A stretch of DNA of 64,000 bases from Solidesulfovibrio alcoholivorans DSM 5433 (GTDB lineage Bacteria > Desulfobacterota > Desulfovibrionia > Desulfovibrionales > Desulfovibrionaceae), in NCBI RefSeq assembly GCF_000702665.1, contig NZ_JNJA01000008.1, forward strand, positions 124,001-188,000, given 5' to 3'. Below the pieces are notes generated by a model that did no database searches, had not been told where the DNA came from, and saw only the letters and a list, made by a program, of their open reading frames with translations. How positions within the stretch are numbered: the first letter of the stretch is position 1; every line of letters starts with the position of its first letter. Positions 1 to 64,000 of this stretch are shown here, piece after piece. A program made the position numbers and the translations under genes.

Positions 1-1
1 C

Positions 2-235
2 TCCACCGGCCGCCAATATTCCCTGGAAAAGCCGGAATGGCAAAACGGGGCCTTCACCAAGGCCCTGGTGGAAGGCGTCAAAGGCAAGGCCGACAACCGC
101 CACACCGGCCGTGTCACCTTCAAGATGCTCGACCTCTACATCTCCGAACGCGTCAAGGAACTCACCCGCGGCGAGCAAACGCCCACTACCGGCGTCCCCG
201 GCACCGTGGAAGACTTCCCCATCGCCGCCGATTAG
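2..235 (+). CDS. Caspase-family (peptidase C14) protein, C-terminal end
   Basis: Only the last 77 residues are inside the window; the gene begins upstream of base 1. The visible reading frame opens with STGRQYSLE and continues through GAFTKALVEG and VTFKMLDLYISERVKEL to a TAG stop. This is how the end of a bacterial caspase (p20/metacaspase) domain looks: a Ser/Thr-rich loop after the catalytic Cys region, then a GAFT-A-EG helix and a terminal helix ending in PTT-P-T-DFPIA. The catalytic His/Cys dyad lies upstream and cannot be checked. Such proteins are thought to act as Cys proteases in signalling or defence; the role here is unknown. A stem-loop array follows 10 bases after the stop and may end transcription. 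Confidence 0.65.
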   Translation, partial: STGRQYSLEKPEWQNGAFTKALVEGVKGKADNRHTGRVTFKMLDLYISERVKELTRGEQTPTTGVPGTVEDFPIAAD

Positions 236-244
236 TGGTGTGGT

Positions 245-356
245 GTGGGGCGCTGCCCCACGCCCCGCCGGGACGCTGTCCCGGACCCTGCCGGGGCGTT
301 GCCCCGGACCCCACCAGGGCTCTGCCCTGGACCCGCCGGGGGGAGTCACTCCCCCC
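245..356. repeat. Phased array of five GC-rich stem-loops
   Basis: Five perfect palindromes in a row: GTGGGGC-gct-GCCCCAC (245-261), GGGAC-gct-GTCCC (270-282), GGGGC-gtt-GCCCC (293-305), AGGGC-tct-GCCCT (316-328) and GGGGGGAGT-c-ACTCCCCCC (338-356). The first four centres are exactly 23 bases apart and the fifth is 25 on. Linkers share a GGACCC-CC consensus. Arms differ while pairing is kept, so selection or a copying mechanism maintains the folded form. It sits between convergent genes and belongs with the palindromes at 596, 35842, 37352 and 63503. Confidence 0.85.
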
Positions 357-675
357 GGTCCCCCCGTTCGGCGTCGTGACGCGGGAAGGGCTGCGGGCAC
401 CGGACGGGCGGAGGCAGGCGCAGCGAAGATGGGGCCGGAATTTTGCTTTGAAAGCCTTGGGAAGCAAAAGACTTTAAAGGAAGGTAGCTTCTTCAAATGC
501 GGCGCTTCGCCGCTGGCGCCCGTTTCCGAGACCACAGACCCCGACGCACCACTCGCCGGCCACGCTTCCACCCGCTTTCCGCTCCCCGTTCGGGGGGCCG
601 GGGGGGATGATCCCCCCCGGCCGTCGGAGACATGCCTTTGTCTTTGCCTTCCTCTCTCTCCGTCCGACCTTCCCG
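357..675. other. Intergenic remainder with one further palindrome
   Basis: No gene is supported here. Overlapping open frames on both strands show Arg/Pro-rich translations typical of non-coding high-GC DNA. The only structure I see is the 27-base palindrome at 596-622, listed separately. The stretch separates the caspase-like gene from the convergent flavoprotein gene. Confidence 0.6.
596..622. repeat. 27-base perfect palindrome (GGCC-G7-AT / AT-C7-GGCC)
   Basis: Thirteen bases, GGCCGGGGGGGAT at 596-608, pair perfectly with 610-622 around a single central G. The same plan, a G-run plus AT, a one-base centre, then AT plus a C-run, recurs at 37386-37408 and 63535-63557. Lying just 3' of the minus-strand flavoprotein gene, it may serve as a transcription end or mRNA-stabilising stem. 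Confidence 0.8.
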
Positions 676-1764
676 TTACGCCATAGCGGCGGCTTCGGCG
701 GCTTCGTATTGGGAGATGAGTTCGCGGAAGAGTTCGGCGACGGGCATGATGCGATCGATGCGCCAGGCGTTTTTGCCGGCGAAGGCGAAGCCGTGTTTGA
801 GGCGGCCTTTCTTGGCGTTGGCCAGGGCGAGGGTGATGCAGTAGGGGGCTTTTTGGTAGTCGCAGGAGTGGATGCAGCGGTAGGGGCAGCGTGGGGGCGT
901 TTTTTCGCCGTGCGCGGCCTGGTCGAGGAAGGCGTTATGGATGGCGCGTCCGGGCATGCCCACGGGGCTTTTGATAATGACGACATCTTGTTGGGTGGCA
1001 TCGACGTAGGCCTCTTTGAAGGCCGGGTCGGCGTCACATTCGTCGGTGGCGACGAAGCGGGTGCCCATTTGCACGCCGGCAGCGCCGAGCTTGATGAAAC
1101 GGTGGATGTCTTCGCCGGTGTAGACGCCACCGGCGGCGATGATGGGGATGGGGGCACCGTTGGGGGCGGTGTAGGGTTTGACGCCGGCCACGACTTCTCC
1201 GACGAGCTTTTCCAGGAGGAAGTCGGGGTCCTCGATTTGTTCTGCTTTGAATCCCAGGTGTCCGCCGGCCATGGGGCCTTCGACCACGAAGGCGTCGGGG
1301 GTGCGGCCGAAGCGCGAGAGCCATTTTTTGCAAAGGATGACTGCGGCGCGGGCGGAGGAGACGATGGGGACGAGTTTGGTTTTGGAGCCTTCGGTCAGAT
1401 AGGAGGGCAGGTCCAGGGGCAGGCCGGCGCCGGAGAAGATGGCGTCGACGTTTTCCTTGATCGCGGTTTTGACCAATTCGGCGAAGTTGGCCATGGCGAC
1501 CATGATGTTGACGCCGAGCGCGCCCGAAGTCACGGCGCGGGCCTTGCGGATTTCGTCGGCCAGGGCGCGGTTGTTGGCCTCGATGTAGTTGGTGGCGAAA
1601 TCCGGCTGGTACATGCCGATGCCGGCGGCGGAAATGACGCCGAGTCCCCCCGAGGCGGCTACGGCGGCGGCGAGCCCTGACAGGGAGATGCCGACGCCCA
1701 TGCCGCCCTGGATGACGGCCTTTGGGATGGACAGGTCGCCTATACGTAAGGATGGAAACGACAA
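676..1764 (-). CDS. Nitronate monooxygenase-like NAD(P)H/FMN flavoprotein
   Basis: 362 residues, the full length of a 2-nitropropane dioxygenase / nitronate monooxygenase TIM barrel, a soluble FMN enzyme. Visible family marks are IQGGMGVGIS (19-28), PMAGGHLG (164-171, with the active-site-type His), AAGGV (210-214) and the phosphate-binding GVQMGTRF (230-237). A C-terminal Cys cluster (CPYRC..CDY...C, 293-309) is seen in many anaerobe members. The family also includes FabK-type enoyl reductases, but no fab genes are nearby, so the substrate is open. The start appears to be TTG at 1764, preceded by GGAG at suitable spacing; there is no upstream in-frame ATG. It faces the upstream gene across the palindromic gap and is transcribed alone. 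Confidence 0.85.
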   Translation of the reverse strand: MSFPSLRIGDLSIPKAVIQGGMGVGISLSGLAAAVAASGGLGVISAAGIGMYQPDFATNYIEANNRALADEIRKARAVTSGALGVNIMVAMANFAELVKTAIKENVDAIFSGAGLPLDLPSYLTEGSKTKLVPIVSSARAAVILCKKWLSRFGRTPDAFVVEGPMAGGHLGFKAEQIEDPDFLLEKLVGEVVAGVKPYTAPNGAPIPIIAAGGVYTGEDIHRFIKLGAAGVQMGTRFVATDECDADPAFKEAYVDATQQDVVIIKSPVGMPGRAIHNAFLDQAAHGEKTPPRCPYRCIHSCDYQKAPYCITLALANAKKGRLKHGFAFAGKNAWRIDRIMPVAELFRELISQYEAAEAAAMA

Positions 1765-2983
1765 AGGGGGCTCCGAAGGTTGCGTGCGAGGCGGGATTGC
1801 CTGTCCCTGCCCGTGCCGGACGCTTCCGACGGGCGGGGGCGTCGCGCGGGCGGCGCATATTCAAAAAGGGACCCGCCCCAGGGGGAGGATCCCGATTCCG
1901 GTTCCGGAAGGGCTGCCTTCCCGCGCGGTTGGGCACCGGCAGGGGGAGGTCGACCCGAGGGGGCGTCGTACTCAAGTCCGGAGTAGGGTACGGTCGTTGG
2001 GCCAAGACCCGTCGGCGCATGGCTATGGCATGAATGCGCGATACAGGCAAGGGGCTGGCGGGGAGAATCCTTATTTACGGCACAGGGGTCGGCGCGCGGC
2101 GCGACGACGTGCTCCTTCTCACGAATCCGTGGCGAATCGTGGCGATTACAGCGGTTGTGCTTCGGAAAAAATTCACAATATCCTCTCTGCTGTTTTCGAC
2201 TTTGTTGCATTATTTCACAAGGGCGATCCAGGGGTTGGCAGCGGCGGGGGGTGGTGCTGCGTCGCGTGTCACAAGTTGCCGGGAAGGCCTGCGCGTGCCG
2301 ATTTTTTTCACGTTTTGCGCTTAAAAAAATAGTTGTTTAATTTAGGTGTGTTGCAAAAAAAATTTGCGAAATGGCAGGTTCGAGAGCCGCATTTTCCTGT
2401 CGGGATGGGTGGCGGCTGAAGGCGGGATGTGCTACGATTCGATAACTTTTTCATGCTTGACTGGCAGTCGGAAGGGGAGTTATAAGCATTCCGCCTTCGT
2501 GACACGCAATTGATATTTGATAACACGGTTCGCATGCCTGAGTGGCGCTTGTTTCGAAGTGATACAAATGAAACAATGCAATTCATGTCATATCGACTGT
2601 AAAATGTGAAAACAAGAGCAATGTTGACGCCTCCCATATCGCTTGCCAGTGTCCATGTTGGGGTGAAGGCACTGTTTCAAGAGATATCGTGTCAATGCCA
2701 CTTGGTCTTGCGCTGTGTTTGAAATGATTTTTTGCTTTTAAAAAAATGTTTGCGCTCAAAAAAAACAAGTGCCGTTTAAATAATACTGAATATTGAGCGG
2801 AAAGTTCATGTAACCATGCAGCGATTGTAAAGGCGAATGATGTGTTTGATTTCGAATTTTTAAAATTTAATAAAAAATTTTCTTGCTGGAGTTCCTTTCG
2901 GCAAGACGATTCTGTTGATGGAGTGAGGGCAAAGGCGATGCATAAGTATTTTATATGGCGAGGAGAAGGGGAGTGTGGCGTCT
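1765..2983. other. 1.2 kb gene-free region, AT-rich in its second half; complex I promoter region
   Basis: No convincing gene on either strand; short frames at 2034-2340 and 2308-2768 lack ribosome sites and family features. The first 400 bases are GC-rich. From about 2140 composition changes sharply to AT-rich, with A/T tracts at 2325-2335, 2356-2366, 2735-2765 and 2858-2882. The last tract, about 100 bases before nuoJ, could be an UP element or curved DNA at the complex I operon promoter. I cannot name a -35/-10 pair with confidence. The shift may mark acquired or decayed DNA. Confidence 0.5.
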
Positions 2984-3496
2984 ATGAATGAAGTCTATCT
3001 TGGGCAATGCGCCTTCGCGCTCTACGTGCTCATTATCCTCGGCGGCGGCGTCCTGGCCGTCACCGCGGCCAACCTCGTCCGGGCCATGCTCGGACTGGTC
3101 GTGGCCCTGTTCGGCGTGGCCGGGCTCTACCTTCTGCTCCTGGCCGAGTTCGTCGCCCTGATGCAGATCCTCATCTATGTCGGGGCCGTCACCGTGCTCA
3201 TCTTCTTCGCCATCATGCTCACCCGCGCAGCGGACGGAGCCGAGGCCGAAGGGCCGGGCGAGCGCGGCGTCATGCGGGCGATCCCCGCCTTCCTCGTGCC
3301 GGCCGGCATCCTGGTGCCCTTTCTCGCCGTCTACGGCGCGACCGGCTTTCCCACACCCAAGAACGTGAGCCCCGATCAGCTCGGCGCAGGCCTGCTCGGG
3401 CCCTACACCCTGGCCTTCGAGCTCATTTCCGTCGTGCTGCTGGCCGCCATGGCCGGCGCGGTGTTGTTGGCATTTGAAAAACGGAGGGCGGCATGA
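2984..3496 (+). CDS. nuoJ: Complex I membrane subunit J
   Basis: 170 residues of almost continuous hydrophobic helices, as expected for the five-helix NuoJ subunit of the proton-pumping oxidoreductase membrane arm. VRAMLGLVVALFGVAGLYLLL and the stretch around LMQILIYVGAVTVLIFF (third helix with its pi-bulge Tyr-Val-Gly) are typical. ATG at 2984 is chosen because GGGGAG lies ten bases before it; a GTG at 2975 would add three residues and is also possible. It is the first gene of a 13-gene operon and overlaps nuoK by four bases (ATGA). Confidence 0.95.
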   Translation: MNEVYLGQCAFALYVLIILGGGVLAVTAANLVRAMLGLVVALFGVAGLYLLLLAEFVALMQILIYVGAVTVLIFFAIMLTRAADGAEAEGPGERGVMRAIPAFLVPAGILVPFLAVYGATGFPTPKNVSPDQLGAGLLGPYTLAFELISVVLLAAMAGAVLLAFEKRRAA

Positions 3497-3804
3497 ACAA
3501 TCCGCTGGTGCTCTATCAGGTCGTGGCCGTGTTGCTGTTGTGCCTCGGGCTCTACGCCCTGGTCGTCCGGCGCACGCTGATCGGCATGCTCATCGGCGTG
3601 GAGCTGATGCTCAACGGCGCGGGCCTGTCCATCGTGGCCGCCGCCCAGCTCACGCCCATGGACGCCGTCCTCGGGCAGCTCGGCGCGCTGCTCGTCATGG
3701 GGCTCGCCGCCGCCGAGGCCACCCTCGTGCTGGCCATCGTCCTGGTCGTTTCCAAACGCTTCGGGGACGCCGTGATCGACGGCCCCAGCGAACTCAAGGG
3801 GTAG
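3493..3804 (+). CDS. nuoK: Complex I membrane subunit K
   Basis: 103 residues, the standard NuoK length, with three membrane helices. The two conserved buried glutamates of the proton path are visible: GVELMLNG (about residue 36) and AAAEATLVLAIV (about residue 72). This MrpC-like subunit links the quinone end of complex I to the antiporter-like subunits. Its start overlaps the nuoJ stop, and the next gene begins three bases after its own stop, implying translational coupling. Confidence 0.96.
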   Translation: MNNPLVLYQVVAVLLLCLGLYALVVRRTLIGMLIGVELMLNGAGLSIVAAAQLTPMDAVLGQLGALLVMGLAAAEATLVLAIVLVVSKRFGDAVIDGPSELKG

Positions 3805-3807
3805 CCC

Positions 3808-5301
3808 ATGGCCGTCGCTGCGCAAACGATTGAAAGTGCCCGGGTGCTCGCACCCCTTGTCATTACCTTTCTGGCGCCCTTTGCCCTGTGGCTGCTGCGC
3901 AAGAACCAGGACCTGCGCGAAGGTGTGTCCTTCGTCGCCGCGGCCATGGCCTTCGCCTCCGTGATCTCCATGGTCCCGGCCGTGCTCCACGGCTCGGTCT
4001 GGACCTACCACCTGGTCACGTTCTTCCCCGGCGTCTCCATCACCTTCGCCGTGGACGGACTCTCGCTCATCTTCGCCATCGTGGCCACGTTCCTGTGGTT
4101 TTTCGCCACGAGCTACAACATCGGCTACATGCGCTCACTCAAGGAACACGCCCAGACGCGCTACTACTTCTGCTTCGCCGTAGCCATCTTCGGCGCGGTC
4201 GGCGTGGCTTTTTCCGGCACCATCGTCACGCTCTACCTTTTTTATGAAGTCATCACCGTCTTCACGTATCCCCTGGTCGCCCACCACCAGGACGCCGAAG
4301 GCTATCACGGCGCGCGCAAGTACCTGGTCTACCTCATGGGCACCTCCAAGCTGTTTCTGCTGCCGGCCATGATCCTCACCTACGTCCAGTGCGGCACCCT
4401 GGACTTCAACCTGGCCGACATCAGCCACGGCATGTTCCCCCCGGGCGCCGACCCGACCCTGGTCCGCATCACCTACTTCCTGTTCCTGTTCGGCCTCGCC
4501 AAGGCCGCCATCATGCCGCTGCACAACTGGCTGCCCTCGGCCATGGTCGCGCCGACGCCGGTCTCGGCCCTGCTGCACGCCGTGGCCGTGGTCAAGGCGG
4601 GTGTCTTCTCCGTCTCGCGCGTCATGCTCTCCTGCTTCGGCGTGGACCTGTTGTCCAACCTGGGCCTCGGGCTCATCACCGCCTATCTCGCCGCCTTCAC
4701 CATCGTCGTGGCCTCGATCATCGCGCTGACCAAGGACGACCTCAAGGCGCGGCTGGCCTATTCCACGGTCAGCCAGCTCTCCTACATCATCATCGGCGTG
4801 GCCATGCTCTCGCCCCTGGCCGTCAAGGGCGGGCTTTTGCACATCGCCCACCATGCCTTCGCCAAGATCACGCTCTTCTTCGCGGCCGGCGCGATCTACG
4901 TGGCCACGCACCTGAAAAAGATCCCGCTCATGGATGGCCTCGGCCGCAAGCTGCCGTTCACCTTCGGCGCGTTCGCAGTGGCCTCGCTGTCCATGATCGG
5001 CGTGCCCCCGGTGTGCGGCTTCGTCACCAAGTGGTACCTGGCCAACGGCGCCATCAGCATCCACCAGTACATCCTGCTCCTGGCGCTGCTCGCCTCGACG
5101 CTCCTCAACGCCGGCTACTTCGTGCCTGTCATCTACCGGGCCTTTTTCCGGCCGCCGGTTCCCGAGGTGGACCATTCCCACTTCAAGGAAGCGCCCCTGG
5201 TCATGGTGGTGCCCTTGTGCCTGACGGCGTTCATCTCCGTGGCCCTGGGCCTGTATCCGCAGATATTCGCGTCGTTCGTGGACGCGTTCGGCAGATTCTA
5301 A
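3808..5301 (+). CDS. MrpD/NuoL-family antiporter-like subunit (first of four)
   Basis: 497 residues of a proton-translocating antiporter-like subunit, closer to MrpD or hydrogenase-linked subunits than to classical NuoL because it lacks the long C-terminal lateral helix. Key charged residues of the half-channels are present: Glu147 in TLYLFYEVITVFTY, Lys232 in LAKAAIMPLHNWLPSAM and Lys263 in HAVAVVKAGVFSV. The broken-helix HHAFAKITLFFAAG block is also intact. It follows nuoK by three bases, the position NuoL usually holds. With three other such subunits in the same operon it is an extra pump module compared with canonical complex I. Confidence 0.9.
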   Translation: MAVAAQTIESARVLAPLVITFLAPFALWLLRKNQDLREGVSFVAAAMAFASVISMVPAVLHGSVWTYHLVTFFPGVSITFAVDGLSLIFAIVATFLWFFATSYNIGYMRSLKEHAQTRYYFCFAVAIFGAVGVAFSGTIVTLYLFYEVITVFTYPLVAHHQDAEGYHGARKYLVYLMGTSKLFLLPAMILTYVQCGTLDFNLADISHGMFPPGADPTLVRITYFLFLFGLAKAAIMPLHNWLPSAMVAPTPVSALLHAVAVVKAGVFSVSRVMLSCFGVDLLSNLGLGLITAYLAAFTIVVASIIALTKDDLKARLAYSTVSQLSYIIIGVAMLSPLAVKGGLLHIAHHAFAKITLFFAAGAIYVATHLKKIPLMDGLGRKLPFTFGAFAVASLSMIGVPPVCGFVTKWYLANGAISIHQYILLLALLASTLLNAGYFVPVIYRAFFRPPVPEVDHSHFKEAPLVMVVPLCLTAFISVALGLYPQIFASFVDAFGRF

Positions 5302-5406
5302 CCGGCTCCGGGGAAATCCCGGCGCGCAAACGAACGGCTGCCGCCGCGCGCGGCGCGATGCCGGCGGGACTTTCGGCCCTGCCGGAAAGGACGAAGGAAG
5401 GACGCC

Positions 5407-5673
5407 ATGCGGGAACCGCAAAAACTCGGCGACTGGCTGGATCGGGCCAGGGAAAACGCCAACGGCTGGAAGAAGGCCCTGTACGCCGTGCTCGGGCTCT
5501 TCGTACTGCTCAATCTCTTCATCACGCCGCACCACCCCCATTTCTCCGGCGAAGGCATCCCCGGCTTCTGGGAGATATTCGCCCTGGTCTCCACGGTGGT
5601 GATGGTCGTGGTGCTCAAGAAAATCATCTACCCCATGCTTGCCCGCCCGGAGGACGACAATGGCCGGTCTTGA
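5407..5673 (+). CDS. Small two-helix membrane protein inside the complex I operon
   Basis: 88 residues that I cannot place in a named family. A basic/amphipathic N-terminus (LGDWLDRARENANGWKK) precedes a first hydrophobic helix (about 24-40); a His-rich loop (TPHHPHF) follows, then a second helix (about 58-79) ending in basic residues. There is a clear AAGGAAGG ribosome site. Its 3' end overlaps the next antiporter-like gene by 14 bases. Sitting between two antiporter-like subunits, it is probably an accessory or linker subunit of the enzyme's membrane arm; this is inferred from position alone. Confidence 0.8.
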   Translation: MREPQKLGDWLDRARENANGWKKALYAVLGLFVLLNLFITPHHPHFSGEGIPGFWEIFALVSTVVMVVVLKKIIYPMLARPEDDNGRS

Positions 5674-7474
5674 ACAGCTAACGGGCATCCATTTCTGGCA
5701 TCCGGCCATCGGCTTCCTGGCCCTGGCCCTGGTCATGGCCTTCCTGTCCAACGAGACCTATAAAACCTGGCGCTGGCTGCTGCTCGCCCCGCCTGTCCTG
5801 GCCATCGCCTCGGTGGTGTCCCTGACGCTCGGCCCCGACGGCGCGCGCCAGCTCGCCGCCATTCCCTACCTCGGCCACACGCTGCTGCTCGGCCGGGTGG
5901 ACGCCCTGGCGCTGGTCTTCGCCCACGTCTTCGCCATCCAGGCGCTGATCGGCTTCATCTACGCCCTGCACGTGCCCGACCGCGGCCAGCATATGGCCGC
6001 CTGCCTGTACGTGGCCGGCGGCTTCGGCTGCGTCTTCGCCGGGGACTACGTGACGCTCTTTATCTTCTGGGAACTCATGAGCGTCGGTTCGGTGTTCCTG
6101 GTCTGGCTGCGCGGCACGCCGCAGGCCACGGCCGCGGGCTTCCGCTACTTCCTGTTCCACATCTTCGGCGGCCTGTTCCTGCTCGGCGGCCTGCTGCTGC
6201 GCTACGCCGCCATCGGCACCTTCGACTTCACTGCCGTGGCTCCGGACGCCGCCCGCTACTTCGATTACATCATCCTGATCGGCTTCCTGGTCAACGCCGC
6301 CTTCGTGCCCCTGCACGCCTGGCTGCCCGACGCCTACCCCGAAGCCACGGTCACCGGCGCGGTCTTCATGAGCGCATTCACCACCAAGACCGCCGTCTAC
6401 GTCCTGGCGCGCGGCTACGCCGGCTTCGAGATCCTCGCCGTCGGCGGCTGCGTCATGTGCCTCTACGGCGTCTTCTACGCGACCATCGAGAACAACGCCC
6501 GGCGCATCCTGTCCTACCACATCGTCTCCCAGGTCGGGTACATGGTGTGCGGCATCGGCATCGGCACGGCCATGACCCTCGACGGGGCCTGTGCCCACGC
6601 CTATGCCCACATCCTTTACAAGGGCCTGCTGTTCATGGGCACGGGCTGCCTGCTCTACGCCGTGGGCACGGCCAAGCTGACCGAACTCGGCGGACTGGCC
6701 TCGCGCCTGCCGCTGGTCATGATCGGCTACATGGTCGGCGCGGTCTCCATCTCGGGCATGCCGCTTTTCAACGGCTTCGTGACCAAGACCATGACCATCG
6801 CCGGCGCGGCCGAGGCCCACCGCACGTGGCTGGCGCTCGGCATGGAGCTCGCCGCGGTGGGCACGTTCCTCTCCGTCGGCATCAAGCTCCCGTACTTCGC
6901 CTTCTGGGCCAAGCCCAAGAGCCATGTCGCACTGAAGCCCATTCCCTGGAACATGTACCTCGGCATGGGCATCTCGTCGCTTTTGTGCCTCGGCATCGGC
7001 CTGTTCCCGCAGACGCTCTATTCGCTGCTGCCGTTCCCCACGGACTACGTTCCCTACACGCCCTGGCACGTGGTTCAGGCCTGCTGCATCCTCGGTTTCA
7101 CCGGCCTCGGGTTCTACCTCATGCGCAAGATCATTCCGCCGCACCCCAGCCGCAACCTGGACTTCGACTTCCTGTACCGGCTCGTCGGCCGGGGCTTCGT
7201 GAAGCTCGTCTCCTTCCCTGCGGCGGCCATCGATAACGTCTGGACGGATGTCTACGAAAAGATCGGGCTCAAGGCCCTGATCGAGGCGGGGCTCGGCACG
7301 AGCGTCTTCGACGGCAAGGTCATCGACGGCGTGCTCGACGGATCGGCCAGGAGCGTGCGCGAGGTCGGCGGCGCCGGCGTGGCGCGCACCCAGACCGGCC
7401 GGCTCCAGGATTACCTGGCCGCCGCCGTGACCATCGGCCTGGTCATCTTCGCCATTGTCTGGTTTGTGGGCTAA
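5660..7474 (+). CDS. NuoL/MrpD-type antiporter-like subunit (second of four)
   Basis: 604 residues, the length of NuoL, with a C-terminal extension (about 480-604) and a final hydrophobic helix that could form a lateral arm. Glu138 in LFIFWELMSVGSVF is the conserved helix-5 acid, and Lys243 in AFTTKTAVYVLA the helix-8 lysine. The usual helix-7 lysine, five residues before the PLHxWLP motif, is Asn212 here, whereas the other three antiporter-like subunits of the operon keep Lys. ATG at 5660 is chosen for the GGAGG five bases upstream; a start 21 bases earlier is open but has no ribosome site. It may take the place of NuoL. Confidence 0.9.
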   Translation: MAGLEQLTGIHFWHPAIGFLALALVMAFLSNETYKTWRWLLLAPPVLAIASVVSLTLGPDGARQLAAIPYLGHTLLLGRVDALALVFAHVFAIQALIGFIYALHVPDRGQHMAACLYVAGGFGCVFAGDYVTLFIFWELMSVGSVFLVWLRGTPQATAAGFRYFLFHIFGGLFLLGGLLLRYAAIGTFDFTAVAPDAARYFDYIILIGFLVNAAFVPLHAWLPDAYPEATVTGAVFMSAFTTKTAVYVLARGYAGFEILAVGGCVMCLYGVFYATIENNARRILSYHIVSQVGYMVCGIGIGTAMTLDGACAHAYAHILYKGLLFMGTGCLLYAVGTAKLTELGGLASRLPLVMIGYMVGAVSISGMPLFNGFVTKTMTIAGAAEAHRTWLALGMELAAVGTFLSVGIKLPYFAFWAKPKSHVALKPIPWNMYLGMGISSLLCLGIGLFPQTLYSLLPFPTDYVPYTPWHVVQACCILGFTGLGFYLMRKIIPPHPSRNLDFDFLYRLVGRGFVKLVSFPAAAIDNVWTDVYEKIGLKALIEAGLGTSVFDGKVIDGVLDGSARSVREVGGAGVARTQTGRLQDYLAAAVTIGLVIFAIVWFVG

Positions 7475-7498
7475 CCGCCAAGGGAAAGGGAGCTTTGC

Positions 7499-9076
7499 AT
7501 GACGACGCAAAACGGATTTCCGGTGGTGACGGCCCTGATCGTCCTGCCGCTTCTTGCCGCGGTGGCCTTGCTGGTCCTGCGGCGTAACGAACGCACCATA
7601 CGCCTGGTGACGCTTGGAGCGGGCATTCTCGAATGCCTGCTGGCGCTGCCGCTTCTGGCCTACCAACCAAACGGGCCGGCCTTCCAGTTCGTGGAACATG
7701 CGCCCTGGCTGCCGGCCATGGGCATGTCCTACCACATGGGCGTGGACGGTCTGAGCCTGTACATGATCCTTTTAACGGCGCTCATGCTGCCGCTTTGCGT
7801 GCTGGGATCCTGGACGTACATCAGCAAGCGGGTGACGGAATTCCACTTCTGTCTGCTGCTTATGACCTCGGCCTGCATCGGCGTGTTCGCGGCGCTCGAC
7901 TTCGTGCTCTTCTACGTCTTCTGGGAAGCGATGCTCGTCCCCATGTACCTGCTGATCGCGGTCTGGGGCGGCCCGAGACGGCGCTACGCCTCCATCAAGT
8001 TCTTCCTCTACACGCTCGCCGGATCGACCCTGCTGCTCGCGGCCATCGTCGCCTTCCGGCAGGTGGGCGGCACCTTCTCCATCCCGGAGCTGATGCAGCA
8101 GCAGTACTCCTTCCGCTTCCAGATGTGGGCGTTTCTGGCCATGGCCCTGGCGTTCGCCATCAAGGTGCCCATGTTCCCGTTCCACACCTGGCTGCCGGCG
8201 GCCCACGTCGAGGCCCCGGCCGCGGGCAGCGTGCTCCTGGCCGCCATCCTGCTCAAGATGGGCACGTACGGCTTCCTGCGCTTTTGCCTGCCCTTGACCC
8301 CGGCCGCGTCGGTCACGGCCGCGCCGGTCATGATCGCGATCTCCATCGCCTCCATCCTCTATGGCGGCTGCATCGCGCTCGGGCAGACCGACATCAAGAA
8401 GCTGATCGCCTACTCGTCCGTGGGGCACATGGGCTTTGTGACGCTCGGCATCTTCCTCTTCAGCGTCAAAGGCGTTTCCGGGGCCATCCTCCAGATGCTC
8501 AACCACGGCATCACCACGGGGGGCCTGTTCATGATGATCGGCCTGCTCTACGAGCGCAGCCACAGCCGGGAGATCGCCGACAACCAGGGGCTTGGCAAAT
8601 TCATGCCGGCCTACATGTTCCTCTTCGGCGTTTTCTCCTTCTCCTCCCTGGCCTTCCCCGGCACCAACAGCTTCGTGGGCGAAGTGCTGGTCCTGATCGG
8701 CGCTTTTGCCGGCAATCCCTGGGTGGGCTTCGCCGCCGTGCCCGGGGCCATGCTCGCCGCCGCCTACATGCTGCGCCTGTTGCAGCGCGTAACCTGGGGC
8801 GAGCCCACCTCCTTCAAGAAAGGCTGGTACGACCTGGGCGCGCGGGAATGGGCCACGCTTATTCCCTTGGCCCTGCTCGTTTTTTACATCGGCCTGGCCC
8901 CGTCCTTGGCCATCAAGACCATTGAGCCGTCCATCGAACGGGTGCTTGCCGCCATGCACGCCAAAAACGAGGCCATGGGCCTGACCAGTGACATGCCGCT
9001 CGCCGCGCGCATGGAGCTTGGCGCACCGCTCAAAGTGGCCGAGGCCAAAGACGCCGTCTCCAAGGAGCTCCCATGA
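7499..9076 (+). CDS. nuoM: Complex I membrane subunit M
   Basis: 525 residues, the usual NuoM size, an antiporter-like proton-pumping subunit. The helix-5 glutamate is in VFWEAMLVPMYLLI (about residue 144), the helix-7 lysine in AIKVPMFPFHTWLPAAHVEAP, and a third lysine in AAILLKMGTYGFLRF. SSVGHMGFVTLG marks the broken-helix region. AAAGGGAG precedes the ATG. Its stop overlaps the nuoN start by four bases. Confidence 0.96.
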   Translation: MTTQNGFPVVTALIVLPLLAAVALLVLRRNERTIRLVTLGAGILECLLALPLLAYQPNGPAFQFVEHAPWLPAMGMSYHMGVDGLSLYMILLTALMLPLCVLGSWTYISKRVTEFHFCLLLMTSACIGVFAALDFVLFYVFWEAMLVPMYLLIAVWGGPRRRYASIKFFLYTLAGSTLLLAAIVAFRQVGGTFSIPELMQQQYSFRFQMWAFLAMALAFAIKVPMFPFHTWLPAAHVEAPAAGSVLLAAILLKMGTYGFLRFCLPLTPAASVTAAPVMIAISIASILYGGCIALGQTDIKKLIAYSSVGHMGFVTLGIFLFSVKGVSGAILQMLNHGITTGGLFMMIGLLYERSHSREIADNQGLGKFMPAYMFLFGVFSFSSLAFPGTNSFVGEVLVLIGAFAGNPWVGFAAVPGAMLAAAYMLRLLQRVTWGEPTSFKKGWYDLGAREWATLIPLALLVFYIGLAPSLAIKTIEPSIERVLAAMHAKNEAMGLTSDMPLAARMELGAPLKVAEAKDAVSKELP

Positions 9077-10473
9077 CCATCTTCATGCTGTTGCCGGAAC
9101 TGTGGCTTTTTGCCCTGGTGTGCGCCCTGTTCGTGGCGAGTGTGCGGGGCGCGAAATCGGTGGCCGGCTGGCTGCCGGCGGCGGCCGCCATGGGCGTGCT
9201 CGTCGCCCTGGCCGGGGTGTCGGCCCGCGCCGAATTGCTGCACGCCACCTACAAGCTCGACGCCCTGTCCCAGTTCTTCAAGCTCGTCATCGCCCTGGGA
9301 TTCGCAGTGGTCACGGGCATCGGCGCGGGCAAGAAAGACGACGCGGACATGACGCCGGACTACTACATGCTCCTGGGGCTCTCCGCCTGGGGGTTGATGC
9401 TGCTCGCCTCCTGCGTCGAGCTCGTCACGCTCTACCTGGCCCTGGAGCTCTCCTCCTACAGCCTCTATGCCCTGATTCCCCTGCGCGGCCAGGACCGGCG
9501 CGCCGCCGAGGCGGGCATCAAGTACATCCTCTTCGGCGCGGCCGTCACCGCCCTGGCGCTCTTCGGCCTCTCCTACATCATGGCCGCCAAGCACACGACC
9601 TACATCGCCGCGCTTGCCGCCTCCTCGTGGAGCTTCGCCGACGCGCCCCTGGCCGTCCTTGGCCTCACGCTCTTCCTGGCCGGCTTCTTCTACAAGCTGG
9701 CGCTTTTCCCGTTTCACTTCTGGTGCCCTGACGTCTACCAGGGTTCGAAGAACGAAACCGCGGCCTATGTGGCCACCATCCCCAAGCTCGGCGCGGTGGT
9801 GGTGCTCGTGCGCCTGGCCGCGCTTTTTGCGCCGCACATGGAAGTGACCAACATCCTGGCCGTGCTCGGGGCCGTGTCCATGACCGCCGGCAACCTCGCG
9901 GCGCTCGTGCAGCGCGACGTCAAGCGCCTGCTCGGCTACTCGTCCGTGGCCCACGCCGGCTACGTGATGCTCGGCCTCGCCGCCGGATCGGCGGCCGGGC
10001 TTTCGGCCGCGGCGTTTTACAGCCTGGCCTACATCCTCATGAACCTCGCCGCCTTCTACGTGGTCTGCACCATGTCCGTCGGCGGCGAGAATCCGAGCCT
10101 CGAAGACCTCGACGGGCTCTATAAACGCGCGCCGGCCCTGGCCATGATCCTGGCCGTGGCCGCGTTCGCCCTGGTCGGGCTGCCGCCGACCGCCGGGTTC
10201 ACCGGCAAGCTGTTCCTGCTCTCGGCGGCCTGGGATCAGGGCTACCATTGGCTGGTCATCGTGGCCGTGCTCAATACGGCCATCTCCATCTACTACTACT
10301 TGAGCCTCGTGCGCCACGCCTATACCGGCGAGTCCGATGCCCCGGCCCTGGTCGTGCCGCGCGGTTCGCTGGTCTTCGGCGGCGTGCTCGCGGCGCTGGT
10401 GCTGCTGCTCGGCATCCTGCCCGCGCCGCTGTACGACTTGGCGGCCATGGCCGGAACCCAACTGCACCCCTAG
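9073..10473 (+). CDS. nuoN: Complex I membrane subunit N
   Basis: 466 residues, typical of NuoN, the antiporter-like subunit nearest the quinone module. The helix-5 glutamate lies in [15 protein letters not shown]; the pumping lysine is in [20 protein letters not shown], five residues before the PFHFW proline. [13 protein letters not shown] and the PPTAGFTGK turn near residue 375 are characteristic. It starts inside the nuoM stop (ATGA). A 36-base gap to nuoA holds a fresh ribosome site. Confidence 0.96.
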
Positions 10474-10509
10474 CGGGGCGCGTCATCGCAAGGGAGGAGG
10501 GAAAGACAT

Positions 10510-10902
10510 ATGGTCTTTACCTGGTTACAAGCAGGAATACTGCTCTTTTTCCTGGGCGGGGTGCTCTTCGGGGCCGGGCCGCTGCTGGGTTCGCTCTTTC
10601 TCGCGCCCAAGGCGCACGGCGGCGCGATGGGCGCCACCTACGAGTGCGGCGTACCCACCCACGGCCGCACCTGGGTCAAGTTCGGCATCAACTACTACTT
10701 CTACGCCCTGATCTTCCTGGCCTTCGAGGTGGACATTCTCTACCTGTTCCCCATCGCGGCCCTTTTCGCCAAGCCGCAGGGTCTGGAAGCCGCCGTCAAA
10801 CTGTTGGTTTTCATCGCGGTGCTCGGCGCCGCCATCATCTACTTCATGCGCAAGGGAGTGTTCACATGGCCCCGCAGAATCCAGGTTGCGCCCCGGCCGT
10901 AA
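10510..10902 (+). CDS. nuoA: Complex I membrane subunit A
   Basis: 130 residues with three membrane helices. The NuoA signature YECGVPTHG (Cys in the loop that lies near the quinone site) and the acidic helix [15 protein letters not shown] are both visible. GGGAGGAGGG lies a short distance before the ATG. The 3' end overlaps nuoB by 37 bases. The A-B-C-D-H-I block follows the J-to-N block, the reverse of the E. coli order. Confidence 0.96.
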
Positions 10903-11396
10903 ATACGGTCGATCCGGCCCTTGTGGCCACCCCGGCCGTCCAGAAGATCATGGACGTCTGCCGGGCCATGTCCATCTGGCCCATGACCTTCGGTCTGGCC
11001 TGCTGCGCCATCGAGATGATGGCCGTGGGCATGGCGCGCTTCGACATCGCCCGCTTCGGCGCGGAAGTGTTCCGGCCCTCGCCGCGCCAATCCGATCTCA
11101 TGATCGTCGCCGGCACGGTCAACAAGAAGATCGCCCCCGCCGTGGTGCGGCTCTATGAGCAGATGCCGGCCCCGCGCTACGTGATGGCGCTCGGCAACTG
11201 CGCCATCTCCGGCGGCCCCTTCAACATCGAGGGCCAGTACGGCGTCATCCAGGGCGTGGACACCCTCATCCCGGTGGACGTCTACGTGCCCGGCTGCCCG
11301 CCGCGGCCCGAGGGACTCCTCGAGGGGCTGTTCGCGCTCCAGCAGAAAATCACCGGCAAGCGCTGGTGGCAGGTGCCCAAGGGAGGCCAGAAATGA
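10866..11396 (+). CDS. nuoB: Complex I Fe-S subunit B (cluster N2)
   Basis: 176 residues. The four ligands of the terminal [4Fe-4S] cluster N2 are all present: tandem Cys46-Cys47 in ACCAIEM, Cys112 in GNCAISGG and Cys144 in VPGCPPRPE. NuoB hands electrons to quinone at the interface with NuoD. The ATG at 10866 lies within the 3' end of nuoA; GGGAG (10854-10858) precedes it. It ends four bases into nuoC (ATGA). Confidence 0.97.
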
Positions 11397-11935
11397 TTCC
11401 CGAATGCGTGGCCAAACTCGGCGCGGCCTGCTCCGCGCCTCTCGATCACGCCGCCACGGGCTGCGTGGCGTCCGTGACCCTGACGGCCGAAACCATCCAC
11501 GACGCCATCGCCGTCATGGACAAGGAAGGCTACCTCCTGGAAGACGTCATGGCCTCGGACCTGGAGGAGGGCTTCGAAGTGGCCTACCACTTGAGCCTTC
11601 TCGACGGCGCCAACCGCGTGGTCCTGCGCCTGACCGTGCCCCACGACGCGCCCCGCGTGCCGACCATAAGCGACATCTACCCCGGCGCGGACTGGCACGA
11701 GCGCGAGTGCTTCGACTTCTACGGCATCGACTTCGCCGGCCACCCGAACCTCTACAACCTGCTGTTGCCCGAGGACTTCGAGGGCCATCCGCTTATTAAG
11801 GCCGCCAAGGCGCGCAAGTCCTTAGCCGACCTCGTGCCGCTGACCTACCTCGTGGACTGCGGGCTGGCCGAGCCGGAACCCGAGCCCCAGGCCAAACCCA
11901 AGCCGGTGGCCAAGGCCGTTCCTAAAGACGCGTAG
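11393..11935 (+). CDS. nuoC: Complex I peripheral subunit C
   Basis: 180 residues of the 30-kDa subunit. The signature [20 protein letters not shown] and the following [12 protein letters not shown] are intact. The tail after about residue 155 is a low-complexity Glu-Pro-Lys-Ala stretch not needed for the fold. It is separate from nuoD, unlike the NuoCD fusion of enterobacteria. It begins within the nuoB stop; the in-frame ATG 27 bases earlier would overlap more and has no ribosome site. Confidence 0.95.
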
Positions 11936-11950
11936 GGCCAAGGAGGAATC

Positions 11951-13108
11951 ATGCAAGCCTTCGATCCGACGGCCCTTCGGGGCGACCTCGCTTCGGCCCG
12001 CTTCGAGCCGGGGCCAACCGACGACAAGCTGATTCTCAGCATGGGGCCCCAGCACCCGTCCACCCACGGCGTGCTGCGCATCATGCTCGAGCTCGACGGC
12101 GAATACATCCTGCGCGCCGAGCCCGTGCTCGGCTACATCCACCGCATGCACGAGTGGATGGCGGAGCAGAAGACCTACATGCAGTTCATGCCCAACATGG
12201 GCCGCGTGGACTACCTGCACGCCATGGCCTGGAACTGGGCCTACGCCGGCGCGGTGGAGCGGCTCATGGGCGTCGAGGTCCCCGAGCGGGCCGAGTACAT
12301 CCGCGTGGCCGTCACCGAGCTCAACCGCATCAGCTCCCACCTGCTCTGGTGGGGGGCGTACCTGCTCGACCTCGGCGCGTTCACCCCCATCATGTACGCC
12401 TTCGACGACCGCGAGATCATCCTCGACATCCTTCAGGCCGTCAGCGGTTCGCGCCTGACCTATTCCTACTTCACCATCGGCGGCGTCTACGGCGACGTGC
12501 CCGCGGATTTCGCCTCGCGCTGCCTGGCCTTCACCCGCCATCTGCGCTCGCGCCTGCCCATGTACCGCGACCTTGTCACGGACAACGTGATCCTGCGCGG
12601 CCGCTGCGAAGACATCGGCGTGATGGACGTGGAGCTGGCGCGGCGCTACGGCGCGACCGGGCCGTGCATCCGGGGATCGGGCGCGCCCGTGGACACCCGT
12701 CGCGCCGAGCCCTACGGCGTCTACAACCGCTTCGACTTCCGCATTCCGGCTTACACCGAGGGCGACGCCATGGCCCGCTACATGGTGCGCATGGACGAGC
12801 TCGCCACGAGCTGCGACATCATCGACCAGGCCGTGCAGGGCCTTCCCGAAGGCCCCATCCAGGCCAAGGTCGGCAAGACCGTCAAGCCGCCCAAGGGCGA
12901 GGCCTGCTACGCCGTGGAAGGCGCGCGCGGCAAGATCATCATCCACGTGCGTTCCGACGGCGGCCCCAAACCCTACCGGGTCAAGCTGCGCGCCCCGGGA
13001 TTCTCCAACTTGAGCGTTTTTTGCGATTTGGCGCGCGGGACCCTTCTCGCCGACGCCGTGTCCATCCTGGGCAGCCTGGACCTCGTCATCCCGGAGATCG
13101 ACCGATGA
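11951..13108 (+). CDS. nuoD: Complex I quinone-site subunit D
   Basis: 385 residues of the 49-kDa subunit, related to NiFe-hydrogenase large subunits but without metal-binding Cys pairs. GPQHPSTHG (32-40) carries the His of the quinone pocket; HRMHEWMAEQKTYMQFMPNMGRVDY was read in pieces and matches the family. RGSGAP and the terminal ILGSLDLVIPEIDR are also standard. AAGGAGGAATC precedes the ATG. Its TGA overlaps nuoH (ATGA). Confidence 0.96.
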   Translation: MQAFDPTALRGDLASARFEPGPTDDKLILSMGPQHPSTHGVLRIMLELDGEYILRAEPVLGYIHRMHEWMAEQKTYMQFMPNMGRVDYLHAMAWNWAYAGAVERLMGVEVPERAEYIRVAVTELNRISSHLLWWGAYLLDLGAFTPIMYAFDDREIILDILQAVSGSRLTYSYFTIGGVYGDVPADFASRCLAFTRHLRSRLPMYRDLVTDNVILRGRCEDIGVMDVELARRYGATGPCIRGSGAPVDTRRAEPYGVYNRFDFRIPAYTEGDAMARYMVRMDELATSCDIIDQAVQGLPEGPIQAKVGKTVKPPKGEACYAVEGARGKIIIHVRSDGGPKPYRVKLRAPGFSNLSVFCDLARGTLLADAVSILGSLDLVIPEIDR

Positions 13109-14094
13109 ACCTGGAACAGCTTTTAAGCCTGGACTATCCGCTCACGCGCCTGGTGATCGGGCTCCTGTGCATCTTCGCCTTCGTGGGCCTCAATGGCCTC
13201 GTCCTGGTCTGGGTCGAGCGCAAGGTGGCCGGCCATTGCCAGCTGCGCCCCGGGCCGCTGCACGTCGGGCCGCACGGCCTGCTCCAGCCCCTGGTGGACG
13301 CGGTCAAGCTCATCGGCAAACAGCTCGTCGCCCCGTTCGGCAGCGACAAGGCCCTGTTCTGGCTCGCGCCGCTTCTGGCCTTCGCGCCGGTGACGGTGTG
13401 CATGCTGCCGCTGCCCTGGGGACCGGACATGGCGATGATCCCCATGAACACCGGCCTGGTGCTGATCCTCGCCTTTTCCGGCCTCGGCGTGCTGTCGCTG
13501 ATCCTCGCCGGCTGGGGTTCCAACAACAAATGGGGCCTTTTAGGCGCTGCCCGCTCCGTGGCCCAGTCCGTGGCCTATGAAGTGCCGCTGCTGCTGTCCG
13601 TCATGGCCGTCGCCATCACGGCCGGGTCGCTCGACCTCTTCCAGATCTCCGCGCAGCAGGGGGGCTGGCCCTGGCAGTGGTATGGCGTGAAGAACCCGCT
13701 GGCGTTTTTCATCTTCCTGGTCTGCGCCGTGGCCGAGACCAACCGCGCCCCCTTCGACCTACCCGAGGCCGAGTCGGAGCTGACCGCAGGGTTCCATACC
13801 GAGTACTCGGGCATGGGCTTTGGCCTCTTTTTCCTGGCCGAATACGCCAACATGATCATCGTCTCGGGCGTGGCCGCGGCGCTGTTCCTCGGCGGCTGGC
13901 AGGGGCCGTTCCTGCCCGGCGTCTGGTGGTTCCTGGTCAAGATCTACTGCATCCTCTTCTTCATCATCTGGCTGCGCTGGACGTATCCCCGCGTGCGCTT
14001 CGACCAGCTCCTCAACCTCAGCTGGAAGTGGCTCACCCCCCTGGCGCTCCTGGACCTTGCCCTGGCCGTGATCGTGGCCGGATTCGGAGGCTGA
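13105..14094 (+). CDS. nuoH: Complex I membrane subunit H
   Basis: 329 residues, eight or so membrane helices, forming the quinone chamber that joins peripheral and membrane arms. The signature WVERKVAGHCQLRPGP near residue 32 and the acidic loop AETNRAPFDLPEAESEL followed by FHTEYSGMGFGLFFLAEY are the strongest marks; the latter includes the charged funnel residues. It begins inside nuoD's stop, and nuoI starts one base after its own. Confidence 0.97.
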   Translation: MNLEQLLSLDYPLTRLVIGLLCIFAFVGLNGLVLVWVERKVAGHCQLRPGPLHVGPHGLLQPLVDAVKLIGKQLVAPFGSDKALFWLAPLLAFAPVTVCMLPLPWGPDMAMIPMNTGLVLILAFSGLGVLSLILAGWGSNNKWGLLGAARSVAQSVAYEVPLLLSVMAVAITAGSLDLFQISAQQGGWPWQWYGVKNPLAFFIFLVCAVAETNRAPFDLPEAESELTAGFHTEYSGMGFGLFFLAEYANMIIVSGVAAALFLGGWQGPFLPGVWWFLVKIYCILFFIIWLRWTYPRVRFDQLLNLSWKWLTPLALLDLALAVIVAGFGG

Positions 14095-14095
14095 C

Positions 14096-14620
14096 ATGTC
14101 GGTTTCGCAACTCATCGAAGAAGCCTACACGGGGCTCAAAAGCCTCGTCATCGGCCTTGGCGTCACGGGCAAGGCGCTCATGCAGCCGGGTGTGACCGTC
14201 CTCTATCCCATGGAGGAGGTGGAGCGGGACAATCTCGTCACCTACCGTGGCCATGTGGAGCTGATCGGCAAGGAAGAGGACCCGGCCGTGCCGCGTTGTG
14301 TGGCTTGCGGCGCGTGTGTGAAAGCCTGTCCGTCCAACTGCATCACCATCCTCTGTCCCATCGCGGTCAAGGAAGGCGAGGAGGCCGGTCCGGTCAAGAT
14401 GGGTCCTGCGCCGCAGAAGGGCAGTAAGACGCCGGGCGAATTTATCGTGGATTTCTCCCTTTGCAGCCTGTGCGGCCAATGCGCCAAAACCTGCCCGGTG
14501 GATTCGCTGCAATTTTCCGACAACCCCTACATGGTGAGCTTCGACCGCAAGGACTTCCGCATCGATCTGCTGGCGCGGTTGCAGCGGATGGCGCGCGACG
14601 AAGCGCACGCAGGGGAATAA
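14096..14620 (+). CDS. nuoI: Complex I ferredoxin-like subunit I
   Basis: 174 residues with two [4Fe-4S] motifs: Cys68, 71, 74 and 78 (CVACGACVKAC) and Cys123, 126, 129 and 133 (CSLCGQCAKTC), carrying clusters N6a/N6b. It is the last gene of the operon. No nuoE, nuoF or nuoG is found, so NuoI is the natural docking point for an unknown donor such as ferredoxin; that is inference from similar truncated enzymes. A strong terminator lies about 70 bases downstream. Confidence 0.96.
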   Translation: MSVSQLIEEAYTGLKSLVIGLGVTGKALMQPGVTVLYPMEEVERDNLVTYRGHVELIGKEEDPAVPRCVACGACVKACPSNCITILCPIAVKEGEEAGPVKMGPAPQKGSKTPGEFIVDFSLCSLCGQCAKTCPVDSLQFSDNPYMVSFDRKDFRIDLLARLQRMARDEAHAGE

Positions 14621-14691
14621 GGGAAGAGAGGCCTCCGGAGGCTGGGAGGGAGCGAGAGCTTCTTCCGGGTCATTCCGGAAGGAGAAATCGA

Positions 14692-14725
14692 ACGCCCGCG
14701 GTTTCGGCCGCGGGCGTTTCTTCTT
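14692..14725 (+). terminator. Rho-independent terminator of the complex I operon
   Basis: ACGCCCGCGG (14692-14701) pairs perfectly with CCGCGGGCGT (14708-14717) around a six-base loop, followed by TTCTTCTT. It lies between nuoI and the convergent GlcD-type gene. A few A residues on the other flank allow weak function for the minus strand too. Confidence 0.85.
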
Positions 14726-14737
14726 GGGAGAAGGGTG

Positions 14738-16099
14738 TTAGGGGAGGACCTTGCCCGGATTCATGATCCCCTTGGGATCGAAAAGGTCCTTGAGGCCTTG
14801 CTGCAAGGTGAGCGACCGGGGCGAGAGCTCCATGCCGATGAAGGGCTGTTTGGTCAGCCCCACGCCGTGCTCACCGGACATGGTGCCGCCGAGAGTAAGC
14901 ACCGTCTCGACCAGGGCGCGGATCAGTTCGTGGCCGCGCGCGCGGCTGCCGTCCTCGCCCGTGATGTTGACGTGGATGTTGCCGTCGCCGGCGTGGCCGA
15001 AGGCGTAGACCGCCATGCCAAACCGCGCGCCAAGTCCGGGCAGGGCGTCGATCAAGTCCGGGATGCGCGCGATGGGCACCACCGTGTCCTCGGACAGGTA
15101 CATCGGCGCGCTTTCGTGGATGCGCGTGGAGGTCTGGCGGCGGATGTCCCACAGCGCCTCGCGCCGCGCCGCGTCGTCGGCGGGCAACACTTCGAGGGCT
15201 CCGGCGTCGCGGCAGACGTCCGCCACGCGCCGGATGTCCCGCGCCGTGGCGTCCGCGTCACCATCCACCTCAAGGAGCAAAAGCGCCGCATCCCGGCCGG
15301 GCAGGGCAAACGGCAGCAGTTCCTCCACGAGCCCAAGGCAGGCCCGGTCCATGAATTCCACCGCCGAAGGGCAGACGCCGCCGGTCATGACCGCCGATAC
15401 GGCGGCCACGGCCGCGCGGGCGTCGGCGAAAAGCGCGAGCATGGTGCGCACCGTGCGCGGATGCGGAATGAGCTTGAGCGTCAGTTCGGTAATGATCCCG
15501 AGCGTGCCCTCGCTGCCGACGAAAAGCCCGGCCAGGTCGTAGCCCACCACGCCCTTGCGCGTGGCCATGCCAGCCTTGAGGAACTCCCCGTCCGGCAGCA
15601 CGGCGGTCAGGCCGAGGACGTAGTCGCGCGTGACGCCGTATTTGACGCAGGCAGGACCGCCGGCGTTGGTTGCGGCGTTGCCGCCAAGCGTACAGGTGGC
15701 GTAGCTCGCGGGATCGGGCGGATAGAAAAGCCCCTTGGTCGCGGCCGTGTCACGCAGGGTCTTGGTGACGACGCCGGGCTCGACCACGGCTACGCCATTG
15801 ACCGTATCGATGACGCGGATGCGGTCCATGGCCGTGGTCGCGACCGCGACGCCGCCGCGCACGGGCAGGCAGCCGCCGCAAAGCCCAGTGCCGGCCCCGC
15901 GCGGCGTGACGGGAAAGCCGTGCGTGTGGGCCAGGCGCATGAGCCGGCTGATTTCCGCGGCGCTTTTGGGGAAAAAGACGGCGTCCGGGCGGAAGAGAAG
16001 GCCCGAATCATCGGTTGCGGCTGCGTCGCGGCCGGCGGCGTCCGTGCGAAAGCCCGGCCCCAGTTCCCGGGCCAGGGCGGCAAGCAGGCTCGCGTCCAT
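14738..16099 (-). CDS. FAD-linked oxidase, GlcD / D-lactate dehydrogenase type
   Basis: 453 residues of the VAO/PCMH flavoprotein family (glycolate oxidase GlcD, D-lactate and 2-hydroxyglutarate dehydrogenases). The FAD loop reads TPRGAGTGLCGGC (about 69-81); VVEPGVVTKTLRD and LGGNAATNAGG continue the FAD domain, and HAGDGNIHVN and SGEHGVGLTK close the C-terminal cap. The substrate is a 2-hydroxyacid; which one cannot be told. No GlcE/GlcF partner is adjacent. The start at 16099 has AAGGAGG eleven bases before it. The gene follows the amino acid ABC genes by 105 bases and may be co-transcribed. Confidence 0.88.
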   Translation of the reverse strand: MDASLLAALARELGPGFRTDAAGRDAAATDDSGLLFRPDAVFFPKSAAEISRLMRLAHTHGFPVTPRGAGTGLCGGCLPVRGGVAVATTAMDRIRVIDTVNGVAVVEPGVVTKTLRDTAATKGLFYPPDPASYATCTLGGNAATNAGGPACVKYGVTRDYVLGLTAVLPDGEFLKAGMATRKGVVGYDLAGLFVGSEGTLGIITELTLKLIPHPRTVRTMLALFADARAAVAAVSAVMTGGVCPSAVEFMDRACLGLVEELLPFALPGRDAALLLLEVDGDADATARDIRRVADVCRDAGALEVLPADDAARREALWDIRRQTSTRIHESAPMYLSEDTVVPIARIPDLIDALPGLGARFGMAVYAFGHAGDGNIHVNITGEDGSRARGHELIRALVETVLTLGGTMSGEHGVGLTKQPFIGMELSPRSLTLQQGLKDLFDPKGIMNPGKVLP

Positions 16100-16203
16100 G
16101 ACTCGTGTCGCCTCCTTGAATGCAGGAAAGATTGTTTCGGTGGGCAACACCGTTGAAGAACTCTTTTTGAAAAATACCGACGTGTTTTTTAAAATTCGAG
16201 GCA

Positions 16204-16896
16204 CTAGTCCTTCTTGGTCTCGAAGCCCGGCAGCTCCAGCCGCTTCTCCACGGCGCGCAGGACGAACGTGGCCACGGTCACGAGCGCCAGGTAGTAGAGC
16301 CCGACTACGATGAAGACTTCCGTGTTGCGGAAGGTGGCCTTGGCCAGGCTCCGGCCCATGCCCGTGAGGTCGCTGACCGTGATGATGGAAGCGAGGGAGG
16401 AGTACTTGATGAGGTAGATGATCTCGTTGCCGCAGCCCGGCAGCGCGCGGCGGAAGGCTTGCGGCAGGACCACCGAGGTGATGGTGGTAAGCGGCGTCAT
16501 GCCGAGCGCCTGCGCGGCGCGCAGCTGTCCCCGCTTGATGGAAAGCAGCCCCCCCCGGATGTATTCGGACTGGTAGGCGCCGCTGCACAGCGCAAAGCCG
16601 ACGATGGCCGCCCACATGGGCGAAAGGACGAGCCGGAAGCCGCCGATGGCGACGTAGGGCAGGGCGAAGTACCAGAAGTAGAGCTGCACCACGAGCGGCG
16701 TGCCGCGAAAAAGCGAAACATACCAGTCGAGGACCCGGACCAGGGGGCGCGGCGCGTAGACCCGGGCCGTGCCCACGGTCACGCCGATGGCCACACCCAG
16801 AAGCGACGAGGGGATGATGAGCAGGATGCTCGTCCAGAGCCCGGCGTCAAGGGCGGGGATGATGCGCGTTGTCGCGAATTCGAGGAAGCTGTCCAT
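16204..16896 (-). CDS. Polar amino acid ABC transporter permease (second)
   Basis: 230 residues of the HisM/GlnP inner-membrane family. SLFRGTPLVVQLYFWYF early in the protein and the EAA loop region (LRAAQALGMTPLTTITSVVLPQAFRRALP), which couples to the ATPase, are clear. Three bases of coupling seen upstream in the operon are absent; twelve bases separate it from the ATPase gene. With the permease at 17687 it probably makes a heterodimer. The ligand is likely a polar amino acid. Confidence 0.92.
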   Translation of the reverse strand: MDSFLEFATTRIIPALDAGLWTSILLIIPSSLLGVAIGVTVGTARVYAPRPLVRVLDWYVSLFRGTPLVVQLYFWYFALPYVAIGGFRLVLSPMWAAIVGFALCSGAYQSEYIRGGLLSIKRGQLRAAQALGMTPLTTITSVVLPQAFRRALPGCGNEIIYLIKYSSLASIITVSDLTGMGRSLAKATFRNTEVFIVVGLYYLALVTVATFVLRAVEKRLELPGFETKKD

Positions 16897-16908
16897 GCTA
16901 TGGCGCTT

Positions 16909-17685
16909 CTAGGAGGCGATTTCGCACGTGGCGTCGCCGGCCAGCTCGCTGAGCTTGGCGCAAAAGGACTGGGTGCGGCTGCCGGAGTTGCGGGAAAGCA
17001 GCACGGCCGGCGCGCCGCGCTCCACGATGCGCCCTTTTTCCATGAACAGGAATTCGTCGGCCAGGGACGCCGAAAAGCTGATCTGGTGCGTGGCCATGAC
17101 CATGGTCATGCCCTCGTCGGCCAGGTCGCGGATGACGGTCAGTACCTCGCCGATGAGCTCCGGGTCGAGCGCCGAGGTGGGCTCGTCGAGGAGCAGCACC
17201 TTGGGGTCGAGCGCCAGGGCCCGGGCCACGGACACCCGCTGCTTCTGGCCGCCGGAAAGTTGCGCCGGGTACAGGCTCGGCTTGTCGGCAAGGCCCACGC
17301 GCGCAAGCTCCTCCATGGCCCGGTTGGTGGCGGCGCGTTTGTCCAGGCCTTTGACCTTGACAAGCGCCACGCGCACGTTCTCCATGGCGGTGAGGTGATC
17401 GAACAGGTTGAAATCCTGGAAGATCATGCCGACCTGCTGGCGCAACGCGAGCAGTTCCTTCTTGCTTTTGCCGTTGACGGCCTTGCCGTCGAGGGAAATC
17501 GTGCCGGAATCGGGCGGCGAAAGGAAATTGATGCAGGAGAGCAGGGTGGACTTGCCGGCTCCGGACGGGCCGATCAGCACCTTGAGCCCGCCTTTTTTGA
17601 CGGAAAAGGAGACATCGTCGAGAATGCGTTGGCCGCCGATGGTCTTGACGATGTTGGCGACGTCCAGAATGACCGGATGGTCCAT
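16909..17685 (-). CDS. Amino acid ABC transporter ATPase
   Basis: 258 residues of the GlnQ/HisP group. Walker A GPSGAGKST near residue 38, the signature LSGGQKQRVSVARAL, Walker B KVLLLDEPTSALDPE and the switch His in MVMATHQISF are all intact. Members of this group energise polar amino acid importers. The gene lies one base after the upstream permease stop and twelve before the next permease. Confidence 0.95.
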   Translation of the reverse strand: MDHPVILDVANIVKTIGGQRILDDVSFSVKKGGLKVLIGPSGAGKSTLLSCINFLSPPDSGTISLDGKAVNGKSKKELLALRQQVGMIFQDFNLFDHLTAMENVRVALVKVKGLDKRAATNRAMEELARVGLADKPSLYPAQLSGGQKQRVSVARALALDPKVLLLDEPTSALDPELIGEVLTVIRDLADEGMTMVMATHQISFSASLADEFLFMEKGRIVERGAPAVLLSRNSGSRTQSFCAKLSELAGDATCEIAS

Positions 17686-17686
17686 G

Positions 17687-18400
17687 CTACAGCGTTCCCT
17701 GGTGCGCGTATCCGGGGATGCGCACCTTGGCTTCCAGGCGTTTGAGGGTCTTGATGCCGGCCCAGGTCAGAAAGAAAAAGAGCGCGCCGGCAAGGATCGA
17801 CAGCGGCAGCGGCTGGTGCGTCGTCGCCGCCACGGAGCGCGTGCGCGACATGACTTCGAGGACGCCGATGGTAAACGCCAAAGCGGAGTCCTTGAGCAGG
17901 ATGGAGTATTCGTTGGACCAGGCCGGGATGGACAGGCGCAGCGCCTGGGGCAGGATGATGGCGCGGATGGCCTGGGCGTCGCTTAGGCCAAGCGCCCTGG
18001 CGGCCTTGAGCTGGCCGGCGGGCAGGCTCTGCATGGCGCCGCGGAAAATCTGCGACTGGTAGGCGGCGCTGGTGAGGCCGAGCACGACCACGGCGGAGAA
18101 AAAGCCCGAGGAGAGCGGCAAAAAGGACAGGGCCGGAATCTCGCTCAGGTACGCCATGATGCCGAAATAGAAGAGATAAAGCTGCACCAGGATGGGGATG
18201 CCGCGAAAGAGCCAGACATAGGTCGCCACGCACCGCCGGCAAAACCGGCTGCCGTAGACATGGGCCACGGCCAGGGGGATGCCGAGCAAAAGCCCCAGGG
18301 CCATGGCCCCGAGGATGAGCCCCGCCGTCCACCACAGTCCGCCCAGAATGTAGGGCAGGGCGTCCCAGGAGGCCTGAGCGGCCTTAATAAATCCTTCCAT
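17687..18400 (-). CDS. Polar amino acid ABC transporter permease (first)
   Basis: 237 residues, again HisM/GlnP-like: WLFRGIPILVQLYLFYFG and the EAA loop LKAARALGLSDAQAIRAIILPQALRLSIP. The start at 18400 is the first Met of the homologous region. Between it and the binding-protein gene upstream lies a 16-bp perfect stem-loop (18422-18459), which probably lowers permease expression relative to the binding protein. Confidence 0.92.
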   Translation of the reverse strand: MEGFIKAAQASWDALPYILGGLWWTAGLILGAMALGLLLGIPLAVAHVYGSRFCRRCVATYVWLFRGIPILVQLYLFYFGIMAYLSEIPALSFLPLSSGFFSAVVVLGLTSAAYQSQIFRGAMQSLPAGQLKAARALGLSDAQAIRAIILPQALRLSIPAWSNEYSILLKDSALAFTIGVLEVMSRTRSVAATTHQPLPLSILAGALFFFLTWAGIKTLKRLEAKVRIPGYAHQGTL

Positions 18401-18421
18401 GAATCGCGTCCGGGCGGGCCT

Positions 18422-18459
18422 GCGCTTTCCGGGCCGCGCAAGGGCGGCCCGGAAAGCGC
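18422..18459 (-). terminator. 16-bp perfect intra-operon stem-loop after the binding-protein gene
   Basis: GCGCTTTCCGGGCCGC (18422-18437) pairs without mismatch with 18444-18459 around a six-base loop. No U-tract follows on the minus strand, so it is better read as an mRNA 3'-end stabiliser or partial attenuator than a full terminator. It lies between the substrate-binding-protein stop (18472) and the permease start (18400). Confidence 0.75.
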
Positions 18460-18471
18460 GGGGTCGGGGGA

Positions 18472-19224
18472 CTACAGGCCGTACTTGGCCTTGAGTTCCT
18501 TCCAGTAGGGGTCGGCCATGAGGAGCTTTAAGCCCTTGTTGACCTTGTCCTGGAATTCCTTGTCTTCCTTGCGCATGGCGTAGCCGTACTTCTCGGGCGC
18601 GGCGTCGAAGGTGCCGGCGATCTTGAAGCCGGGGGCCTTCATGGCTTCCTTGGCGATGGTGCTGTCCATGCCGGAGCCCGCGATGCGGCCGATTTTGAGG
18701 TCTTCCATGGACAGGTCCGTGGAGTCGTAGGGCACGACCTCGAACTTGTAGCCGGGCTTGGTGACCAGCTCCTCGAGCAGCTTGGCCGTGACCGTGCCGC
18801 GCTGGACGCCGAGCTTCTTGCCGGACTTGAGCAGGTCGGGCAGGGAGGCCTTCTCCTTGTCCGGCACCACGAGCACCTGCGTGACTTCGTAGTAGGGGAT
18901 GGAGAAATCGACCTTCTGGGCGCGTTCGGCCGTGGCGCTCATGCCCGAGGCGATGATGTCGATCTTCTTGGCCAACAGGGCGGGGATGATGCCATCCCAG
19001 TCCATGGGCTGGTGCTTGACCGTAAAGCCCATTTTCTTGGCGATCCAGTCCAGGGACTCGACGTCGAAGCCCGTGGGCTTGCCGTCCTTGTCCACGAAAC
19101 CGAAGGGCGGAAAGCCGAAGTCGATGCCGTTGACGTAGACTTTCTCCTCGGCGGCGGCCAGGCTGCCGCAGCACAGGACAAAGACGGCCAGGGCGGCCAG
19201 AAGAAGGCCAAAACGCTTGCGCAT
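18472..19224 (-). CDS. Periplasmic polar amino acid-binding protein
   Basis: 250 residues of the SBP_bac_3 family. A Sec signal (MRKRFGLLLAALAVFVLCCG..AAA) is followed by the mature domain with GIDFGFPPFGFVDKDGKPTGFDVES, then GMSATAERAQKVDFSIPYYE, the classic ligand-cleft segment with the Arg that holds the alpha-carboxylate. The lone CC in the signal does not make a good lipobox. GGGAGCG precedes the start. It heads the operon SBP-permease-ATPase-permease-(GlcD). Confidence 0.93.
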   Translation of the reverse strand: MRKRFGLLLAALAVFVLCCGSLAAAEEKVYVNGIDFGFPPFGFVDKDGKPTGFDVESLDWIAKKMGFTVKHQPMDWDGIIPALLAKKIDIIASGMSATAERAQKVDFSIPYYEVTQVLVVPDKEKASLPDLLKSGKKLGVQRGTVTAKLLEELVTKPGYKFEVVPYDSTDLSMEDLKIGRIAGSGMDSTIAKEAMKAPGFKIAGTFDAAPEKYGYAMRKEDKEFQDKVNKGLKLLMADPYWKELKAKYGL

Positions 19225-19389
19225 GAGACGCTCCCGGGTTGAAGTGACGGTGCGGGGCCAGGGCCGTAAGCCGACGACGCCGGAAGCCTCCGGCGCGGGG
19301 TTCGCTGTGGCGCGGTGGAACCGTAACCGAATAGCAGAGTTGCCGCAGCCGATCAAGGCCGGCAGGCGCGGCGCGCGGGAGCGGGAGGC

Positions 19390-20316
19390 TCAGCAGGCCA
19401 GGGGCAGGCAGTCGGCCGCGACGCGGTCGCGGCCGGCCTGTTTGGCCTGGTAGAGCATGCGGTCGGCGCTGCGCAGGAGCGCATCGGGCGAAAGGCCGCC
19501 CACGGGAACGACGCTGGCGACGCCCAGGCTCACCGTGACGATCGGCGCGGCCCGGGAGCCGGCGTGCGCCATGTCCAGGGCGCGCACGGTCAGGCGCATG
19601 GCTTCGGCGAGGTGTTTTGCGCCGGATATGCAGGTGTCTTCAAGCACCATGGCGAACTCTTCTCCGCCGAAGCGCGCGGCCAAGTCGCCCGGCCGGCGCA
19701 GCACTCCGGCAAGGGCTCTGGCGACGTTTTTGAGGCAGACGTCGCCGGCCATGTGGCCGTAGGCGTCGTTGTAGGCCTTGAAGTCGTCGATGTCGGCCAT
19801 GATGACGGAAAGCGGCGTGGCGCAACGCATGCCGTGCCGCCAGGCGCGCTCCAGGCACTCGTCGAAGCGGCGGCGGTTGGCGATGCCGGTGAGGCCGTCG
19901 CGCATGGACAGGTTTTCGAGCAGGTCGCCCCGGCGCTTGAGCTCCACGTGGGCGCGCACACGGGCCTGGACGATGGGCACGGTCACGGGCTTGGTGATGT
20001 AGTCCACCGCGCCGAGTGAAAGCCCTTGCGTCTCGTCGGCCACCTCGTTTTTGGCCGTGAGAAAGATGACCGGGATGTTCCGCGTGGCGTAATCCGTCTT
20101 GAGGCGGCGGCAGACCTCGTAGCCGTCCATGTCGGGCATGAGGATGTCGAGCAGGATCAGGTCCGGCGGCGCGGCGTCCACCAGGCGCAGGGCTTCCGCT
20201 CCGCTTGTGGCGATACGCACGTCGAATTCACCGCGAAGCGTTTCGGTCAAAATGGCCAAGTTGGAAGGCGCATCGTCGACCACCAGCACGGTCGCCGGGG
20301 TTGCGGGCATCTCCAT
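19390..20316 (-). CDS. Response regulator with diguanylate cyclase output (PleD-like)
   Basis: 308 residues: a receiver domain (VLVVDDAPSN near residue 10, phosphoacceptor Asp in LILLDILMPDMDG, Lys in LTAKNE) then a GGDEF domain. The active site reads RFGGEEF and should make c-di-GMP from GTP; an RxxD inhibitory site (RPGD) lies five residues before it, predicting product feedback. There is no sensor kinase next to it. GGAG lies eight bases before the start. It is transcribed alone toward the ABC operon. Confidence 0.93.
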   Translation of the reverse strand: MEMPATPATVLVVDDAPSNLAILTETLRGEFDVRIATSGAEALRLVDAAPPDLILLDILMPDMDGYEVCRRLKTDYATRNIPVIFLTAKNEVADETQGLSLGAVDYITKPVTVPIVQARVRAHVELKRRGDLLENLSMRDGLTGIANRRRFDECLERAWRHGMRCATPLSVIMADIDDFKAYNDAYGHMAGDVCLKNVARALAGVLRRPGDLAARFGGEEFAMVLEDTCISGAKHLAEAMRLTVRALDMAHAGSRAAPIVTVSLGVASVVPVGGLSPDALLRSADRMLYQAKQAGRDRVAADCLPLAC

Positions 20317-20380
20317 GAATGGGCTCCAGGCGGGGAAATTGGTGTTTGTCTAGCCTCTCGGAGGGCGAAGCGCAAGAACG

Positions 20381-21292
20381 TTATCGGCTTTCCAAAGTCC
20401 GTCCGCGGCGGTTGGTCAGCCAAACCCCGGCCAGCACGCACAATCCGCCGCCGGCCAATGCTGCGGAAAGCGCTTCGTCCAGGAACAGCCAGCCGAGAAA
20501 AACGGCCGTGACGGGCACAAGATTGATGAACACCCCGGCCCTGGTCGGGCCGATGGCCCGCACTCCCTCGTAATACCAGGAGAACCCGAATCCCGTGGCC
20601 AGGATGCCGAAAAAGAGCAGGCAGCCCCAGGCCACGGGGCCGGCCTGCGCCGTTTCGCGGACGAGGCCCGTGGCCAGGGCCGGGGGCAGCAGCATGAGCG
20701 CGCCCAGGATGCACGACCAGGTCACCGCGCCGTACGGGGCGACGCGCTCCATGGCCTTCTTGCCGATAAGGGTATAGGCCGCCCAGGTGAGCACGCAGCC
20801 GAAGATGGAGATATCCCCCGTGGAAAACCCTTCGGCCAGCACCCGGCCCGGATTGCCGCCGCTGACGATGAGCCCCACGCCGCAAAAGGACAAGGCGAGG
20901 CCCATGGCCTTCCACGCCCCGAAACGCTCCTTGAACAGCAGGGAAGAAAAAAGGGCGACCACGGCCGGGATCGCCGCGACGATCAGCGCCGCGCGCCCGG
21001 CCGGGACCGTGCGCAACCCGGCGAAAAAAAACGCGTTGTAGGCGAAGATGCCCGTGGCGGCGAGCGCCAGCAGCCAGGGGAAATTGGCCCGCGTCAGGCG
21101 CGGCACGCCCCCTTCCAGCCGGGCCGTGAGGAAGACGAGAAAGGCCGAGGCCAGGGCGAAACGTAAAAACGCCGCCGAAAACGGCCCCATGTGTCTGGAC
21201 AGGATGCGCCCGGCGACCCAGGTGCCGCCCCAGAGCACGGCCGAGCCCACCAGCTTGCAATAGACGCCCGTCATACGCGTTTTCTTGTCCAT
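20381..21292 (-). CDS. DMT-family exporter (EamA domains)
   Basis: 303 residues with ten predicted membrane helices in two EamA repeats (about 10-145 and 160-295). GSAVLWGGTWVAGRIL and PVTAVFLGWLFLDEAL are typical of the first helix of repeat one and the end of repeat two. The family exports metabolites and amino acids; the substrate is unknown. The start chosen is the Met of MDKKTRMTG. It is divergent from the flavin oxidoreductase gene at 21389. Confidence 0.88.
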   Translation of the reverse strand: MDKKTRMTGVYCKLVGSAVLWGGTWVAGRILSRHMGPFSAAFLRFALASAFLVFLTARLEGGVPRLTRANFPWLLALAATGIFAYNAFFFAGLRTVPAGRAALIVAAIPAVVALFSSLLFKERFGAWKAMGLALSFCGVGLIVSGGNPGRVLAEGFSTGDISIFGCVLTWAAYTLIGKKAMERVAPYGAVTWSCILGALMLLPPALATGLVRETAQAGPVAWGCLLFFGILATGFGFSWYYEGVRAIGPTRAGVFINLVPVTAVFLGWLFLDEALSAALAGGGLCVLAGVWLTNRRGRTLESR

Positions 21293-21388
21293 AAGGGGCA
21301 CGGTGGTGGCACAAAGCCCGGGGAAAGTCATCCGGGCGTTGAGCCGGCGCGGGCTTTGGCGTAGGCTCGGACCAAACCGGAGGTCGCC

Positions 21389-22504
21389 ATGGAGGCCATG
21401 AATTTCAATTTCCTGTGCGACGAGCCGCCCCCGCCGAGCGGCGCGTCCGTCGGCATCGTCGGCGCGGGCCCGTCCGGGCTCGCCGCGGCCGGCTACCTGT
21501 CGTGCCTGGGGCATGCCGTGGAGGTCTACGACAAGATGCCAAAACCCGGCGGGCTCATGCTTTTCGGCATCCCGGGGCACCGCATCCCGCGCGAGCGCAT
21601 CGAGGCCGGCACGCTGCGCCTGGCCCGCCGCTACGGCGTGGTCTTCCACACGCATACCAAGATCTGTTGCAGCGCGCCGCTGTTCGAGGAAGAGGGCGAC
21701 CATTTCTGCAACGAGGTCAAGGGACTGGGGGACATGGTCAAAAAGCACGACGCCATCATGATCGCCACGGGTTCCTGGCGCTCGCGCCGGCTGGACATCC
21801 CGGGCGAGGCGCTTGCCGGCGTCTTCTCGGGCCTGGAGTTCCTCTTCCCCATCCGCGCGGCGCACTACTGCGCCCCGGGGGTCAAGGCCCCGGACGTGGC
21901 CGGCAAGCGGATCACGGTCATCGGCGCGGGACACTCCGCCGTGGACGTGGCCCACGGTGCCGTGGCCCTTGGCGCGGCGGGCGTGGACATGCTCTACCGC
22001 CGCACCCGGACCGAAGCGCCGTGCGGCAGCCTCGAGATCGAGCGCCTGGAGGCTTCGGGCGTGCGCTGGCACGAAGGCTGCGCGCCCACGCGCATCCTCG
22101 GCGAGGCGCGGGTCGCCGGCATCGAGTTCCGCCGCCGCGACGCCTCGGGCGAGGCGCTCGAATCCCTGCCCGCGGATATCGTGGTCACGGCCATCGGCGA
22201 GGTGGCCACGCCGCCCTTCGCCAAGGAGCTCGGGCTCGAATCCGTGCGCAAGGGCGAGGTGCGCTGGCTCAACATGACGGCCATCGAAAACGTGTTCGTG
22301 GCCGGCGATGCGCTCACCGGCCCAAGCAAGATCGGCAAGGCCATCTATTCCGGCCTGCGCGCCGCGCGCTCGCTCGGCAACTGGCTGGAGCTCAAGGCCG
22401 AGAACCGCCAGACGGAATTTGCCGGCGACGAACTCATCAGCCGCGAGGCCGACCGCTTCCCCGGCGGCTCCTTCAAGGACGCGCCCCGGGTGCGCGGCCT
22501 GTAG
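21389..22504 (+). CDS. GltD-like FAD/NAD(P)-binding oxidoreductase
   Basis: 371 residues resembling the glutamate synthase small subunit and NfnB-type electron-transfer flavoproteins, but without their N-terminal Fe-S domain. GIVGAGPSGLAAAGYL (about 23-38) binds FAD, PGGLMLFGIPGHRIP is the family signature, VIGAGHSAVDVA (about 177) is the NAD(P) site, and VAGDALTGPSKIGKAI closes the FAD pocket. A 24-base gap leads to the polyferredoxin gene. Together they look like an electron-transfer pair between NAD(P)H and a redox enzyme not found nearby. Confidence 0.88.
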   Translation: MEAMNFNFLCDEPPPPSGASVGIVGAGPSGLAAAGYLSCLGHAVEVYDKMPKPGGLMLFGIPGHRIPRERIEAGTLRLARRYGVVFHTHTKICCSAPLFEEEGDHFCNEVKGLGDMVKKHDAIMIATGSWRSRRLDIPGEALAGVFSGLEFLFPIRAAHYCAPGVKAPDVAGKRITVIGAGHSAVDVAHGAVALGAAGVDMLYRRTRTEAPCGSLEIERLEASGVRWHEGCAPTRILGEARVAGIEFRRRDASGEALESLPADIVVTAIGEVATPPFAKELGLESVRKGEVRWLNMTAIENVFVAGDALTGPSKIGKAIYSGLRAARSLGNWLELKAENRQTEFAGDELISREADRFPGGSFKDAPRVRGL

Positions 22505-22528
22505 CAGGCGTAAGGAAAAGAGGCCGCC

Positions 22529-23071
22529 ATGGAGAACCTGGAAAAGCAAAAGACGCTTTGCATCGATTATTCCAAATGCATCGGCTGCGAGACGTGCGAG
22601 TACGTGTGCCGGTTCGTGCACGACGTGCCGCGTATCCACATGATCCGCGCCGCCTCGGGGCTCATGGCCCCGCTGTATTGCCGCCATTGCGAGCAGCCCA
22701 ACTGCGCCAAGGTCTGCAAGCGCGGGGCGATCCGCCGCGACGTGGACGGGGCCATGGTGCTTTTGCCCATGCTCTGCCGCGGCTGCGAATCGCGCCAGTG
22801 CATGCTCGCCTGCCCGTATATGGCCATTTTCGAGACGGACAAAGGCGTCATGATCGTCAAGTGCGACCTGTGCGCCGCGAGAAGACAGATGGGCCAGGAG
22901 CCGGCCTGCGTGGCCATGTGCCCGTGCGGGGCCATCCATTACGTGGAACGCGAGGCCGTGCCGGCCCTGGCCGACGCCGCGTTTGCCGCTGCCGAAAAGC
23001 GCGTGCTCGACTGCCTGCGTCCGGCCAAAGGCGGCTCGGAAACCGCCGGAGGCGACACCGAAAAGCCTTGA
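22529..23071 (+). CDS. Four-cluster ferredoxin (HycB/CooF type)
   Basis: 180 residues with sixteen Cys in four groups: CIGCETCEYVC (17-27), CRHCEQPNCAKVC, CRGCESRQCMLAC and CDLC...CVAMC. This is the electron-wire subunit of the DMSO reductase/formate dehydrogenase/CO dehydrogenase class and predicts four [4Fe-4S] clusters. No signal peptide, so it works in the cytoplasm, presumably with the flavoprotein encoded just upstream. The catalytic partner is not in the window. Confidence 0.92.
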   Translation: MENLEKQKTLCIDYSKCIGCETCEYVCRFVHDVPRIHMIRAASGLMAPLYCRHCEQPNCAKVCKRGAIRRDVDGAMVLLPMLCRGCESRQCMLACPYMAIFETDKGVMIVKCDLCAARRQMGQEPACVAMCPCGAIHYVEREAVPALADAAFAAAEKRVLDCLRPAKGGSETAGGDTEKP

Positions 23072-23169
23072 CCCCGACGCCAAAGCGCGTCACCCAGGCC
23101 GTGCGGCGCGTTTCGCCGCCAAACGGCCGGACGGCGCGGCACGCCCGACCGGCGATCCGGAGGACACGC

Positions 23170-23784
23170 ATGCAGAACTCCCAAGACGACAATACGGCCC
23201 TTGCCCAGGCCGAAGCCCTGCATCAGGCCGCCCTGGAGGCCATGGAACGCAAGGAGCTGGACGTGGCCAGGGAGGGCTTCCTCAAGGCCCTGGAGGCCTT
23301 CACGGCCGGCGGCGACGCCGTGGGCCAGGCCATGACGCAGCACAACCTGGGGCTTGCCGCCCAGGAATCCGGCGACCTGGACGGGGCGAAGAAGTGGTTG
23401 GAGCAGTCCCTGGCCATCAGCGAAAAGGAAGGCCTCGACGGCGGCATGACCGTGACCAGCCATCAGCTCGGCGTTGTGGCGCAATTGGCAGAAGACTACG
23501 AGACGGCCAAATCCTGGTACGACAAGGCCCTCGCCCTCGAGGAAAAGCACGGCAACACCGTGGGCGAGGCCAAGACCACCCACCAGATGGGCCTGACCGC
23601 CAATTTGCAGGGCGACCTCGAGGCGGCCAAGGTCTGGTACGCCCGCGCCATCGCGCTTTTCGAGCAGCTTGGCGACGAAGGGAACGCGGCCAAGACGAAG
23701 AAACTTCTGGATTACCTGACCGATTACGAGCGCCAGGGCAGCCACGAGGGCCACGCCGGTCCCTGCGCCCACAGCAAGAACTAG
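23170..23784 (+). CDS. Tetratricopeptide repeat protein
   Basis: 204 residues made of four or so TPR units (for example QAMTQHNLGLAAQESGDLDGA, then the related TSHQLGVVAQLAEDYETA and TTHQMGLTANLQGDLEAA). The spacing of these units at 40 residues indicates the Kinesin-light-chain-like TPR_12 form. The end is His/Cys-containing (GHAGPCAHSKN). There is no signal peptide; a protein-binding scaffold is likely. GGAGG precedes the ATG by seven bases. It follows the ferredoxin gene by 98 bases and may be in the same operon. Confidence 0.85.
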   Translation: MQNSQDDNTALAQAEALHQAALEAMERKELDVAREGFLKALEAFTAGGDAVGQAMTQHNLGLAAQESGDLDGAKKWLEQSLAISEKEGLDGGMTVTSHQLGVVAQLAEDYETAKSWYDKALALEEKHGNTVGEAKTTHQMGLTANLQGDLEAAKVWYARAIALFEQLGDEGNAAKTKKLLDYLTDYERQGSHEGHAGPCAHSKN

Positions 23785-23791
23785 TGGGGCA

Positions 23792-23823
23792 TTGTGTGAA
23801 AACATGGTAATATTTTTACACAA
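23792..23823. promoter_or_regulatory. 11-bp dyad after the TPR gene
   Basis: TTGTGTGAAAA (23792-23802) mirrors TTTTTACACAA (23813-23823) with one G/T pair, around a ten-base centre. There is no U-run after it on the plus strand. It could be a repressor site for the hemW gene or a weak transcription end; the sequence alone does not decide. Confidence 0.45.
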
Positions 23824-23845
23824 AAAGTAAATATTCCAGCGTATT

Positions 23846-23879
23846 GTCCTCGAAATTCATTTGCACGAATTTCGAGGAC
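23846..23879. promoter_or_regulatory. 13-bp perfect inverted repeat upstream of hemW
   Basis: GTCCTCGAAATTC (23846-23858) is the exact reverse complement of GAATTTCGAGGAC (23867-23879), with an eight-base spacer. It lies about 110 bases before the likely hemW start. As DNA it would be a large operator; as RNA, a stable leader hairpin. No poly-T follows. Confidence 0.6.
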
Positions 23880-23992
23880 GCGACAGGGGCTTCTGGCGGC
23901 GTCTGGCTGCAACCCGGCCGCGCAACGGGCTCTTTCGGGGCGGCGTCCGCTTCGGGAGCGCCCCGTGGCGCGGCCTTGCGCGCGCCGGCGAC

Positions 23993-25138
23993 ATGGCGGC
24001 GGAAACGGGCATGCTCCTTTACATCCACGTTCCTTTTTGCCGGGGCAAGTGCCGCTATTGCTCTTTCGTGTCCCGGCCCTTCGACATGGGCGAAGTCGAG
24101 GCCTACACCGCCTCGCTTTGCGCCGAGATGCGGCTTTGGGGCAAAAAGCTCGGCCGGCCGAAGCTGGAGACGATCTATTTCGGGGGCGGCACGCCGAGCC
24201 TGCTCCCTCCCTGGGCGCTCAACCGCATCATGCCCGAACTGCGCCGCCATTTCGACTGCGACGCCACGGTCGAGTGGACCTTCGAGGCCAATCCCGACTC
24301 GGCCCTGGACGGGCACTACCTCAAGTCGCTCCAGAGGTACGGCGTCAACCGCCTGAGCCTTGGCGTGCAAAGCCTCGTCGACGCCGAGCTGCGCTTTTTG
24401 GGCCGGCCCCACGACGCGGCGCAGGCCGTGGCCGCCTACACACTGGCGCGGCAGGTCGGGTTTGCCAACATCAGCCTGGATTTCATCTGGGGCCTGCCCG
24501 GGCAGCGCGAGGCCGCGTGGCTCGAGACGCTCAAGGCAGCGGTGCGCCTGCGCCCGGAGCACCTCTCCTGCTACGGCCTGACCGTGGAGGAGGGCACGCC
24601 CCTGGCCGGGGACGTGGCCGCGGGGGGTGTGGAACTGCCCGCCGAAGCCGAGCAAGGGCGCATGTACGTGCGCGGGGCCGAGTTCCTGGAAGAGATGGGC
24701 TACCTGCAATACGAGGTGTCGAACTTCGCCCGCATGGGGTTTGTCAGCCGCCACAACTCCGGCTACTGGGAGGGTAGGGACTACCTGGGCCTTGGCCCGG
24801 CCGCGGTTTCGACCCTGGCCGGGGTGCGCTTCGGCAATTCCGGCGACCTCAAGGAATGGATCGCGGGCGTGCGCGCGGGCAAGGTCGGCCAGGGCGGCGA
24901 GGTGCTAAGCGACGCCGAAAAGGCGCGCGAAATGGTGATGCTCTCCCTGCGCACGGCCAAGGGCCTGCGCCTGGCCGCCTACCGCAAGCGCACGGGCCGA
25001 GACTTCATCAAGGACAACGAGGGGCTCGTCACGGCGCTGCGCCAAAACGACCTCATCCGCATAAGCGCCGGCCATCTGCGCCTGACCAAGAACGGCTTTC
25101 TCGTCAGCAACGTGATCCTCGAGCGCCTGTCCTACTGA
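23993..25138 (+). CDS. hemW: Radical SAM heme chaperone HemW
   Basis: 381 residues, the HemW size. The radical-SAM cluster motif is HVPFCRGKCRYCSF with Cys16, Cys20 and Cys23; IYFGGGTPSLL and WTFEANPDS follow as in HemW/HemN. The C-terminal HemW domain (NEGLVTALRQNDLIRIS..GFLVSNVILERL) is complete. HemW delivers heme and is often misnamed oxygen-independent coproporphyrinogen oxidase. Starts at 23993 or 24011 are both possible and neither has a strong ribosome site; the open frame reaches back to 23861 across the inverted repeat but that part is not family-like. The 3' end overlaps the convergent peptidase gene by seven bases. Confidence 0.88.
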   Translation: MAAETGMLLYIHVPFCRGKCRYCSFVSRPFDMGEVEAYTASLCAEMRLWGKKLGRPKLETIYFGGGTPSLLPPWALNRIMPELRRHFDCDATVEWTFEANPDSALDGHYLKSLQRYGVNRLSLGVQSLVDAELRFLGRPHDAAQAVAAYTLARQVGFANISLDFIWGLPGQREAAWLETLKAAVRLRPEHLSCYGLTVEEGTPLAGDVAAGGVELPAEAEQGRMYVRGAEFLEEMGYLQYEVSNFARMGFVSRHNSGYWEGRDYLGLGPAAVSTLAGVRFGNSGDLKEWIAGVRAGKVGQGGEVLSDAEKAREMVMLSLRTAKGLRLAAYRKRTGRDFIKDNEGLVTALRQNDLIRISAGHLRLTKNGFLVSNVILERLSY

Positions 25139-26499
25139 AGCCGGCCCGAGCTTGACGGCTCGCGGTCGGCCAGGTCCCTGATCCGCCCTCTGCCGTCCAT
25201 GAGCGCGGCCAGACGGGCGGCTTCGCGCTTGAACCGGGCGAGCTGCGCTGCGGGCAACGGATCGGCGGCCATTTGCGGATTGGCCAGGGCGTTGACCGGC
25301 GTGCCGTTTTTATAGATGCGAAAATCCAGGTGCGGCCCGGTGGCGTAGCCGGTCTGGCCCACGTAGCCGATGACCTGTCCCTGGTCCACGTGCGTTCCCT
25401 TGGCCAGACTTTTGGCGAAGCGGCTCAAGTGGTTGTAGCGCGTGACCCAGGTCTTGCCGTGGCGCACGGTGACGTAGTTGCCGGCGGCGTGGTTGCGGCC
25501 GCGCTCGACCACCACCCCCGCGCCCACGCTCCAGACCGGCGTGCCGGTCGGCGCGGCGTAGTCCACGCCGTAGTGGGCCTTGCGCACCTTGAGGATGGGA
25601 TGCAGGCGCGAACCGGTGAAGCGTGAGGTGATGCGCAAAAAGGACAGCGGCGCGCGCAGGAACATCTTGCGCAGCGGCCTGCCGTCGGCGTCGAAGTAGG
25701 CGGGCCTGCCCTTGGCGTCGAGCAGGGCGAAGCCTTCGTGCGTCCTGCCCTGGTTGACGAAGCGCGCGGCCAGCACCCTGCCCGTACCGATGTATTCCCC
25801 TTCCACGTAGCGCTTTTCGACAACGGCCCGGAAGCTGTCGCCCGACTGTACGTCGCTGCAGAAGTCGATGTCCGAGGCGAAGACGTCGGCCAGGGCCACC
25901 GCCGTTTCGGCGTTGCCGCCCGCGGCTTCGACGGCCTGGAACAGGCTCGAGTCGACGGTGCCGGCCATGACTTCCCGGCGCACTTCGCATTGCTTCGTCT
26001 CGACCCGGGCGGCCAGTTCGCCATCCGCGCCGTCGATGACCAGGGTCTCCGTGGGGCTGATGTCGTATTCGAAGGCCACGAATTCCCGGTCGCGCAGCGT
26101 CATGCGGTACGGCTGGCCGGACTGGATGTCCTCGAAGGCGAAATCGTCCGGCACGGGCAGGGAGGCGAGGCTTCCGGCGTCCACGTAGCCGTCGAGGATG
26201 CCGCCGAGGGTCTGGCCGGGCTTGACCGCGTCGGAGAGGACTTCCACGGACGGGTCTTCGCTTGGCGTCTCCGTCACCTGTGCAAAAAGATTGGTCCGGG
26301 GCTCGCAGAGCCCCTCGGCCCAGGGCGGGCAGGCGGCATGGGGCAGGGTGGCCCGCTGCCTGGGGGCAACGATGCCCGGCAGCAGGTACGCGGCGGCCAC
26401 GCCGGCCAGGAGCAGGACGCCGGTGAGCGCGAGAGTCTTGGAGCGACGTCGGGGGCGTACGAAAATCCGGGAACTGCTTTTCCGTGCGAAAAACGGCAT
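25132..26499 (-). CDS. M23 family murein endopeptidase, membrane-anchored
   Basis: 455 residues. A basic N-terminus and one hydrophobic helix (LALTGVLLLAGVAAAYLLPGIV, read as 22 residues in two parts) anchor it in the inner membrane; a periplasmic region with opacity-associated/LysM-like features precedes the LytM domain (about 300-400). Zinc ligands are His and Asp in HYGVDYAAP, a catalytic-type His is in RYNHLSRF, and the last motif reads GPHLDFRI, so Asp replaces the usual second His of HxH. It should cut peptide cross-links in the cell wall. The start at 26499 has GAGGA upstream; Met codons at 26511 and earlier lack one. Confidence 0.88.
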   Translation of the reverse strand: MPFFARKSSSRIFVRPRRRSKTLALTGVLLLAGVAAAYLLPGIVAPRQRATLPHAACPPWAEGLCEPRTNLFAQVTETPSEDPSVEVLSDAVKPGQTLGGILDGYVDAGSLASLPVPDDFAFEDIQSGQPYRMTLRDREFVAFEYDISPTETLVIDGADGELAARVETKQCEVRREVMAGTVDSSLFQAVEAAGGNAETAVALADVFASDIDFCSDVQSGDSFRAVVEKRYVEGEYIGTGRVLAARFVNQGRTHEGFALLDAKGRPAYFDADGRPLRKMFLRAPLSFLRITSRFTGSRLHPILKVRKAHYGVDYAAPTGTPVWSVGAGVVVERGRNHAAGNYVTVRHGKTWVTRYNHLSRFAKSLAKGTHVDQGQVIGYVGQTGYATGPHLDFRIYKNGTPVNALANPQMAADPLPAAQLARFKREAARLAALMDGRGRIRDLADREPSSSGRLQ

Positions 26500-26588
26500 G
26501 GGTGTCCTCATGGGCGACGGGATGCCGGGCGGCGTGGGGAACACCCCCCGGACGTTGCGGGCGTTGCGGCGTCGGCGCAACCGACGCG

Positions 26589-26621
26589 GCGCGCCCCCAT
26601 GACCGGAGCATGGGGGCGCGC
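26589..26621. repeat. 13-bp perfect stem-loop between opuAC and the M23 gene
   Basis: GCGCGCCCCCATG (26589-26601) pairs with CATGGGGGCGCGC (26609-26621) around a seven-base loop. On the minus strand it falls 94 bases after the betaine-binding-protein stop and 90 before the M23 start. No U-tract. It probably protects or ends the upstream mRNA, as does the stem-loop at 18422. Confidence 0.6.
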
Positions 26622-26714
26622 GTCGCCGGACGGCGCGAGCGCCGTGTACGGATCATGCCCGAACGGCATGGCACGCTTTGTTAAGCGGCAGGCAAACATC
26701 TCATGAACGATTTG

Positions 26715-27590
26715 TCATGAACCGGGCGCGGCCAGCCAGCCTTCCACGAGCTTCGGGTGGTCGGCGATGAACTTCTTGGCGTTCGCGTAGGGCTTGCCGT
26801 TGTCCTTGTTGGCGGCCATGAGCGCCTGCAAATCGGCCATGGGCAGCTTGTAGCAGGTCAGGAAGGCGTAGACCGCGGGCTTTTCCTGCTGCAGGCCCTT
26901 TCTGGCGATGGCGTGGATGGTTTCCTCGCCGCCGAAGACGTTTTTCGGGTCTTGCAGGTACTTGAGCTGCCAGCGTCCGAACTTCCAGTGCGGCGTCCAG
27001 CCCGTGACCACGATCCATTCCTTGTGCTTGACCGCGTCGCCGAGGGCCGCGGTCATGGTGGCGTCGGAGCCTTCCACCAGCTTGTAGCCCTTGAGGTCGT
27101 ATTCCTTGAGGGCCTTTTCGGTCTTGGCCATGAGCCCCGCGCCGGGGTCGATGCCGATGATGCGGCCGCCGAACTTGGCCTTGGCCCCGGCGAGGTCGGC
27201 GATGGAGTCGATGGTCACGTAGTCCGGCACCACCAACCCGATTTTCGCGCCGGAGACGATGACGCCGAGGTCGTCCACCTTGTTCTTGACCTTTTCAAGG
27301 TACGCGCCGTGGGTGACGGGCAGCCAGGCCGTGACCATGGCGTCCACGTCGCCCGAGGCCACGGCCTGCCACATGGCGGCGGCGGAAACGGGCACGATCT
27401 CCACCTTCTTGTGGAGCTTTTCCTCGAGCACGGCCTTCACGAGGTTGGTCGAGGCCGTGGCGCAGGACCATTCCACATAGGCGATTTTCACCACGTTCTT
27501 TTTCCCGGCCGCATGGGCGGGGTTGACCCAGAGCACAAAGGCCAGGGACACGGCGGTCAGGGCGATCAGGTACCAGGTGGTCTTTTTCAT
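26715..27590 (-). CDS. Glycine betaine/proline-type substrate-binding protein
   Basis: 291 residues of the OpuAC family. A Sec signal peptide (MKKTTWYLIALTAVSLAFVLW..AHA) is followed by VKIAYVEWSCATASTNL, and LVEGSDATMTAALGDAVKHKEWIVVTGWTPHW near residue 175, where aromatic residues form the quaternary-amine cage. It binds betaine, proline betaine or choline in the periplasm. AAGGAGG precedes the start. Its gene comes last, 122 bases after the permease, with its own small hairpin in the gap. Confidence 0.92.
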   Translation of the reverse strand: MKKTTWYLIALTAVSLAFVLWVNPAHAAGKKNVVKIAYVEWSCATASTNLVKAVLEEKLHKKVEIVPVSAAAMWQAVASGDVDAMVTAWLPVTHGAYLEKVKNKVDDLGVIVSGAKIGLVVPDYVTIDSIADLAGAKAKFGGRIIGIDPGAGLMAKTEKALKEYDLKGYKLVEGSDATMTAALGDAVKHKEWIVVTGWTPHWKFGRWQLKYLQDPKNVFGGEETIHAIARKGLQQEKPAVYAFLTCYKLPMADLQALMAANKDNGKPYANAKKFIADHPKLVEGWLAAPGS

Positions 27591-27635
27591 GGGGCCTCCT
27601 TGGTTTAGTGTGTTGCGGGGTATGCCGACTGCAAG

Positions 27636-27653
27636 GCATAACGACGGTTATGC
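27636..27653. promoter_or_regulatory. Small hairpin between permease and binding-protein genes
   Basis: GCATAAC (27636-27642) and GTTATGC (27647-27653) form a 7-bp stem with a GACG loop, extendable by two A-T pairs and a G-T pair. It sits in the 122-base gap before opuAC on the minus strand and could adjust expression of the binding protein relative to the membrane genes. Confidence 0.4.
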
Positions 27654-27712
27654 TTTGTAATTATTGAGAGAAGTAGGCTTGTTGTTACCGCGCCCGCGAG
27701 GCTAGGGCGCGA

Positions 27713-28549
27713 TTACACGTTTCGCGAGCCGAGCTTCTGCGTCACGCGGTCGAGGATGACGGCCACGATGACCACGGCGAGGCCGGCCTCGAAGCCCAGG
27801 CCCGGTTCCAGGCGTTGGATGGCCTTCCACACTTCGCCGCCGAGTCCCCGTGCGCCGATCATGGCCGCGATGACGACCATGGAAAGCGAAAGCATGATGG
27901 TCTGGTTGATGCCGGCCATGATGGTCGGCAGCGCGAGCGGCAGCTCGACCTTGCGCAGGCGCTGCATCCGGGTCGCGCCGAAGGCGTCGGCGGCTTCGGT
28001 AAGCGACTCCGGCACCTGGCGGATGCCCAGGCACGTCAGGCGGATGGCCGGGGGCATGGCGAAGATGACCGTGGAGAAGATGGCCGAAACCGGGCCCAGG
28101 CCGAAAAAGGGGATGGCCGGGATCAGGTAGACGAAGGCCGGCATGGTCTGCATGAAGTCGAGCAGCGGCATGATCACGCGCCGCCAGCCCGGGCGCATGG
28201 CGGCCAGGATGCCGAGCGGCACGCCCACGGCCGTGGCGATGGCCGTGGCGAAAAGGACCAGCACGAGCGTCGTGACCGTGGGCTCCCACAGGCCGAGGTT
28301 GGCAATAAGCGAAAGGCCGAACAGCGCGAGCAGGCCGATGCGCCGGGAGCCGAAGCGCCAGGCCGCGAGGCTGATGACGAGGATCAGCGCCCAGGGCGGT
28401 ACGGCGAGCAGCCCCTCGCCCACGGCGTCGATGGCGGTCTCGAGCGTCGCCGAAATGGACTTGGTCAGCGGGGCGAGGTGGTCGGAGAGCGTGTCGAGGG
28501 TCCTCTCGATGATCGGCCCGAGGGGAATGCGCGGGATATCAATCGCCAT
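27713..28549 (-). CDS. Glycine betaine ABC transporter permease
   Basis: 278 residues of the OpuAB/ProW family. The N-terminal 50 residues are amphipathic, followed by six or so membrane helices. FMQTMPAFVYLIPAIPFFGLG and the EAA loop ADAFGATRMQRLRKVELPLALP are the family marks. Its start overlaps the ATPase gene by eleven bases, so the two are translated together. Confidence 0.93.
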   Translation of the reverse strand: MAIDIPRIPLGPIIERTLDTLSDHLAPLTKSISATLETAIDAVGEGLLAVPPWALILVISLAAWRFGSRRIGLLALFGLSLIANLGLWEPTVTTLVLVLFATAIATAVGVPLGILAAMRPGWRRVIMPLLDFMQTMPAFVYLIPAIPFFGLGPVSAIFSTVIFAMPPAIRLTCLGIRQVPESLTEAADAFGATRMQRLRKVELPLALPTIMAGINQTIMLSLSMVVIAAMIGARGLGGEVWKAIQRLEPGLGFEAGLAVVIVAVILDRVTQKLGSRNV

Positions 28550-29741
28550 TGTCGCCCCTCCCCTTGTCGGCCAGCGCGGCCAGGAGCGAACCCTGGACGA
28601 TGATGCCGAGCAGCTTGTTGTGTTCGTCCACCACGGCCACGGGCTCGCGGTCCGCCGCAAGCAGCGGCATGACCTCCTGGACCGACGCGTCAGGGGAGAC
28701 GCGCTTGTCCACGCCGCGAACGATGGCGTCGAGGCTGCGCTCGCCGCGCCGGGCGGATTCGGCGGCGTCCAGGGCCGTGACCAGGCCTTCGAGGCGCTTG
28801 TCGCGACCGATGACGAACAGGCTGGAAATGCCGGCCTCGGCCATCTTGTGCAGGGCCAAGCGCGGCCCGTCGTGGCGCGCCAGCGCCGTGACGCCCGGTT
28901 GCAGCATGACTGAGCGGGCCGAGAGCACCTTGGAAAAGTCCACGTCCTCGACGAACCGCTCCACATAGCGTGTGGCCGGATTGGTCAGGATGTCCTCGGC
29001 GGTGCCGGTCTGGACCAGGGCACCGTCTTTTAACAGCACGATGTGGTCCCCGAGCTTGACGGCCTCGTCGAGGTCGTGGGTAATGAAGAGGATGGTTTTC
29101 TTGACGGTGTCCTGGAGCGAAAGGAGTTCGTCCTGCATGTCGCGGCGAATCAGGGGATCGAGGGCGGAAAAGGCCTCGTCCATGAGCAGGATGTCCGGAT
29201 CCAGGGCCAGGGCGCGGGCCAGGCCCACGCGCTGCTGCATGCCGCCGGAAAGTTCGCCCGGCCGGCGGTCTTCCCAGCCGCCGAGCCCGACCTGCGCCAG
29301 GGCGGCCATGGCCTTGTCGCGGCGTGCGGCGGGCGCGACGCCGTTGATCTCCAGGCCGAATTCCACGTTTTGCACCACGGTGCGGTGGGGGAGCAGGGCG
29401 AAATTCTGGAAGACCATGCCGAATTTGGTGCGCCGCAACTGCGTCAGTTCGGCCTGGGACATGGCGGCGACGTCCTGGCCGTCGATGCGGATCTGGCCGC
29501 TTGTGGGTTCGATGAGGCGGTTGACGCAGCGCACGAGGGTGGATTTGCCGCTGCCGGACAGGCCCATGATGACCATGATTTCGCCGGCGGCCACGGAAAA
29601 GGAGACATCGGCCACGCCCACGGCCTGGCCGGTTTCGGCCAGGATGTCCTTTTTGGAGCGTCCCTGGCGCAGCAGGCGCAACGCTTTCTCCGGCTTGTCG
29701 CCGAAAATCTTCACTAAATTTTTTATGACGATTTTATCCAT
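28539..29741 (-). CDS. Glycine betaine ABC transporter ATPase with CBS domains
   Basis: 400 residues of OpuAA/ProV. The ABC domain has Walker A MGLSGSGKST, signature LSGGMQQRVGLARAL, Walker B ILLMDEAFSALDP and switch His in FITHDLDEA. A tandem CBS pair (about 280-395) follows, which in this family senses ionic strength or c-di-AMP and gates uptake under osmotic stress. The start at 29741 has AAGGA upstream. The open frame extends back to 29897 through AT-rich DNA, but that part has no family features. Confidence 0.94.
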   Translation of the reverse strand: MDKIVIKNLVKIFGDKPEKALRLLRQGRSKKDILAETGQAVGVADVSFSVAAGEIMVIMGLSGSGKSTLVRCVNRLIEPTSGQIRIDGQDVAAMSQAELTQLRRTKFGMVFQNFALLPHRTVVQNVEFGLEINGVAPAARRDKAMAALAQVGLGGWEDRRPGELSGGMQQRVGLARALALDPDILLMDEAFSALDPLIRRDMQDELLSLQDTVKKTILFITHDLDEAVKLGDHIVLLKDGALVQTGTAEDILTNPATRYVERFVEDVDFSKVLSARSVMLQPGVTALARHDGPRLALHKMAEAGISSLFVIGRDKRLEGLVTALDAAESARRGERSLDAIVRGVDKRVSPDASVQEVMPLLAADREPVAVVDEHNKLLGIIVQGSLLAALADKGRGDNGD

Positions 29742-30032
29742 GCGTATCCTTGGTTCCAGTGAGAGAAATCGAGGGAACAAAGCTGATCCTGCTGAGGCTA
29801 CCATCTCAAAATCTGAAGTCAAGTCGGGGAATATTTCTTTAACGTCCACTGTACCTTTGTATATTTTTTGTGCAGTAGACTTGTAAAATATTGCCAAGTA
29901 GGAAATTAGATAAAATATATGTTGCCAATGTTGTTGTTAATTGGGAAAAAATTTTTTTTCTGCAACAGGATCGGACTGATGCTTTGGCAAAAAATGTCCG
30001 AGAATCGCGCCAGCCGCGTCCAATTCGATGTA
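29742..30032. other. AT-rich divergent intergenic region
   Basis: Between the betaine operon (minus) and a lipoprotein gene (plus). The stretch 29830-29970 is markedly AT-rich, with a run of nine T at 29951-29959. It must contain the betaine operon promoter, but I cannot assign hexamers with confidence. A TTGACA at 30040 lies inside the downstream reading frame and lacks a well-spaced -10. Confidence 0.5.
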
Positions 30033-30662
30033 ATGGGGCTTGACAATTCTCTCGGCCAGGATAATGGCTCCGGCCCGCGCGGGATTGCCCGCGCCCCCGG
30101 CCATGCGCGCACCGCGTCGTCCCGGACGGGCCGGCTCATTGCGGCCCTCGTCCTTGCCGCGCTCACCGCCTGCTCGCGTGCGCCCGAACCGGTCGCGGGC
30201 TTCGGCGACCTTGCCTTCGGCGCGCCGCGCCCGGCGGACTGCGCCGCCCTGGCCGTGCCGCTGCCGCAGGCCCTGGCCGGTTCCCTGGTCTACTGCGCAA
30301 AGGGCGGCGGGGCCGAGTTCGCCGGCGCGGTGCTGACTGACGTGACGCTCGGGTTTTTCGAAGGCCGCTTTTTCGTCGCCGCAGCCGTCCTGGCCGACCC
30401 CGGCCAGGCGCACGCCCTGGCAAAGCGCTTGACCACGACCCATGGCCGGCCCTATTGCCGCGACAGGGGCGCCGTCTGCCTGTGGCGCATGGGCGACGCG
30501 GACGCCGTGCTGGAGACGCCGCAGGCAGGGCCGCCACGGCTGCTCGTGCGCTCCCGTTCCCTGGCGGGACGGGTCGCCGCCGCCGGCGGGGAATCCGCCG
30601 CAGCGGCCATGCCCGCCCTCGGCGACGCGCCCGGGAGCGGCGACGCCCCGCCCGCGCAGTAA
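30033..30662 (+). CDS. Putative lipoprotein of unknown function
   Basis: 209 residues, family not recognised. The N-terminus is polar and long (about 32 residues) before a hydrophobic stretch RLIAALVLAALTAC, whose LTAC is a good lipobox; the mature part would begin CSRAPEPVAG. Two Cys-containing segments (PYCRDRGAVCLWRMGD) may form a disulfide. The end is Ala/Gly/Pro-rich. Start is uncertain: ATG at 30033 or 29994, neither with a clear ribosome site. A 9-bp stem-loop follows the stop before rarA. Confidence 0.6.
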   Translation: MGLDNSLGQDNGSGPRGIARAPGHARTASSRTGRLIAALVLAALTACSRAPEPVAGFGDLAFGAPRPADCAALAVPLPQALAGSLVYCAKGGGAEFAGAVLTDVTLGFFEGRFFVAAAVLADPGQAHALAKRLTTTHGRPYCRDRGAVCLWRMGDADAVLETPQAGPPRLLVRSRSLAGRVAAAGGESAAAAMPALGDAPGSGDAPPAQ

Positions 30663-30663
30663 C

Positions 30664-30688
30664 CGACGGCCGTTTATGCCGGCCGTCG
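30664..30688 (+). terminator. Stem-loop between lipoprotein gene and rarA
   Basis: CGACGGCCG (30664-30672) pairs with CGGCCGTCG (30680-30688) around a seven-base loop. It starts right after the stop codon. No T-run follows, so termination would be partial or Rho-assisted. Confidence 0.4.
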
Positions 30689-30709
30689 CCAACCACGACG
30701 AAGGCTTGC

Positions 30710-31936
30710 ATGGATTTGCTTGGCAACGAGAAACGGCCCCTGGCCGAGCGCAGCCGTCCCACGGCGCTTGCCGAATTTGTCGGCCAGACCCACGTGATTT
30801 CCCGCCTGACGAACATCTTGGCCGGCCCGCGCCTGCCGAGCCTGCTCTTTTTCGGCCCGCCGGGCTGCGGCAAGTCCACGCTGGCGCTGATCCTGGCGCG
30901 GGCCAAGGGGCGGCCCTACGTGCGCGTGAGCGCGCCCGAGGCAGGGCTCGCGGCGCTGCGCGACCTGATCAAGGGCAAGGAAATCCTCATCCTCGACGAG
31001 CTGCACCGTTTTTCCAAGGCCCAGCAGGATTTCTTCCTGCCGCTGCTCGAAACCGGCGAGATCGTGCTTTTAGCCACCACCACGGAAAACCCGTCCTTTT
31101 CCGTGACGCGCCAGCTCCTGTCGCGGATGCACGTCTTTCGGCTGCGGCCCCTGTCCCACGCCGAGCTCCTCATCCTCGCCGAGCGCGGGGCCAGGGAGGC
31201 GGGCATGGATCTCGCCCCGGAAAGCCTGGAAGTCATGGCCATGCTTTCCTCGGGCGACGGCAGGACGCTCCTTAATCTCGTGGAATTCGCAGCCGCCCTG
31301 CCGGAGGCGATGCGCTCGCCCGAGGAACTCAAAAAGCAGCTGCCCGAGGCCCTGGCCCGGGGCGACCGCGACGGCGATTCGCACTACGAACTGGCCTCGG
31401 CCATGATCAAGTCCATCCGCGGCAGCGACCCGGACGCCGCGCTCTACTATCTGGCCTGTCTGCTGGAATCCGGCGAGGACCCGCGTTTCTGCTGCCGCCG
31501 GCTCATGATTTCGGCCTCGGAAGACGTGGGGCTGGCCGACCCCATGGCCCTGCCCCTGGCCGTCTCCGCCGCCGAGGCCGTGGAGAAGATCGGCATGCCC
31601 GAAGGGTTCATCCCCCTGGCGCAGACGGTCGTCTATCTGGCGCTGGCTCCCAAGAGCAACAGCAGCTACGCCGCCTATCTGGCCGCGAAAAAGGATATCA
31701 TGCAGTCCGGGGTGAAGCCCGTACCCCTGCACCTGCGCAACCCGTCCACGCGCCTGCAGCGGGAGTGGGGCTTCGGCAAGGGCTACAAGTATCCCCACGC
31801 CTATCCCGACGCCTGGGTGGACCAGGAATACATGCCCGAGGAACTGGCCGGCCGGCAGTATTACACGGCCAAGGACCAGGGCCTGGAGCCGCGTCTGGCC
31901 GCCAGGCTGGCCCGGTTGCGCAAGGGACGGTCCTGA
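30710..31936 (+). CDS. rarA: Replication-associated recombination protein A (AAA ATPase)
   Basis: 408 residues of the RarA/MgsA/Mgs1 family, homologous to clamp-loader ATPases, acting at stalled replication forks. Walker A GPPGCGKST (49-57), Walker B LILDELH (93-99), sensor 1 in LLATTTENPSFSV and the tetramerisation domain with RGSDPDAALYYLACLLESGEDP and SASEDVGLADP are intact. The C-terminal YKYPHAYPDAWVDQEYMPEEL is the usual end motif. The start at 30710 begins MDLLGNEKRPLAERSRP, the known N-terminal form. Confidence 0.95.
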   Translation: MDLLGNEKRPLAERSRPTALAEFVGQTHVISRLTNILAGPRLPSLLFFGPPGCGKSTLALILARAKGRPYVRVSAPEAGLAALRDLIKGKEILILDELHRFSKAQQDFFLPLLETGEIVLLATTTENPSFSVTRQLLSRMHVFRLRPLSHAELLILAERGAREAGMDLAPESLEVMAMLSSGDGRTLLNLVEFAAALPEAMRSPEELKKQLPEALARGDRDGDSHYELASAMIKSIRGSDPDAALYYLACLLESGEDPRFCCRRLMISASEDVGLADPMALPLAVSAAEAVEKIGMPEGFIPLAQTVVYLALAPKSNSSYAAYLAAKKDIMQSGVKPVPLHLRNPSTRLQREWGFGKGYKYPHAYPDAWVDQEYMPEELAGRQYYTAKDQGLEPRLAARLARLRKGRS

Positions 31937-32245
31937 TCGGCGGGAATTTTGACCGCTGCCGGAGTCCTGCCGGGTCAAAAAGATACGCCGGCCCGGATGG
32001 GCCGCGACGGGCCTTTATGCGTGCCGAGGCGACGGAAGGCCTTACGGGGCCGGACAAAAGTCGCCAGCGCCCGGCCTTGCCGGGGTGTTGCAAAAAAGCT
32101 ACTTTTTCCGGCGCGGTCCGGCACGACGCCGGCCGCCCTGTTCGGAAAGTGTCCCGGCGCGTCGCGCCGCCCGCCTTTCCCCACACGGCCCGGTGCCGGA
32201 CGCGTCACGTTTCCGGCCGTGGCCCATACCCGGACGCGTGACGCC
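31937..32245. other. Intergenic region before nadCAB with a dyad
   Basis: About 309 bases without a supported gene. It contains the TTTTGACC / GGTCAAAA dyad at 31947-31980 and a small AT hairpin (AAAAAG-cta-CTTTTT, 32093-32107). The nadC-nadA-nadB promoter should lie here; no clear hexamers or known riboswitch motif were seen. Confidence 0.5.
31947..31980. promoter_or_regulatory. 8-bp dyad TTTTGACC-N18-GGTCAAAA
   Basis: TTTTGACC (31947-31954) is the exact reverse complement of GGTCAAAA (31973-31980). Arm centres are 26 bases apart, about two and a half helix turns. It begins ten bases after the rarA stop and lies about 270 bases before nadC. It could be an operator of the NAD genes; on the minus strand it also resembles a terminator, but no minus gene ends here. 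Confidence 0.4.
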
Positions 32246-33139
32246 ATGAACGACTCCCGCTTCGAGGCCTTTTTCACCGGACCCGCCCGGGAATACCTGA
32301 TCCGGGCCATCGACCTCGCCCTGGAGGAAGACGGGCCGGACCTCACCTCCCAGGCCGTTTTCGCCCCGGACGACCGGCTGGCCGCGCGCATCGTGGCCAA
32401 GGAGGATACCCTCGTTGCCGGACTGCCCATCCTGCCGCTGGTGCTTGATCGCATGGGCGACGCCGCGCGCTGCGAGGTCGCCTTTTTCGCCGCCGACGGC
32501 GACGCCGTGCCGGACCGCGCGGTCGTTGCCACCGTCACCGGCCCGGCCGTGACGCTGCTCAAGGCCGAACGGGTCATGCTCAATTTCCTCTGCCATCTCT
32601 CCGGCATCGCCAACCGGGTCCGCCAGGCCGTGGCCGCCCTCGGCGGCGGCAGGACCCGGCTGCTCGACACGCGCAAGACCCTGCCCGGGCTGCGCTATCC
32701 CGAGAAATATGCCGTGCTCGTCGGCGGGGGCGTCAACCACCGCAAGAACCTGGCCGAAATGCTCATGTTCAAGGACAACCACCTCGACCGGGCCGGCGGC
32801 ATCCCGCAGGCCATGGCCGCCTTGCGCAGAGCCTACCAGGGAAATATGGATAAGATGCCGCCCGTGGAAATCGAATGCCGCACCCTGGAGGAGGTCGGGC
32901 AGGCCGTGGCCGAGCGGCCGGCACGGATCATGCTCGACAACATGGACATGGAGACCATGCGCAAGGCGCTTTCCATGGTGCCGCAGGGCATCGAGACGGA
33001 GGTCAGCGGCGGGGTGGACCTCGCGGCGCTGTCCGCCATCGCGACCCTGGGCGCGGATTTCGTGTCCGTGGGGCGCATCACCCATTCCGCGCCGAGCGCC
33101 GATTTCAGCATGCTGCTCAAGGAGACCACAGCCCCATGA
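32246..33139 (+). CDS. nadC: Nicotinate-nucleotide pyrophosphorylase (carboxylating)
   Basis: 297 residues. NadC converts quinolinate and PRPP to nicotinate mononucleotide. Family marks are FLCHLSGIANRVR, DTRKTLPGLRYPEKYAV (quinolinate/PRPP site with its Arg and Lys), GGGVNHRKNL, LMFKDNHL, EIECRTLEE, LDNMD and SGGVDL. It is first in the nadC-nadA-nadB operon, with its TGA overlapping nadA (ATGA). Confidence 0.96.
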   Translation: MNDSRFEAFFTGPAREYLIRAIDLALEEDGPDLTSQAVFAPDDRLAARIVAKEDTLVAGLPILPLVLDRMGDAARCEVAFFAADGDAVPDRAVVATVTGPAVTLLKAERVMLNFLCHLSGIANRVRQAVAALGGGRTRLLDTRKTLPGLRYPEKYAVLVGGGVNHRKNLAEMLMFKDNHLDRAGGIPQAMAALRRAYQGNMDKMPPVEIECRTLEEVGQAVAERPARIMLDNMDMETMRKALSMVPQGIETEVSGGVDLAALSAIATLGADFVSVGRITHSAPSADFSMLLKETTAP

Positions 33140-34170
33140 ACGACGCATCCGTCACGCAGCGCATCACGGACATCCGCCGCGCCCGCGGCGAGTCCCTGGC
33201 CATCCTCGCGCACCACTACCAGCGAGACGCCGTGGTCGCCCACGCCGACATCCTGGGCGACTCCCTGGAGCTTTCCCGCAAGGTGGCCGGGCTTTCGGCC
33301 AGGGACATCGTTTTTTGCGGCGTGTTTTTCATGGCCGAGACCGCGGCCATGCTGGCTGGTCCCGGGCAGCGGGTGCACATCCCCGCTCCGGACGCCGCCT
33401 GCGTCATGTCCGAGATGGCGCCGGCCGCCCTCGTCGGGGCGGTGCTCGATCGCCTTGCCGCGGCCGGGCGCGACGTGTTGCCGCTGACCTATGTCAACTC
33501 CTCCGCCGCGGTCAAAGCCGTGGTCGGGGCGCGGGGCGGGTCGGTGTGCACCTCGGCCAACGCCGGCAAGATGCTCGAATGGGCGCTCGACCAGGGGCGC
33601 GGCGTGCTCTTTTTACCCGACAAGATGCTCGGGCAAAACACCTGCAACGCCCTGGGCGTTCCCGTGGAAAAACGCTGCATCCTCGACGTGCGCGGCGGCG
33701 GGATGCGCCTGGACCTCGAGGCCGCGGGCAAGGCCGAAGTGCTTTTCTGGCCCGGGCAGTGCGTCATCCATGCGCGTTTCAAGGCCCGTGACATCGCGGC
33801 CGTGCGCGCCGCGCACCCGGGCGTTAAGGTGGTGGTCCACCCCGAATGCGCGCCCGAGACCGTGCAGGCCGCAGACGCCGCCGGCTCCACCTCGTTCATC
33901 ATCAAGTACGTGGCCGAGGCCCCGGCCGGGGCCGAGATCGTCATCGGCACGGAAATCAATCTCGTTTCACGGCTCGCCCGGCGCTACCAGGGCGAAAAGA
34001 CCATCCGTCCGCTTTGCGTGTCCGGCTGCTCAAACATGGCCAAGGGCACGGAAGAGAACCTGCTGGCCCTGCTCGAGACTCTGGACACCGCCGCGCCCGT
34101 GACCGTGCCCGAGGACGTGCGCGGACCGGCCACGGCGGCGGTGGCCAAGATGCTTGAAGTTTCGGCCTGA
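33136..34170 (+). CDS. nadA: Quinolinate synthase A
   Basis: 344 residues. NadA condenses iminoaspartate with dihydroxyacetone phosphate using a [4Fe-4S] cluster. AILAHHYQRDAVVAHADILGDSLEL contains the His and Asp substrate residues; cluster Cys are likely those in CVMSEMAPAA or CTSANAG, HPECAPET and SGCSNMAKGT. GTEINLV and YQGEKTIRPL follow as in the family. Overlaps nadC; nadB follows 27 bases later. Confidence 0.96.
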   Translation: MNDASVTQRITDIRRARGESLAILAHHYQRDAVVAHADILGDSLELSRKVAGLSARDIVFCGVFFMAETAAMLAGPGQRVHIPAPDAACVMSEMAPAALVGAVLDRLAAAGRDVLPLTYVNSSAAVKAVVGARGGSVCTSANAGKMLEWALDQGRGVLFLPDKMLGQNTCNALGVPVEKRCILDVRGGGMRLDLEAAGKAEVLFWPGQCVIHARFKARDIAAVRAAHPGVKVVVHPECAPETVQAADAAGSTSFIIKYVAEAPAGAEIVIGTEINLVSRLARRYQGEKTIRPLCVSGCSNMAKGTEENLLALLETLDTAAPVTVPEDVRGPATAAVAKMLEVSA

Positions 34171-34197
34171 TTTATGGCCGGAAAGGGAGAACGCGCG

Positions 34198-35778
34198 ATG
34201 GTCTACCGCATGCACGCAAACGCCCTGGTCGTGGGCTCGGGGCTGGCCGGACTCACGGCCGCGCTGACGCTAGCCGATCAAGGCCTGGAAGTGATCCTGC
34301 TCACCTCCGGCGACGACCTCGACGACGGCAACAGCGCCCTGGCCCAGGGGGGCATCGTCTTTCGCGGCCCGGACGACTCGCCGCAACTGCTCGAACGCGA
34401 CATGTTCACCTGCGGCTGGCGCTACAATTCGCCGCGCGCCGTCAAGTACCTGGCCAAACGCGGCCCGCAGGTGGTCCAGGAGATGCTCATCGACCGCCTG
34501 CAACTGCCCTTCGACCGCAAGGGCGACGGTTCCGGCTGGCACCTGGGCAAGGAGGGCGGCCACAGCGTGTCGCGCATCCTGCACATGGCCGACCGCACCG
34601 GGCGCGCCATCATGGAAGGGCTCATGGTCGCGGTCAAGGCCCATCCGAACATCAAGATCCTGGTCAAGCGCACGGCCGTGGACCTGCTCACCTCCCACCA
34701 CCACGCCACCCTGCTCGAATTCAAGTACCAGTTGCTCAACCAGTGCCTGGGGGCCTACGTCTTAAACGAGGTTTCGGGGCAGGTGGAGACCATCCTGGCC
34801 GACTTCACGGTGCTGGCCACGGGCGGTTGCGGCAGGCTCTTCCTGCACACCTCCAACACCCGCTCCTCCATCGGCTCGGCCCTGGCCATGGCCTCGCGCG
34901 CCTTCGCCAAGGTCATGAACGTGGAGTACGTACAGTTCCACCCGACCACGCTTTTCCACCGCGCCGAGCGGCGGCTGCTGATTACCGAGGCCCTGCGCGG
35001 CGAAGGGGCGCGGCTGGTCAACGATCGGGGCGAGCCGTTCATGACGCGCTACGACCCCCGCGCGGACCTTGCCCCGCGCGACATCGTCACCCGGGCCATC
35101 CTGGCCGAGATGCTCAAGACCGACCACGACTGCGTCTATCTCGACGTTGCCAACTACGTGAAGAACGTGGCGGAACACTTCCCCACGGTGTGCAAGGGCT
35201 GCCTCGAGCTCGGCATCGACGTCACGAAGCAGCCCATTCCGGTGGTGCCGGCGGCGCACTATTTCTGCGGCGGCGTGCTCACGGACAATGCCGGCCGCAC
35301 GACGCTGGAACGGCTCTACGCCGCGGGCGAATGCGCCTGCACCGGCATCCACGGGGCCAACCGCCTGGCGAGCACGTCGCTTCTCGAGTGCCTGCTGTGG
35401 GGCTACAGCGTGGGCCAGGACATCGGCAAGCGGGCGGGGCACAAGGTCACGCTCGGCCGCCGGCTCGTGGACAGCATTCCGGACTGGGTGAGCCCGGGCT
35501 CCAACCAGAACGAGGACCCGGCGCTCATTGCCCAGGACTGGGCCACCATCCGCAACACCATGTGGAACTACGTGGGCATCAACCGCTCGAGTTCCCGCCT
35601 CAAGCGCGCCTTCGAGGACCTGCGCGAGCTCAACAAGCATCTGCACGACTTCTACCGCGAAACGCCGCTCAGCAAGGCCATCGTGGACCTGTTCCACGGT
35701 TGCCAGGCCGCCTACACCATCACCATCGCGGCCATGCAGAACCGCCGTTCGCTCGGTTGCCACTACCGCATCGACTGA
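34198..35778 (+). CDS. nadB: L-aspartate oxidase
   Basis: 526 residues. NadB is the FAD enzyme making iminoaspartate, with fumarate as the likely acceptor in an anaerobe. GSGLAGLTAAL is the FAD fold; SALAQGGIVF, FHPTTLF, LITEALRGEGARL (active-site Arg) and PAAHYFCGGVLTD, then GANRLASTSLLECL, match the succinate dehydrogenase/NadB superfamily. The start at 34198 has GGGAG upstream; the Met at 34174 lies before that site. A terminator follows the stop by 13 bases. Confidence 0.96.
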   Translation: MVYRMHANALVVGSGLAGLTAALTLADQGLEVILLTSGDDLDDGNSALAQGGIVFRGPDDSPQLLERDMFTCGWRYNSPRAVKYLAKRGPQVVQEMLIDRLQLPFDRKGDGSGWHLGKEGGHSVSRILHMADRTGRAIMEGLMVAVKAHPNIKILVKRTAVDLLTSHHHATLLEFKYQLLNQCLGAYVLNEVSGQVETILADFTVLATGGCGRLFLHTSNTRSSIGSALAMASRAFAKVMNVEYVQFHPTTLFHRAERRLLITEALRGEGARLVNDRGEPFMTRYDPRADLAPRDIVTRAILAEMLKTDHDCVYLDVANYVKNVAEHFPTVCKGCLELGIDVTKQPIPVVPAAHYFCGGVLTDNAGRTTLERLYAAGECACTGIHGANRLASTSLLECLLWGYSVGQDIGKRAGHKVTLGRRLVDSIPDWVSPGSNQNEDPALIAQDWATIRNTMWNYVGINRSSSRLKRAFEDLRELNKHLHDFYRETPLSKAIVDLFHGCQAAYTITIAAMQNRRSLGCHYRID

Positions 35779-35791
35779 CGCGCCAATAAAA

Positions 35792-35815
35792 AAATCCCGG
35801 CTCGCACCGGGATTT
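35792..35815. terminator. Bidirectional terminator between nadB and hisF
   Basis: AAATCCCGG (35792-35800) pairs with CCGGGATTT (35807-35815) with a six-base loop; A residues precede and T residues end the stem, so it fits termination of nadB and, in reverse, of hisF. Confidence 0.8.
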
Positions 35816-35841
35816 CCCACATCCTCCCCCCTTTCGGGGGG

Positions 35842-35871
35842 GGCCAGGAGGGGCCCTTGCCCCTCCTGGCC
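35842..35871. repeat. 13-bp GC palindrome of the dispersed family
   Basis: GGCCAGGAGGGGC (35842-35854), loop CCTT, GCCCCTCCTGGCC (35859-35871). The core GGAGGGGC/GCCCCTCC is the same as at 37352 and 63503. A second short stem (C6-tttc-G6) lies just before it. Located between convergent nadB and hisF, after the simple terminator. Confidence 0.8.
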
Positions 35872-35904
35872 GCCGGAGGCATTCGTCTTATCTCTTCTCT
35901 ACCC

Positions 35905-36684
35905 TCACCACACTTGCCGCACCTTCACGCCGCGTGAGGCCATGCGGTTTTTGCAGTCTTCGATGGAGTATTCGCCGTAGTGGACGATGGAGGCGATCAG
36001 CGCCGCCGAGGCCTTGCCCACGGTCACGGCGTCGGCCATGTGGTCGGGGTTGCCCGCGCCGCCGGAAGCGATGACCGGGATGGTCACGGCTTCGCTGATA
36101 AGACGCGTCAGCGTCAGCTCGTAGCCGGTCTTGGCCCCGTCGGCGTCGATGGAGTTGCAGCAGATCTCGCCGGCCCCCAGCGCCTCCACGGTCCTGGCCC
36201 ATTCCACGGCGTCGAGGCCCATGGGCTTGCGCCCGCCGTGGATGACGATCTCGTAGCCGGAGGGAATCTTTTCGCTGACCGGCACCTGTTTGACGTCCAT
36301 GCCGACCACCACGCACTGGGAGCCGAACGCGGCCGCGCCCTGGCTGATGATGTCCGGATTTTTCACGGCCGCGGAGTTGACCGAGATCTTTTCCGCGCCG
36401 GCCAGGAGCACCGCGCGCATGTCCTCCACCGTGGAAATGCCGCCGCCCACGGAGAAGGGGATGAAAATCTGGCTCGCCACCTTGTCCACCACGTCGAGCA
36501 TGATGCCCCGGCCTTCGCTCGAGGCCGTGATGTCGTAGAAGACGAGTTCGTCGGCCCCGGCCTCGTAGTAGAGGCGGGCGGTTTCCACCGGGTCGCCGAT
36601 GTCCACATTGCCCTTGAACTTGATGCCCTTGGTGAGCTTGCCGTCGCGCACGTCGAGGCAGGGAATGACGCGTTTGGAGAGCAT
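35905..36684 (-). CDS. hisF: Imidazole glycerol phosphate synthase, cyclase subunit
   Basis: 259 residues, an eight-fold barrel. Catalytic Asp11 (CLDVRDG) and Asp130 (GMDVK) are present, as are the phosphate sites SVGGGIS and ASGGAGN. HisF uses ammonia from HisH to make imidazole-glycerol phosphate and AICAR in histidine synthesis. AAGGAGG precedes the start, and hisH ends two bases before it. Confidence 0.97.
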
Positions 36685-36686
36685 GG

Positions 36687-37319
36687 TTACCGTGCCTCCT
36701 TGCAGTAGGCGGCGAAATTGGCCAGGAGCGATAGCCCGGGACGGCCGCTTTTTTCCGGATGGAACTGCACCGCCCAAAGCCCCTTGCGGCCGTGGATCGA
36801 GCAGAAGGGCAGCCCGTAGTCCGTGACGCCGATGACGTATTCGGCGGCGGGCACCGGGTAGTAGCTGTGCACGAAATAGAATTCCGATTTCTTGTCGATG
36901 CCGTCGAGGAGCTCGCACGGCCGCGCCAGCGTCACACGGTTCCAGCCCATGTGCGGGATGCGGATGGGTTCGCCGTCCTCGTCGGTGAGCGCCGGCGAGA
37001 ACATGGCGCACTGCCCGGGAATGACGCCGAGGGCGGTGGTGTCGTTTTCCGCGCTGTATTCGAGCAGGATCTGGCAGCCCACGCAGATGCCGAGCAGCGG
37101 CTTGCCGGCGGCCACCTGCGCGGTGAGCAGGGCGTCCAGGCCCGTGGACGTCAGTTCGTGCATGGCCTGGCCGGCCGCGCCGACGCCGGGAAAGACGATG
37201 CCCGCCGCGTCGGCGAGCACGGCCGGATCGGCGGTGATGCGGCAGGGGATGCCGAGATGGTCCAGCGCCCGGCGCACGCTCGTCTGATTGCCGGCCTTGT
37301 AATCCAATATGGCAAGCAT
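36687..37319 (-). CDS. hisH: Imidazole glycerol phosphate synthase, glutaminase subunit
   Basis: 210 residues, a class I glutamine amidotransferase. The triad is Cys79 (LLGICVGCQ), His187 and Glu189 (VQFHPEKSG). The usual Met/Leu after the oxyanion strand is replaced by a second Cys (GICVGCQ). AAGGAG lies before the start. It forms a two-gene unit with hisF; other his genes are elsewhere. Confidence 0.96.
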
Positions 37320-37351
37320 ACGGTGTTACTCCTTGCACCTGCCTCCGGCGG

Positions 37352-37408
37352 CCGGGAGGGGCGTTGCCCCTCCCGGACCACCCCACCGGGGGGAATGATT
37401 CCCCCCGG
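37352..37408. repeat. Bipartite GC palindrome (two stems)
   Basis: Stem A: CCGGGAGGGGC-gtt-GCCCCTCCCGG (37352-37376). Stem B: CCGGGGGGAAT-g-ATTCCCCCCGG (37386-37408). The linker is ACCACCCCA. The same pair with the same order and linker type occurs at 63503-63557. It lies between mutL (ends 37547) and hisH (starts 37319), both on the minus strand. Confidence 0.85.
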
Positions 37409-37546
37409 ACCCCCGCGAAGGGTGAAAATGGGAGGCCCGTGGAAATTGCTTTGGCGGCAATCTACGGAAGCGCCGCGATGAAGCAGGCACCGGTTGTGAA
37501 CATTTTTGGCGTGTTTGGCAAGGCGGGCGCGTACGGCGCGAAACGC

Positions 37547-39502
37547 CTACTTCTTGCGTTTGAACATCTTTTCCATTTCGCGAATCGAAAAGCGCACCGT
37601 CACCGGCCGGCCGTGCGGGCAGTAGTCGCGTTCCGGGGCCCTCGCCCACTGGGCGAGAAGCGCCACGGCCTCGTCGTCGGCCAAGCGCGTTCCCGCCTTG
37701 ACCGCGGTCTTGCAGCTCATGAGGATCCAGAGGTCCTGCAAGGACTTCGATTGCCCGGACAGGGCGGCGGAGAGGTATTCCCGCGCCTGGCCGAGGGTGA
37801 GCCCGGGGGGCGCGCCGGTGATGGCGACGACGCCCGGGCGGGGCGTTTCCAGAACGAAGCCGACGGCGCGCAGTTCGTTGTGCAGCTCGCGCAGCCTGGC
37901 CTGCTCGCTCGGATGCAGCGACGTCTCGACCGGAATGCCCACCGGCCGGCTGTCGCCGCGCGAGCCCGAGGCCTCCATGGCCGCGTAGATGACGCGTTCG
38001 TGGGCGGCGTGCTGGTCCACGAGCACGAGTTCGCGGCCGAGATCCACGAGCAGGTAGGTGTCGGCGAACTGGCCGAGGTAGCGCAGTCCCGGCGGCAGGA
38101 CGGGTTCGATCTCCTCGGGTGCGCGGGCGCGCAGGGGCTCGGGCGCGCGGGCGAAGGCGGGTTCGGGCGCTTCCTCCGCTTCGGGCGTTTCGGCGCGCGC
38201 GTGGCGCTCCACGGCCGGGGGGGCGAAATGGCGCACCGGCGCGGGCTGGCCCTGGCGGCGGTTGTCGGCCGCGGCGCGGGCCGGCGTCGGGGCCGGCGCT
38301 TGCGGGCGCAGCGTATACGCCGGCGGGGCTTCGCGCACGGCCTCGCCCATGGGCACGGTCTGCGTCGGCGTCGGCGCGTCGACGCGCACGAGTTCGTCCA
38401 GGAAATCGCGGCGGGCGGGGAATTTCGGCGGCTCGCCGTCCGTTTTCACCCACGGTTCGGGTGCGGGCACGGTGCGCAGTACGAGCGCCTTGTCCAGGGC
38501 CTGGCCCACGGCGCGGCGCAGGTTGACGAATACGGCCTGCTCGTCGCGAAAGCGCACCTCGGTCTTGGCCGGGTGCACGTTGACGTCCACGTCCTCGGCG
38601 GGAATCTCCAGGAAGATGACGCATTGCGGGTATTCCCGCGCGAGCAGCCGGCCCTTGTAGGCCTCGCGCACGGCGGACAGCAGCACCCGGTCGAGCACGG
38701 CGCGACCGTTGACGTAGAAAAGCATGCGGTCGGCCCGCGCCTGGGCCTTGAGCGGCTTGCCGAGGACACCGTGGATGCGGATGGGGCCGAGCGCGTATTC
38801 CATCTCGAACAGGTCGTCGGTCACGGCCGGCGGCCACATGCCGCCGAGCCGCGCGGTCAGGTTCTGGCCCGCCGGGAAGCGCAGCGTCGTGCGCCCGCCC
38901 ACGGACAGCTTGAGCGCCACGTCCAGGCGCGCAAGCGCCGCGCGGCAGAAAAGCTCCGTGGCCCGCTTGGTCTCCACGGCCTCGGATTTGAGGAATTTGA
39001 GCCGCGCCGGCACCGCGGCGAAAAGGTCGCGCACCTCGATGCGCGTGCCGCGCGGCATGGCCGCCGGGCCGCGCTCGGCGATGCGGCCGTTTTCCACGCG
39101 CAAGAACGCGCCCTCGTCAAAGGCCTCGTGGCGCGAGGTGATGACGCAGGTCGATACCGAGGCGATGCTCGGCAGGGCCTCGCCGCGAAAACCGAAGCTC
39201 TCGATGCCCGACAGTTCGTCCATGGAGGCGATCTTGCTCGTGGCGTGGCGCGTGACGGCCAGCGGCAGCTCCTCGGGCGTCATGCCCCAGCCGTCGTCGG
39301 CGACGGTGAGCAGCGTCCGGCCGCCGCCTTCGATGGAGACCTCGACCCGCGTGGACCCGGCGTCGAGGCTGTTTTCCACGAGTTCCTTGAGCACGCTCGC
39401 CGGCCGTTCGACCACTTCGCCGGCGGCGATCTGGTTTTGCAGTTCCGGCGGCAGGACACGGATGGTGCGATGCTTGATGGCGCGAGTCATATTCCCGAGC
39501 AT
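37547..39502 (-). CDS. mutL: DNA mismatch repair protein MutL
   Basis: 651 residues. The GHKL ATPase N-terminus has NQIAAGEVVERPASVLKELV, NSLDAG, DDGWGM and FGFRGEALPSIASV. A Pro/Ala-rich linker (about 365-465) leads to the dimerisation domain. The endonuclease-type C-terminus shows DQHAAHERVIYA (about 496), SCKTAVKAG and CPHGRP (about 628); the final Glu of the DQHAx2Ex4E motif is Ala. Start: ATG at 39502 has TTGGAG eight bases upstream; the Met five codons later is the alternative. Confidence 0.94.
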   Translation of the reverse strand: MLGNMTRAIKHRTIRVLPPELQNQIAAGEVVERPASVLKELVENSLDAGSTRVEVSIEGGGRTLLTVADDGWGMTPEELPLAVTRHATSKIASMDELSGIESFGFRGEALPSIASVSTCVITSRHEAFDEGAFLRVENGRIAERGPAAMPRGTRIEVRDLFAAVPARLKFLKSEAVETKRATELFCRAALARLDVALKLSVGGRTTLRFPAGQNLTARLGGMWPPAVTDDLFEMEYALGPIRIHGVLGKPLKAQARADRMLFYVNGRAVLDRVLLSAVREAYKGRLLAREYPQCVIFLEIPAEDVDVNVHPAKTEVRFRDEQAVFVNLRRAVGQALDKALVLRTVPAPEPWVKTDGEPPKFPARRDFLDELVRVDAPTPTQTVPMGEAVREAPPAYTLRPQAPAPTPARAAADNRRQGQPAPVRHFAPPAVERHARAETPEAEEAPEPAFARAPEPLRARAPEEIEPVLPPGLRYLGQFADTYLLVDLGRELVLVDQHAAHERVIYAAMEASGSRGDSRPVGIPVETSLHPSEQARLRELHNELRAVGFVLETPRPGVVAITGAPPGLTLGQAREYLSAALSGQSKSLQDLWILMSCKTAVKAGTRLADDEAVALLAQWARAPERDYCPHGRPVTVRFSIREMEKMFKRKK

Positions 39503-39601
39503 ACGCCAACTCCAAAACGGACGCCAGCAGGCCCAAGCGGCTGGAAAAGCGGACCCGGGAGGCGTAGGGATTCCCAGCGGCACAATCCAAGGAGGCCCGT
39601 C

Positions 39602-40723
39602 ATGCCCATTGCCCACAACTACCTGCGCACCCGGGTGCGCCTGTCCCATATCGTCGCCAACTACGAACTGCTGCGCGGTTTCGGCGGCCACGTCCTGGCC
39701 GTGGTCAAGGCCGACGCCTACGGGCACGGCCTGGTCGAAACGGCCGCGGCCCTGGAGGCGGCCGGCTGCGACGCCTTCGCCATCGGCTCCGTGGCCGAGG
39801 GCGCGGCGCTTCGCGACGCCGGCTCGCGCGGGGCGATCGTTTCCCTGCTCGGCCCGGTCCTGCCCGAGGACGACGTCCTGGCGCTTGAAAAGGACGTGGT
39901 GCCGTTCATTCACGATTTCGACCAGCTCGACCGCCTGGCCAGGGCGGCGGCCAAGGCCGGCAGGAAGGCCAGGGTGGCGCTCAAGTTCGACACGGGCATG
40001 GCGCGGCTGGGGTTCACCGAAAAGGACGTGCCGCATCTGCTGGCGCACCTCGGCGAACGGCCCGCCATCGAACCGGTCATGGTCAGCTCGCACCTGGCCA
40101 CGGCCGACGACCCCACGGCCTTCGACTACGTGAGCGCGCAAGGCGGCCGCTTCGCGCGCATCTGCCAGGCGCTGCGCCACGGCGGGCTCACCTTCGAGGC
40201 CTCGCTTTGCAACAGCGCCGGCATCCTGGCCCATGCCGGGGAGTTCGGCTTCGACGCCCGCCGTGCCGGCATCGCGCTCTACGGCGTCAACCCCTTCCAG
40301 GGCACGGACCGCGAACAGCTGGGCGTTGGCCTGCTGCCGGCGATGGAAACCACGACTCGCATCGTCTCGGTCCACGACCTGCCGCGCGGGGCCTCCATCA
40401 GCTACGGCCGGACGTTCATCGCCGAGCGCGACATGCGCGTGGCCATCGTGGCGGCGGGCTATGCCGACGCCTACAGCCGGGGGCTGTCCAACAAGGGCTT
40501 CATGTGCCTTTCGGGCCGGCGCGTGCCGATCCTCGGCCGGGTGTGCATGCAGTTGACCGCCGTGGACGTTTCGGGACTCGAACCCGCGCCCGGCGACGTG
40601 ATCCACCTGCTCGGCGGCGACGGCCCCGGTGCGGTGACCGCCGCCGACCTCGCTCTGTGGTGGGAGACCATCCCCTACGAGGTGTTCTGCCTGTTCGGGC
40701 TCAATCCCCGCGAATTCTGCTGA
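39602..40723 (+). CDS. alr: Alanine racemase
   Basis: 373 residues, a PLP fold-type III enzyme making D-alanine for peptidoglycan. The PLP Lys36 is in AVVKADAYGHG and the catalytic Tyr268 in SISYGRTF; ALKFDTGMARLG and GRVCMQLTAVDV are further family motifs. AAGGAGG precedes the start. Divergent from mutL with about 99 bases between starts. A terminator follows. Confidence 0.96.
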   Translation: MPIAHNYLRTRVRLSHIVANYELLRGFGGHVLAVVKADAYGHGLVETAAALEAAGCDAFAIGSVAEGAALRDAGSRGAIVSLLGPVLPEDDVLALEKDVVPFIHDFDQLDRLARAAAKAGRKARVALKFDTGMARLGFTEKDVPHLLAHLGERPAIEPVMVSSHLATADDPTAFDYVSAQGGRFARICQALRHGGLTFEASLCNSAGILAHAGEFGFDARRAGIALYGVNPFQGTDREQLGVGLLPAMETTTRIVSVHDLPRGASISYGRTFIAERDMRVAIVAAGYADAYSRGLSNKGFMCLSGRRVPILGRVCMQLTAVDVSGLEPAPGDVIHLLGGDGPGAVTAADLALWWETIPYEVFCLFGLNPREFC

Positions 40724-40732
40724 ATGTTTCGT

Positions 40733-40766
40733 GTCCGGCGCAGCCGCCGGACTCTTTCTTTATTTT
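40733..40766 (+). terminator. Rho-independent terminator of alr
   Basis: GTCCGGCG (40733-40740), loop CAGC, CGCCGGAC (40745-40752), then TCTTTCTTTATTTT. Nine bases after the alr stop. The gap to the guanine deaminase gene (to 40912) shows no further recognised element. Confidence 0.85.
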
Positions 40767-40912
40767 GGACTAAAAAAGTAGGGTTTATCCCTGGTCACGG
40801 CGTTGTGGCGGCCTTATGTAACGCGCAAGGTCCGGCTCTCGCCGACCGGATGTCTCCAGGACGGCGTACCGGCGCATCTCGTATGAGACGCTTTGCCAGA
40901 GGAGAACACACC

Positions 40913-42331
40913 ATGGAAACAGCCCGCAATGCCGATCGCGCCATTCGCGGCATGTTTTTCGACCTCATAGACGATCCCTGGAAATACGCGGACAAGGAGC
41001 GCGAGGCGGCCCGATTCCTTCCGGACGGCCTCCTTGTCGTCGCGGGCGGGAGAATCGTCGATTTCGGCCCCTATGACATCGTCGCGCCGCGCCATCCCGG
41101 CGTTCAAACCGTGCATCTCGAAAACCGGCTCATTGTGCCGGGATTTATCGACGGCCATATCCACTTCCCCCAGGTGCGCGTGCTCGGCGCGTACGGCAAC
41201 CAGTTGCTGGACTGGTTGCAGAAGTGGATTTTTCCCGAGGAGCTCAAGTACAGCGACCGCGGCTACGCCCGCGAGGCGGCGGGGAAGTTCTTCGACGCCC
41301 TGCTTGCCGCCGGCACCACGACCTGCCAGGCGTTCACCACCAGCAGCCCCGTTTCCACCGAGGAGTTTTTCGAGGAGGCGACGCGGCGCAACATGCGCGT
41401 GATCTCGGGCTTAACCGGCGTGGACCGCTTCGCGCCCAAGGAATTCCTCATTTCCCCGGACGACTTCTACCGCGAGTCCAAGCGGCTCATCGAACGCTAC
41501 CACCGCAAGGGCCGCAACCTCTACGCCATCACGCCACGCTTCGCCGTGGGTTGCACCGGCGAGATGATGGACCGCTGCCGCCAGCTCAAGGAGGAGCATC
41601 CCGACTGCTGGGTCAACACCCATATCTCGGAAAACCCCTCGGAAGTGCGCACGGCCAAGGAGCATTTTCCGGACTGCTCGGACTACACGCAGGTGCATGA
41701 AAGCCACGGTCTGCTCGGCCCCAAGTTCACGGCCGGGCACGGTATCTGGCTTTCCAATGACGAGATGCGGCGGTTTTCCAAGGCCGGCGCGGCCGTGGCC
41801 TTCTGTCCGCTGTCCAACCTGTTTCTCGGCAGCGGCCTGTTCCGCCTGGGTCGGGCCAAGGACCCCGAGCATCCGGTGCGTCTGACGCTCGGCAGCGACA
41901 TGGGCGGCGGCAACGCCTTCTCCCTCGTGCGCGTGATGGAGGAAGCCGACAAGGTCGGCATGTGCAACAACACCATGCTCGACGGCTCCGTCGATCCGCG
42001 CGCCCAGGACCTGGCCGAGGCCGACCGCAACAAGCTCTCGCCTTACCGCGCCTACTACATGGCGACCCTCGGCGGCGCGCACGCCCTGTACCTCGACGAT
42101 CTCCTCGGCAATTTCGAGCCGGGCAAGGAGGCCGATTTCGTGGCGCTGGACTGGAACGCCGGCCAGGCGGCCATGGCCTGGCATCAGTCCCTGGCCGCGG
42201 GCGAATCCGGGCCGCGCACCATCGACGAGGCGGCCCAGCTGCTTTTCGCCGTCATGGCCGTGGGCGACGACCGCAACGTGGACGAGACCTGGATCGCCGG
42301 CGAACGCGTCTACAAGAAGGCGAAGGTCTGA
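40913..42331 (+). CDS. guaD: Guanine deaminase
   Basis: 472 residues of the amidohydrolase superfamily; it hydrolyses guanine to xanthine and ammonia. Zinc ligands lie in PGFIDGHIHFPQ, NTHISENPSEV, AGHGIWLS and LGSDMGGG. The N-terminal KEREAARFLPDGLLVV and C-terminal GNFEPGKEADFVALD are typical. AGAGGAGAA precedes the ATG. The family also holds other purine-ring deaminases, so specificity is likely rather than certain. Confidence 0.9.
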   Translation: METARNADRAIRGMFFDLIDDPWKYADKEREAARFLPDGLLVVAGGRIVDFGPYDIVAPRHPGVQTVHLENRLIVPGFIDGHIHFPQVRVLGAYGNQLLDWLQKWIFPEELKYSDRGYAREAAGKFFDALLAAGTTTCQAFTTSSPVSTEEFFEEATRRNMRVISGLTGVDRFAPKEFLISPDDFYRESKRLIERYHRKGRNLYAITPRFAVGCTGEMMDRCRQLKEEHPDCWVNTHISENPSEVRTAKEHFPDCSDYTQVHESHGLLGPKFTAGHGIWLSNDEMRRFSKAGAAVAFCPLSNLFLGSGLFRLGRAKDPEHPVRLTLGSDMGGGNAFSLVRVMEEADKVGMCNNTMLDGSVDPRAQDLAEADRNKLSPYRAYYMATLGGAHALYLDDLLGNFEPGKEADFVALDWNAGQAAMAWHQSLAAGESGPRTIDEAAQLLFAVMAVGDDRNVDETWIAGERVYKKAKV

Positions 42332-42419
42332 GGCGCGGGGCGGAGGACGCCTTGTGCGGCCACGCCGATGCCGCCGGGGCGTCCCCGCCGGCATCGGCGG
42401 GCAGTGCAAGGAGGCGGCC

Positions 42420-43067
42420 ATGGAAGTGCGCATCGCACGGGCTTCGGCCGTGGTGTCCCAGCGGGTGCCGCCGGAGCGCGAAGAGTGGTTTCTGGCCTGG
42501 CAGCGGGGCGTCTCGGCCGCGGCCGAGACGTTTGCGGGCTTTCGCGGCACGGACGTCTTTCCGCCGGCGGCCGGGTCGGGGGAGTTGTGGATCACGGTGA
42601 TCCATTTCGATACGCCGGACCAGCTCGAGGCCTGGCTCGCCTCGCCGGTGCGGGCGCAGTGGGTGGAAAAGCTGCGGGAGCGCATCGGCGATTTCGAGCT
42701 GGCGTCGTTTTCCCGGGGATTCGGGCCGTGGTTTTCCTGCCTGCGCGAGGGGACCGACCATGCCGCGCCGCCGGGCTGGAAGATGGCGCTTGTCGTACTG
42801 CTCGGGCTCTATCCCACAGTCATGTGCCTGACGCTTTTCCCGGGGCCGTTTCTTTCGCCGCTTGGCCTCGCCGTCTCGATGCTCCTTGGCAACGCCATGA
42901 GCATCGGCATCCTGCAATGGGGCGTGATGCCGCTTCTTAACGTCGGCTTCGGCCGCTGGCTCACGACCTCCGGGCCGGCCGGGCGCCGCACGACCGTTTG
43001 GGGCGTTGCGGTCATCGCCGCGCTGCTTGGCGGGCTGGTGCTCTTTTTTCGGGCGGTTGCGGGATAG
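42420..43067 (+). CDS. ABM-domain protein with C-terminal membrane helices
   Basis: 215 residues. The first 100 or so residues (EREEWFLAWQRGVSAAAETF..FRGTDVFPP..WITVIHFDTPDQLEAWLAS) resemble the antibiotic-biosynthesis-monooxygenase fold, a small ferredoxin-like domain. Residues 120-160 and 190-212 are membrane helices. Such membrane-tethered ABM proteins are widespread but without a known reaction. AAGGAGG precedes the start; it follows guaD by 88 bases. Confidence 0.8.
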   Translation: MEVRIARASAVVSQRVPPEREEWFLAWQRGVSAAAETFAGFRGTDVFPPAAGSGELWITVIHFDTPDQLEAWLASPVRAQWVEKLRERIGDFELASFSRGFGPWFSCLREGTDHAAPPGWKMALVVLLGLYPTVMCLTLFPGPFLSPLGLAVSMLLGNAMSIGILQWGVMPLLNVGFGRWLTTSGPAGRRTTVWGVAVIAALLGGLVLFFRAVAG

Positions 43068-43088
43068 GGCATCCCGCCCCGGCGGGGC

Positions 43089-44507
43089 TCACGCCCGCGT
43101 CGGAATGCCGTGGATGCGCAGGTAGCGGTAGAGGCTTTGCTTGCCCAGTTCCGACAGCTCGCAGGCCTTGTGGATGTCGCCGCCGGTCTGCTGCATGAGG
43201 GCCTTGAAATAGCGGAATTCGGTGTCCTTCTTGTAGGCGTCGAAGGGGGTGAGGGGCATTTCCGCGGCGGCGGTGGCCTGCTCCGCGCCCTGCGCCGGCT
43301 CGACGTCCTGGCTGTGGCCGTTTTCCTGGCGCTTGCCGCTCATGATGCGGATGCGCACTTCGGGCGGCAGGTGCTTGGGATACAGCGTCGGCTCGAACTG
43401 GGCGCGCACGATGATGTTTTCCATGAGGTTGACCAGTTCGCGCACGTTGCCCGGCCAGTCGTACTCCTGCAGGCTGTCCAGGAACTCCGGGGAGAAGCCC
43501 TTGAGCGGCACCTTGTACTTCTTGCAGTAGGCGTTCATGTAGTGGATGGCCAGCTCGCGGATGTCCTCGCCGCGTTCGCGCAGCGGCGGGATGTGGATGT
43601 GCATGGTGCGCAGGCGGAAAAGCAGGTCGTTGCGGAAATCGCCGACCGCGACCAGGGCTTCGAGGTCCTTGTTGGTGGCGGCAACGAGCCTAAAATCGCT
43701 CGTTTCTTCCTCCTTGGCCCCGACCGGGCGGAAGCGGCGTTCCTGGAGCACGCGCAGGAAGGCCTTTTGCTGGGAAAAGGGCAGCTCGCCCACTTCGTCG
43801 AGAAAGAGGGTGCCCTTATCCGCCTGCTTGATGAGCCCTTCCTGTTTCTTCTCCGCGCCCGTGAACGCCCCCTTGGCGTGGCCGAAGAGCACCGATTCGA
43901 TGAGCGTTTCCGTGAGGCTCGAGCAGTCCACCACGACGAAGGGGCCTTCGGCCCGGTCGCTGTTGTCGTGGATGGCGCGGGCGAAGAGTTCCTTGCCCGT
44001 GCCGGTCTCGCCGGTGATGAGCGTGTTGGCGTCGGCGTTGGCGGCCTGCGCCACGAGGTCGAGGCAGCTGGCCACGCGCTGGCTGTTGCCGATGATGCCT
44101 TCGCGCTTTAAGGCGACCGCCGGCGGACGGTTGGCGAACTTTTCCTTGCGGTATTGCAGGGCGCGAATGAGCGGCAGGGTCATGGTCTCGGCCGTGGCCG
44201 GCTTTTCGATGTAGTCCCAGGCGCCGTTTTTGATGGCCAGTTCCGCGCCGTTAGGGTAGCTCGCTCCCGTGAAGATGATGACTTCCGGGGCCTTGTCGCG
44301 CTCGATGATCTTGGGGATGGAGAGGAGGCCGTTGCCGTCGGGCAGGTCCACGTCGAGGTAGACGACGTCGTAGACGTCGTTGTCAAGGGCCTCGAGCCCC
44401 TTGGTCAGGCTCGGGCGCGTCTCGACCTCGTGCCCCATGCCTTCGATGACCAGCCTGCACACCTCGCGGATGTGGGTGTCGTCGTCGATCACCAGAATCT
44501 TCGCCAT
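43089..44507 (-). CDS. Sigma-54-dependent response regulator
   Basis: 472 residues, NtrC family. Receiver with phosphoacceptor Asp52 (VVYLDVDLPDG), AAA+ domain with GETGTGKE (166-173), the sigma-54 contact loop GAFTGA (213-218), Walker B GTLFLDEVGEL, and a Fis-type helix-turn-helix (GGDIHKACELSELGKQSLYR) near the end. It should activate sigma-54 promoters on phosphorylation. No histidine kinase is adjacent, so its partner and targets are unknown. GGGAGG precedes the start. Confidence 0.94.
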   Translation of the reverse strand: MAKILVIDDDTHIREVCRLVIEGMGHEVETRPSLTKGLEALDNDVYDVVYLDVDLPDGNGLLSIPKIIERDKAPEVIIFTGASYPNGAELAIKNGAWDYIEKPATAETMTLPLIRALQYRKEKFANRPPAVALKREGIIGNSQRVASCLDLVAQAANADANTLITGETGTGKELFARAIHDNSDRAEGPFVVVDCSSLTETLIESVLFGHAKGAFTGAEKKQEGLIKQADKGTLFLDEVGELPFSQQKAFLRVLQERRFRPVGAKEEETSDFRLVAATNKDLEALVAVGDFRNDLLFRLRTMHIHIPPLRERGEDIRELAIHYMNAYCKKYKVPLKGFSPEFLDSLQEYDWPGNVRELVNLMENIIVRAQFEPTLYPKHLPPEVRIRIMSGKRQENGHSQDVEPAQGAEQATAAAEMPLTPFDAYKKDTEFRYFKALMQQTGGDIHKACELSELGKQSLYRYLRIHGIPTRA

Positions 44508-44636
44508 CTCGCCTCCCTTGTGTCCCCCGACACACGGGAATGTGTAAGGGGAAGCGCCGTTTTTGTCGAGACGCGGCGGCCACGGCGTTTGACGCCCGCC
44601 GGGGGGATTCGTAAAGTCGCGCCAAGGAGGGCGGAT

Positions 44637-45074
44637 ATGCCCGAGGAAACGACCGCGCCGCGCAAGCGCCCCATCCTGGTATGGATTATCTTCCTGTTCT
44701 ACCTCGTCAGCTCCGTGCAGGTGATCGTGGGCCTTTTTTTCGTCACGGCCGGCGGCGTGGAGATGGCCCCGGAGCAGCAGGCGTATCTGGCCAAGTTCAC
44801 GGTCATGGACCGGGTGATCGGTTACATCAACGCGGGCCTCACGCTCGTGGGGGTGACGCTGCTTTTTTCGCTGCGCAAACAAGCGGTGAGCGTGTTGGCC
44901 GCGGCGTTCGCCTGCAACCTCTTTTCCACGGCCGTAGTCTGGGTGAGGACCGACCCGGCCTCGGTGATCTCCCCGACGGGGCTGACCGCCCAGGCCGTGG
45001 GCATCGCCATCTTCGGCGCGGTGGTCTATTACGCCTGGCGGCTGGGCAAGCGGGGCATGCTGCCCAGGCGTTGA
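44637..45074 (+). CDS. Small integral membrane protein
   Basis: 145 residues with about four hydrophobic helices (for instance ILVWIIFLFYLVSSVQVIVG and TAQAVGIAIFGAVVYYAW), a basic N-terminus and a basic tail. Family not recognised. AAGGAGG precedes the ATG. Divergent from the sigma-54 regulator with about 130 bases between them, so it might be a target of that regulator; that is only positional inference. Confidence 0.75.
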   Translation: MPEETTAPRKRPILVWIIFLFYLVSSVQVIVGLFFVTAGGVEMAPEQQAYLAKFTVMDRVIGYINAGLTLVGVTLLFSLRKQAVSVLAAAFACNLFSTAVVWVRTDPASVISPTGLTAQAVGIAIFGAVVYYAWRLGKRGMLPRR

Positions 45075-45128
45075 GCGCCATTTGGTTGGCTCGGAAAGCT
45101 CCTGGCGGAAGGCGTGTAAGGACACTGC

Positions 45129-45842
45129 ATGAAAGAGAAGCCTGGAACATTTAGTGCGGCAAGACATTTTGATGAAAGCCTTGCCGCAAAATACGACCGC
45201 AGGATTCGATTGTTTTGTCCAAGCTATGACGCCTTGCACCAAATGATCATTCCCTGGTTGCAGGACTTGCCGGCCAAGGCTGACGTGCTTTCTGCCGGAG
45301 CCGGGACAGGGGCTGAAATCATCACGCTCGGCGCGAGCTTTCCCTTTTGGCGTTTTGTCGCCGTGGATGTTTCGTCTGATATGATCCGGGCATGCCAAGC
45401 GAGGGCAACGGACGCCGGCATGGCGGAGCGGGTCGCCTATTTCAATGGCCGCTTGCAGGATTATAAACCGGCGGCGGCTTTTGATGCGGCTTCATCCATC
45501 TTCGTTTCCCACTTTCTGAAGGAGAGAGATGTCAAGCGTGCCTATTTCAAATCCATATCGGAGAACCTGAAAGTTGGTGGGGTGCTTGTTCTCGCCGATC
45601 TCTTCGGCGACAAGGCTTCTCCGGAATTCATGGCGTTACTGGATGCGTGGTTACGATCCTATGCATTGCATGGGGTATCCGATGAAGAGTTGATTCGGGA
45701 CCGCATGCATATCGAGAGGGATGTGGATTTCGTTCCGGAAAGCGAGTTGACGGCTCTCTTGTGCGACGCGGGGTTCTCAACTCCGTTACGGTTTTATCAA
45801 ACGTATTTGTTCGGCGGCTGGATTGCCAGGCGTGTCGTTTGA
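45129..45842 (+). CDS. Class I SAM-dependent methyltransferase
   Basis: 237 residues. The SAM-binding loop is LSAGAGTGAEIITLG, followed by the acidic residue in VAVDVSSDMI; ARLQDY-like and LKVGGVLVLADLFGD mark later strands. It resembles small-molecule methyltransferases of the tRNA-cmo5U (CmoA-like) group but the substrate cannot be told. Codon use and base composition are visibly less GC-rich than the neighbours, suggesting later arrival. It converges on bioC. Confidence 0.82.
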   Translation: MKEKPGTFSAARHFDESLAAKYDRRIRLFCPSYDALHQMIIPWLQDLPAKADVLSAGAGTGAEIITLGASFPFWRFVAVDVSSDMIRACQARATDAGMAERVAYFNGRLQDYKPAAAFDAASSIFVSHFLKERDVKRAYFKSISENLKVGGVLVLADLFGDKASPEFMALLDAWLRSYALHGVSDEELIRDRMHIERDVDFVPESELTALLCDAGFSTPLRFYQTYLFGGWIARRVV

Positions 45843-45876
45843 ACTTGATATGTTGTCTTGCCGTAGAAAGGCGTCG

Positions 45877-46713
45877 TCATTTATTCCCCTTGGGCAGGCA
45901 AAGGGCTGCTTGTGGCGATTGTGGCTCCTGCCGCGCTTGCCGGGGCATCTCGGAGCGCTTCGATCCGTCCGACGATAGTAATGCCACGGCGTACGTCGTT
46001 TCGATCATGCCGTTCCCGGCGCGAAAACGCTCTTCATAATACCGTACGAAGTTCCGGTACCGCGCGGGGCTGGCCACTTTCTTGCCGGGCGTGTGCGTGA
46101 CTCCCGCGCCTTGCAGGCTGCGCAGCATCGCGCCGACGCTCTCGTGCGCGACGATGTGCGTCTCCTCGCTGACCGTCGCCGCAACGCCCGGCAGATTCGC
46201 GAACAGTTCCCGGTAAAACGCCGCCGGCCGCATGGGGTAGACCGAGCCGAAGCCCGTGGCCTGCGACGCTGCGGCAAGCTCCCACAGCGTTCCTTCCACA
46301 TACAGCGCGATGGCGAAGCCGCCGCCCGGGCGCAACAGCCGCAGGTTCGCCGCGATGGACGCGGCCGGATCGGCGTACCAGTGCATGGCCGAGGCCGAGC
46401 AGAGAAAGTCGAACGTGGCCGGGTGAAACGGCGGCCGTTCGCCGTCGGCCGCGACCTTGCGCGCGCCGGGCATGGCCGCGTGCGCGAGCATCCCGGGCGC
46501 GAGGTCGAGCGCCACATAGACGCCGCCCTGGCAACGCGGCGCGATTTCGCGCGTGAGCAGGCCGCTGCCGGCCCCGATCTCCAGCACGTTGCCGTGGATT
46601 TCGGACGGACACAGCGCGGCCAGCCGCGCGGCGACACGTTTTTGCACCTGGGCCGCGTGTTCGTACGTGGCCCCGGCCCGGTCGAAACGCCGGCGGATGG
46701 ATGCCTGATTCAA
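45877..46713 (-). CDS. bioC: Malonyl-ACP O-methyltransferase
   Basis: 278 residues. BioC methylates malonyl-ACP to open pimelate synthesis. IRRRFDRAGATYEHAAQVQ at the start is the BioC N-terminal motif, LEIGAGSGLLTREI binds SAM, and SASAMHWYADP is the BioC post-IV block. The last 30 residues are a low-complexity tail. Translation appears to start at TTG 46713 inside the TGA of the upstream gene (TTGA), so the two are coupled. Order on the minus strand is bioF, esterase, bioC. Confidence 0.9.
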   Translation of the reverse strand: MNQASIRRRFDRAGATYEHAAQVQKRVAARLAALCPSEIHGNVLEIGAGSGLLTREIAPRCQGGVYVALDLAPGMLAHAAMPGARKVAADGERPPFHPATFDFLCSASAMHWYADPAASIAANLRLLRPGGGFAIALYVEGTLWELAAASQATGFGSVYPMRPAAFYRELFANLPGVAATVSEETHIVAHESVGAMLRSLQGAGVTHTPGKKVASPARYRNFVRYYEERFRAGNGMIETTYAVALLSSDGSKRSEMPRQARQEPQSPQAALCLPKGNK

Positions 46714-47318
46714 ATGACGTGCTCCGCAAGAAGGTCGGGAGAAGGCCAATGCCCGCCGTCGTGGACGCGAAGCGTCGCTCCAGGCAAGAGCGCGAGCGCC
46801 CTGTCCAGGGCCGCGCGGCGCACGATGCGGTCGCGCGTTCCCCAGACCACCGTGACATTGGCCGCCGGCACAGGGGTTTCGGCGACGGCGGAGGCGCGCA
46901 GGTAGTCGAGCCCGGCGGCAAGGGGCGCGGCCCAGGCCGGATTCCAGGTAGGCGCGCCGGGTTCGCCAGGCGCGCCGCAGTTTTTCCAGAACGCGCGCAC
47001 CGTGGCCTCGGGGGCTTCGTCCATGGCGGCGCGCATGGATTGGATGATCCGGTCGGGAAAGCTGTCGCCGAAGCGGGCGAAGGGCGCAAAGAGCACCACC
47101 TTGCCGGCGTGCGGGAAAAGCGTGGCGGCGTGGCGAAGCAGCATGTGCGCGCCCGTGGACCAGCCGGCGAGCACCCGCGCCGGGCTTGCCGCCACGCGCG
47201 CGATGACGGCCGCCTCGTCGCCGTCCACAAACGGGGCGACATAATCCAGGCGCGCCGAAAGCCCGGGAAAGAGCGTTTCGGGACCGGCCCAGCCGGAAAC
47301 GAACACCGCGTCGGTCAT
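46710..47318 (-). CDS. Alpha/beta hydrolase, probable pimeloyl-ACP methyl ester esterase
   Basis: 202 residues, short for a BioH (about 256) and nearer the BioG size. The nucleophile elbow is GWSTG (Ser54), with Asp163 (WGTRDRIV) and His190 (HDGGHWPSP) completing the triad. Between bioF and bioC it almost certainly removes the methyl group from pimeloyl-ACP; whether it is BioG, BioH or another replacement needs alignment. Its start overlaps the bioF stop (ATGA). Confidence 0.8.
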   Translation of the reverse strand: MTDAVFVSGWAGPETLFPGLSARLDYVAPFVDGDEAAVIARVAASPARVLAGWSTGAHMLLRHAATLFPHAGKVVLFAPFARFGDSFPDRIIQSMRAAMDEAPEATVRAFWKNCGAPGEPGAPTWNPAWAAPLAAGLDYLRASAVAETPVPAANVTVVWGTRDRIVRRAALDRALALLPGATLRVHDGGHWPSPDLLAEHVI

Positions 47319-48493
47319 GGGAAAAAGGAAACCCGGAGCCTGGAAAAGCCGAGGCGGATGCGCTTGATGTCTTCGTTCGTGAGGTCGGCGCGCAGCGACA
47401 GCCGCAGCCGCGCCGTGCCCTCGGGCACGGTCGGCGGCCGCACGGCGGCGACGAGCAGGCCCTCGGCCATGAGCAGCGCCTGGGCATGCAGCGCCACCCG
47501 GTTACGGCCGCAGGCCACGGGTATGATTTGCGTGGTCGAGCCCATGGTGTCGAAGCCGAGGCCGTTTAGGTGGTCCCGGATCTCCTTGGACAGGCGCATG
47601 AGCCGCGCGCCTTCGCTGGGGTTGGCCTTGACGTGGCGCAGCGCGGCCAGCGACGCGCCAAGCACCGCCGGCGGCAGGGCCGTGGAAAAGATGAACGACC
47701 GGCCCCGGTTGCGCAACAGTTCGATGGTCTCCACCCGGCCGGCGATGAAGCCGCCCTGGGACCCCAGGGCCTTGCTGAGCGTGCCCACATGCACGTCCAC
47801 GTCCTCGTAAAGACCGAGCGCGGCGCTAAGGCCCCGTCCCCGGCCGAGGACGCCCGTGGCGTGCGCCTCGTCCACGACCACCAGCGCCCCGTGGGCTTTG
47901 CCAAGCTCGACGATCCGCGCTAAGGGAGCCACGTCGCCGTCCATGCTGAAGACCGTGTCCGTGACGATGATCTTCTTCTCGGCCTGCGCCTCACGCTCGA
48001 GCAGCCGCTCCAGATGCTCCATGTCCAGATGCCGGTAGCGCACGAGCCGGGCTCCGGAGAGCCGGATGCCGTCGATGATGCTGGCATGGTTGAGGCGGTC
48101 GGAAAAGACCATGGTGTGCCGGTCGGCCAGGGAGGAAAAAACGGCGAGGTTGGCGGCGTAGCCGCTGCCCGTGACGAGCGCGGCCTCCTGGTATTTGAAC
48201 GACGCCAACTCCGCCTCGAGCGTTTCGGCCAGGGCGAAGTTGCCGGTGATCAGCCGCGAGGAGCTCGAGGAGCAGCCGTAGCGCTCCAGGGCCTTGGCCG
48301 CGCCGAGGACGAGGTCCGTGTGCTCGGCCAGCCCCAGGTAGTTGTTGGAGGCGAGGTTCAGGACCCGCGTTCCCGAATAGAGCAATTCCCGGGCCGCGCC
48401 CTCGTCAATGGGCGGTATGGTCCGGAAGCTGTCCGAGTTGCGAAGCCTGGCCGCCTCGGGCACGATGTATCTGCCGAAAAAGGATGTACTCAT
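47315..48493 (-). CDS. bioF: 8-amino-7-oxononanoate synthase
   Basis: 392 residues, PLP-dependent alpha-oxoamine synthase joining pimeloyl-ACP and alanine. NLASNNYLGLAEH, GSGYAANLAV, DRLNHASIIDGIRLS, VVVDEAHATGVLG and the PLP-lysine motif GTLSKALGSQGGF are visible. CoA/ACP-type RPPTVPEGTARLRLSLRA closes the fold. Start ATG at 48493 gives family length; 48520 is possible. It is head-to-head with bioA, with start codons overlapping or nearly so. Confidence 0.95.
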   Translation of the reverse strand: MSTSFFGRYIVPEAARLRNSDSFRTIPPIDEGAARELLYSGTRVLNLASNNYLGLAEHTDLVLGAAKALERYGCSSSSSRLITGNFALAETLEAELASFKYQEAALVTGSGYAANLAVFSSLADRHTMVFSDRLNHASIIDGIRLSGARLVRYRHLDMEHLERLLEREAQAEKKIIVTDTVFSMDGDVAPLARIVELGKAHGALVVVDEAHATGVLGRGRGLSAALGLYEDVDVHVGTLSKALGSQGGFIAGRVETIELLRNRGRSFIFSTALPPAVLGASLAALRHVKANPSEGARLMRLSKEIRDHLNGLGFDTMGSTTQIIPVACGRNRVALHAQALLMAEGLLVAAVRPPTVPEGTARLRLSLRADLTNEDIKRIRLGFSRLRVSFFP

Positions 48494-48518
48494 GGCTAAC
48501 GGTTCCGGGAGAGAATCC

Positions 48519-49835
48519 ATGCGGATCTGGCATCCCTGCACCCAGATGAAGGATCACGAGTCGTATCCTCCCGTCTTTATGGACCGCGGTCAAGGGATTT
48601 ACCTCTTCGACCGCGAGGGCAACGCCTACATCGACGCCATATCCTCCTGGTGGGTCAACCTTTTCGGCCACGCCAATCCCCGAATCGTCGCGGCCGTGAC
48701 CGAACAGCTTTCGCGGCTGGAACACGTGATATTCGCCGGGGTGACCCACGCCCCGGCCGAGGAATTGGCCGATCGTCTCTTGAAGATCGCCATGCCGGGG
48801 CTCTCTCGCATCTTTCTTGCGGACAACGGTTCCTGTGCCGTGGAGGCCGCGCTCAAGATGAGCCACGCCTCTTTCCGCAACCTCGGCCATCCCGAAAAAT
48901 GTCGCTTCCTGTTCCTTTCCAACGGCTACCACGGCGAAACGGCCGGCGCGCTCGGCGTGTGCGGCGACAGGCTCTACGCCGCGCCCTTCAAACCGCTTTT
49001 CATCGAGCAGATCGAGGTGCCCGGCCCGGACTGCCTGTTTTGTCCCCACGGCAAAGCACGCGAAACCTGCGACACCGAGTGCTTCGCCCCCATGGATGCG
49101 GCCATCGCGGCGCACAAGGACGCACTCGCCGGGGTCATCGTCGAGCCGCTCGTGCAGTGCGCCGGCAACATGCGCATGTACCCGCCGGCGTATCTGGCCA
49201 AACTGCGCAGGGCGACGACCGCCGCGGGCGTCCATTTCATCGCCGACGAGATCGCCGTGGGATTCGGGCGCACGGGCACGATGTTCGCCTGCGAACAGGC
49301 CGGGGCCACGCCGGATTTCATGTGCCTGTCGAAGGGCATCACCGGCGGCACGCTGCCCCTTTCCTGCGTGCTGACGACCGACGCGGTGTTTGACGCATTT
49401 TACCACGACTACGTGGATGACAAGGCATTCCTCCATTCCCACAGCTATACCGGCAATCCGCTCGCCTGCGCCGCGGCCTGCGCCACGCTGCGGATCTTCG
49501 AGGACGACGACGTCATAAACGCCAACAAGGCCAAGATCGCGCATTTGCAGCGGGCCGTGCGCGAGCGCTTCGCCGGCTACCGGCACGTCATGGATATCCG
49601 CAGCACGGGCTGGATCACGGCGGTGGAACTCTATGCCGATCCCGGGCGCAAGGAGCCCTTCGACTGGCGCAAGCGCATTGGGTTCCAGATATACCAGGAA
49701 GCGATCAAGCGCGGGGCGTGGCTGCGCAACCTCGGCGACATCGTCTATTTCATGCCGCCGTACGTGATTACGGAAGCGGAAATCGACAAACTGGCCGACA
49801 TCGCCCTCGATGCGGTCAAGGCGGTGCTCAAATGA
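48519..49835 (+). CDS. bioA: Adenosylmethionine-8-amino-7-oxononanoate aminotransferase
   Basis: 438 residues, class III PLP aminotransferase converting KAPA to DAPA. IWHPCTQMKDHE and SSWWVNLFGHANPRI are the BioA N-terminal marks; FIADEIAVGFGRTG and the PLP-lysine LSKGITGGTLPLS follow. ATG 48519 has GGGAG seven bases before it; ATG 48492, with AAGGA upstream, is equally possible and would overlap the bioF start codon in the palindrome CATG. bioD overlaps its stop. Confidence 0.94.
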   Translation: MRIWHPCTQMKDHESYPPVFMDRGQGIYLFDREGNAYIDAISSWWVNLFGHANPRIVAAVTEQLSRLEHVIFAGVTHAPAEELADRLLKIAMPGLSRIFLADNGSCAVEAALKMSHASFRNLGHPEKCRFLFLSNGYHGETAGALGVCGDRLYAAPFKPLFIEQIEVPGPDCLFCPHGKARETCDTECFAPMDAAIAAHKDALAGVIVEPLVQCAGNMRMYPPAYLAKLRRATTAAGVHFIADEIAVGFGRTGTMFACEQAGATPDFMCLSKGITGGTLPLSCVLTTDAVFDAFYHDYVDDKAFLHSHSYTGNPLACAAACATLRIFEDDDVINANKAKIAHLQRAVRERFAGYRHVMDIRSTGWITAVELYADPGRKEPFDWRKRIGFQIYQEAIKRGAWLRNLGDIVYFMPPYVITEAEIDKLADIALDAVKAVLK

Positions 49836-50428
49836 AGCGCTATTTCATTACCGGCACGGGCACGGGCATCGGCAAGTCGCATTTTTCGGCGCTGTTCGCC
49901 CGTCGGCTCAAGGAAGAGGGGCTCTCCGTGCGCTACATCAAGCCCGTGGCCACGGGCTATCCCGAGGACGACGACGCGGCGTTCGTGGCGCGCGAGGCCG
50001 GCCTTGCCCCGGAGGATGCGGTGACGCTGTATACGGCGAGCGAGCCGGCCTCGCCGTGCTTCGTCTTTGATCCGTTTCCTTTCGAGGAGTGCGTCGCGCG
50101 CATGGAGGCGCTTTGCGCGGACCGCGACGCGGTGTTGATCGAAAGCGCCGGGGGCCTCGCCGTGCCCCTTGGCGTGCGGCGCTACAACTACCATTTCGCC
50201 CTGGCGCTTGGCTGCGACGTGATTCTGGTCGTGCCGAACAGGCTCGGCTGCCTTTCCGACGCCATCGTCTACGGCCATTTCGCCCAGCGCCACAGGATGG
50301 TCCTGGACGCCATCGCCCTCAATGACTTCTTCGCCGAAAGCCCGCGCCACGCCGACCGCAACGCGGCGGAACTGGAGCGGCAGTTTCCTGGGAAGACATT
50401 TTATCGTTATTCCAGTTTGGGGGATTAG
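49832..50428 (+). CDS. bioD: Dethiobiotin synthetase
   Basis: 198 residues. The P-loop GTGTGIGKS (8-16) replaces the more common GTDTxVGKT. YIKPVATGYP carries the CO2/ATP lysine; IESAGGLAVPLG is the third family motif. BioD closes the ureido ring of dethiobiotin with CO2 and ATP. It is coupled to bioA (ATGA). bioB is not in the window. The stop overlaps the convergent small gene by four bases. Confidence 0.93.
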   Translation: MKRYFITGTGTGIGKSHFSALFARRLKEEGLSVRYIKPVATGYPEDDDAAFVAREAGLAPEDAVTLYTASEPASPCFVFDPFPFEECVARMEALCADRDAVLIESAGGLAVPLGVRRYNYHFALALGCDVILVVPNRLGCLSDAIVYGHFAQRHRMVLDAIALNDFFAESPRHADRNAAELERQFPGKTFYRYSSLGD

Positions 50429-50781
50429 TGATTTTTCTTTTTTGCTTTTTTAGCCCTTGAATGAATGATTATAGTATATTCTTTTTTGCATGCATTAATT
50501 GCTTGTATTATTTGCTTGTAAAAGGATGGATCTTTTTTAAGCTTCTCTTTTTCAAGATCAATATATTCATTGAATAGTTTTGTGGAATTTTCGCAATTAC
50601 CATTTTCAAAAGATTGTTTTGCTGCACGATATATTTCATCTGATTCTGTGGCCTGGGAAGTGAACGGCAACAGTAAAACAATAAGCACAATACCTAGAGT
50701 GAATCTTAAAAATCTATTTGGGAGGATTGCTCGGAAGGTTGATTTTGTTTTGCGTACCGTCGTTATGTATTGTGATGTCAT
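50425..50781 (-). CDS. Small exported protein in AT-rich islet
   Basis: 118 residues, unknown. A long N-region leads to a signal-like helix (FTLGIVLIVLLLPFTSQA) with likely cleavage before TESDE; the rest is helical and charged (YRAAKQSFENGNCENSTKLF, resembling one TPR-like hairpin) and ends in a Lys-rich tail. Codons are A/T-ending, unlike the neighbours. The annotated start at 50781 makes it overlap the upstream gene by 68 bases; a shorter form is possible but no other Met precedes the signal helix. Confidence 0.6.
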   Translation of the reverse strand: MTSQYITTVRKTKSTFRAILPNRFLRFTLGIVLIVLLLPFTSQATESDEIYRAAKQSFENGNCENSTKLFNEYIDLEKEKLKKDPSFYKQIIQAINACKKEYTIIIHSRAKKAKKKNH

Positions 50782-51079
50782 AGGTCAAATCAATTCCTTT
50801 ATAGAGTGTTACAGCGATAATGATGGCGGCCACTAAGCAAAAGAAGGACCCAGGAGCCCCTCTTCGTAGGGCAAACTCAGCTTTCTCATATCGCACGACG
50901 ATATCTCCGGCGTTGTTATTGCTATCTTCTTTGGTTGTTAGTAATGGCTTTGAATCATTGGTGAATAATTTGTAGCCCATATAGCCAAACGCTAGGCCGA
51001 CAGCAAGGCTGGCAAGGGCGTACCATAACGCTATGTAATGTATGGTATGGTCTTGCGGAATATTTAATTCCATAAACAA
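50714..51079 (-). CDS. Small two-helix membrane protein in AT-rich islet
   Basis: 121 residues, unknown. Two hydrophobic segments (IALWYALASLAVGLAFGYMG near 17-36 and FFCLVAAIIIAVTLYKGI near 80-97) flank a polar loop; the end is Asn/Thr-rich. AT-rich codon use matches the neighbouring small gene and contrasts with everything around. Together they look like a small transferred cassette. Confidence 0.55.
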   Translation of the reverse strand: MFMELNIPQDHTIHYIALWYALASLAVGLAFGYMGYKLFTNDSKPLLTTKEDSNNNAGDIVVRYEKAEFALRRGAPGSFFCLVAAIIIAVTLYKGIDLTYDITIHNDGTQNKINLPSNPPK

Positions 51080-51134
51080 ATATTATTTGACCAAGGAAGC
51101 GTTGTTAACAATAGACGATACGACTTCAATCATT

Positions 51135-52334
51135 TTACGCCCCCGCCGCCAATCCCCCCGCATCGACCTTCCTGCTTGTGAGCACATAACACAGCGCCAC
51201 GCCGCCGAGGCACCAGACGGCGTCGGCTTCCAGCATGCCGGCGTAGCCCAGGCCGTGCATGGCCGCCGCGCCGAGCACCGGGCCCAGGAAATTGCCGATT
51301 TGCAGCGAGAGCATCATCAGGTTGGAATTGACCGTCTTGAAGCGCGGCTCCGAGATGTTGAACATGAGCCCGTAGAGCGCCGGCGAAATGACCCCCGTGC
51401 CGATGCCCATGACCAGCGACGAGGCGTACAGGCCGGCCAGGCTTGTGGAATGGGCGGCCAGAAAAAAGCTCGCGGCGGACACGAGAAAGCTGAAACGGAT
51501 GAGGCTGACCTTGCGCACCCTGTCGAAATGCCTGTTGCCGGCCAGGCGGATGACGATCATGCAGCACATCTGGATGCTGAAATACAAGCCGACGTCCTGG
51601 TAGCCCCGCGATTGGAACAGGCCCTTGGCCATGAAAAAAAGCGACGAAAACGCCACGATGTAGATGGCGTTGAGCCCGAGCACCAGGGCGATGGCCGGCT
51701 TGCAGGCGTTTTTGTACATCTCGCCGAGCGACAGGGATTTCGTGCCCCAGGCGGCTTCCGGCGCGGCCTTCTGCCGGCGGCCGATGACCCAGATCATGGC
51801 AAGCCCCGGCAGCAGCAAAAGCGACATGTCCCGGTAGCCGTAGGCGGTCGAGGGCAGATGCGGCACAACCGCGTCGCACACGGCCGGCACCAGGGAATAG
51901 GGCAGCAGTTGGGCGATGGAATAGAGGCTGAAAGCCTGGCCGCTGTGCTCCGTGGGAATGCGCGAGACCATGAGCGTCATGCAGGCCGCGGACAAGAGGT
52001 AGACGGCCACGCCGTTGACCAGCCGCACGGCAAAAAGCGCCGCAACGCCTGTCGCGTAGAGGTAGGCAGCGCCGCAGCCGAGCAGGAGCAGCGCGCCGAC
52101 CTTGGCGCAGGGCACGGCGTTTTTCACGGTCAGGTAGGGGCTTGCGAACAGGAAAAAGGCGATGGTCGCCAGCGCCGACGAGCCGATGAGGAATCCCCGC
52201 CAGTCCGCAGGAACGCCGATCTGTTGCAGGTAGACGTAGAGGTTGTAAAAGACCGTGATGTTGCAATAGGTTAGAAATATCAGCAGGCAGGCGAAGACGA
52301 AATCGAGGGTGAAGAGGCGCTCTTTCTGGTGCAT
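51135..52334 (-). CDS. Major facilitator superfamily transporter
   Basis: 399 residues with about twelve membrane helices. The A-like loop segment (GSSALATIAFFLFASPYLTVKNAVPCAKVGA) and the LVNGVAVYLLSAACMTLMVSRIP region fit drug-efflux or metabolite MFS proteins. The substrate is unknown. It ends close to the islet and lies 26 bases downstream of the TetR gene on the same strand, so it is probably the regulator's target. Confidence 0.85.
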   Translation of the reverse strand: MHQKERLFTLDFVFACLLIFLTYCNITVFYNLYVYLQQIGVPADWRGFLIGSSALATIAFFLFASPYLTVKNAVPCAKVGALLLLGCGAAYLYATGVAALFAVRLVNGVAVYLLSAACMTLMVSRIPTEHSGQAFSLYSIAQLLPYSLVPAVCDAVVPHLPSTAYGYRDMSLLLLPGLAMIWVIGRRQKAAPEAAWGTKSLSLGEMYKNACKPAIALVLGLNAIYIVAFSSLFFMAKGLFQSRGYQDVGLYFSIQMCCMIVIRLAGNRHFDRVRKVSLIRFSFLVSAASFFLAAHSTSLAGLYASSLVMGIGTGVISPALYGLMFNISEPRFKTVNSNLMMLSLQIGNFLGPVLGAAAMHGLGYAGMLEADAVWCLGGVALCYVLTSRKVDAGGLAAGA

Positions 52335-52360
52335 GGCGAGACGACCGGTGGCAGGGGGCG

Positions 52361-53050
52361 TTAGGGGTGTTGCGTAAGCCCGCCCGAGACGAAGGCGGCC
52401 AGGGCGCGGCCTATGGCGGCGGCGTCCTGCGCCGTATAGGCGGCGGCTTCGCGGAAATGGAGAAACGTGTTTTTGTTGCGCGCAAAGGCGCTGGCGACGA
52501 TGAAAAGCGAAAAGGCGAGCGCCTTGCAGTCGATGGTCGCCGGAGCCGTGCCGCAGGCCGCGGCGACGAGGGCGGAAAACGCCTCCAGGGTCGGCCTTAG
52601 CGCCACGTCGTAGATGGTGTCGAAGCTCGCGGTCGGCGTGATGAACTCCCGCTGCAACAGCAGGCTCATCGACTGCGAGCGGTTGGAGGCGAGCAGCGCT
52701 TCGGTGAGCTGCGCCACCATGACGCCGGCGCGCGCGGCAGGGGAGGCGTCGGCGTCCGTGCGCGCGGCGGCCGCGTCCAGGGCGGCGCGGTGCAGCGCGG
52801 CCAGTTCCCCGGCCACGCGTGCGATGACCGCCGCGTAGAGCCCTTCCTTGCCGGCAAAATGGAAGGCGATGGAGGCGATATTGGTCTTTGCCGCCGCCGC
52901 CACCTCGCGGATGCCCACCCCCTCGAACCCGCGTTCGGCAAAGAGCCGCAGCCCTTCCTCCAGCAGCCGCTCACGGGTGCGCCGGCCCCTGGTTTGATGC
53001 GGACCGGCGTCTTGCCCCGCATCCGGCAGGGCATCGTCTTGTTGCGTCAT
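52361..53050 (-). CDS. TetR-family transcriptional regulator
   Basis: 229 residues. The N-terminal helix-turn-helix (about 22-68) reads TRERLLEEGLRLFAERGFEG..IREVAAAAKTNIASIAFHF, and the C-terminal domain looks like the CecR/DUF1956 type. It probably represses itself and the MFS gene until it binds a ligand. A perfect palindrome at 53081-53096 lies 31 bases before its start. No clear ribosome site is visible, which could mean a leaderless or near-leaderless mRNA. Confidence 0.9.
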   Translation of the reverse strand: MTQQDDALPDAGQDAGPHQTRGRRTRERLLEEGLRLFAERGFEGVGIREVAAAAKTNIASIAFHFAGKEGLYAAVIARVAGELAALHRAALDAAAARTDADASPAARAGVMVAQLTEALLASNRSQSMSLLLQREFITPTASFDTIYDVALRPTLEAFSALVAAACGTAPATIDCKALAFSLFIVASAFARNKNTFLHFREAAAYTAQDAAAIGRALAAFVSGGLTQHP

Positions 53051-53080
53051 GGGGGGAAGCTACGCCCGCCTGGGACAATG

Positions 53081-53096
53081 TCAATCGTTTGATTGA
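53081..53096. promoter_or_regulatory. Palindromic operator candidate for the TetR regulator
   Basis: TCAATCgtttGATTGA, a perfect 6-4-6 inverted repeat, 31 bases upstream of the TetR start. Size and position fit autorepression of the regulator-transporter unit. Confidence 0.65.
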
Positions 53097-53158
53097 ATTT
53101 GTTGCCGGCGCAGTATCTGCGCCAGGAAAACCGGGGACTGCGCTGCCTTCGGGGCGGG

Positions 53159-53187
53159 CGCGCGGCAGGATGCGACCCTGCCGCGCG
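53159..53187 (-). terminator. Stem-loop after the ADH synthase gene
   Basis: CGCGCGGCAGG (53159-53169) pairs with CCTGCCGCGCG (53177-53187), seven-base loop, 22 bases beyond the stop at 53209. No U-run on the minus strand, but its position suits the 3' end of this single-gene transcript. Confidence 0.55.
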
Positions 53188-53208
53188 TCTGGGAGCAAGT
53201 GACCCCTG

Positions 53209-54009
53209 CTAATTTCTCGAGAGCAGTTCCATGGCCGCATCGACGCCGGCGTTTTCGTGGACGATGGCCGTAACCGCCCGCAACAGTTTCGCGGGCTCGG
53301 GGTCCTGGAAGATGTTACGCCCCACGGACAGGCCCGCGCCGCCGGCCAGGACGCTGTTGCTGATCATTTCGAGCAGCCCGCGGCGGGAATCGATCTTCGG
53401 CCCGCCGGCGATGACCACCGGCACGCAGCAGCCGGCCACGACCTTGGCGAAGCTGTCCGGGTCGCCGGTGTAGGGCACCTTGACGATGTCCGCGCCGAGT
53501 TCGTTGCCCACGCGCGCGCAGTGGGCCACGACGTCGGCGTCGAACTCGTTTTTGACCTTGGGACCACGCGCGTACATCATGGCCAGGACCGGCATGCCCC
53601 AGGAAACCGCGGCCTCGGTCACGAGCCCCAGGTCGTCGAGCATCTTGGCCTCGGTCTCGTCGCCGAGGTTGACGTGCACGGACACGGCGTCGGCACCCAG
53701 GCGGACGGCCTCCTCCACCGTGCAGACGAGGGTCTTGGCGTTGGGAAAGGGCGAGAGGCTGGTGCTGGCGGAAAGGTGGATGATAAGCCCCACGTCCCGG
53801 CCGCGGGCGCGGTGGCCGCAGCGCACCACGCCCTTGTGCATGAGCACGGCGTTGGCCCCGCCGGACACGATGCCCGTGACGGTTTCGCGCATGTTCTCGA
53901 TGCCCGCGATGGGGCCGACGGAGACGCCGTGGTCAAGCGGCACGATGATGGTGCGGCCGGTGTCGCGGTTGACGATGCGTTCGAGGCGGATGGATTTGCC
54001 GATGGTCAT
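53209..54009 (-). CDS. 2-amino-3,7-dideoxy-D-threo-hept-6-ulosonate synthase (AroA')
   Basis: 266 residues of the class I aldolase DhnA family. Catalytic residues are Asp26 (PLDHGVS), Tyr146 (MMYARGP) and the Schiff-base Lys177 (IVKVPYTGD). In methanogens and in Desulfovibrio-type bacteria this enzyme makes ADH from aspartate semialdehyde and a 6-deoxy-hexulose phosphate, the first step toward dehydroquinate without DAHP synthase. Simple fructose-bisphosphate or LsrF-type aldolases are the alternative. The Tyr-rich leader upstream (54127-54225) strongly favours the aromatic role. AAGGAG precedes the start. Confidence 0.88.
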
Positions 54010-54066
54010 GGTCGTTCTCCTTGCGGTTTTCGCGAAGGAGCCCGGGTCCCCGGTCGGCTTTGCATG

Positions 54067-54099
54067 AAAAAGGGCCGCCGGGCGATTCGCCCGCGGCCC
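54067..54099 (-). terminator. Attenuator terminator upstream of the ADH synthase gene
   Basis: Read on the minus strand, GGGCCGCGGGCG pairs with CGCCC-G-GCGGCCC around AAT (12 pairs, one bulged G) and is followed at once by TTTTT (54071-54067). It starts 28 bases after the leader-peptide stop and ends 57 bases before the structural gene. A GGCCGCG in its left arm (54092-54098) can instead pair with CGCGGCC at 54133-54139 inside the leader frame, a natural antiterminator. Confidence 0.85.
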
Positions 54100-54126
54100 C
54101 TGTCGGCGGTGTTGTGGTTGCGGCCC

Positions 54127-54225
54127 CTACGCGGCCGCGCCACCCGCCGTGCCGCGAGCGCGAAGGCCGTAATAATAATACGAGCCGGTCGGAAGGATGC
54201 GCGCAGCGGGCATGCGGGCGTTCAT
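54127..54225 (-). CDS. Tyrosine-rich leader peptide of the ADH synthase gene
   Basis: A 32-codon frame, ATG at 54225 to TAG at 54127, with AGGA seven bases before the ATG. The middle reads GSYYYYGLRARG: four Tyr codons in a row (TAT TAT TAT TAC, 54169-54180). The remainder is Ala/Arg/Gly-rich and has no other function to suggest. Followed by competing stem-loops and a U-tailed terminator, this is the layout of a ribosome-stalling attenuator: when charged tRNA-Tyr is scarce, stalling at the Tyr run would free the antiterminator and let the aromatic-pathway gene be read. Confidence 0.85.
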   Translation of the reverse strand: MNARMPAARILPTGSYYYYGLRARGTAGGAAA

Positions 54226-54286
54226 GAAGAAATCCTAGCGCACGGGCCGGCCGGCCGTCAAGGGCCTTGGCGCGGGGCGGCGGCGC

Positions 54287-55150
54287 TCAGCCCAGGACAT
54301 TGAAGACCGCCGCGAAATCCGCTTCGCCAAGGCCCTCTTCCACGAGTTTGCGGTAGAGCGGCTCGAGCACGGGAAGCAGCGGCGAAGGAGCGTGGGCTTC
54401 GGCCGCAGCTCCCACGGCGAAACGCAGGTCCTTGGCCATGTGCTTGGCCGGAAACTGCGGCGGAAATTCGCCCGCGCGCAGCATGGGGTCCTTGAGGCGA
54501 AACAGGTCGTTGGCCATGGGCCCGGCCATGACCACGTCGAGCAGGGCTTCGCGCGACAGCCCCAGTGACTCGCCCAGGCGCACGGTTTCGGCGAGGCTCG
54601 CGACCATGGCCCCGAGCAGCACGTTGACCGTGACCTTCATGGTCGAGCCCATGCCGGCCGCGCCGCAGCGCGCGACCTTCTTGCCCATGGAGAGCAGCAC
54701 CGGCTCCACGGCGTCGATGGCGGCCGCGTCGCCGCCGGCCAGGATGACGAGCGTGCCCTCTTCGGCGGGTTTCTTGGAGCCCGAGACAGGCGCGTCCACG
54801 TACTGCGCACCCGTGGCCAGCACGCCCGCCGCGGCCTCGCGGGCGAACGTCGGGGAAACCGTGCTCATGTTGACCACGGTCTTGCCCGGCCCCAGGCTTT
54901 TTGCCGCGCCTGCGGGGCCGAAAAGCACTTCGCGGCAGGCATCGGGGCCGGTCAGCATGCAAATTATGACCTCGCCGGAAGCGGCGGCTGCGGCCGGCGT
55001 GGCCGCGACCCTGGCCCCGGCCTCGGCCAGGGCCTGCGCCGGTCCCGCAGAGCGGTTCCAGACCGTGACGTCGTGTCCCGCGCGCAGGCAGTTGCGCGCC
55101 ATGGCCGTGCCCATGATGCCGAGGCCCAGGAATCCGATGCGCGTCGCCAT
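54287..55150 (-). CDS. 3-hydroxyisobutyrate dehydrogenase-family reductase
   Basis: 287 residues of the beta-hydroxyacid dehydrogenase family. GFLGLGIMGTAMARN is the nucleotide site, with Asn-Arg in VTVWNR pointing to NADP; DAPVSGSKKPAEEGTLVI is the substrate signature and Lys in GSTMKVTVNVLLG the catalytic base. It may be a glyoxylate/succinic-semialdehyde reductase (GLYR type). It lies 61 bases upstream of the leader peptide on the same strand; the leader's own promoter would fit in that gap or transcription may read through. Confidence 0.88.
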   Translation of the reverse strand: MATRIGFLGLGIMGTAMARNCLRAGHDVTVWNRSAGPAQALAEAGARVAATPAAAAASGEVIICMLTGPDACREVLFGPAGAAKSLGPGKTVVNMSTVSPTFAREAAAGVLATGAQYVDAPVSGSKKPAEEGTLVILAGGDAAAIDAVEPVLLSMGKKVARCGAAGMGSTMKVTVNVLLGAMVASLAETVRLGESLGLSREALLDVVMAGPMANDLFRLKDPMLRAGEFPPQFPAKHMAKDLRFAVGAAAEAHAPSPLLPVLEPLYRKLVEEGLGEADFAAVFNVLG

Positions 55151-55172
55151 GGGAAACCTCCTTGCGGATGGC

Positions 55173-56258
55173 TTATTTTCCGGCGGGCAGGGCGCCTGTG
55201 GCGGAGAGCTTGTCGAGCACCTGCCCGCACAGCAGGTCGTAGCCGGTCATGGTCATGTGCACGCCGTCCTTGGCCCGAAGCGACACCTTCTTGCCGCCGA
55301 TGTCCTTGGCCTGCACGTACTTGCCCGAAGCGTCGGTGAAGATGTCCGAGGCCTCCATGTAGGCGCAGCCGCCGACCTTGGCGCAGGCGTCCTTGGCCGC
55401 GGCGTTGACCGCCGCGACACGGGCGTTGTAGGCCGCGTCGCGCATGGCGGGCAGGCCCACCCACACGACCTTGACCCCGGCCCCGGAGGCGATGCGCAGG
55501 AAGCCCTCGGCTTTCTCGCGGTACGCGTCGCTCCAGGCGGGAGTGCCGGGCTGTTTGCCGGCGATGGCGTTGTTGGCGTCGTTGCCGCCCATCATCACCA
55601 CCACGGCCGAAAGCTTTTCCTTGGCCACAAGCTCGCTTAGCCGCTTTTCCCAGTCGAAAAACCGCTTGTTGATGAGCCCGGTGGAGACCTTGCCCAGCGG
55701 ATGGCAGCCGACGCCGGCCTTGTCCAGGCGGTGGGACATGGTCATGCCGATGCCCACGGCCAGGGAGTCGCCGACCACGGCCACGGATTTGTCCTTGGCG
55801 GCCGGGGCGGCTTCGGGCGCTTTTTCCGCGGTGGCGGGCCGGGCCGGGGCCGGCGGTTCCTTGGCCGGAAAAACGTTTTCCGGGGCCGGCGCGGGTTCGA
55901 TCGGCTCGCTTTTGGGCTGGGGCAGGGCGGCGGCCTGGACGGGCTTGGGCTCCAGGGTCTTCTTGGTCTGCTCCTCGGGCGAGGCCGGGCGGTCGGCCGG
56001 CGGCGGCGGCGGCGGCGTTTCGATCACGAGGTCGGCCGGCGGCGCGGCGGCGGGCGGCGCGGCTTCCGGAACGGGTTTGACCTCGGCCTCGGCGGCGCCG
56101 GCCGGGGCTACTTCCGGTGCGGGAGCGCCTTGTTGCGTCGTAGCGGTTTTTTCGCTTGCGGTCTTGTTTTCGTTTTTGCCGGAGGTGTTGACGCAGGCCG
56201 GGACGAAGGCGGCCGCGACGAGCAGGAACGCGAGGAGAAGAGGAGTTGCGGGGCGCAT
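55173..56258 (-). CDS. SGNH/GDSL-hydrolase lipoprotein (DUF459-like)
   Basis: 361 residues. The start Met of MRPATPLLLAFLLVAAAF gives a lipoprotein signal with box VPAC, so it is anchored in the envelope. About 120 residues of Pro/Ala/Glu-rich spacer follow. The hydrolase domain has GDSLAVGIG (nucleophile Ser), GGND and DGVHMT (Asp/His pair). Such proteins act as O-acyl esterases on surface glycans or peptidoglycan. The frame stays open further upstream but without a signal sequence or ribosome site. Confidence 0.82.
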   Translation of the reverse strand: MRPATPLLLAFLLVAAAFVPACVNTSGKNENKTASEKTATTQQGAPAPEVAPAGAAEAEVKPVPEAAPPAAAPPADLVIETPPPPPPADRPASPEEQTKKTLEPKPVQAAALPQPKSEPIEPAPAPENVFPAKEPPAPARPATAEKAPEAAPAAKDKSVAVVGDSLAVGIGMTMSHRLDKAGVGCHPLGKVSTGLINKRFFDWEKRLSELVAKEKLSAVVVMMGGNDANNAIAGKQPGTPAWSDAYREKAEGFLRIASGAGVKVVWVGLPAMRDAAYNARVAAVNAAAKDACAKVGGCAYMEASDIFTDASGKYVQAKDIGGKKVSLRAKDGVHMTMTGYDLLCGQVLDKLSATGALPAGK

Positions 56259-56487
56259 GATGCTTTGTTGCCAGAATCCGGGTGTGCTGGGGTGTCCGTG
56301 AATAGAATCCGGGGTCGCCGCGGGAAACGGCGCTGCGTCCCCGGCCGCGGTGTCGCCGGCTTGGCGCTCGGGCTGCGCCGGCGGCGTCCTGGTGCCGAAA
56401 ACGATGTTCATGGGGAAGCTTATGACCCAAGGTGCAGGGCCGGTCAAATCCAAGATGCGGCCTGGGAGCAGGGCGGTCGGGCCGGGG

Positions 56488-57261
56488 TCACCTGGCGGCG
56501 GCCGGGTCCTTGAACCCGTAGGAAGCCAGGATGGCCTGCCCTTTGGGGCCGTGCAGGAAGGCGATGAAGGCCATGGCCGCTTCCTTGCGGGGGCAGGCGG
56601 CGAGCATGGCCGCCGGGTAGACGATGGGGGCGTGGCCGGAAAGCGCCGTGACCACGCGCACGCGTTTTTGCGCCATGCGCGCGTCCGTGGCGTAGACGAA
56701 GGCCGCGTCCACCTCGCCGAGCGCCACGTAATCGAGGGCCTGCTTGACCGACAGGCCGTAGACCATCTTGGGCGAGAGCTTTTCCCAGAGCCCGAGTCCG
56801 TCCAGGACCTGTTTGGTGTAGCTGCCGGCGGGCACGGCGTCGGGCTCGCCGAGCGCCACCTTGCCCACCTTGTCGCAGCCGAGGTCCGCGACGCAGGTCA
56901 CGGCGTTTTCGTCGGCGGGCACGGTGAGCATCAGGTCGTTGGCCGTGAAGTCCACGCGCGTGGCCGGGTCGATGAGCCCGTCCCTGGCCGCCCGGTCCAT
57001 GGTAACCTGGTCGGCCGGGGCGAAGACGTCCACGGGCGCGCCGGCCTCGATCTGCTGCAACAGCGGTCCCGAAGCGGCGAAATTGACGAAGACCGTGAGC
57101 CCCGGGTGTTCGGCCTCGAAGGCATTCTTGACGTCCGTCAGGGCGCTGGTCAGGCTGGCCGCGGCGGACACGACCAGTTCCTCGGCCGTGGCCTGGCGCG
57201 GGGAAAGCGCTGCCAGCAACAGGCTTGCGGCAAGGAGAAAGGCGAGGCGGGGACGCGGCAT
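56488..57261 (-). CDS. modA: Molybdate-binding periplasmic protein
   Basis: 257 residues with a Sec signal (LAFLLAASLLLAALS..ATA). VSAAASLTSALTDVKNAFE, NFAASGPLLQQIEAGAPVDVF and the C-terminal YPAAMLA match ModA, which binds molybdate or tungstate. No modB or modC follows, which is unusual. It lies 15 bases after the GGDEF response-regulator gene and shares its strand, so it appears to be the last gene of a signalling operon. AAAGGAG precedes the start. Confidence 0.9.
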   Translation of the reverse strand: MPRPRLAFLLAASLLLAALSPRQATAEELVVSAAASLTSALTDVKNAFEAEHPGLTVFVNFAASGPLLQQIEAGAPVDVFAPADQVTMDRAARDGLIDPATRVDFTANDLMLTVPADENAVTCVADLGCDKVGKVALGEPDAVPAGSYTKQVLDGLGLWEKLSPKMVYGLSVKQALDYVALGEVDAAFVYATDARMAQKRVRVVTALSGHAPIVYPAAMLAACPRKEAAMAFIAFLHGPKGQAILASYGFKDPAAAR

Positions 57262-57276
57262 GGCGGCGCTCCTTTG

Positions 57277-58284
57277 TCAGGCGATGCGCAGGGTTCCGGG
57301 TGTTCTTTGCGCCGGGGCGGCCGGCGCGTCGCGCTGTGTGGCCGCGCGCTCCTCCCGCCGGGGCGGCAGGCAGCCGGCCGGTGCGGGCGGGCGCGGCTCC
57401 ACGCGGCGCGAGCGCGTGCGTTTTTCCTCGTACATGCGCGCATCGGCGCAGCTGAGCAGTTCCGCGAGGCTTCCGGCGCAGTCGATGTCCAGGCAGGACA
57501 GGCCGATGCTCGCTTTGAGCACGTAGGGCCGCTTGCCCGCGGCATTGAACGCCGTCATGCGGGCGAGCAGGCGCTCCTTGGGCTCCACGGCCTCGCGGGG
57601 CGTCTCCTCGATGCCGAACACGGCGAATTCGTCGCCCCCCAGGCGCGCCAGCACGTCGGATTCCCGGAAGGTCTCGCGCAAAAGCGCGGCCATGTCCCCG
57701 AGCATCCGGTCGCCCTCGCGGTGGCCCAGGGTGTCGTTGACGGTCTTCATGCCGTCGAGGTCCACGTAGAGCAGAAACGCGCCCCGGGCCAGCCGCCGGG
57801 CGGACTTGAACATCTGCCCGGCCAGGGTGAGAAAGCCCCGGCGGTTGAAAAGCCCGGTCAGTTCGTCGGAAAGGGCCGCGCCCATGAGCTGCTTGTAGAG
57901 CTGGTGGCGCTCGATGGCGTGGAGGATGGCGCGAAAGAGGGTCTGGCCGTCGAAGCCGCCCTTGACGAGGAAGTCCTGCGCGCCTTCGCGCACGGCCATG
58001 GTGGAGATTTCCCGGTCGTCCAGGCCGGAGAGCACGATGATGGGCAGGTCCGGAAATCCGGCCCGCACCGAGGTGAAGGTGGTCAGACCGGTGGAGTCCG
58101 GCAGGTTGAGGTCGAGCAGGACCACGTCCGCGCCGTCCGCGGCCAGGGCTTCGACGCCGTCGGCGAGCAGGGGCGCGTGGCGCAGGTCGAAGGCGGCGTC
58201 CGCGCCGTCCTCCAGGTAGGCCCGCACCAGTTCCGCGTCGCCGTAGTCGTCTTCGATCAGCGTGATGCGAAGCGTCATCGTCAT
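57277..58284 (-). CDS. Response regulator with GGDEF diguanylate cyclase domain
   Basis: 335 residues. Receiver: LIEDDYGDAEL, phosphoacceptor Asp in VVLLDLNLPDSTGL, Lys in FLVKGG. The GGDEF domain has SDELTGLFNRRGF, active site LARLGGDEF and an RxxD (RESD) feedback site five residues earlier. The last 40 residues are Arg/Pro-rich and probably disordered. GGAGA lies upstream; its start overlaps the preceding regulator's stop (ATGA). Confidence 0.93.
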   Translation of the reverse strand: MTMTLRITLIEDDYGDAELVRAYLEDGADAAFDLRHAPLLADGVEALAADGADVVLLDLNLPDSTGLTTFTSVRAGFPDLPIIVLSGLDDREISTMAVREGAQDFLVKGGFDGQTLFRAILHAIERHQLYKQLMGAALSDELTGLFNRRGFLTLAGQMFKSARRLARGAFLLYVDLDGMKTVNDTLGHREGDRMLGDMAALLRETFRESDVLARLGGDEFAVFGIEETPREAVEPKERLLARMTAFNAAGKRPYVLKASIGLSCLDIDCAGSLAELLSCADARMYEEKRTRSRRVEPRPPAPAGCLPPRREERAATQRDAPAAPAQRTPGTLRIA

Positions 58285-58739
58285 GGCCGGTTCTCCAGGA
58301 CGACGCCGCGCGGCGGCAGTTTGGCCAGGGACAGCCAGAAGTCCTCTACGCCTTTGATGACGCGGAAAAAGGCGTCCATGCCGAGCGGCTTTTGCAGGTA
58401 GCAGTTGGCGCCGAGGCCGTAGCTCGCCGCGATGTCCGTTTCGGCGTCGGAGGTGGTCAGCACGAGCACCGGGATGGAGCGCAGCCCGGCGTCGCGTTTG
58501 ACTTCGAGGAGCACTTCGCGGCCGTCCATGCGCGGCATGTTGAGGTCGAGCAGGATGAGGTCCGGCCGCGTCGCGGCGGCGTGTTCCCCCTGGCGGCGCA
58601 GGTAGCGCATGCCTTCCTCGCCGTCGCCCACGCGTTCCACGGACAAGGCGACGCGGGAGCCGCGCAGGGCTTCGAGGATCAGCTCCACGTCGCCGGGGTC
58701 GTCCTCCATGAGCAGGATGCGCACGGGCATGGCGTTCAT
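58281..58739 (-). CDS. Single-domain response regulator (Rcp1 type)
   Basis: 152 residues, receiver only: LLMEDDPGDVELILEAL, Asp in LILLDLNMPRMDG, Thr-Thr-Ser in VLTTSD, Lys in LQKPLG. The NDPGDV-like acidic start is typical of Rcp1/phytochrome-kinase partners. It overlaps the kinase stop by four bases and the next regulator's start by four, so it probably relays phosphate between the two. Confidence 0.93.
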   Translation of the reverse strand: MNAMPVRILLMEDDPGDVELILEALRGSRVALSVERVGDGEEGMRYLRRQGEHAAATRPDLILLDLNMPRMDGREVLLEVKRDAGLRSIPVLVLTTSDAETDIAASYGLGANCYLQKPLGMDAFFRVIKGVEDFWLSLAKLPPRGVVLENRP

Positions 58740-60586
58740 GGCGCGCCGGCCTCCCGGTCCGGCAGGGTGAAGAAGAACGTGGAGCCTTCGCCTTCGACGG
58801 ACTCCACCCAGATGCGGCCGCCGTGGCGTTCGACGATGCGTTTGCAAAAGGCCAGGCCGATGCCGGCTCCGGCATGCTCCTTGGCCGTGGTCAGGCGCTG
58901 GAACATGCGAAAGACCCGGTCGAAATGGCGGGGCGCGATGCCCATGCCGTTGTCGGCCACGGAGACGACCCAGGCGTCGTCTTCGCGCCGTGCCGCGACG
59001 TGGATGGCCGGCGGGGCGTCGCCCCGGTATTTGACGGCGTTGCCGACGAGGTTTTGGAAGAGCTGGGCGAGCTGCGTGGCGTCGGCGACCACGGCCGGCA
59101 GGGCGTCGCGCGTCACGCGCGCCCCGGCCTCGGCCAGGGGCAGTTCCAGGTTGTCCAGGGCCACGTCCAGGGCCTGCCCCAGGTTCGTTTCGGTGAAGGC
59201 CGCGCGGCTCGTGCCCAGGCGCGAGTAGGTGAGCAGGTGGTTGATGAGCTGGCTCATGCGCCGGGCTCCGTCCACCATGTAGGCCATGTAGCGTTCGCCG
59301 GTCTCGTCGAGCTGGCCGGCGCAGCGTTTGCCGAGCAGGTCGGCGAAGCTCGTGATCTTGCGCAGCGGTTCCTGGAGGTCGTGGGAGGCGACGTAGGCGA
59401 ACTGCTCCAGGTCCTTGTTGGAATTTTCCAGGGCGGCGGTCTTTTCGGCCAGCACGTGGTCGCGTTCCTCGAGTTCCCCGGCCATGGCGTCAAACGCCCT
59501 GCCCAGGCGGTGCAGTTCGCGGATGCGGGGCGCGCCGGCCGTGCGCGTGGCGAACTCCCCCCGGCCGATGGCTTCGGCGGCCTCGACCAGGGCGACGATG
59601 GGCCGCACCAGGAGCCGCCCGCCGAAAAGTCGGGCCGCGCCGAGGCCGACGACGCCGACCACGGCCAGCCAGGCGAGATGGACCCAAAGAAGCCTTTGCG
59701 AGGCGGCGTAGGCCTCGGCCAGGGGGCGCTCCACGAAAATGGCGGGGGAGCCGGGGCGCTGGGGCGCGATGCGCGCCCAGCCGGCGAGTTTGCCCTCGCC
59801 GTCGAGGCCTGCGGTCTCCATGCCCCCGGAAGTCTGGTCGGCCACGGCCCGGACCAGGGGCGAGCCGGCAAGCTGCCGGCCGACGACAGGGAGTTTTTCC
59901 GGGAACGTCGCCAGAAGGACCCCCGACGGGGCGAGCACGCCCACGACACCGCCCGGGGGCGGCGGAGCGGCGGCCACGGCCTCGGCCAGGGCGTCCAGGG
60001 TCAGGACCGCCGCGACCACGGCCTTGACCTCGCCGTCCCAGCCCAGGGACGGGCAGGCGGCCACGGCCAGGGGACGGCCGCCCTGGCTCATGACGAACGG
60101 GCCGGCATGGCAGGTTTTTGTGGCGACGGCCTGCTTGAACCAGTCCCGGTCGGCGAAGGAGACGGTCTGGATGGGCGTGCGGCCGGGGGGAAAGCCGTCG
60201 CCGGCCGCGTCGCGGGCTTCGGCGATGCGTTCGCCGCCGGCGGAGACCGCCAGGATGTTGGCGATGCCCGGACCGGATTGGCGCAGGAGCTCGGAAAAAA
60301 GCAGGGTGCAGCCCTGGGGATCGACGACGCGCACCACGGTGGCGGCTGCCAGGCTCTCGACCAGACGCATGGCCGCGGCCAGGCGTCCTTCCTCGCCGGC
60401 GGCCAGGGCCTGCGCCCGGTTGTTCACGGCAATGCCGGCTTCGGCGCGCGCTTTCGCGCCCTGTTCGAGGCCGTGGTAGAGCGCCAGGGCCAGGGCCGGC
60501 AGCACGGCCAGAAGGACAAGCCCCATGAGCGCCGCGCGAAGGCCAAGCGGCGTCGGGCATCGTGGTGGTGCAGGAGGGTGCGTCAT
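58736..60586 (-). CDS. Membrane sensor histidine kinase
   Basis: 616 residues. Two membrane helices (about 15-35 and 300-320) enclose a periplasmic domain likely of the dCache type. HAMP follows (IVALVEAAEAIGRGEFATRT), then a coiled coil, HisKA with phosphoacceptor His in VASHDLQEPLRK, and HATPase with NLVGNAVKYRG, VADNGMGIAP and GAGIGLAFCKRIVERHGG. The start at 60586 begins the first helix region. The signal is unknown; the ModA encoded at the end of the operon raises molybdate as a candidate. Confidence 0.92.
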   Translation of the reverse strand: MTHPPAPPRCPTPLGLRAALMGLVLLAVLPALALALYHGLEQGAKARAEAGIAVNNRAQALAAGEEGRLAAAMRLVESLAAATVVRVVDPQGCTLLFSELLRQSGPGIANILAVSAGGERIAEARDAAGDGFPPGRTPIQTVSFADRDWFKQAVATKTCHAGPFVMSQGGRPLAVAACPSLGWDGEVKAVVAAVLTLDALAEAVAAAPPPPGGVVGVLAPSGVLLATFPEKLPVVGRQLAGSPLVRAVADQTSGGMETAGLDGEGKLAGWARIAPQRPGSPAIFVERPLAEAYAASQRLLWVHLAWLAVVGVVGLGAARLFGGRLLVRPIVALVEAAEAIGRGEFATRTAGAPRIRELHRLGRAFDAMAGELEERDHVLAEKTAALENSNKDLEQFAYVASHDLQEPLRKITSFADLLGKRCAGQLDETGERYMAYMVDGARRMSQLINHLLTYSRLGTSRAAFTETNLGQALDVALDNLELPLAEAGARVTRDALPAVVADATQLAQLFQNLVGNAVKYRGDAPPAIHVAARREDDAWVVSVADNGMGIAPRHFDRVFRMFQRLTTAKEHAGAGIGLAFCKRIVERHGGRIWVESVEGEGSTFFFTLPDREAGAP

Positions 60587-61010
60587 GTTTCCCGCGCCTC
60601 GCACGTCCTTGCTGATCGCGTTGTCGTCGTCGACCGGAGACAAGGGAGGCAGGCTTGCGTTGTCGCGGCGCAATGCGCCGCGGCGGCGTGTTGATTGCGG
60701 CGTCCGTTGCTTGGCGATTTTGTAGGCCGTAATGATTTCGCTGTAAAGCCGTGATATCACTGACACTGGATTTGTCGAATTCGTGTATGCAGTTGTTTGG
60801 AACTGGAAAACGAGGATGCTGGAGATGTGGTTTCGCAATAGCGATCACGATTATTGAAGAGTAGTGAGGTACTGCATGACGGGCGGGGCGGACGGCATGG
60901 CTGCTTGCCAGGTCGGGGAAATCCCCCCCAGGCGGTTGCCAGCGGCCACAGGGCGGTCTATGGAAGGGGCAACCCGATGCGGCCTGCGCCGCGAAGCCCC
61001 GCGAGGACCC
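60587..61010. other. Divergent intergenic region, kinase operon / Cys-rich protein
   Basis: About 420 bases. Frames run into it from both sides but show no family features. The part 60710-60860 is AT-richer than the flanks and should hold the promoters. The part 60880-61010 is GC-rich; an upstream in-frame ATG exists at 60864 for the plus-strand gene. No riboswitch motif recognised. Confidence 0.5.
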
Positions 61011-61364
61011 ATGCCGAAAGGCGACGCCTGCAAATCCCTTTCGCCCCTGGAGGCCGTGCGCCGCTACTGCCTGATCGCCTGCATGGGCGGGCAGCGCAGT
61101 CTCGTGGCCGCCTGCGCCGACAAGGGCTGCCCGTTCCACCCCCTGCGCATGAAGGAAATCCCCGAGGGCTTCGGCGTGCGCGTGGTGCGGGTGGTGCGGC
61201 GGTTCTGCCTGCGCTGCACGGTCGGCGACCGCGACGCCGTGCGCCGCTGCACCGAGCACGACGTCTGCCCCGTGTGGCCCTACCGTGTGGGTGTCTCGCC
61301 CAAGAAGCTCAAGCGCCTGATCGCCGAAAAACGCCGCCCCCGCCAGCTCGAACTGCCGTTCTAG
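61011..61364 (+). CDS. Cys-rich small protein, unknown
   Basis: 117 residues with eight or more Cys: LEAVRRYCLIACMGG, AACADKGCPFHP, FCLRCTVGD and RRCTEHDVCPVWPYR. Spacing suggests one or two zinc or Fe-S sites. Many Arg and a basic tail (KKLKRLIAEKRRPRQ) suggest nucleic-acid binding. I do not recognise a named family. ATG at 61011 is preceded by GAGGA; a longer form from 60864 is open but unlikely. Confidence 0.7.
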   Translation: MPKGDACKSLSPLEAVRRYCLIACMGGQRSLVAACADKGCPFHPLRMKEIPEGFGVRVVRVVRRFCLRCTVGDRDAVRRCTEHDVCPVWPYRVGVSPKKLKRLIAEKRRPRQLELPF

Positions 61365-61599
61365 CCCCACCTTTCTTCCGCATCGACCGCCTGTCGCGGC
61401 GGACGGCGTCTTTTGTCCGGTAAACGGTCGCGCCGCCCCGTCCGCGCCGTTCCCCATCCATGGGAAGGGTCACGCCGTTTGCCGAAAATCGCGGGCGTTT
61501 CCCCCGCGGGCCGCCCTATACGGGTCGCATCCCGGCCGCCGCCGCCCAACCGGCCGGGCAACCACGGCCCGGCCGCAAGCCGGCAGCAAGGAGCGACCC

Positions 61600-61911
61600 A
61601 TGACCACGACGACGGCCGACCCGACACGCTCAAGGGAGTTCACGCAACTCGTGCGCAAGCGCTGGGGCGTCTCCCTGACCCTGACCGCCTTCATGCTCGC
61701 GGTCTACTACGGCTTCATCGCCATCCTGGCCTTCCGGCCGGACCTTTTCGCCACGCGCATCGGCGAGCACCTGACCGTCGGCATTCCCGTGGGGCTTGGC
61801 GTCATCTTTGTCTCGTGGCTGGCCACGGGCGTTTACGTGCGCTGGGCCAACGACGACTACGACACCGCCGTCAATAATCTCAAACACGCCATGCGGGAGG
61901 AGCGGGGATGA
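61600..61911 (+). CDS. DUF485 membrane protein (YjcH-like)
   Basis: 103 residues, two membrane helices (SLTLTAFMLAVYYGFIAILAF and VGIPVGLGVIFVSWLATGVYV) and a polar C-terminus (RWANDDYDTAVNNLK). DUF485 proteins are encoded just before ActP-type acetate symporters and are thought to help them. GGAGCGACC precedes the ATG. Overlaps the next gene by four bases (ATGA). Confidence 0.92.
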   Translation: MTTTTADPTRSREFTQLVRKRWGVSLTLTAFMLAVYYGFIAILAFRPDLFATRIGEHLTVGIPVGLGVIFVSWLATGVYVRWANDDYDTAVNNLKHAMREERG

Positions 61912-63455
61912 ACGACTTCACCACCACCATCGGGCAACCCAATGCCACGTCCGTGATCTTTTTCATCTTCTTCATCCTCGGCACCCTGGCCATCACCTAT
62001 TATGCCGCGAAAAAGAGCCGGGGTGCCTCGCAGTTCTACGCCGCCGGCCGTTCGGTCACGGGTTGGCAAAATGGCTTGGCCCTGGCCGGGGACTACATGT
62101 CCGCCGCCTCGTTTCTGGGCATCGCCGGCCTCGTGTCGCTCAAGGGCTACGACGGGCTCATTTACTCCATCGGCTTTCTCGTCGGCTGGCCCATCATCAT
62201 GTTCCTCATCGCCGAGCCCCTGCGCAACCTCGGCAAATACACCTTTGCCGACGTCGTCGCCTACCGCCTCTCGCAAAAACCCATCCGCATCGCCGCCTCC
62301 ATCGGGTCGCTGCTCACGGTCTGCTTCTACCTCATCGCCCAGATGGTGGGCTCGGGGGCGCTGGTCAAGATGATGTTCGGCCTGCCCTACGAAACGGCCA
62401 TCATCGCCGTGGGCGCGGTCATGATCGCCTACGTGCTCTTCGGCGGCATGCTGGCCACCACCTGGGTGCAGATCATCAAGGCCGTGCTGCTTCTGGCCGG
62501 CGCCACGGTCATGGTGGTCATGGCGCTTTCCCGGTTCGACTTCAACGTGATCGGGCTTTTCAACGCCGCCGCCGCGACCTACGGCGAAAAGGTGCTCAAT
62601 CCCGGCGGCCTTGTCGCCAATCCCCTGGACGCCCTGTCGCTCGGTATCGCGCTCATGTTCGGCACGGCCGGGCTGCCGCACATCCTCATGCGCTTCTACA
62701 CCGTGCCCGACGCCAAGACCGCCCGCAAATCCGTGTTCTACGCCACCGGACTTATCGGCTATTTCTACGTGCTGACCTTCATCATCGGCTTCGCCGCCAT
62801 GGTGCTCGTCGGGCGCGACATCGTGGCCCGGGTGGACGCCGGCGGCAACATGGCGGCCCTGCTTCTGGCCGAAGTCACGGGCGGCACCGTGTTCCTGGGC
62901 TTTATCGCGGCCGTGGCCTTCGCCACCATCCTCGCCGTGGTGGCCGGGCTCACGCTTGCCGGCGCGACCACGCTCTCCCACGACCTCTACGTGAACGTCT
63001 GGCGCGGCGGGAAATCCTCCGAGGAAGACGAGATGAAGGTGGCCAAGCGCGCCACGGTGGGCCTCGGCGTGGCGGCCATCCTGCTCGGGCTGGCGTTCAA
63101 GGGGCAGAACGTGGCCTTCATGGTCGGCCTGGCCTTCGCCATCGCCGCCAGCGCCAACTTCCCGGCGCTGCTCCTCTCCATCCTCTGGAAGGGCACGAGC
63201 ACCTTCGGCGCGACGGCCAGCATCGTGACCGGCACCGTGACCGCCGCCGGCCTGATCCTGCTCTCGCCCACGGTCTGGGTGGCCGTGCTCGGCAACCCCG
63301 CGCCGATTTTCCCCTGGAAAAACCCGGCGCTCATCTCCATGCCCGCCGCCTTCTTCGCCGGCTGGCTCGGCTCGGTGCTCGTGCCCGACGCCAAGGCCCA
63401 ATCCCTCTACGCGGCCCAGCAGATCCGCAACTACCTCGGCGTGGGCGCGGAGTAA
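61908..63455 (+). CDS. actP: Cation/acetate symporter ActP
   Basis: 515 residues, SSS (SLC5) family, about thirteen helices. FYAAGRSVTGWQNGLALAGDYMSAASFLGI is read in pieces and holds the Na+ site region; GTAGLPHILMRFYTVPDAKTAR is diagnostic. It takes up acetate or short carboxylates with sodium. Located between DUF485 and a DUF294-type gene, a known neighbourhood for this transporter. A two-stem palindrome follows its stop. Confidence 0.93.
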   Translation: MNDFTTTIGQPNATSVIFFIFFILGTLAITYYAAKKSRGASQFYAAGRSVTGWQNGLALAGDYMSAASFLGIAGLVSLKGYDGLIYSIGFLVGWPIIMFLIAEPLRNLGKYTFADVVAYRLSQKPIRIAASIGSLLTVCFYLIAQMVGSGALVKMMFGLPYETAIIAVGAVMIAYVLFGGMLATTWVQIIKAVLLLAGATVMVVMALSRFDFNVIGLFNAAAATYGEKVLNPGGLVANPLDALSLGIALMFGTAGLPHILMRFYTVPDAKTARKSVFYATGLIGYFYVLTFIIGFAAMVLVGRDIVARVDAGGNMAALLLAEVTGGTVFLGFIAAVAFATILAVVAGLTLAGATTLSHDLYVNVWRGGKSSEEDEMKVAKRATVGLGVAAILLGLAFKGQNVAFMVGLAFAIAASANFPALLLSILWKGTSTFGATASIVTGTVTAAGLILLSPTVWVAVLGNPAPIFPWKNPALISMPAAFFAGWLGSVLVPDAKAQSLYAAQQIRNYLGVGAE

Positions 63456-63502
63456 GGGAGTAGGGGAGAAGGGGAAGTATTAAGAAGGAAGACGAAGAGT
63501 CA

Positions 63503-63557
63503 GGAGGGGCGTTGCCCCTCCCGAACCCACCCCACCGGGGGGGATCATCCCCCCCGG
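63503..63557. repeat. Bipartite GC palindrome (two stems), second copy
   Basis: Stem A: GGAGGGGC-gtt-GCCCCTCC (63503-63521). Stem B: CCGGGGGGGAT-c-ATCCCCCCCGG (63535-63557). Linker CGAACCCACCCCA. Same order and near-identical arms as 37352-37408. It lies between actP and the next plus-strand gene and ends 28 bases before that gene's start. Confidence 0.85.
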
Positions 63558-63585
63558 CCCCCCGGATGGGGGGAGGAGAGGGGGG

Positions 63586-64000
63586 ATGCGAGAAAGTTCC
63601 TTGGTAGCGCATGTGGATGTGCGGGAAATGACGGAGAGATTGGCGCGGGTCCGGGAGCCCTGGGAATTGGCGGCGCTGTTGCGCGACATCCGGGCTTTCG
63701 TGGCCGGCCGGGCCGGCGGCGGCGACGTTCTGGAAACAGGGCGCGCCGCCGCCGCGCTCTATGACGCGCTCCTCGTGCGCGCCGCCGCCCTGGCCCGCAG
63801 CGGCCCGGTCGCGCCGCCGCCGGGAGCCTGCCTGCTGGCGCTCGGCAGCCAGGGGCGCTGCGAACAGTTCCTGGCCACGGACCAGGACAACGCCCTCGTC
63901 CTGCCAGGCAAGGCGGACGCAGGCGGCCGGCAGGCATATGCCGCGTTTGCCGGGCGCATGCGCGACATCCTCGAGGCGGCCGGCATGCCGCCCTGTCCCC
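63586..64000 (+). CDS. DUF294-type putative nucleotidyltransferase, N-terminal part
   Basis: 138 residues are visible; the frame runs off the window at 64000. After an N-terminal helical region, LLALGSQGRCEQFLATDQDNALV (read in pieces; GSQGR at 87-91, TDQDN at 98-102) is the GlnD-like nucleotidyltransferase core with the two metal-binding Asp. DUF294 proteins commonly sit next to ActP-type transporters and may modify a regulator, but the reaction is unproven. CBS domains that often precede the core are missing here. GGGAGGAG lies upstream of the ATG. Confidence 0.8.
   Translation, partial: MRESSLVAHVDVREMTERLARVREPWELAALLRDIRAFVAGRAGGGDVLETGRAAAALYDALLVRAAALARSGPVAPPPGACLLALGSQGRCEQFLATDQDNALVLPGKADAGGRQAYAAFAGRMRDILEAAGMPPCP

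Follow-up and report, generated by a model that had tools for sequence, protein, structure and literature searches.

A probable tyrosine-sensing transcription attenuator upstream of one of two ADH synthase genes in Solidesulfovibrio alcoholivorans

Introduction

In Solidesulfovibrio alcoholivorans DSM 5433, a gene for 2-amino-3,7-dideoxy-D-threo-hept-6-ulosonate synthase (ADH synthase, ADHS) is preceded by a short reading frame with consecutive Tyr codons and by a terminator-like hairpin, and the question raised by this locus is whether transcription of the gene is controlled by tyrosine through these elements. The locus is found in a stretch of 64,000 nucleotides (the window) of a draft genome with an estimated contamination of 7.78%. 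A first-pass annotation of this DNA had described a complete ribosome-stalling attenuator; the leader, the Tyr run and the terminator of that description have been retained, whereas its antiterminator stem and its ribosome site have not.

The locus is interpreted here, with a probability of about 0.86, as a ribosome-mediated transcription attenuator by which the supply of charged tRNA-Tyr governs one of two ADHS isozymes. This interpretation rests on the anatomy of the locus, its conservation, the pairing across relatives, and the correspondence of codon class with ADHS clade and gene context, all of them analysed in this work; from these we infer every functional step, namely the start site, the stalling, the kinetics and the response to tyrosine.

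Results

Anatomy of the locus

The locus carries clustered regulatory codons in a short leader ORF located between a predicted promoter and the gene, with an intrinsic terminator before ADHS (Table 1). The 32-codon leader, its four Tyr codons and the 57 bases before the gene, as annotated in the first pass, were confirmed in the sequence; these 57 nt, from the end of the U tract (54067) to the ADHS start (54009), contain a GGAG motif. The terminator had been annotated with 12 pairs and five U, and both the hairpin and the U tract were found, although 13 pairs were counted, one of them G-U, with a stability of about -26 kcal/mol. It was not picked up by a simple terminator scan because its stem is bulged. 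The terminator pattern occurs only twice in 5.1 Mb, once before each ADHS passing the family cut-off, and is absent (0 occurrences) from the control. The minimum free energy of the segment 54160-54088 is -48.3 kcal/mol.

Table 1. Predicted regulatory elements and gene at the Tyr-leader ADHS locus (window coordinates).
Feature	Position	Strand	Basis or remark
-35 hexamer TTGACG	54256..54261	-	sole promoter-like site in 53900-54500; mean in shuffles 0.0
-10 hexamer TAGGAT	54232..54237	-	spacer of 18 from the -35; ends 6 nt 5' of the leader AUG
Leader ORF MNARMPAARILPTGSYYYYGLRARGTAGGAAA, ATG, 32 codons, TAG	54127..54225	-	probably leaderless; +1 predicted at or adjoining A54225 from promoter spacing
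Four consecutive Tyr codons TAT TAT TAT TAC (putative regulatory codons)	54169..54180	-	alignment, column identity
Antiterminator 5' strand CGCTCGCGGC	54151..54160	-	identity 1.00 in 13 genus members; pairs with 54097-54088
Intervening hairpin around the leader stop codon, inside the antiterminator rod	54102..54149	-	fold of 54160-54088, single sequence
Antiterminator 3' strand GCCGCGGGCG, also part of the terminator 5' arm	54088..54097	-	pairing comparison
Intrinsic terminator: hairpin 54100-54071 and U5 54071-54067	54067..54100	-	90.7% of cells paired (Tyr clade)
ADH synthase, Tyr-leader isozyme	53209..54009	-	family profile, MJ0400 homology

In the terminator stem of the window (54097-54074) and of its relatives, a one-base mismatch or bulge is often located at the same place, and the antiterminator pairing runs unbroken through it; this irregularity may tilt the kinetics toward the antiterminator. 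An Rfam scan of the window revealed no family at threshold, including Phe_leader (RF01859) and T-box, and T-box gave no match at E<=1 in L001. A group of ORFs resembling, by eye, a biotin-synthesis cluster is located at 47315-50428 of the window, near the Tyr-leader ADHS.

The two entry isozymes of the genome

The window ADHS scored 379.4 bits against TIGR01949 (curated cut-off 299.45) and aligned with MJ0400 from the PDB over residues 3-262 (E 5.7e-96), so that its assignment is firm by family, with its catalytic activity predicted. DAHP synthase was not found in the genome, where the only PF00793 match was a KDO8P synthase and PF01474 gave no match; together with the profile and the MJ0400 homology, this agrees with the enzyme identity originally annotated. 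The gene stands alone, the next ORFs match TetR and MFS families, and no homologue of DHQ synthase II, pheA or tyrA was found within 1.5 kb downstream.

A second ADHS, 68% identical to that of the window, is encoded on another contig of the same genome (L048 10258-11055). It heads an operon encoding ADHS, DHQ synthase II (the only one found in the genome), prephenate dehydratase, EPSP synthase, prephenate dehydrogenase, anthranilate synthase I and a glutamine amidotransferase, and it is preceded by its own leader MQSLANLTSGFYFWFWFSHARGQGGVRSN, with a FYFWFWF run of Phe, Tyr and Trp, and by a separate terminator. Judging from the ADHS identity and the genes of the sister operon, the leader codons match the pathway product. 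The proposal that tyrosine sets the flux into the pathway has to be narrowed accordingly: there is a Tyr leader on ADHS, but since the second ADHS heads the operon with the only DHQ synthase II found and has a Phe/Tyr/Trp leader, the control by tyrosine would extend to one of the two entry isozymes.

The genome also encodes a third ADHS-like aldolase (L049 8598-9458, minus strand), 38% identical and with 203.8 bits against TIGR01949, below the 299.45 cut-off; an aromatic leader was not found upstream of it. A cobalamin riboswitch (Rfam RF00174, 71.6 bits) is present at L048 7228-7416, about 3 kb upstream of the aromatic operon.

Conservation and controls

A comparison set beforehand was whether relatives retain the gene while losing the Tyr run or the terminator, and both elements were kept in 13 of 13 ADHS copies of the genus, that is, the copy of this genome and those of 12 of 13 same-genus relatives (the thirteenth, G002, 69% complete, gave only a distant match). 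The run reads YYYY in eleven copies, YYYGY in one and YYYYY in one. Mean column identity in these 13 members was 0.98 for the Tyr run and 1.00 for the ten bases of the antiterminator 5' strand, and 0.77 for codons 2-15. The Tyr run alone was rejected as evidence because four consecutive TAY codons occur 5 times in the genome and 4 times in the reversed control.

In 147 of 168 ADHS upstream regions from the order, a small ORF with at least four aromatics in eight residues was detected, against 33 of 504 dinucleotide shuffles, and at the stricter level of at least six aromatics in eight the counts were 125 of 168 and 0 of 504. None of the 111 other ORFs of the window, some of them spurious, reached either level. 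These figures bear on a very improbable alternative, in which the terminator belongs to the upstream gene, ADHS has a promoter between 54066 and 54010 and the Tyr-rich ORF is due to chance. A gene on the same strand (54287-55150) does end 61 nt before the leader ATG, as that alternative needs, but the only promoter-like site in 53900-54500 is upstream of the leader, the block of promoter, leader and terminator recurs before ADHS elsewhere, in other genomes and at the paralogue on another contig, and the shuffles fail to produce such an ORF at the stricter level.

Predicted promoter and 5' end of the leader

The promoter analysis was carried out on 141 loci with both a leader and a terminator, among them L143, which is classed below as having no leader. 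In 111 of these loci a TTGAC motif begins 35-38 nt ahead of the leader ATG, and in 13 of 13 genus copies the distance is 35-37 nt, whereas the same spacing relative to the ADHS start was found in 1 of 168. This spacing would place +1 on or adjoining the A of the ATG. Promoter scores of at least 9 of 12 were obtained for 89 of 141 loci and for 10 of 141 shuffled sequences; the -10 boxes are weak matches to the consensus. A Shine-Dalgarno-like motif is present ahead of 15 of 141 leader starts, in comparison with 133 of 141 ADHS starts. In the Tyr clade, 19 of 22 rows show the TTGAC spacing relative to the script-chosen ATG; for the remaining three the distance from the motif to that ATG is 19 nt, and a second ATG, in frame and 18 nt further on, would restore the spacing.

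From this TTGAC-to-ATG distance the leader mRNA is probably leaderless, with its 5' end predicted by promoter spacing. The ribosome site AGGA (54236-54233) that had been assigned to the leader falls inside the predicted -10 hexamer TAGGAT and has been discarded.

Antiterminator and terminator pairing

In the 141 loci, the longest contiguous pairing between the stretch following the aromatic codons and the terminator 5' arm had a median of 11 bp and began at a median of 6 nt past the last aromatic codon, and it was significant (p<=0.05 against dinucleotide shuffles) in 124 of them. The pairing of the window locus itself, in GC-rich sequence, gave p 0.07, and the case for the window therefore rests on the comparison with relatives.

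For this comparison, 22 sequences of the Tyr clade, 20 of them distinct, were aligned. The conserved antiterminator 54160-54151 x 54097-54088 (10 bp) had 88.5% of its cells paired, compared with 35-45.5% when slid. In four sequences of genus g10 one C-G pair has become U-A, possibly through a single event. None of 500 shuffles attained the count of cells changed at both partners (4) or the covariation score, but 347 of 500 attained the number of pairs so changed (1); the outermost pair holds in 5 of 20 sequences. An antiterminator that would exclude the terminator is thus conserved in its pairing, with limited covariation. The terminator had 90.7% of its cells paired, with 16 cells changed on both sides, above all 500 shuffles, and with four pairs changing on both sides, a number reached by 62 of 500.

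Two other pairings have been considered. The antiterminator stem first proposed, 54139-54133 x 54098-54092, can form in this genome, but 78.1% of its cells are paired, which does not exceed the level of shuffled partners; it has no both-side change or covariation in the Tyr clade, and its probability was 0.00 in every growing-transcript fold. It has been replaced by the conserved pairing described above. The classical 1:2 (protector) hairpin is present in the minimum-energy fold of the window and is unsupported by the Tyr-clade comparison, the 1:2 pairing reaching p<=0.1 in 0 of 14 loci of the Tyr class, 18 of 76 of the W class and 3 of 21 of the Phe class.

The antiterminator strand also encodes a peptide, and a segment RARG is conserved after the Tyr run. 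In leaders such as TnaC, the nascent peptide causes the arrest with a free amino acid as ligand, and the RARG segment could be taken as a sign of that mechanism here, with free tyrosine as ligand in place of slow Tyr decoding. However, the conservation of RARG is attributable to the RNA pairing encoded there, the residues before the run vary (identity 0.77), and in paralogues the position of Tyr is taken by Phe or Trp codons, all of which makes peptide arrest highly unlikely and favours the decoding of Tyr codons as the signal.

Folding of the growing transcript

The full-length equilibrium fold favoured the terminator whatever the ribosome position (P 0.95). When pairing across the ribosome was allowed, the antiterminator strand was captured by a stretch upstream of the Tyr run, a pairing unsupported in the Tyr clade (0 of 14 at p<=0.1). 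After these two models had shown no switch, growing transcripts were folded with only the RNA downstream of the ribosome free, assuming ribosome footprint sizes. With the ribosome at Tyr codon 1, 2 or 3, the antiterminator had a probability of 0.92-1.00 until the transcript end reached 54076; with the ribosome at Tyr4 this probability was 0.47-0.79, at the next codon (Gly) about 0.5, and at the codon after that or at the stop codon 0-0.01. For a ribosome placed midway, with RNA free from 54131, the terminator reached only 0.51 at the end, compared with 0.95 for one at the stop codon; at the other ribosome positions the terminator prevailed once it was complete. A fold with the ribosome on Tyr codons 1-3, of the kind suggested with the original annotation, favours the antiterminator in growing transcripts and not in the equilibrium or across-ribosome models. 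Because the terminator wins at full-length equilibrium, the switch would have to be kinetic, and such a switch at Tyr codons 1-3 is supported by the folds, with a simple two-state form as the most likely here.

The following mechanism is proposed. Transcription would start at or adjoining the leader AUG, so that the ribosome would load directly behind the RNA polymerase. When Tyr-tRNA is scarce, the ribosome would stall on Tyr codons 1-3 and leave 54160-54151 free to pair with the terminator 5' arm (54097-54088) before the 3' arm is made, resulting in readthrough into ADHS. When tyrosine is plentiful, the ribosome would advance and cover 54160-54151, the terminator would form and transcription would end. 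The same device would read Phe, Tyr and Trp codons at the ADHS that heads the operon, and Phe codons at further stand-alone ADHS genes of related genera, and entry into the pathway would thereby be divided between isozymes by leader codon identity.

Leader classes among ADHS copies of the order

ADHS was present in 190 of 199 genomes searched in the order. A total of 169 distinct copies were examined, and once the third homologue (L049) was removed, 168 copies from 113 genomes remained. A leader was found in 148 of them (146 at classification, and probably L097 and L143 on a later look). According to our own class rules (TYR, PHE, FY and W), which are applied to a seven-residue core, the 168 copies comprise 90 with Trp-containing leaders (87 operon heads and 3 not), 26 Phe (25 stand-alone), 21 Tyr (all stand-alone), 9 F+Y (5 stand-alone) and 22 with none. 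Since the rules use the core residues, they themselves impose the lack of Trp within a class, but not the clade count given below. A copy was counted as belonging to an operon when a homologue of an operon gene, or a further ADHS, began within 900 nt. Hand assignments were made for L093 (labelled TYR) and for L143 and L017 (set to none), and five copies without a scanned terminator (L106, L110, L112, L113 and L130) were classed from their leaders, a GGCCGC..GCGGCC hairpin being later found in all five. No Trp-only leader was found among the 168 copies.

Leaders with Trp codons account for 87 of the 92 classified at operon heads and for 3 of the 54 at stand-alone genes (Fisher p 1e-29, uncorrected for ancestry), one of these three exceptions being at a contig end; stand-alone copies read mostly Tyr, in one clade, or Phe. 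In a quick ADHS tree with SH-aLRT support and no bootstrap, the 21 TYR copies and one FFYCYSY copy form one clade (SH-aLRT 97), with 13 genus copies and 9 relatives, and 23 Phe and 3 F+Y copies form a second one (SH-aLRT 97). The Phe label requires 7 changes on the tree, and further Phe leaders lie outside the main Phe clade, so Phe specificity probably arose more than once. The combination of a Tyr stand-alone copy and a W operon was found in 20 genomes belonging to three genera.

The clade structure also bears on the possibility that the leader is a general sensor of translation or of the aromatic pool, and that its Tyr-only content arose by drift, without functional meaning, from an ancestor with mixed FYW codons. 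In some leaders of the genus, one or two Phe codons are still present a few residues upstream of the Tyr run. In Corynebacterium glutamicum the AroR leader, with Phe-Tyr-Phe, is described as responding to Phe only (PMC11802643), so a response to Tyr does not necessarily follow from the presence of Tyr codons. Drift is nevertheless judged unlikely, because the seven-residue core lacks Trp codons in all 22 members of this ADHS clade, which spans four genus codes, and each member keeps 3-5 Tyr while the N-terminal codons change; a tyrosine-specific leader is preferred.

Homologues of trpE/G were found in 10 of 22 operons whose run contains Trp codons and in 0 of 17 whose leader lacks them, a count made on 40 operon regions picked by hand, mostly for their leaders and not at random (L331 being without leader), in which two of the 17 (L306 and L334) are too short to tell and the ten positives are all from the order, most of the others being from outside it.

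The 20 copies without a leader consist of 15 stand-alone genes and 5 located second behind another ADHS. Tandem ADHS genes in one operon (L060, L061, L062, L063 and L153) have a leader on the first copy and none on the second. In genus g26, stand-alone ADHS genes lack such a leader (L017, L018, L023, L025, L028, L038 and L080), and they may represent natural cases in which the switch was lost or never gained.

Distribution in the phylum

ADHS matches were obtained in 88 of 297 genomes of the phylum, and outside the order the range is given by leader ORFs alone, from the best 80 of 509 matches in one search and 30 loci in the other. Among the best matches of Desulfobacterales in named genomes, a F/Y-rich leader was found in 9 of 10 loci by the criterion of four aromatics in eight residues, L262 being the locus in which none was found by this criterion. 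A pheA homologue follows ADHS in 9 of the 10 (L235, L239, L240, L241, L247, L253, L254, L260 and L262), no DHQ synthase II being seen between ADHS and the pheA homologue in these loci, and in four of the leaders (L241, L253, L254 and L260) one Trp is located just past the run. In other families of the phylum a leader was found in 18 of 19 loci, and the remaining one has 34 nt of upstream sequence.

A wider interpretation, of moderate probability, is that across Desulfobacterota the archaeal-type aromatic flux is split among paralogous ADHS enzymes, each with a leaderless attenuator of common design whose codons set the response to Tyr, Phe or all three.

Discussion

The locus resembles the E. 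coli pheL/pheA and trpL attenuators in having a leader ORF with regulatory codons, an antiterminator and a terminator, and differs from that type in that the 1:2 hairpin is unsupported in the Tyr clade. The Rfam Phe_leader model (RF01859) gave weak matches in two relatives, L091 (30.6 bits) and L026 (28.9 bits), in relation to a gathering score of 55, and no match at E<=1 in L001 or L048. In E. coli, feedback inhibition of the proteins and the action of repressors split the DAHP synthase isozymes AroF, AroG and AroH among Tyr, Phe and Trp. Entry isozymes appear to be divided likewise here, although the division is proposed at the RNA level, through leader codons, and without a Trp-only leader. 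If this is true, duplicated entry enzymes would have been specialised through codon changes in RNA leaders, as an RNA-level counterpart of the Tyr-, Phe- and Trp-specific DAHP synthase isozymes.

Among the matches listed, the closest known system is aroR-aroF of C. glutamicum, in which a leader peptide with aromatic codons also precedes an aromatic entry enzyme (PMC11802643), so that a leader peptide at the entry step has a precedent. There the enzyme is DAHP synthase and the leader answers Phe and not Tyr, whereas ADHS and Tyr codons are involved here, and no codon-specialised set of paralogues is described in the portions consulted of the two C. glutamicum papers (PMC11802643, PMC4046766). 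Four leaderless transcripts are reported among eight C. glutamicum small mRNAs, the consulted text not stating whether aroR is included (PMC4046766). The leaderless trpL of Sinorhizobium meliloti provides an attenuator RNA that starts at the leader AUG, a start which is predicted here from spacing; it differs in its Trp codons, its trpE(G) operon and its host, an alphaproteobacterium (PMC7298713).

Ribosome-mediated attenuation is therefore known, and what is apparently new is its presence on ADHS instead of DAHP synthase, the Tyr-only content, the probably leaderless mRNA and the codon-specialised set on paralogues. By word search, "leader peptide", "aromatic amino" and "tyrosine" are absent from a 2004 survey of delta-proteobacterial regulation (PMC545781), and "Desulfovibrio", "aromatic" and "tyrosine" from a 2010 attenuator survey (PMC2965389). 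In the openly licensed literature, whose matches do not usably cover the name of the enzyme, no title or abstract among those listed describes such an attenuator, and no scheme for regulation of the DAHP-independent first step was found in the partial texts of the matches listed. The Tyr leader could already be in print in older surveys of proteobacterial attenuation.

The attenuators proposed here tie the stand-alone ADHS copies to aromatic synthesis, and the paralogues appear to have split their labour by leader codon identity. This provides a concrete and testable scheme for possible regulation of the first step in bacteria with the DAHP-independent pathway. Moreover, the Tyr-, Phe- and FYW-reading versions constitute natural replicates for the relation between codon choice or position and attenuator specificity, perhaps on leaderless mRNA.

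In RNA-seq data of D. hydrothermalis, the first four genes of the operon change together, from -2.9 to -3.6 (PMC4162548), which is consistent with control at the leader; the terms "attenuat-" and "leader" are absent from the text of that paper that was searched.

Codon choice in the leaders differs from that in the genes. The runs of Tyr-class leaders contain 61 TAT and 22 TAC, compared with 3 TAT and 39 TAC in the same ADHS genes, and all classed leaders contain 348 TTT and 83 TTC, a preference that is reversed in the genes (163 and 562). Rare-codon choice has been considered an oversimplified explanation of leader codon bias (PMC1183508). The preference for TAT and TTT may keep the run unstructured or slow its decoding.
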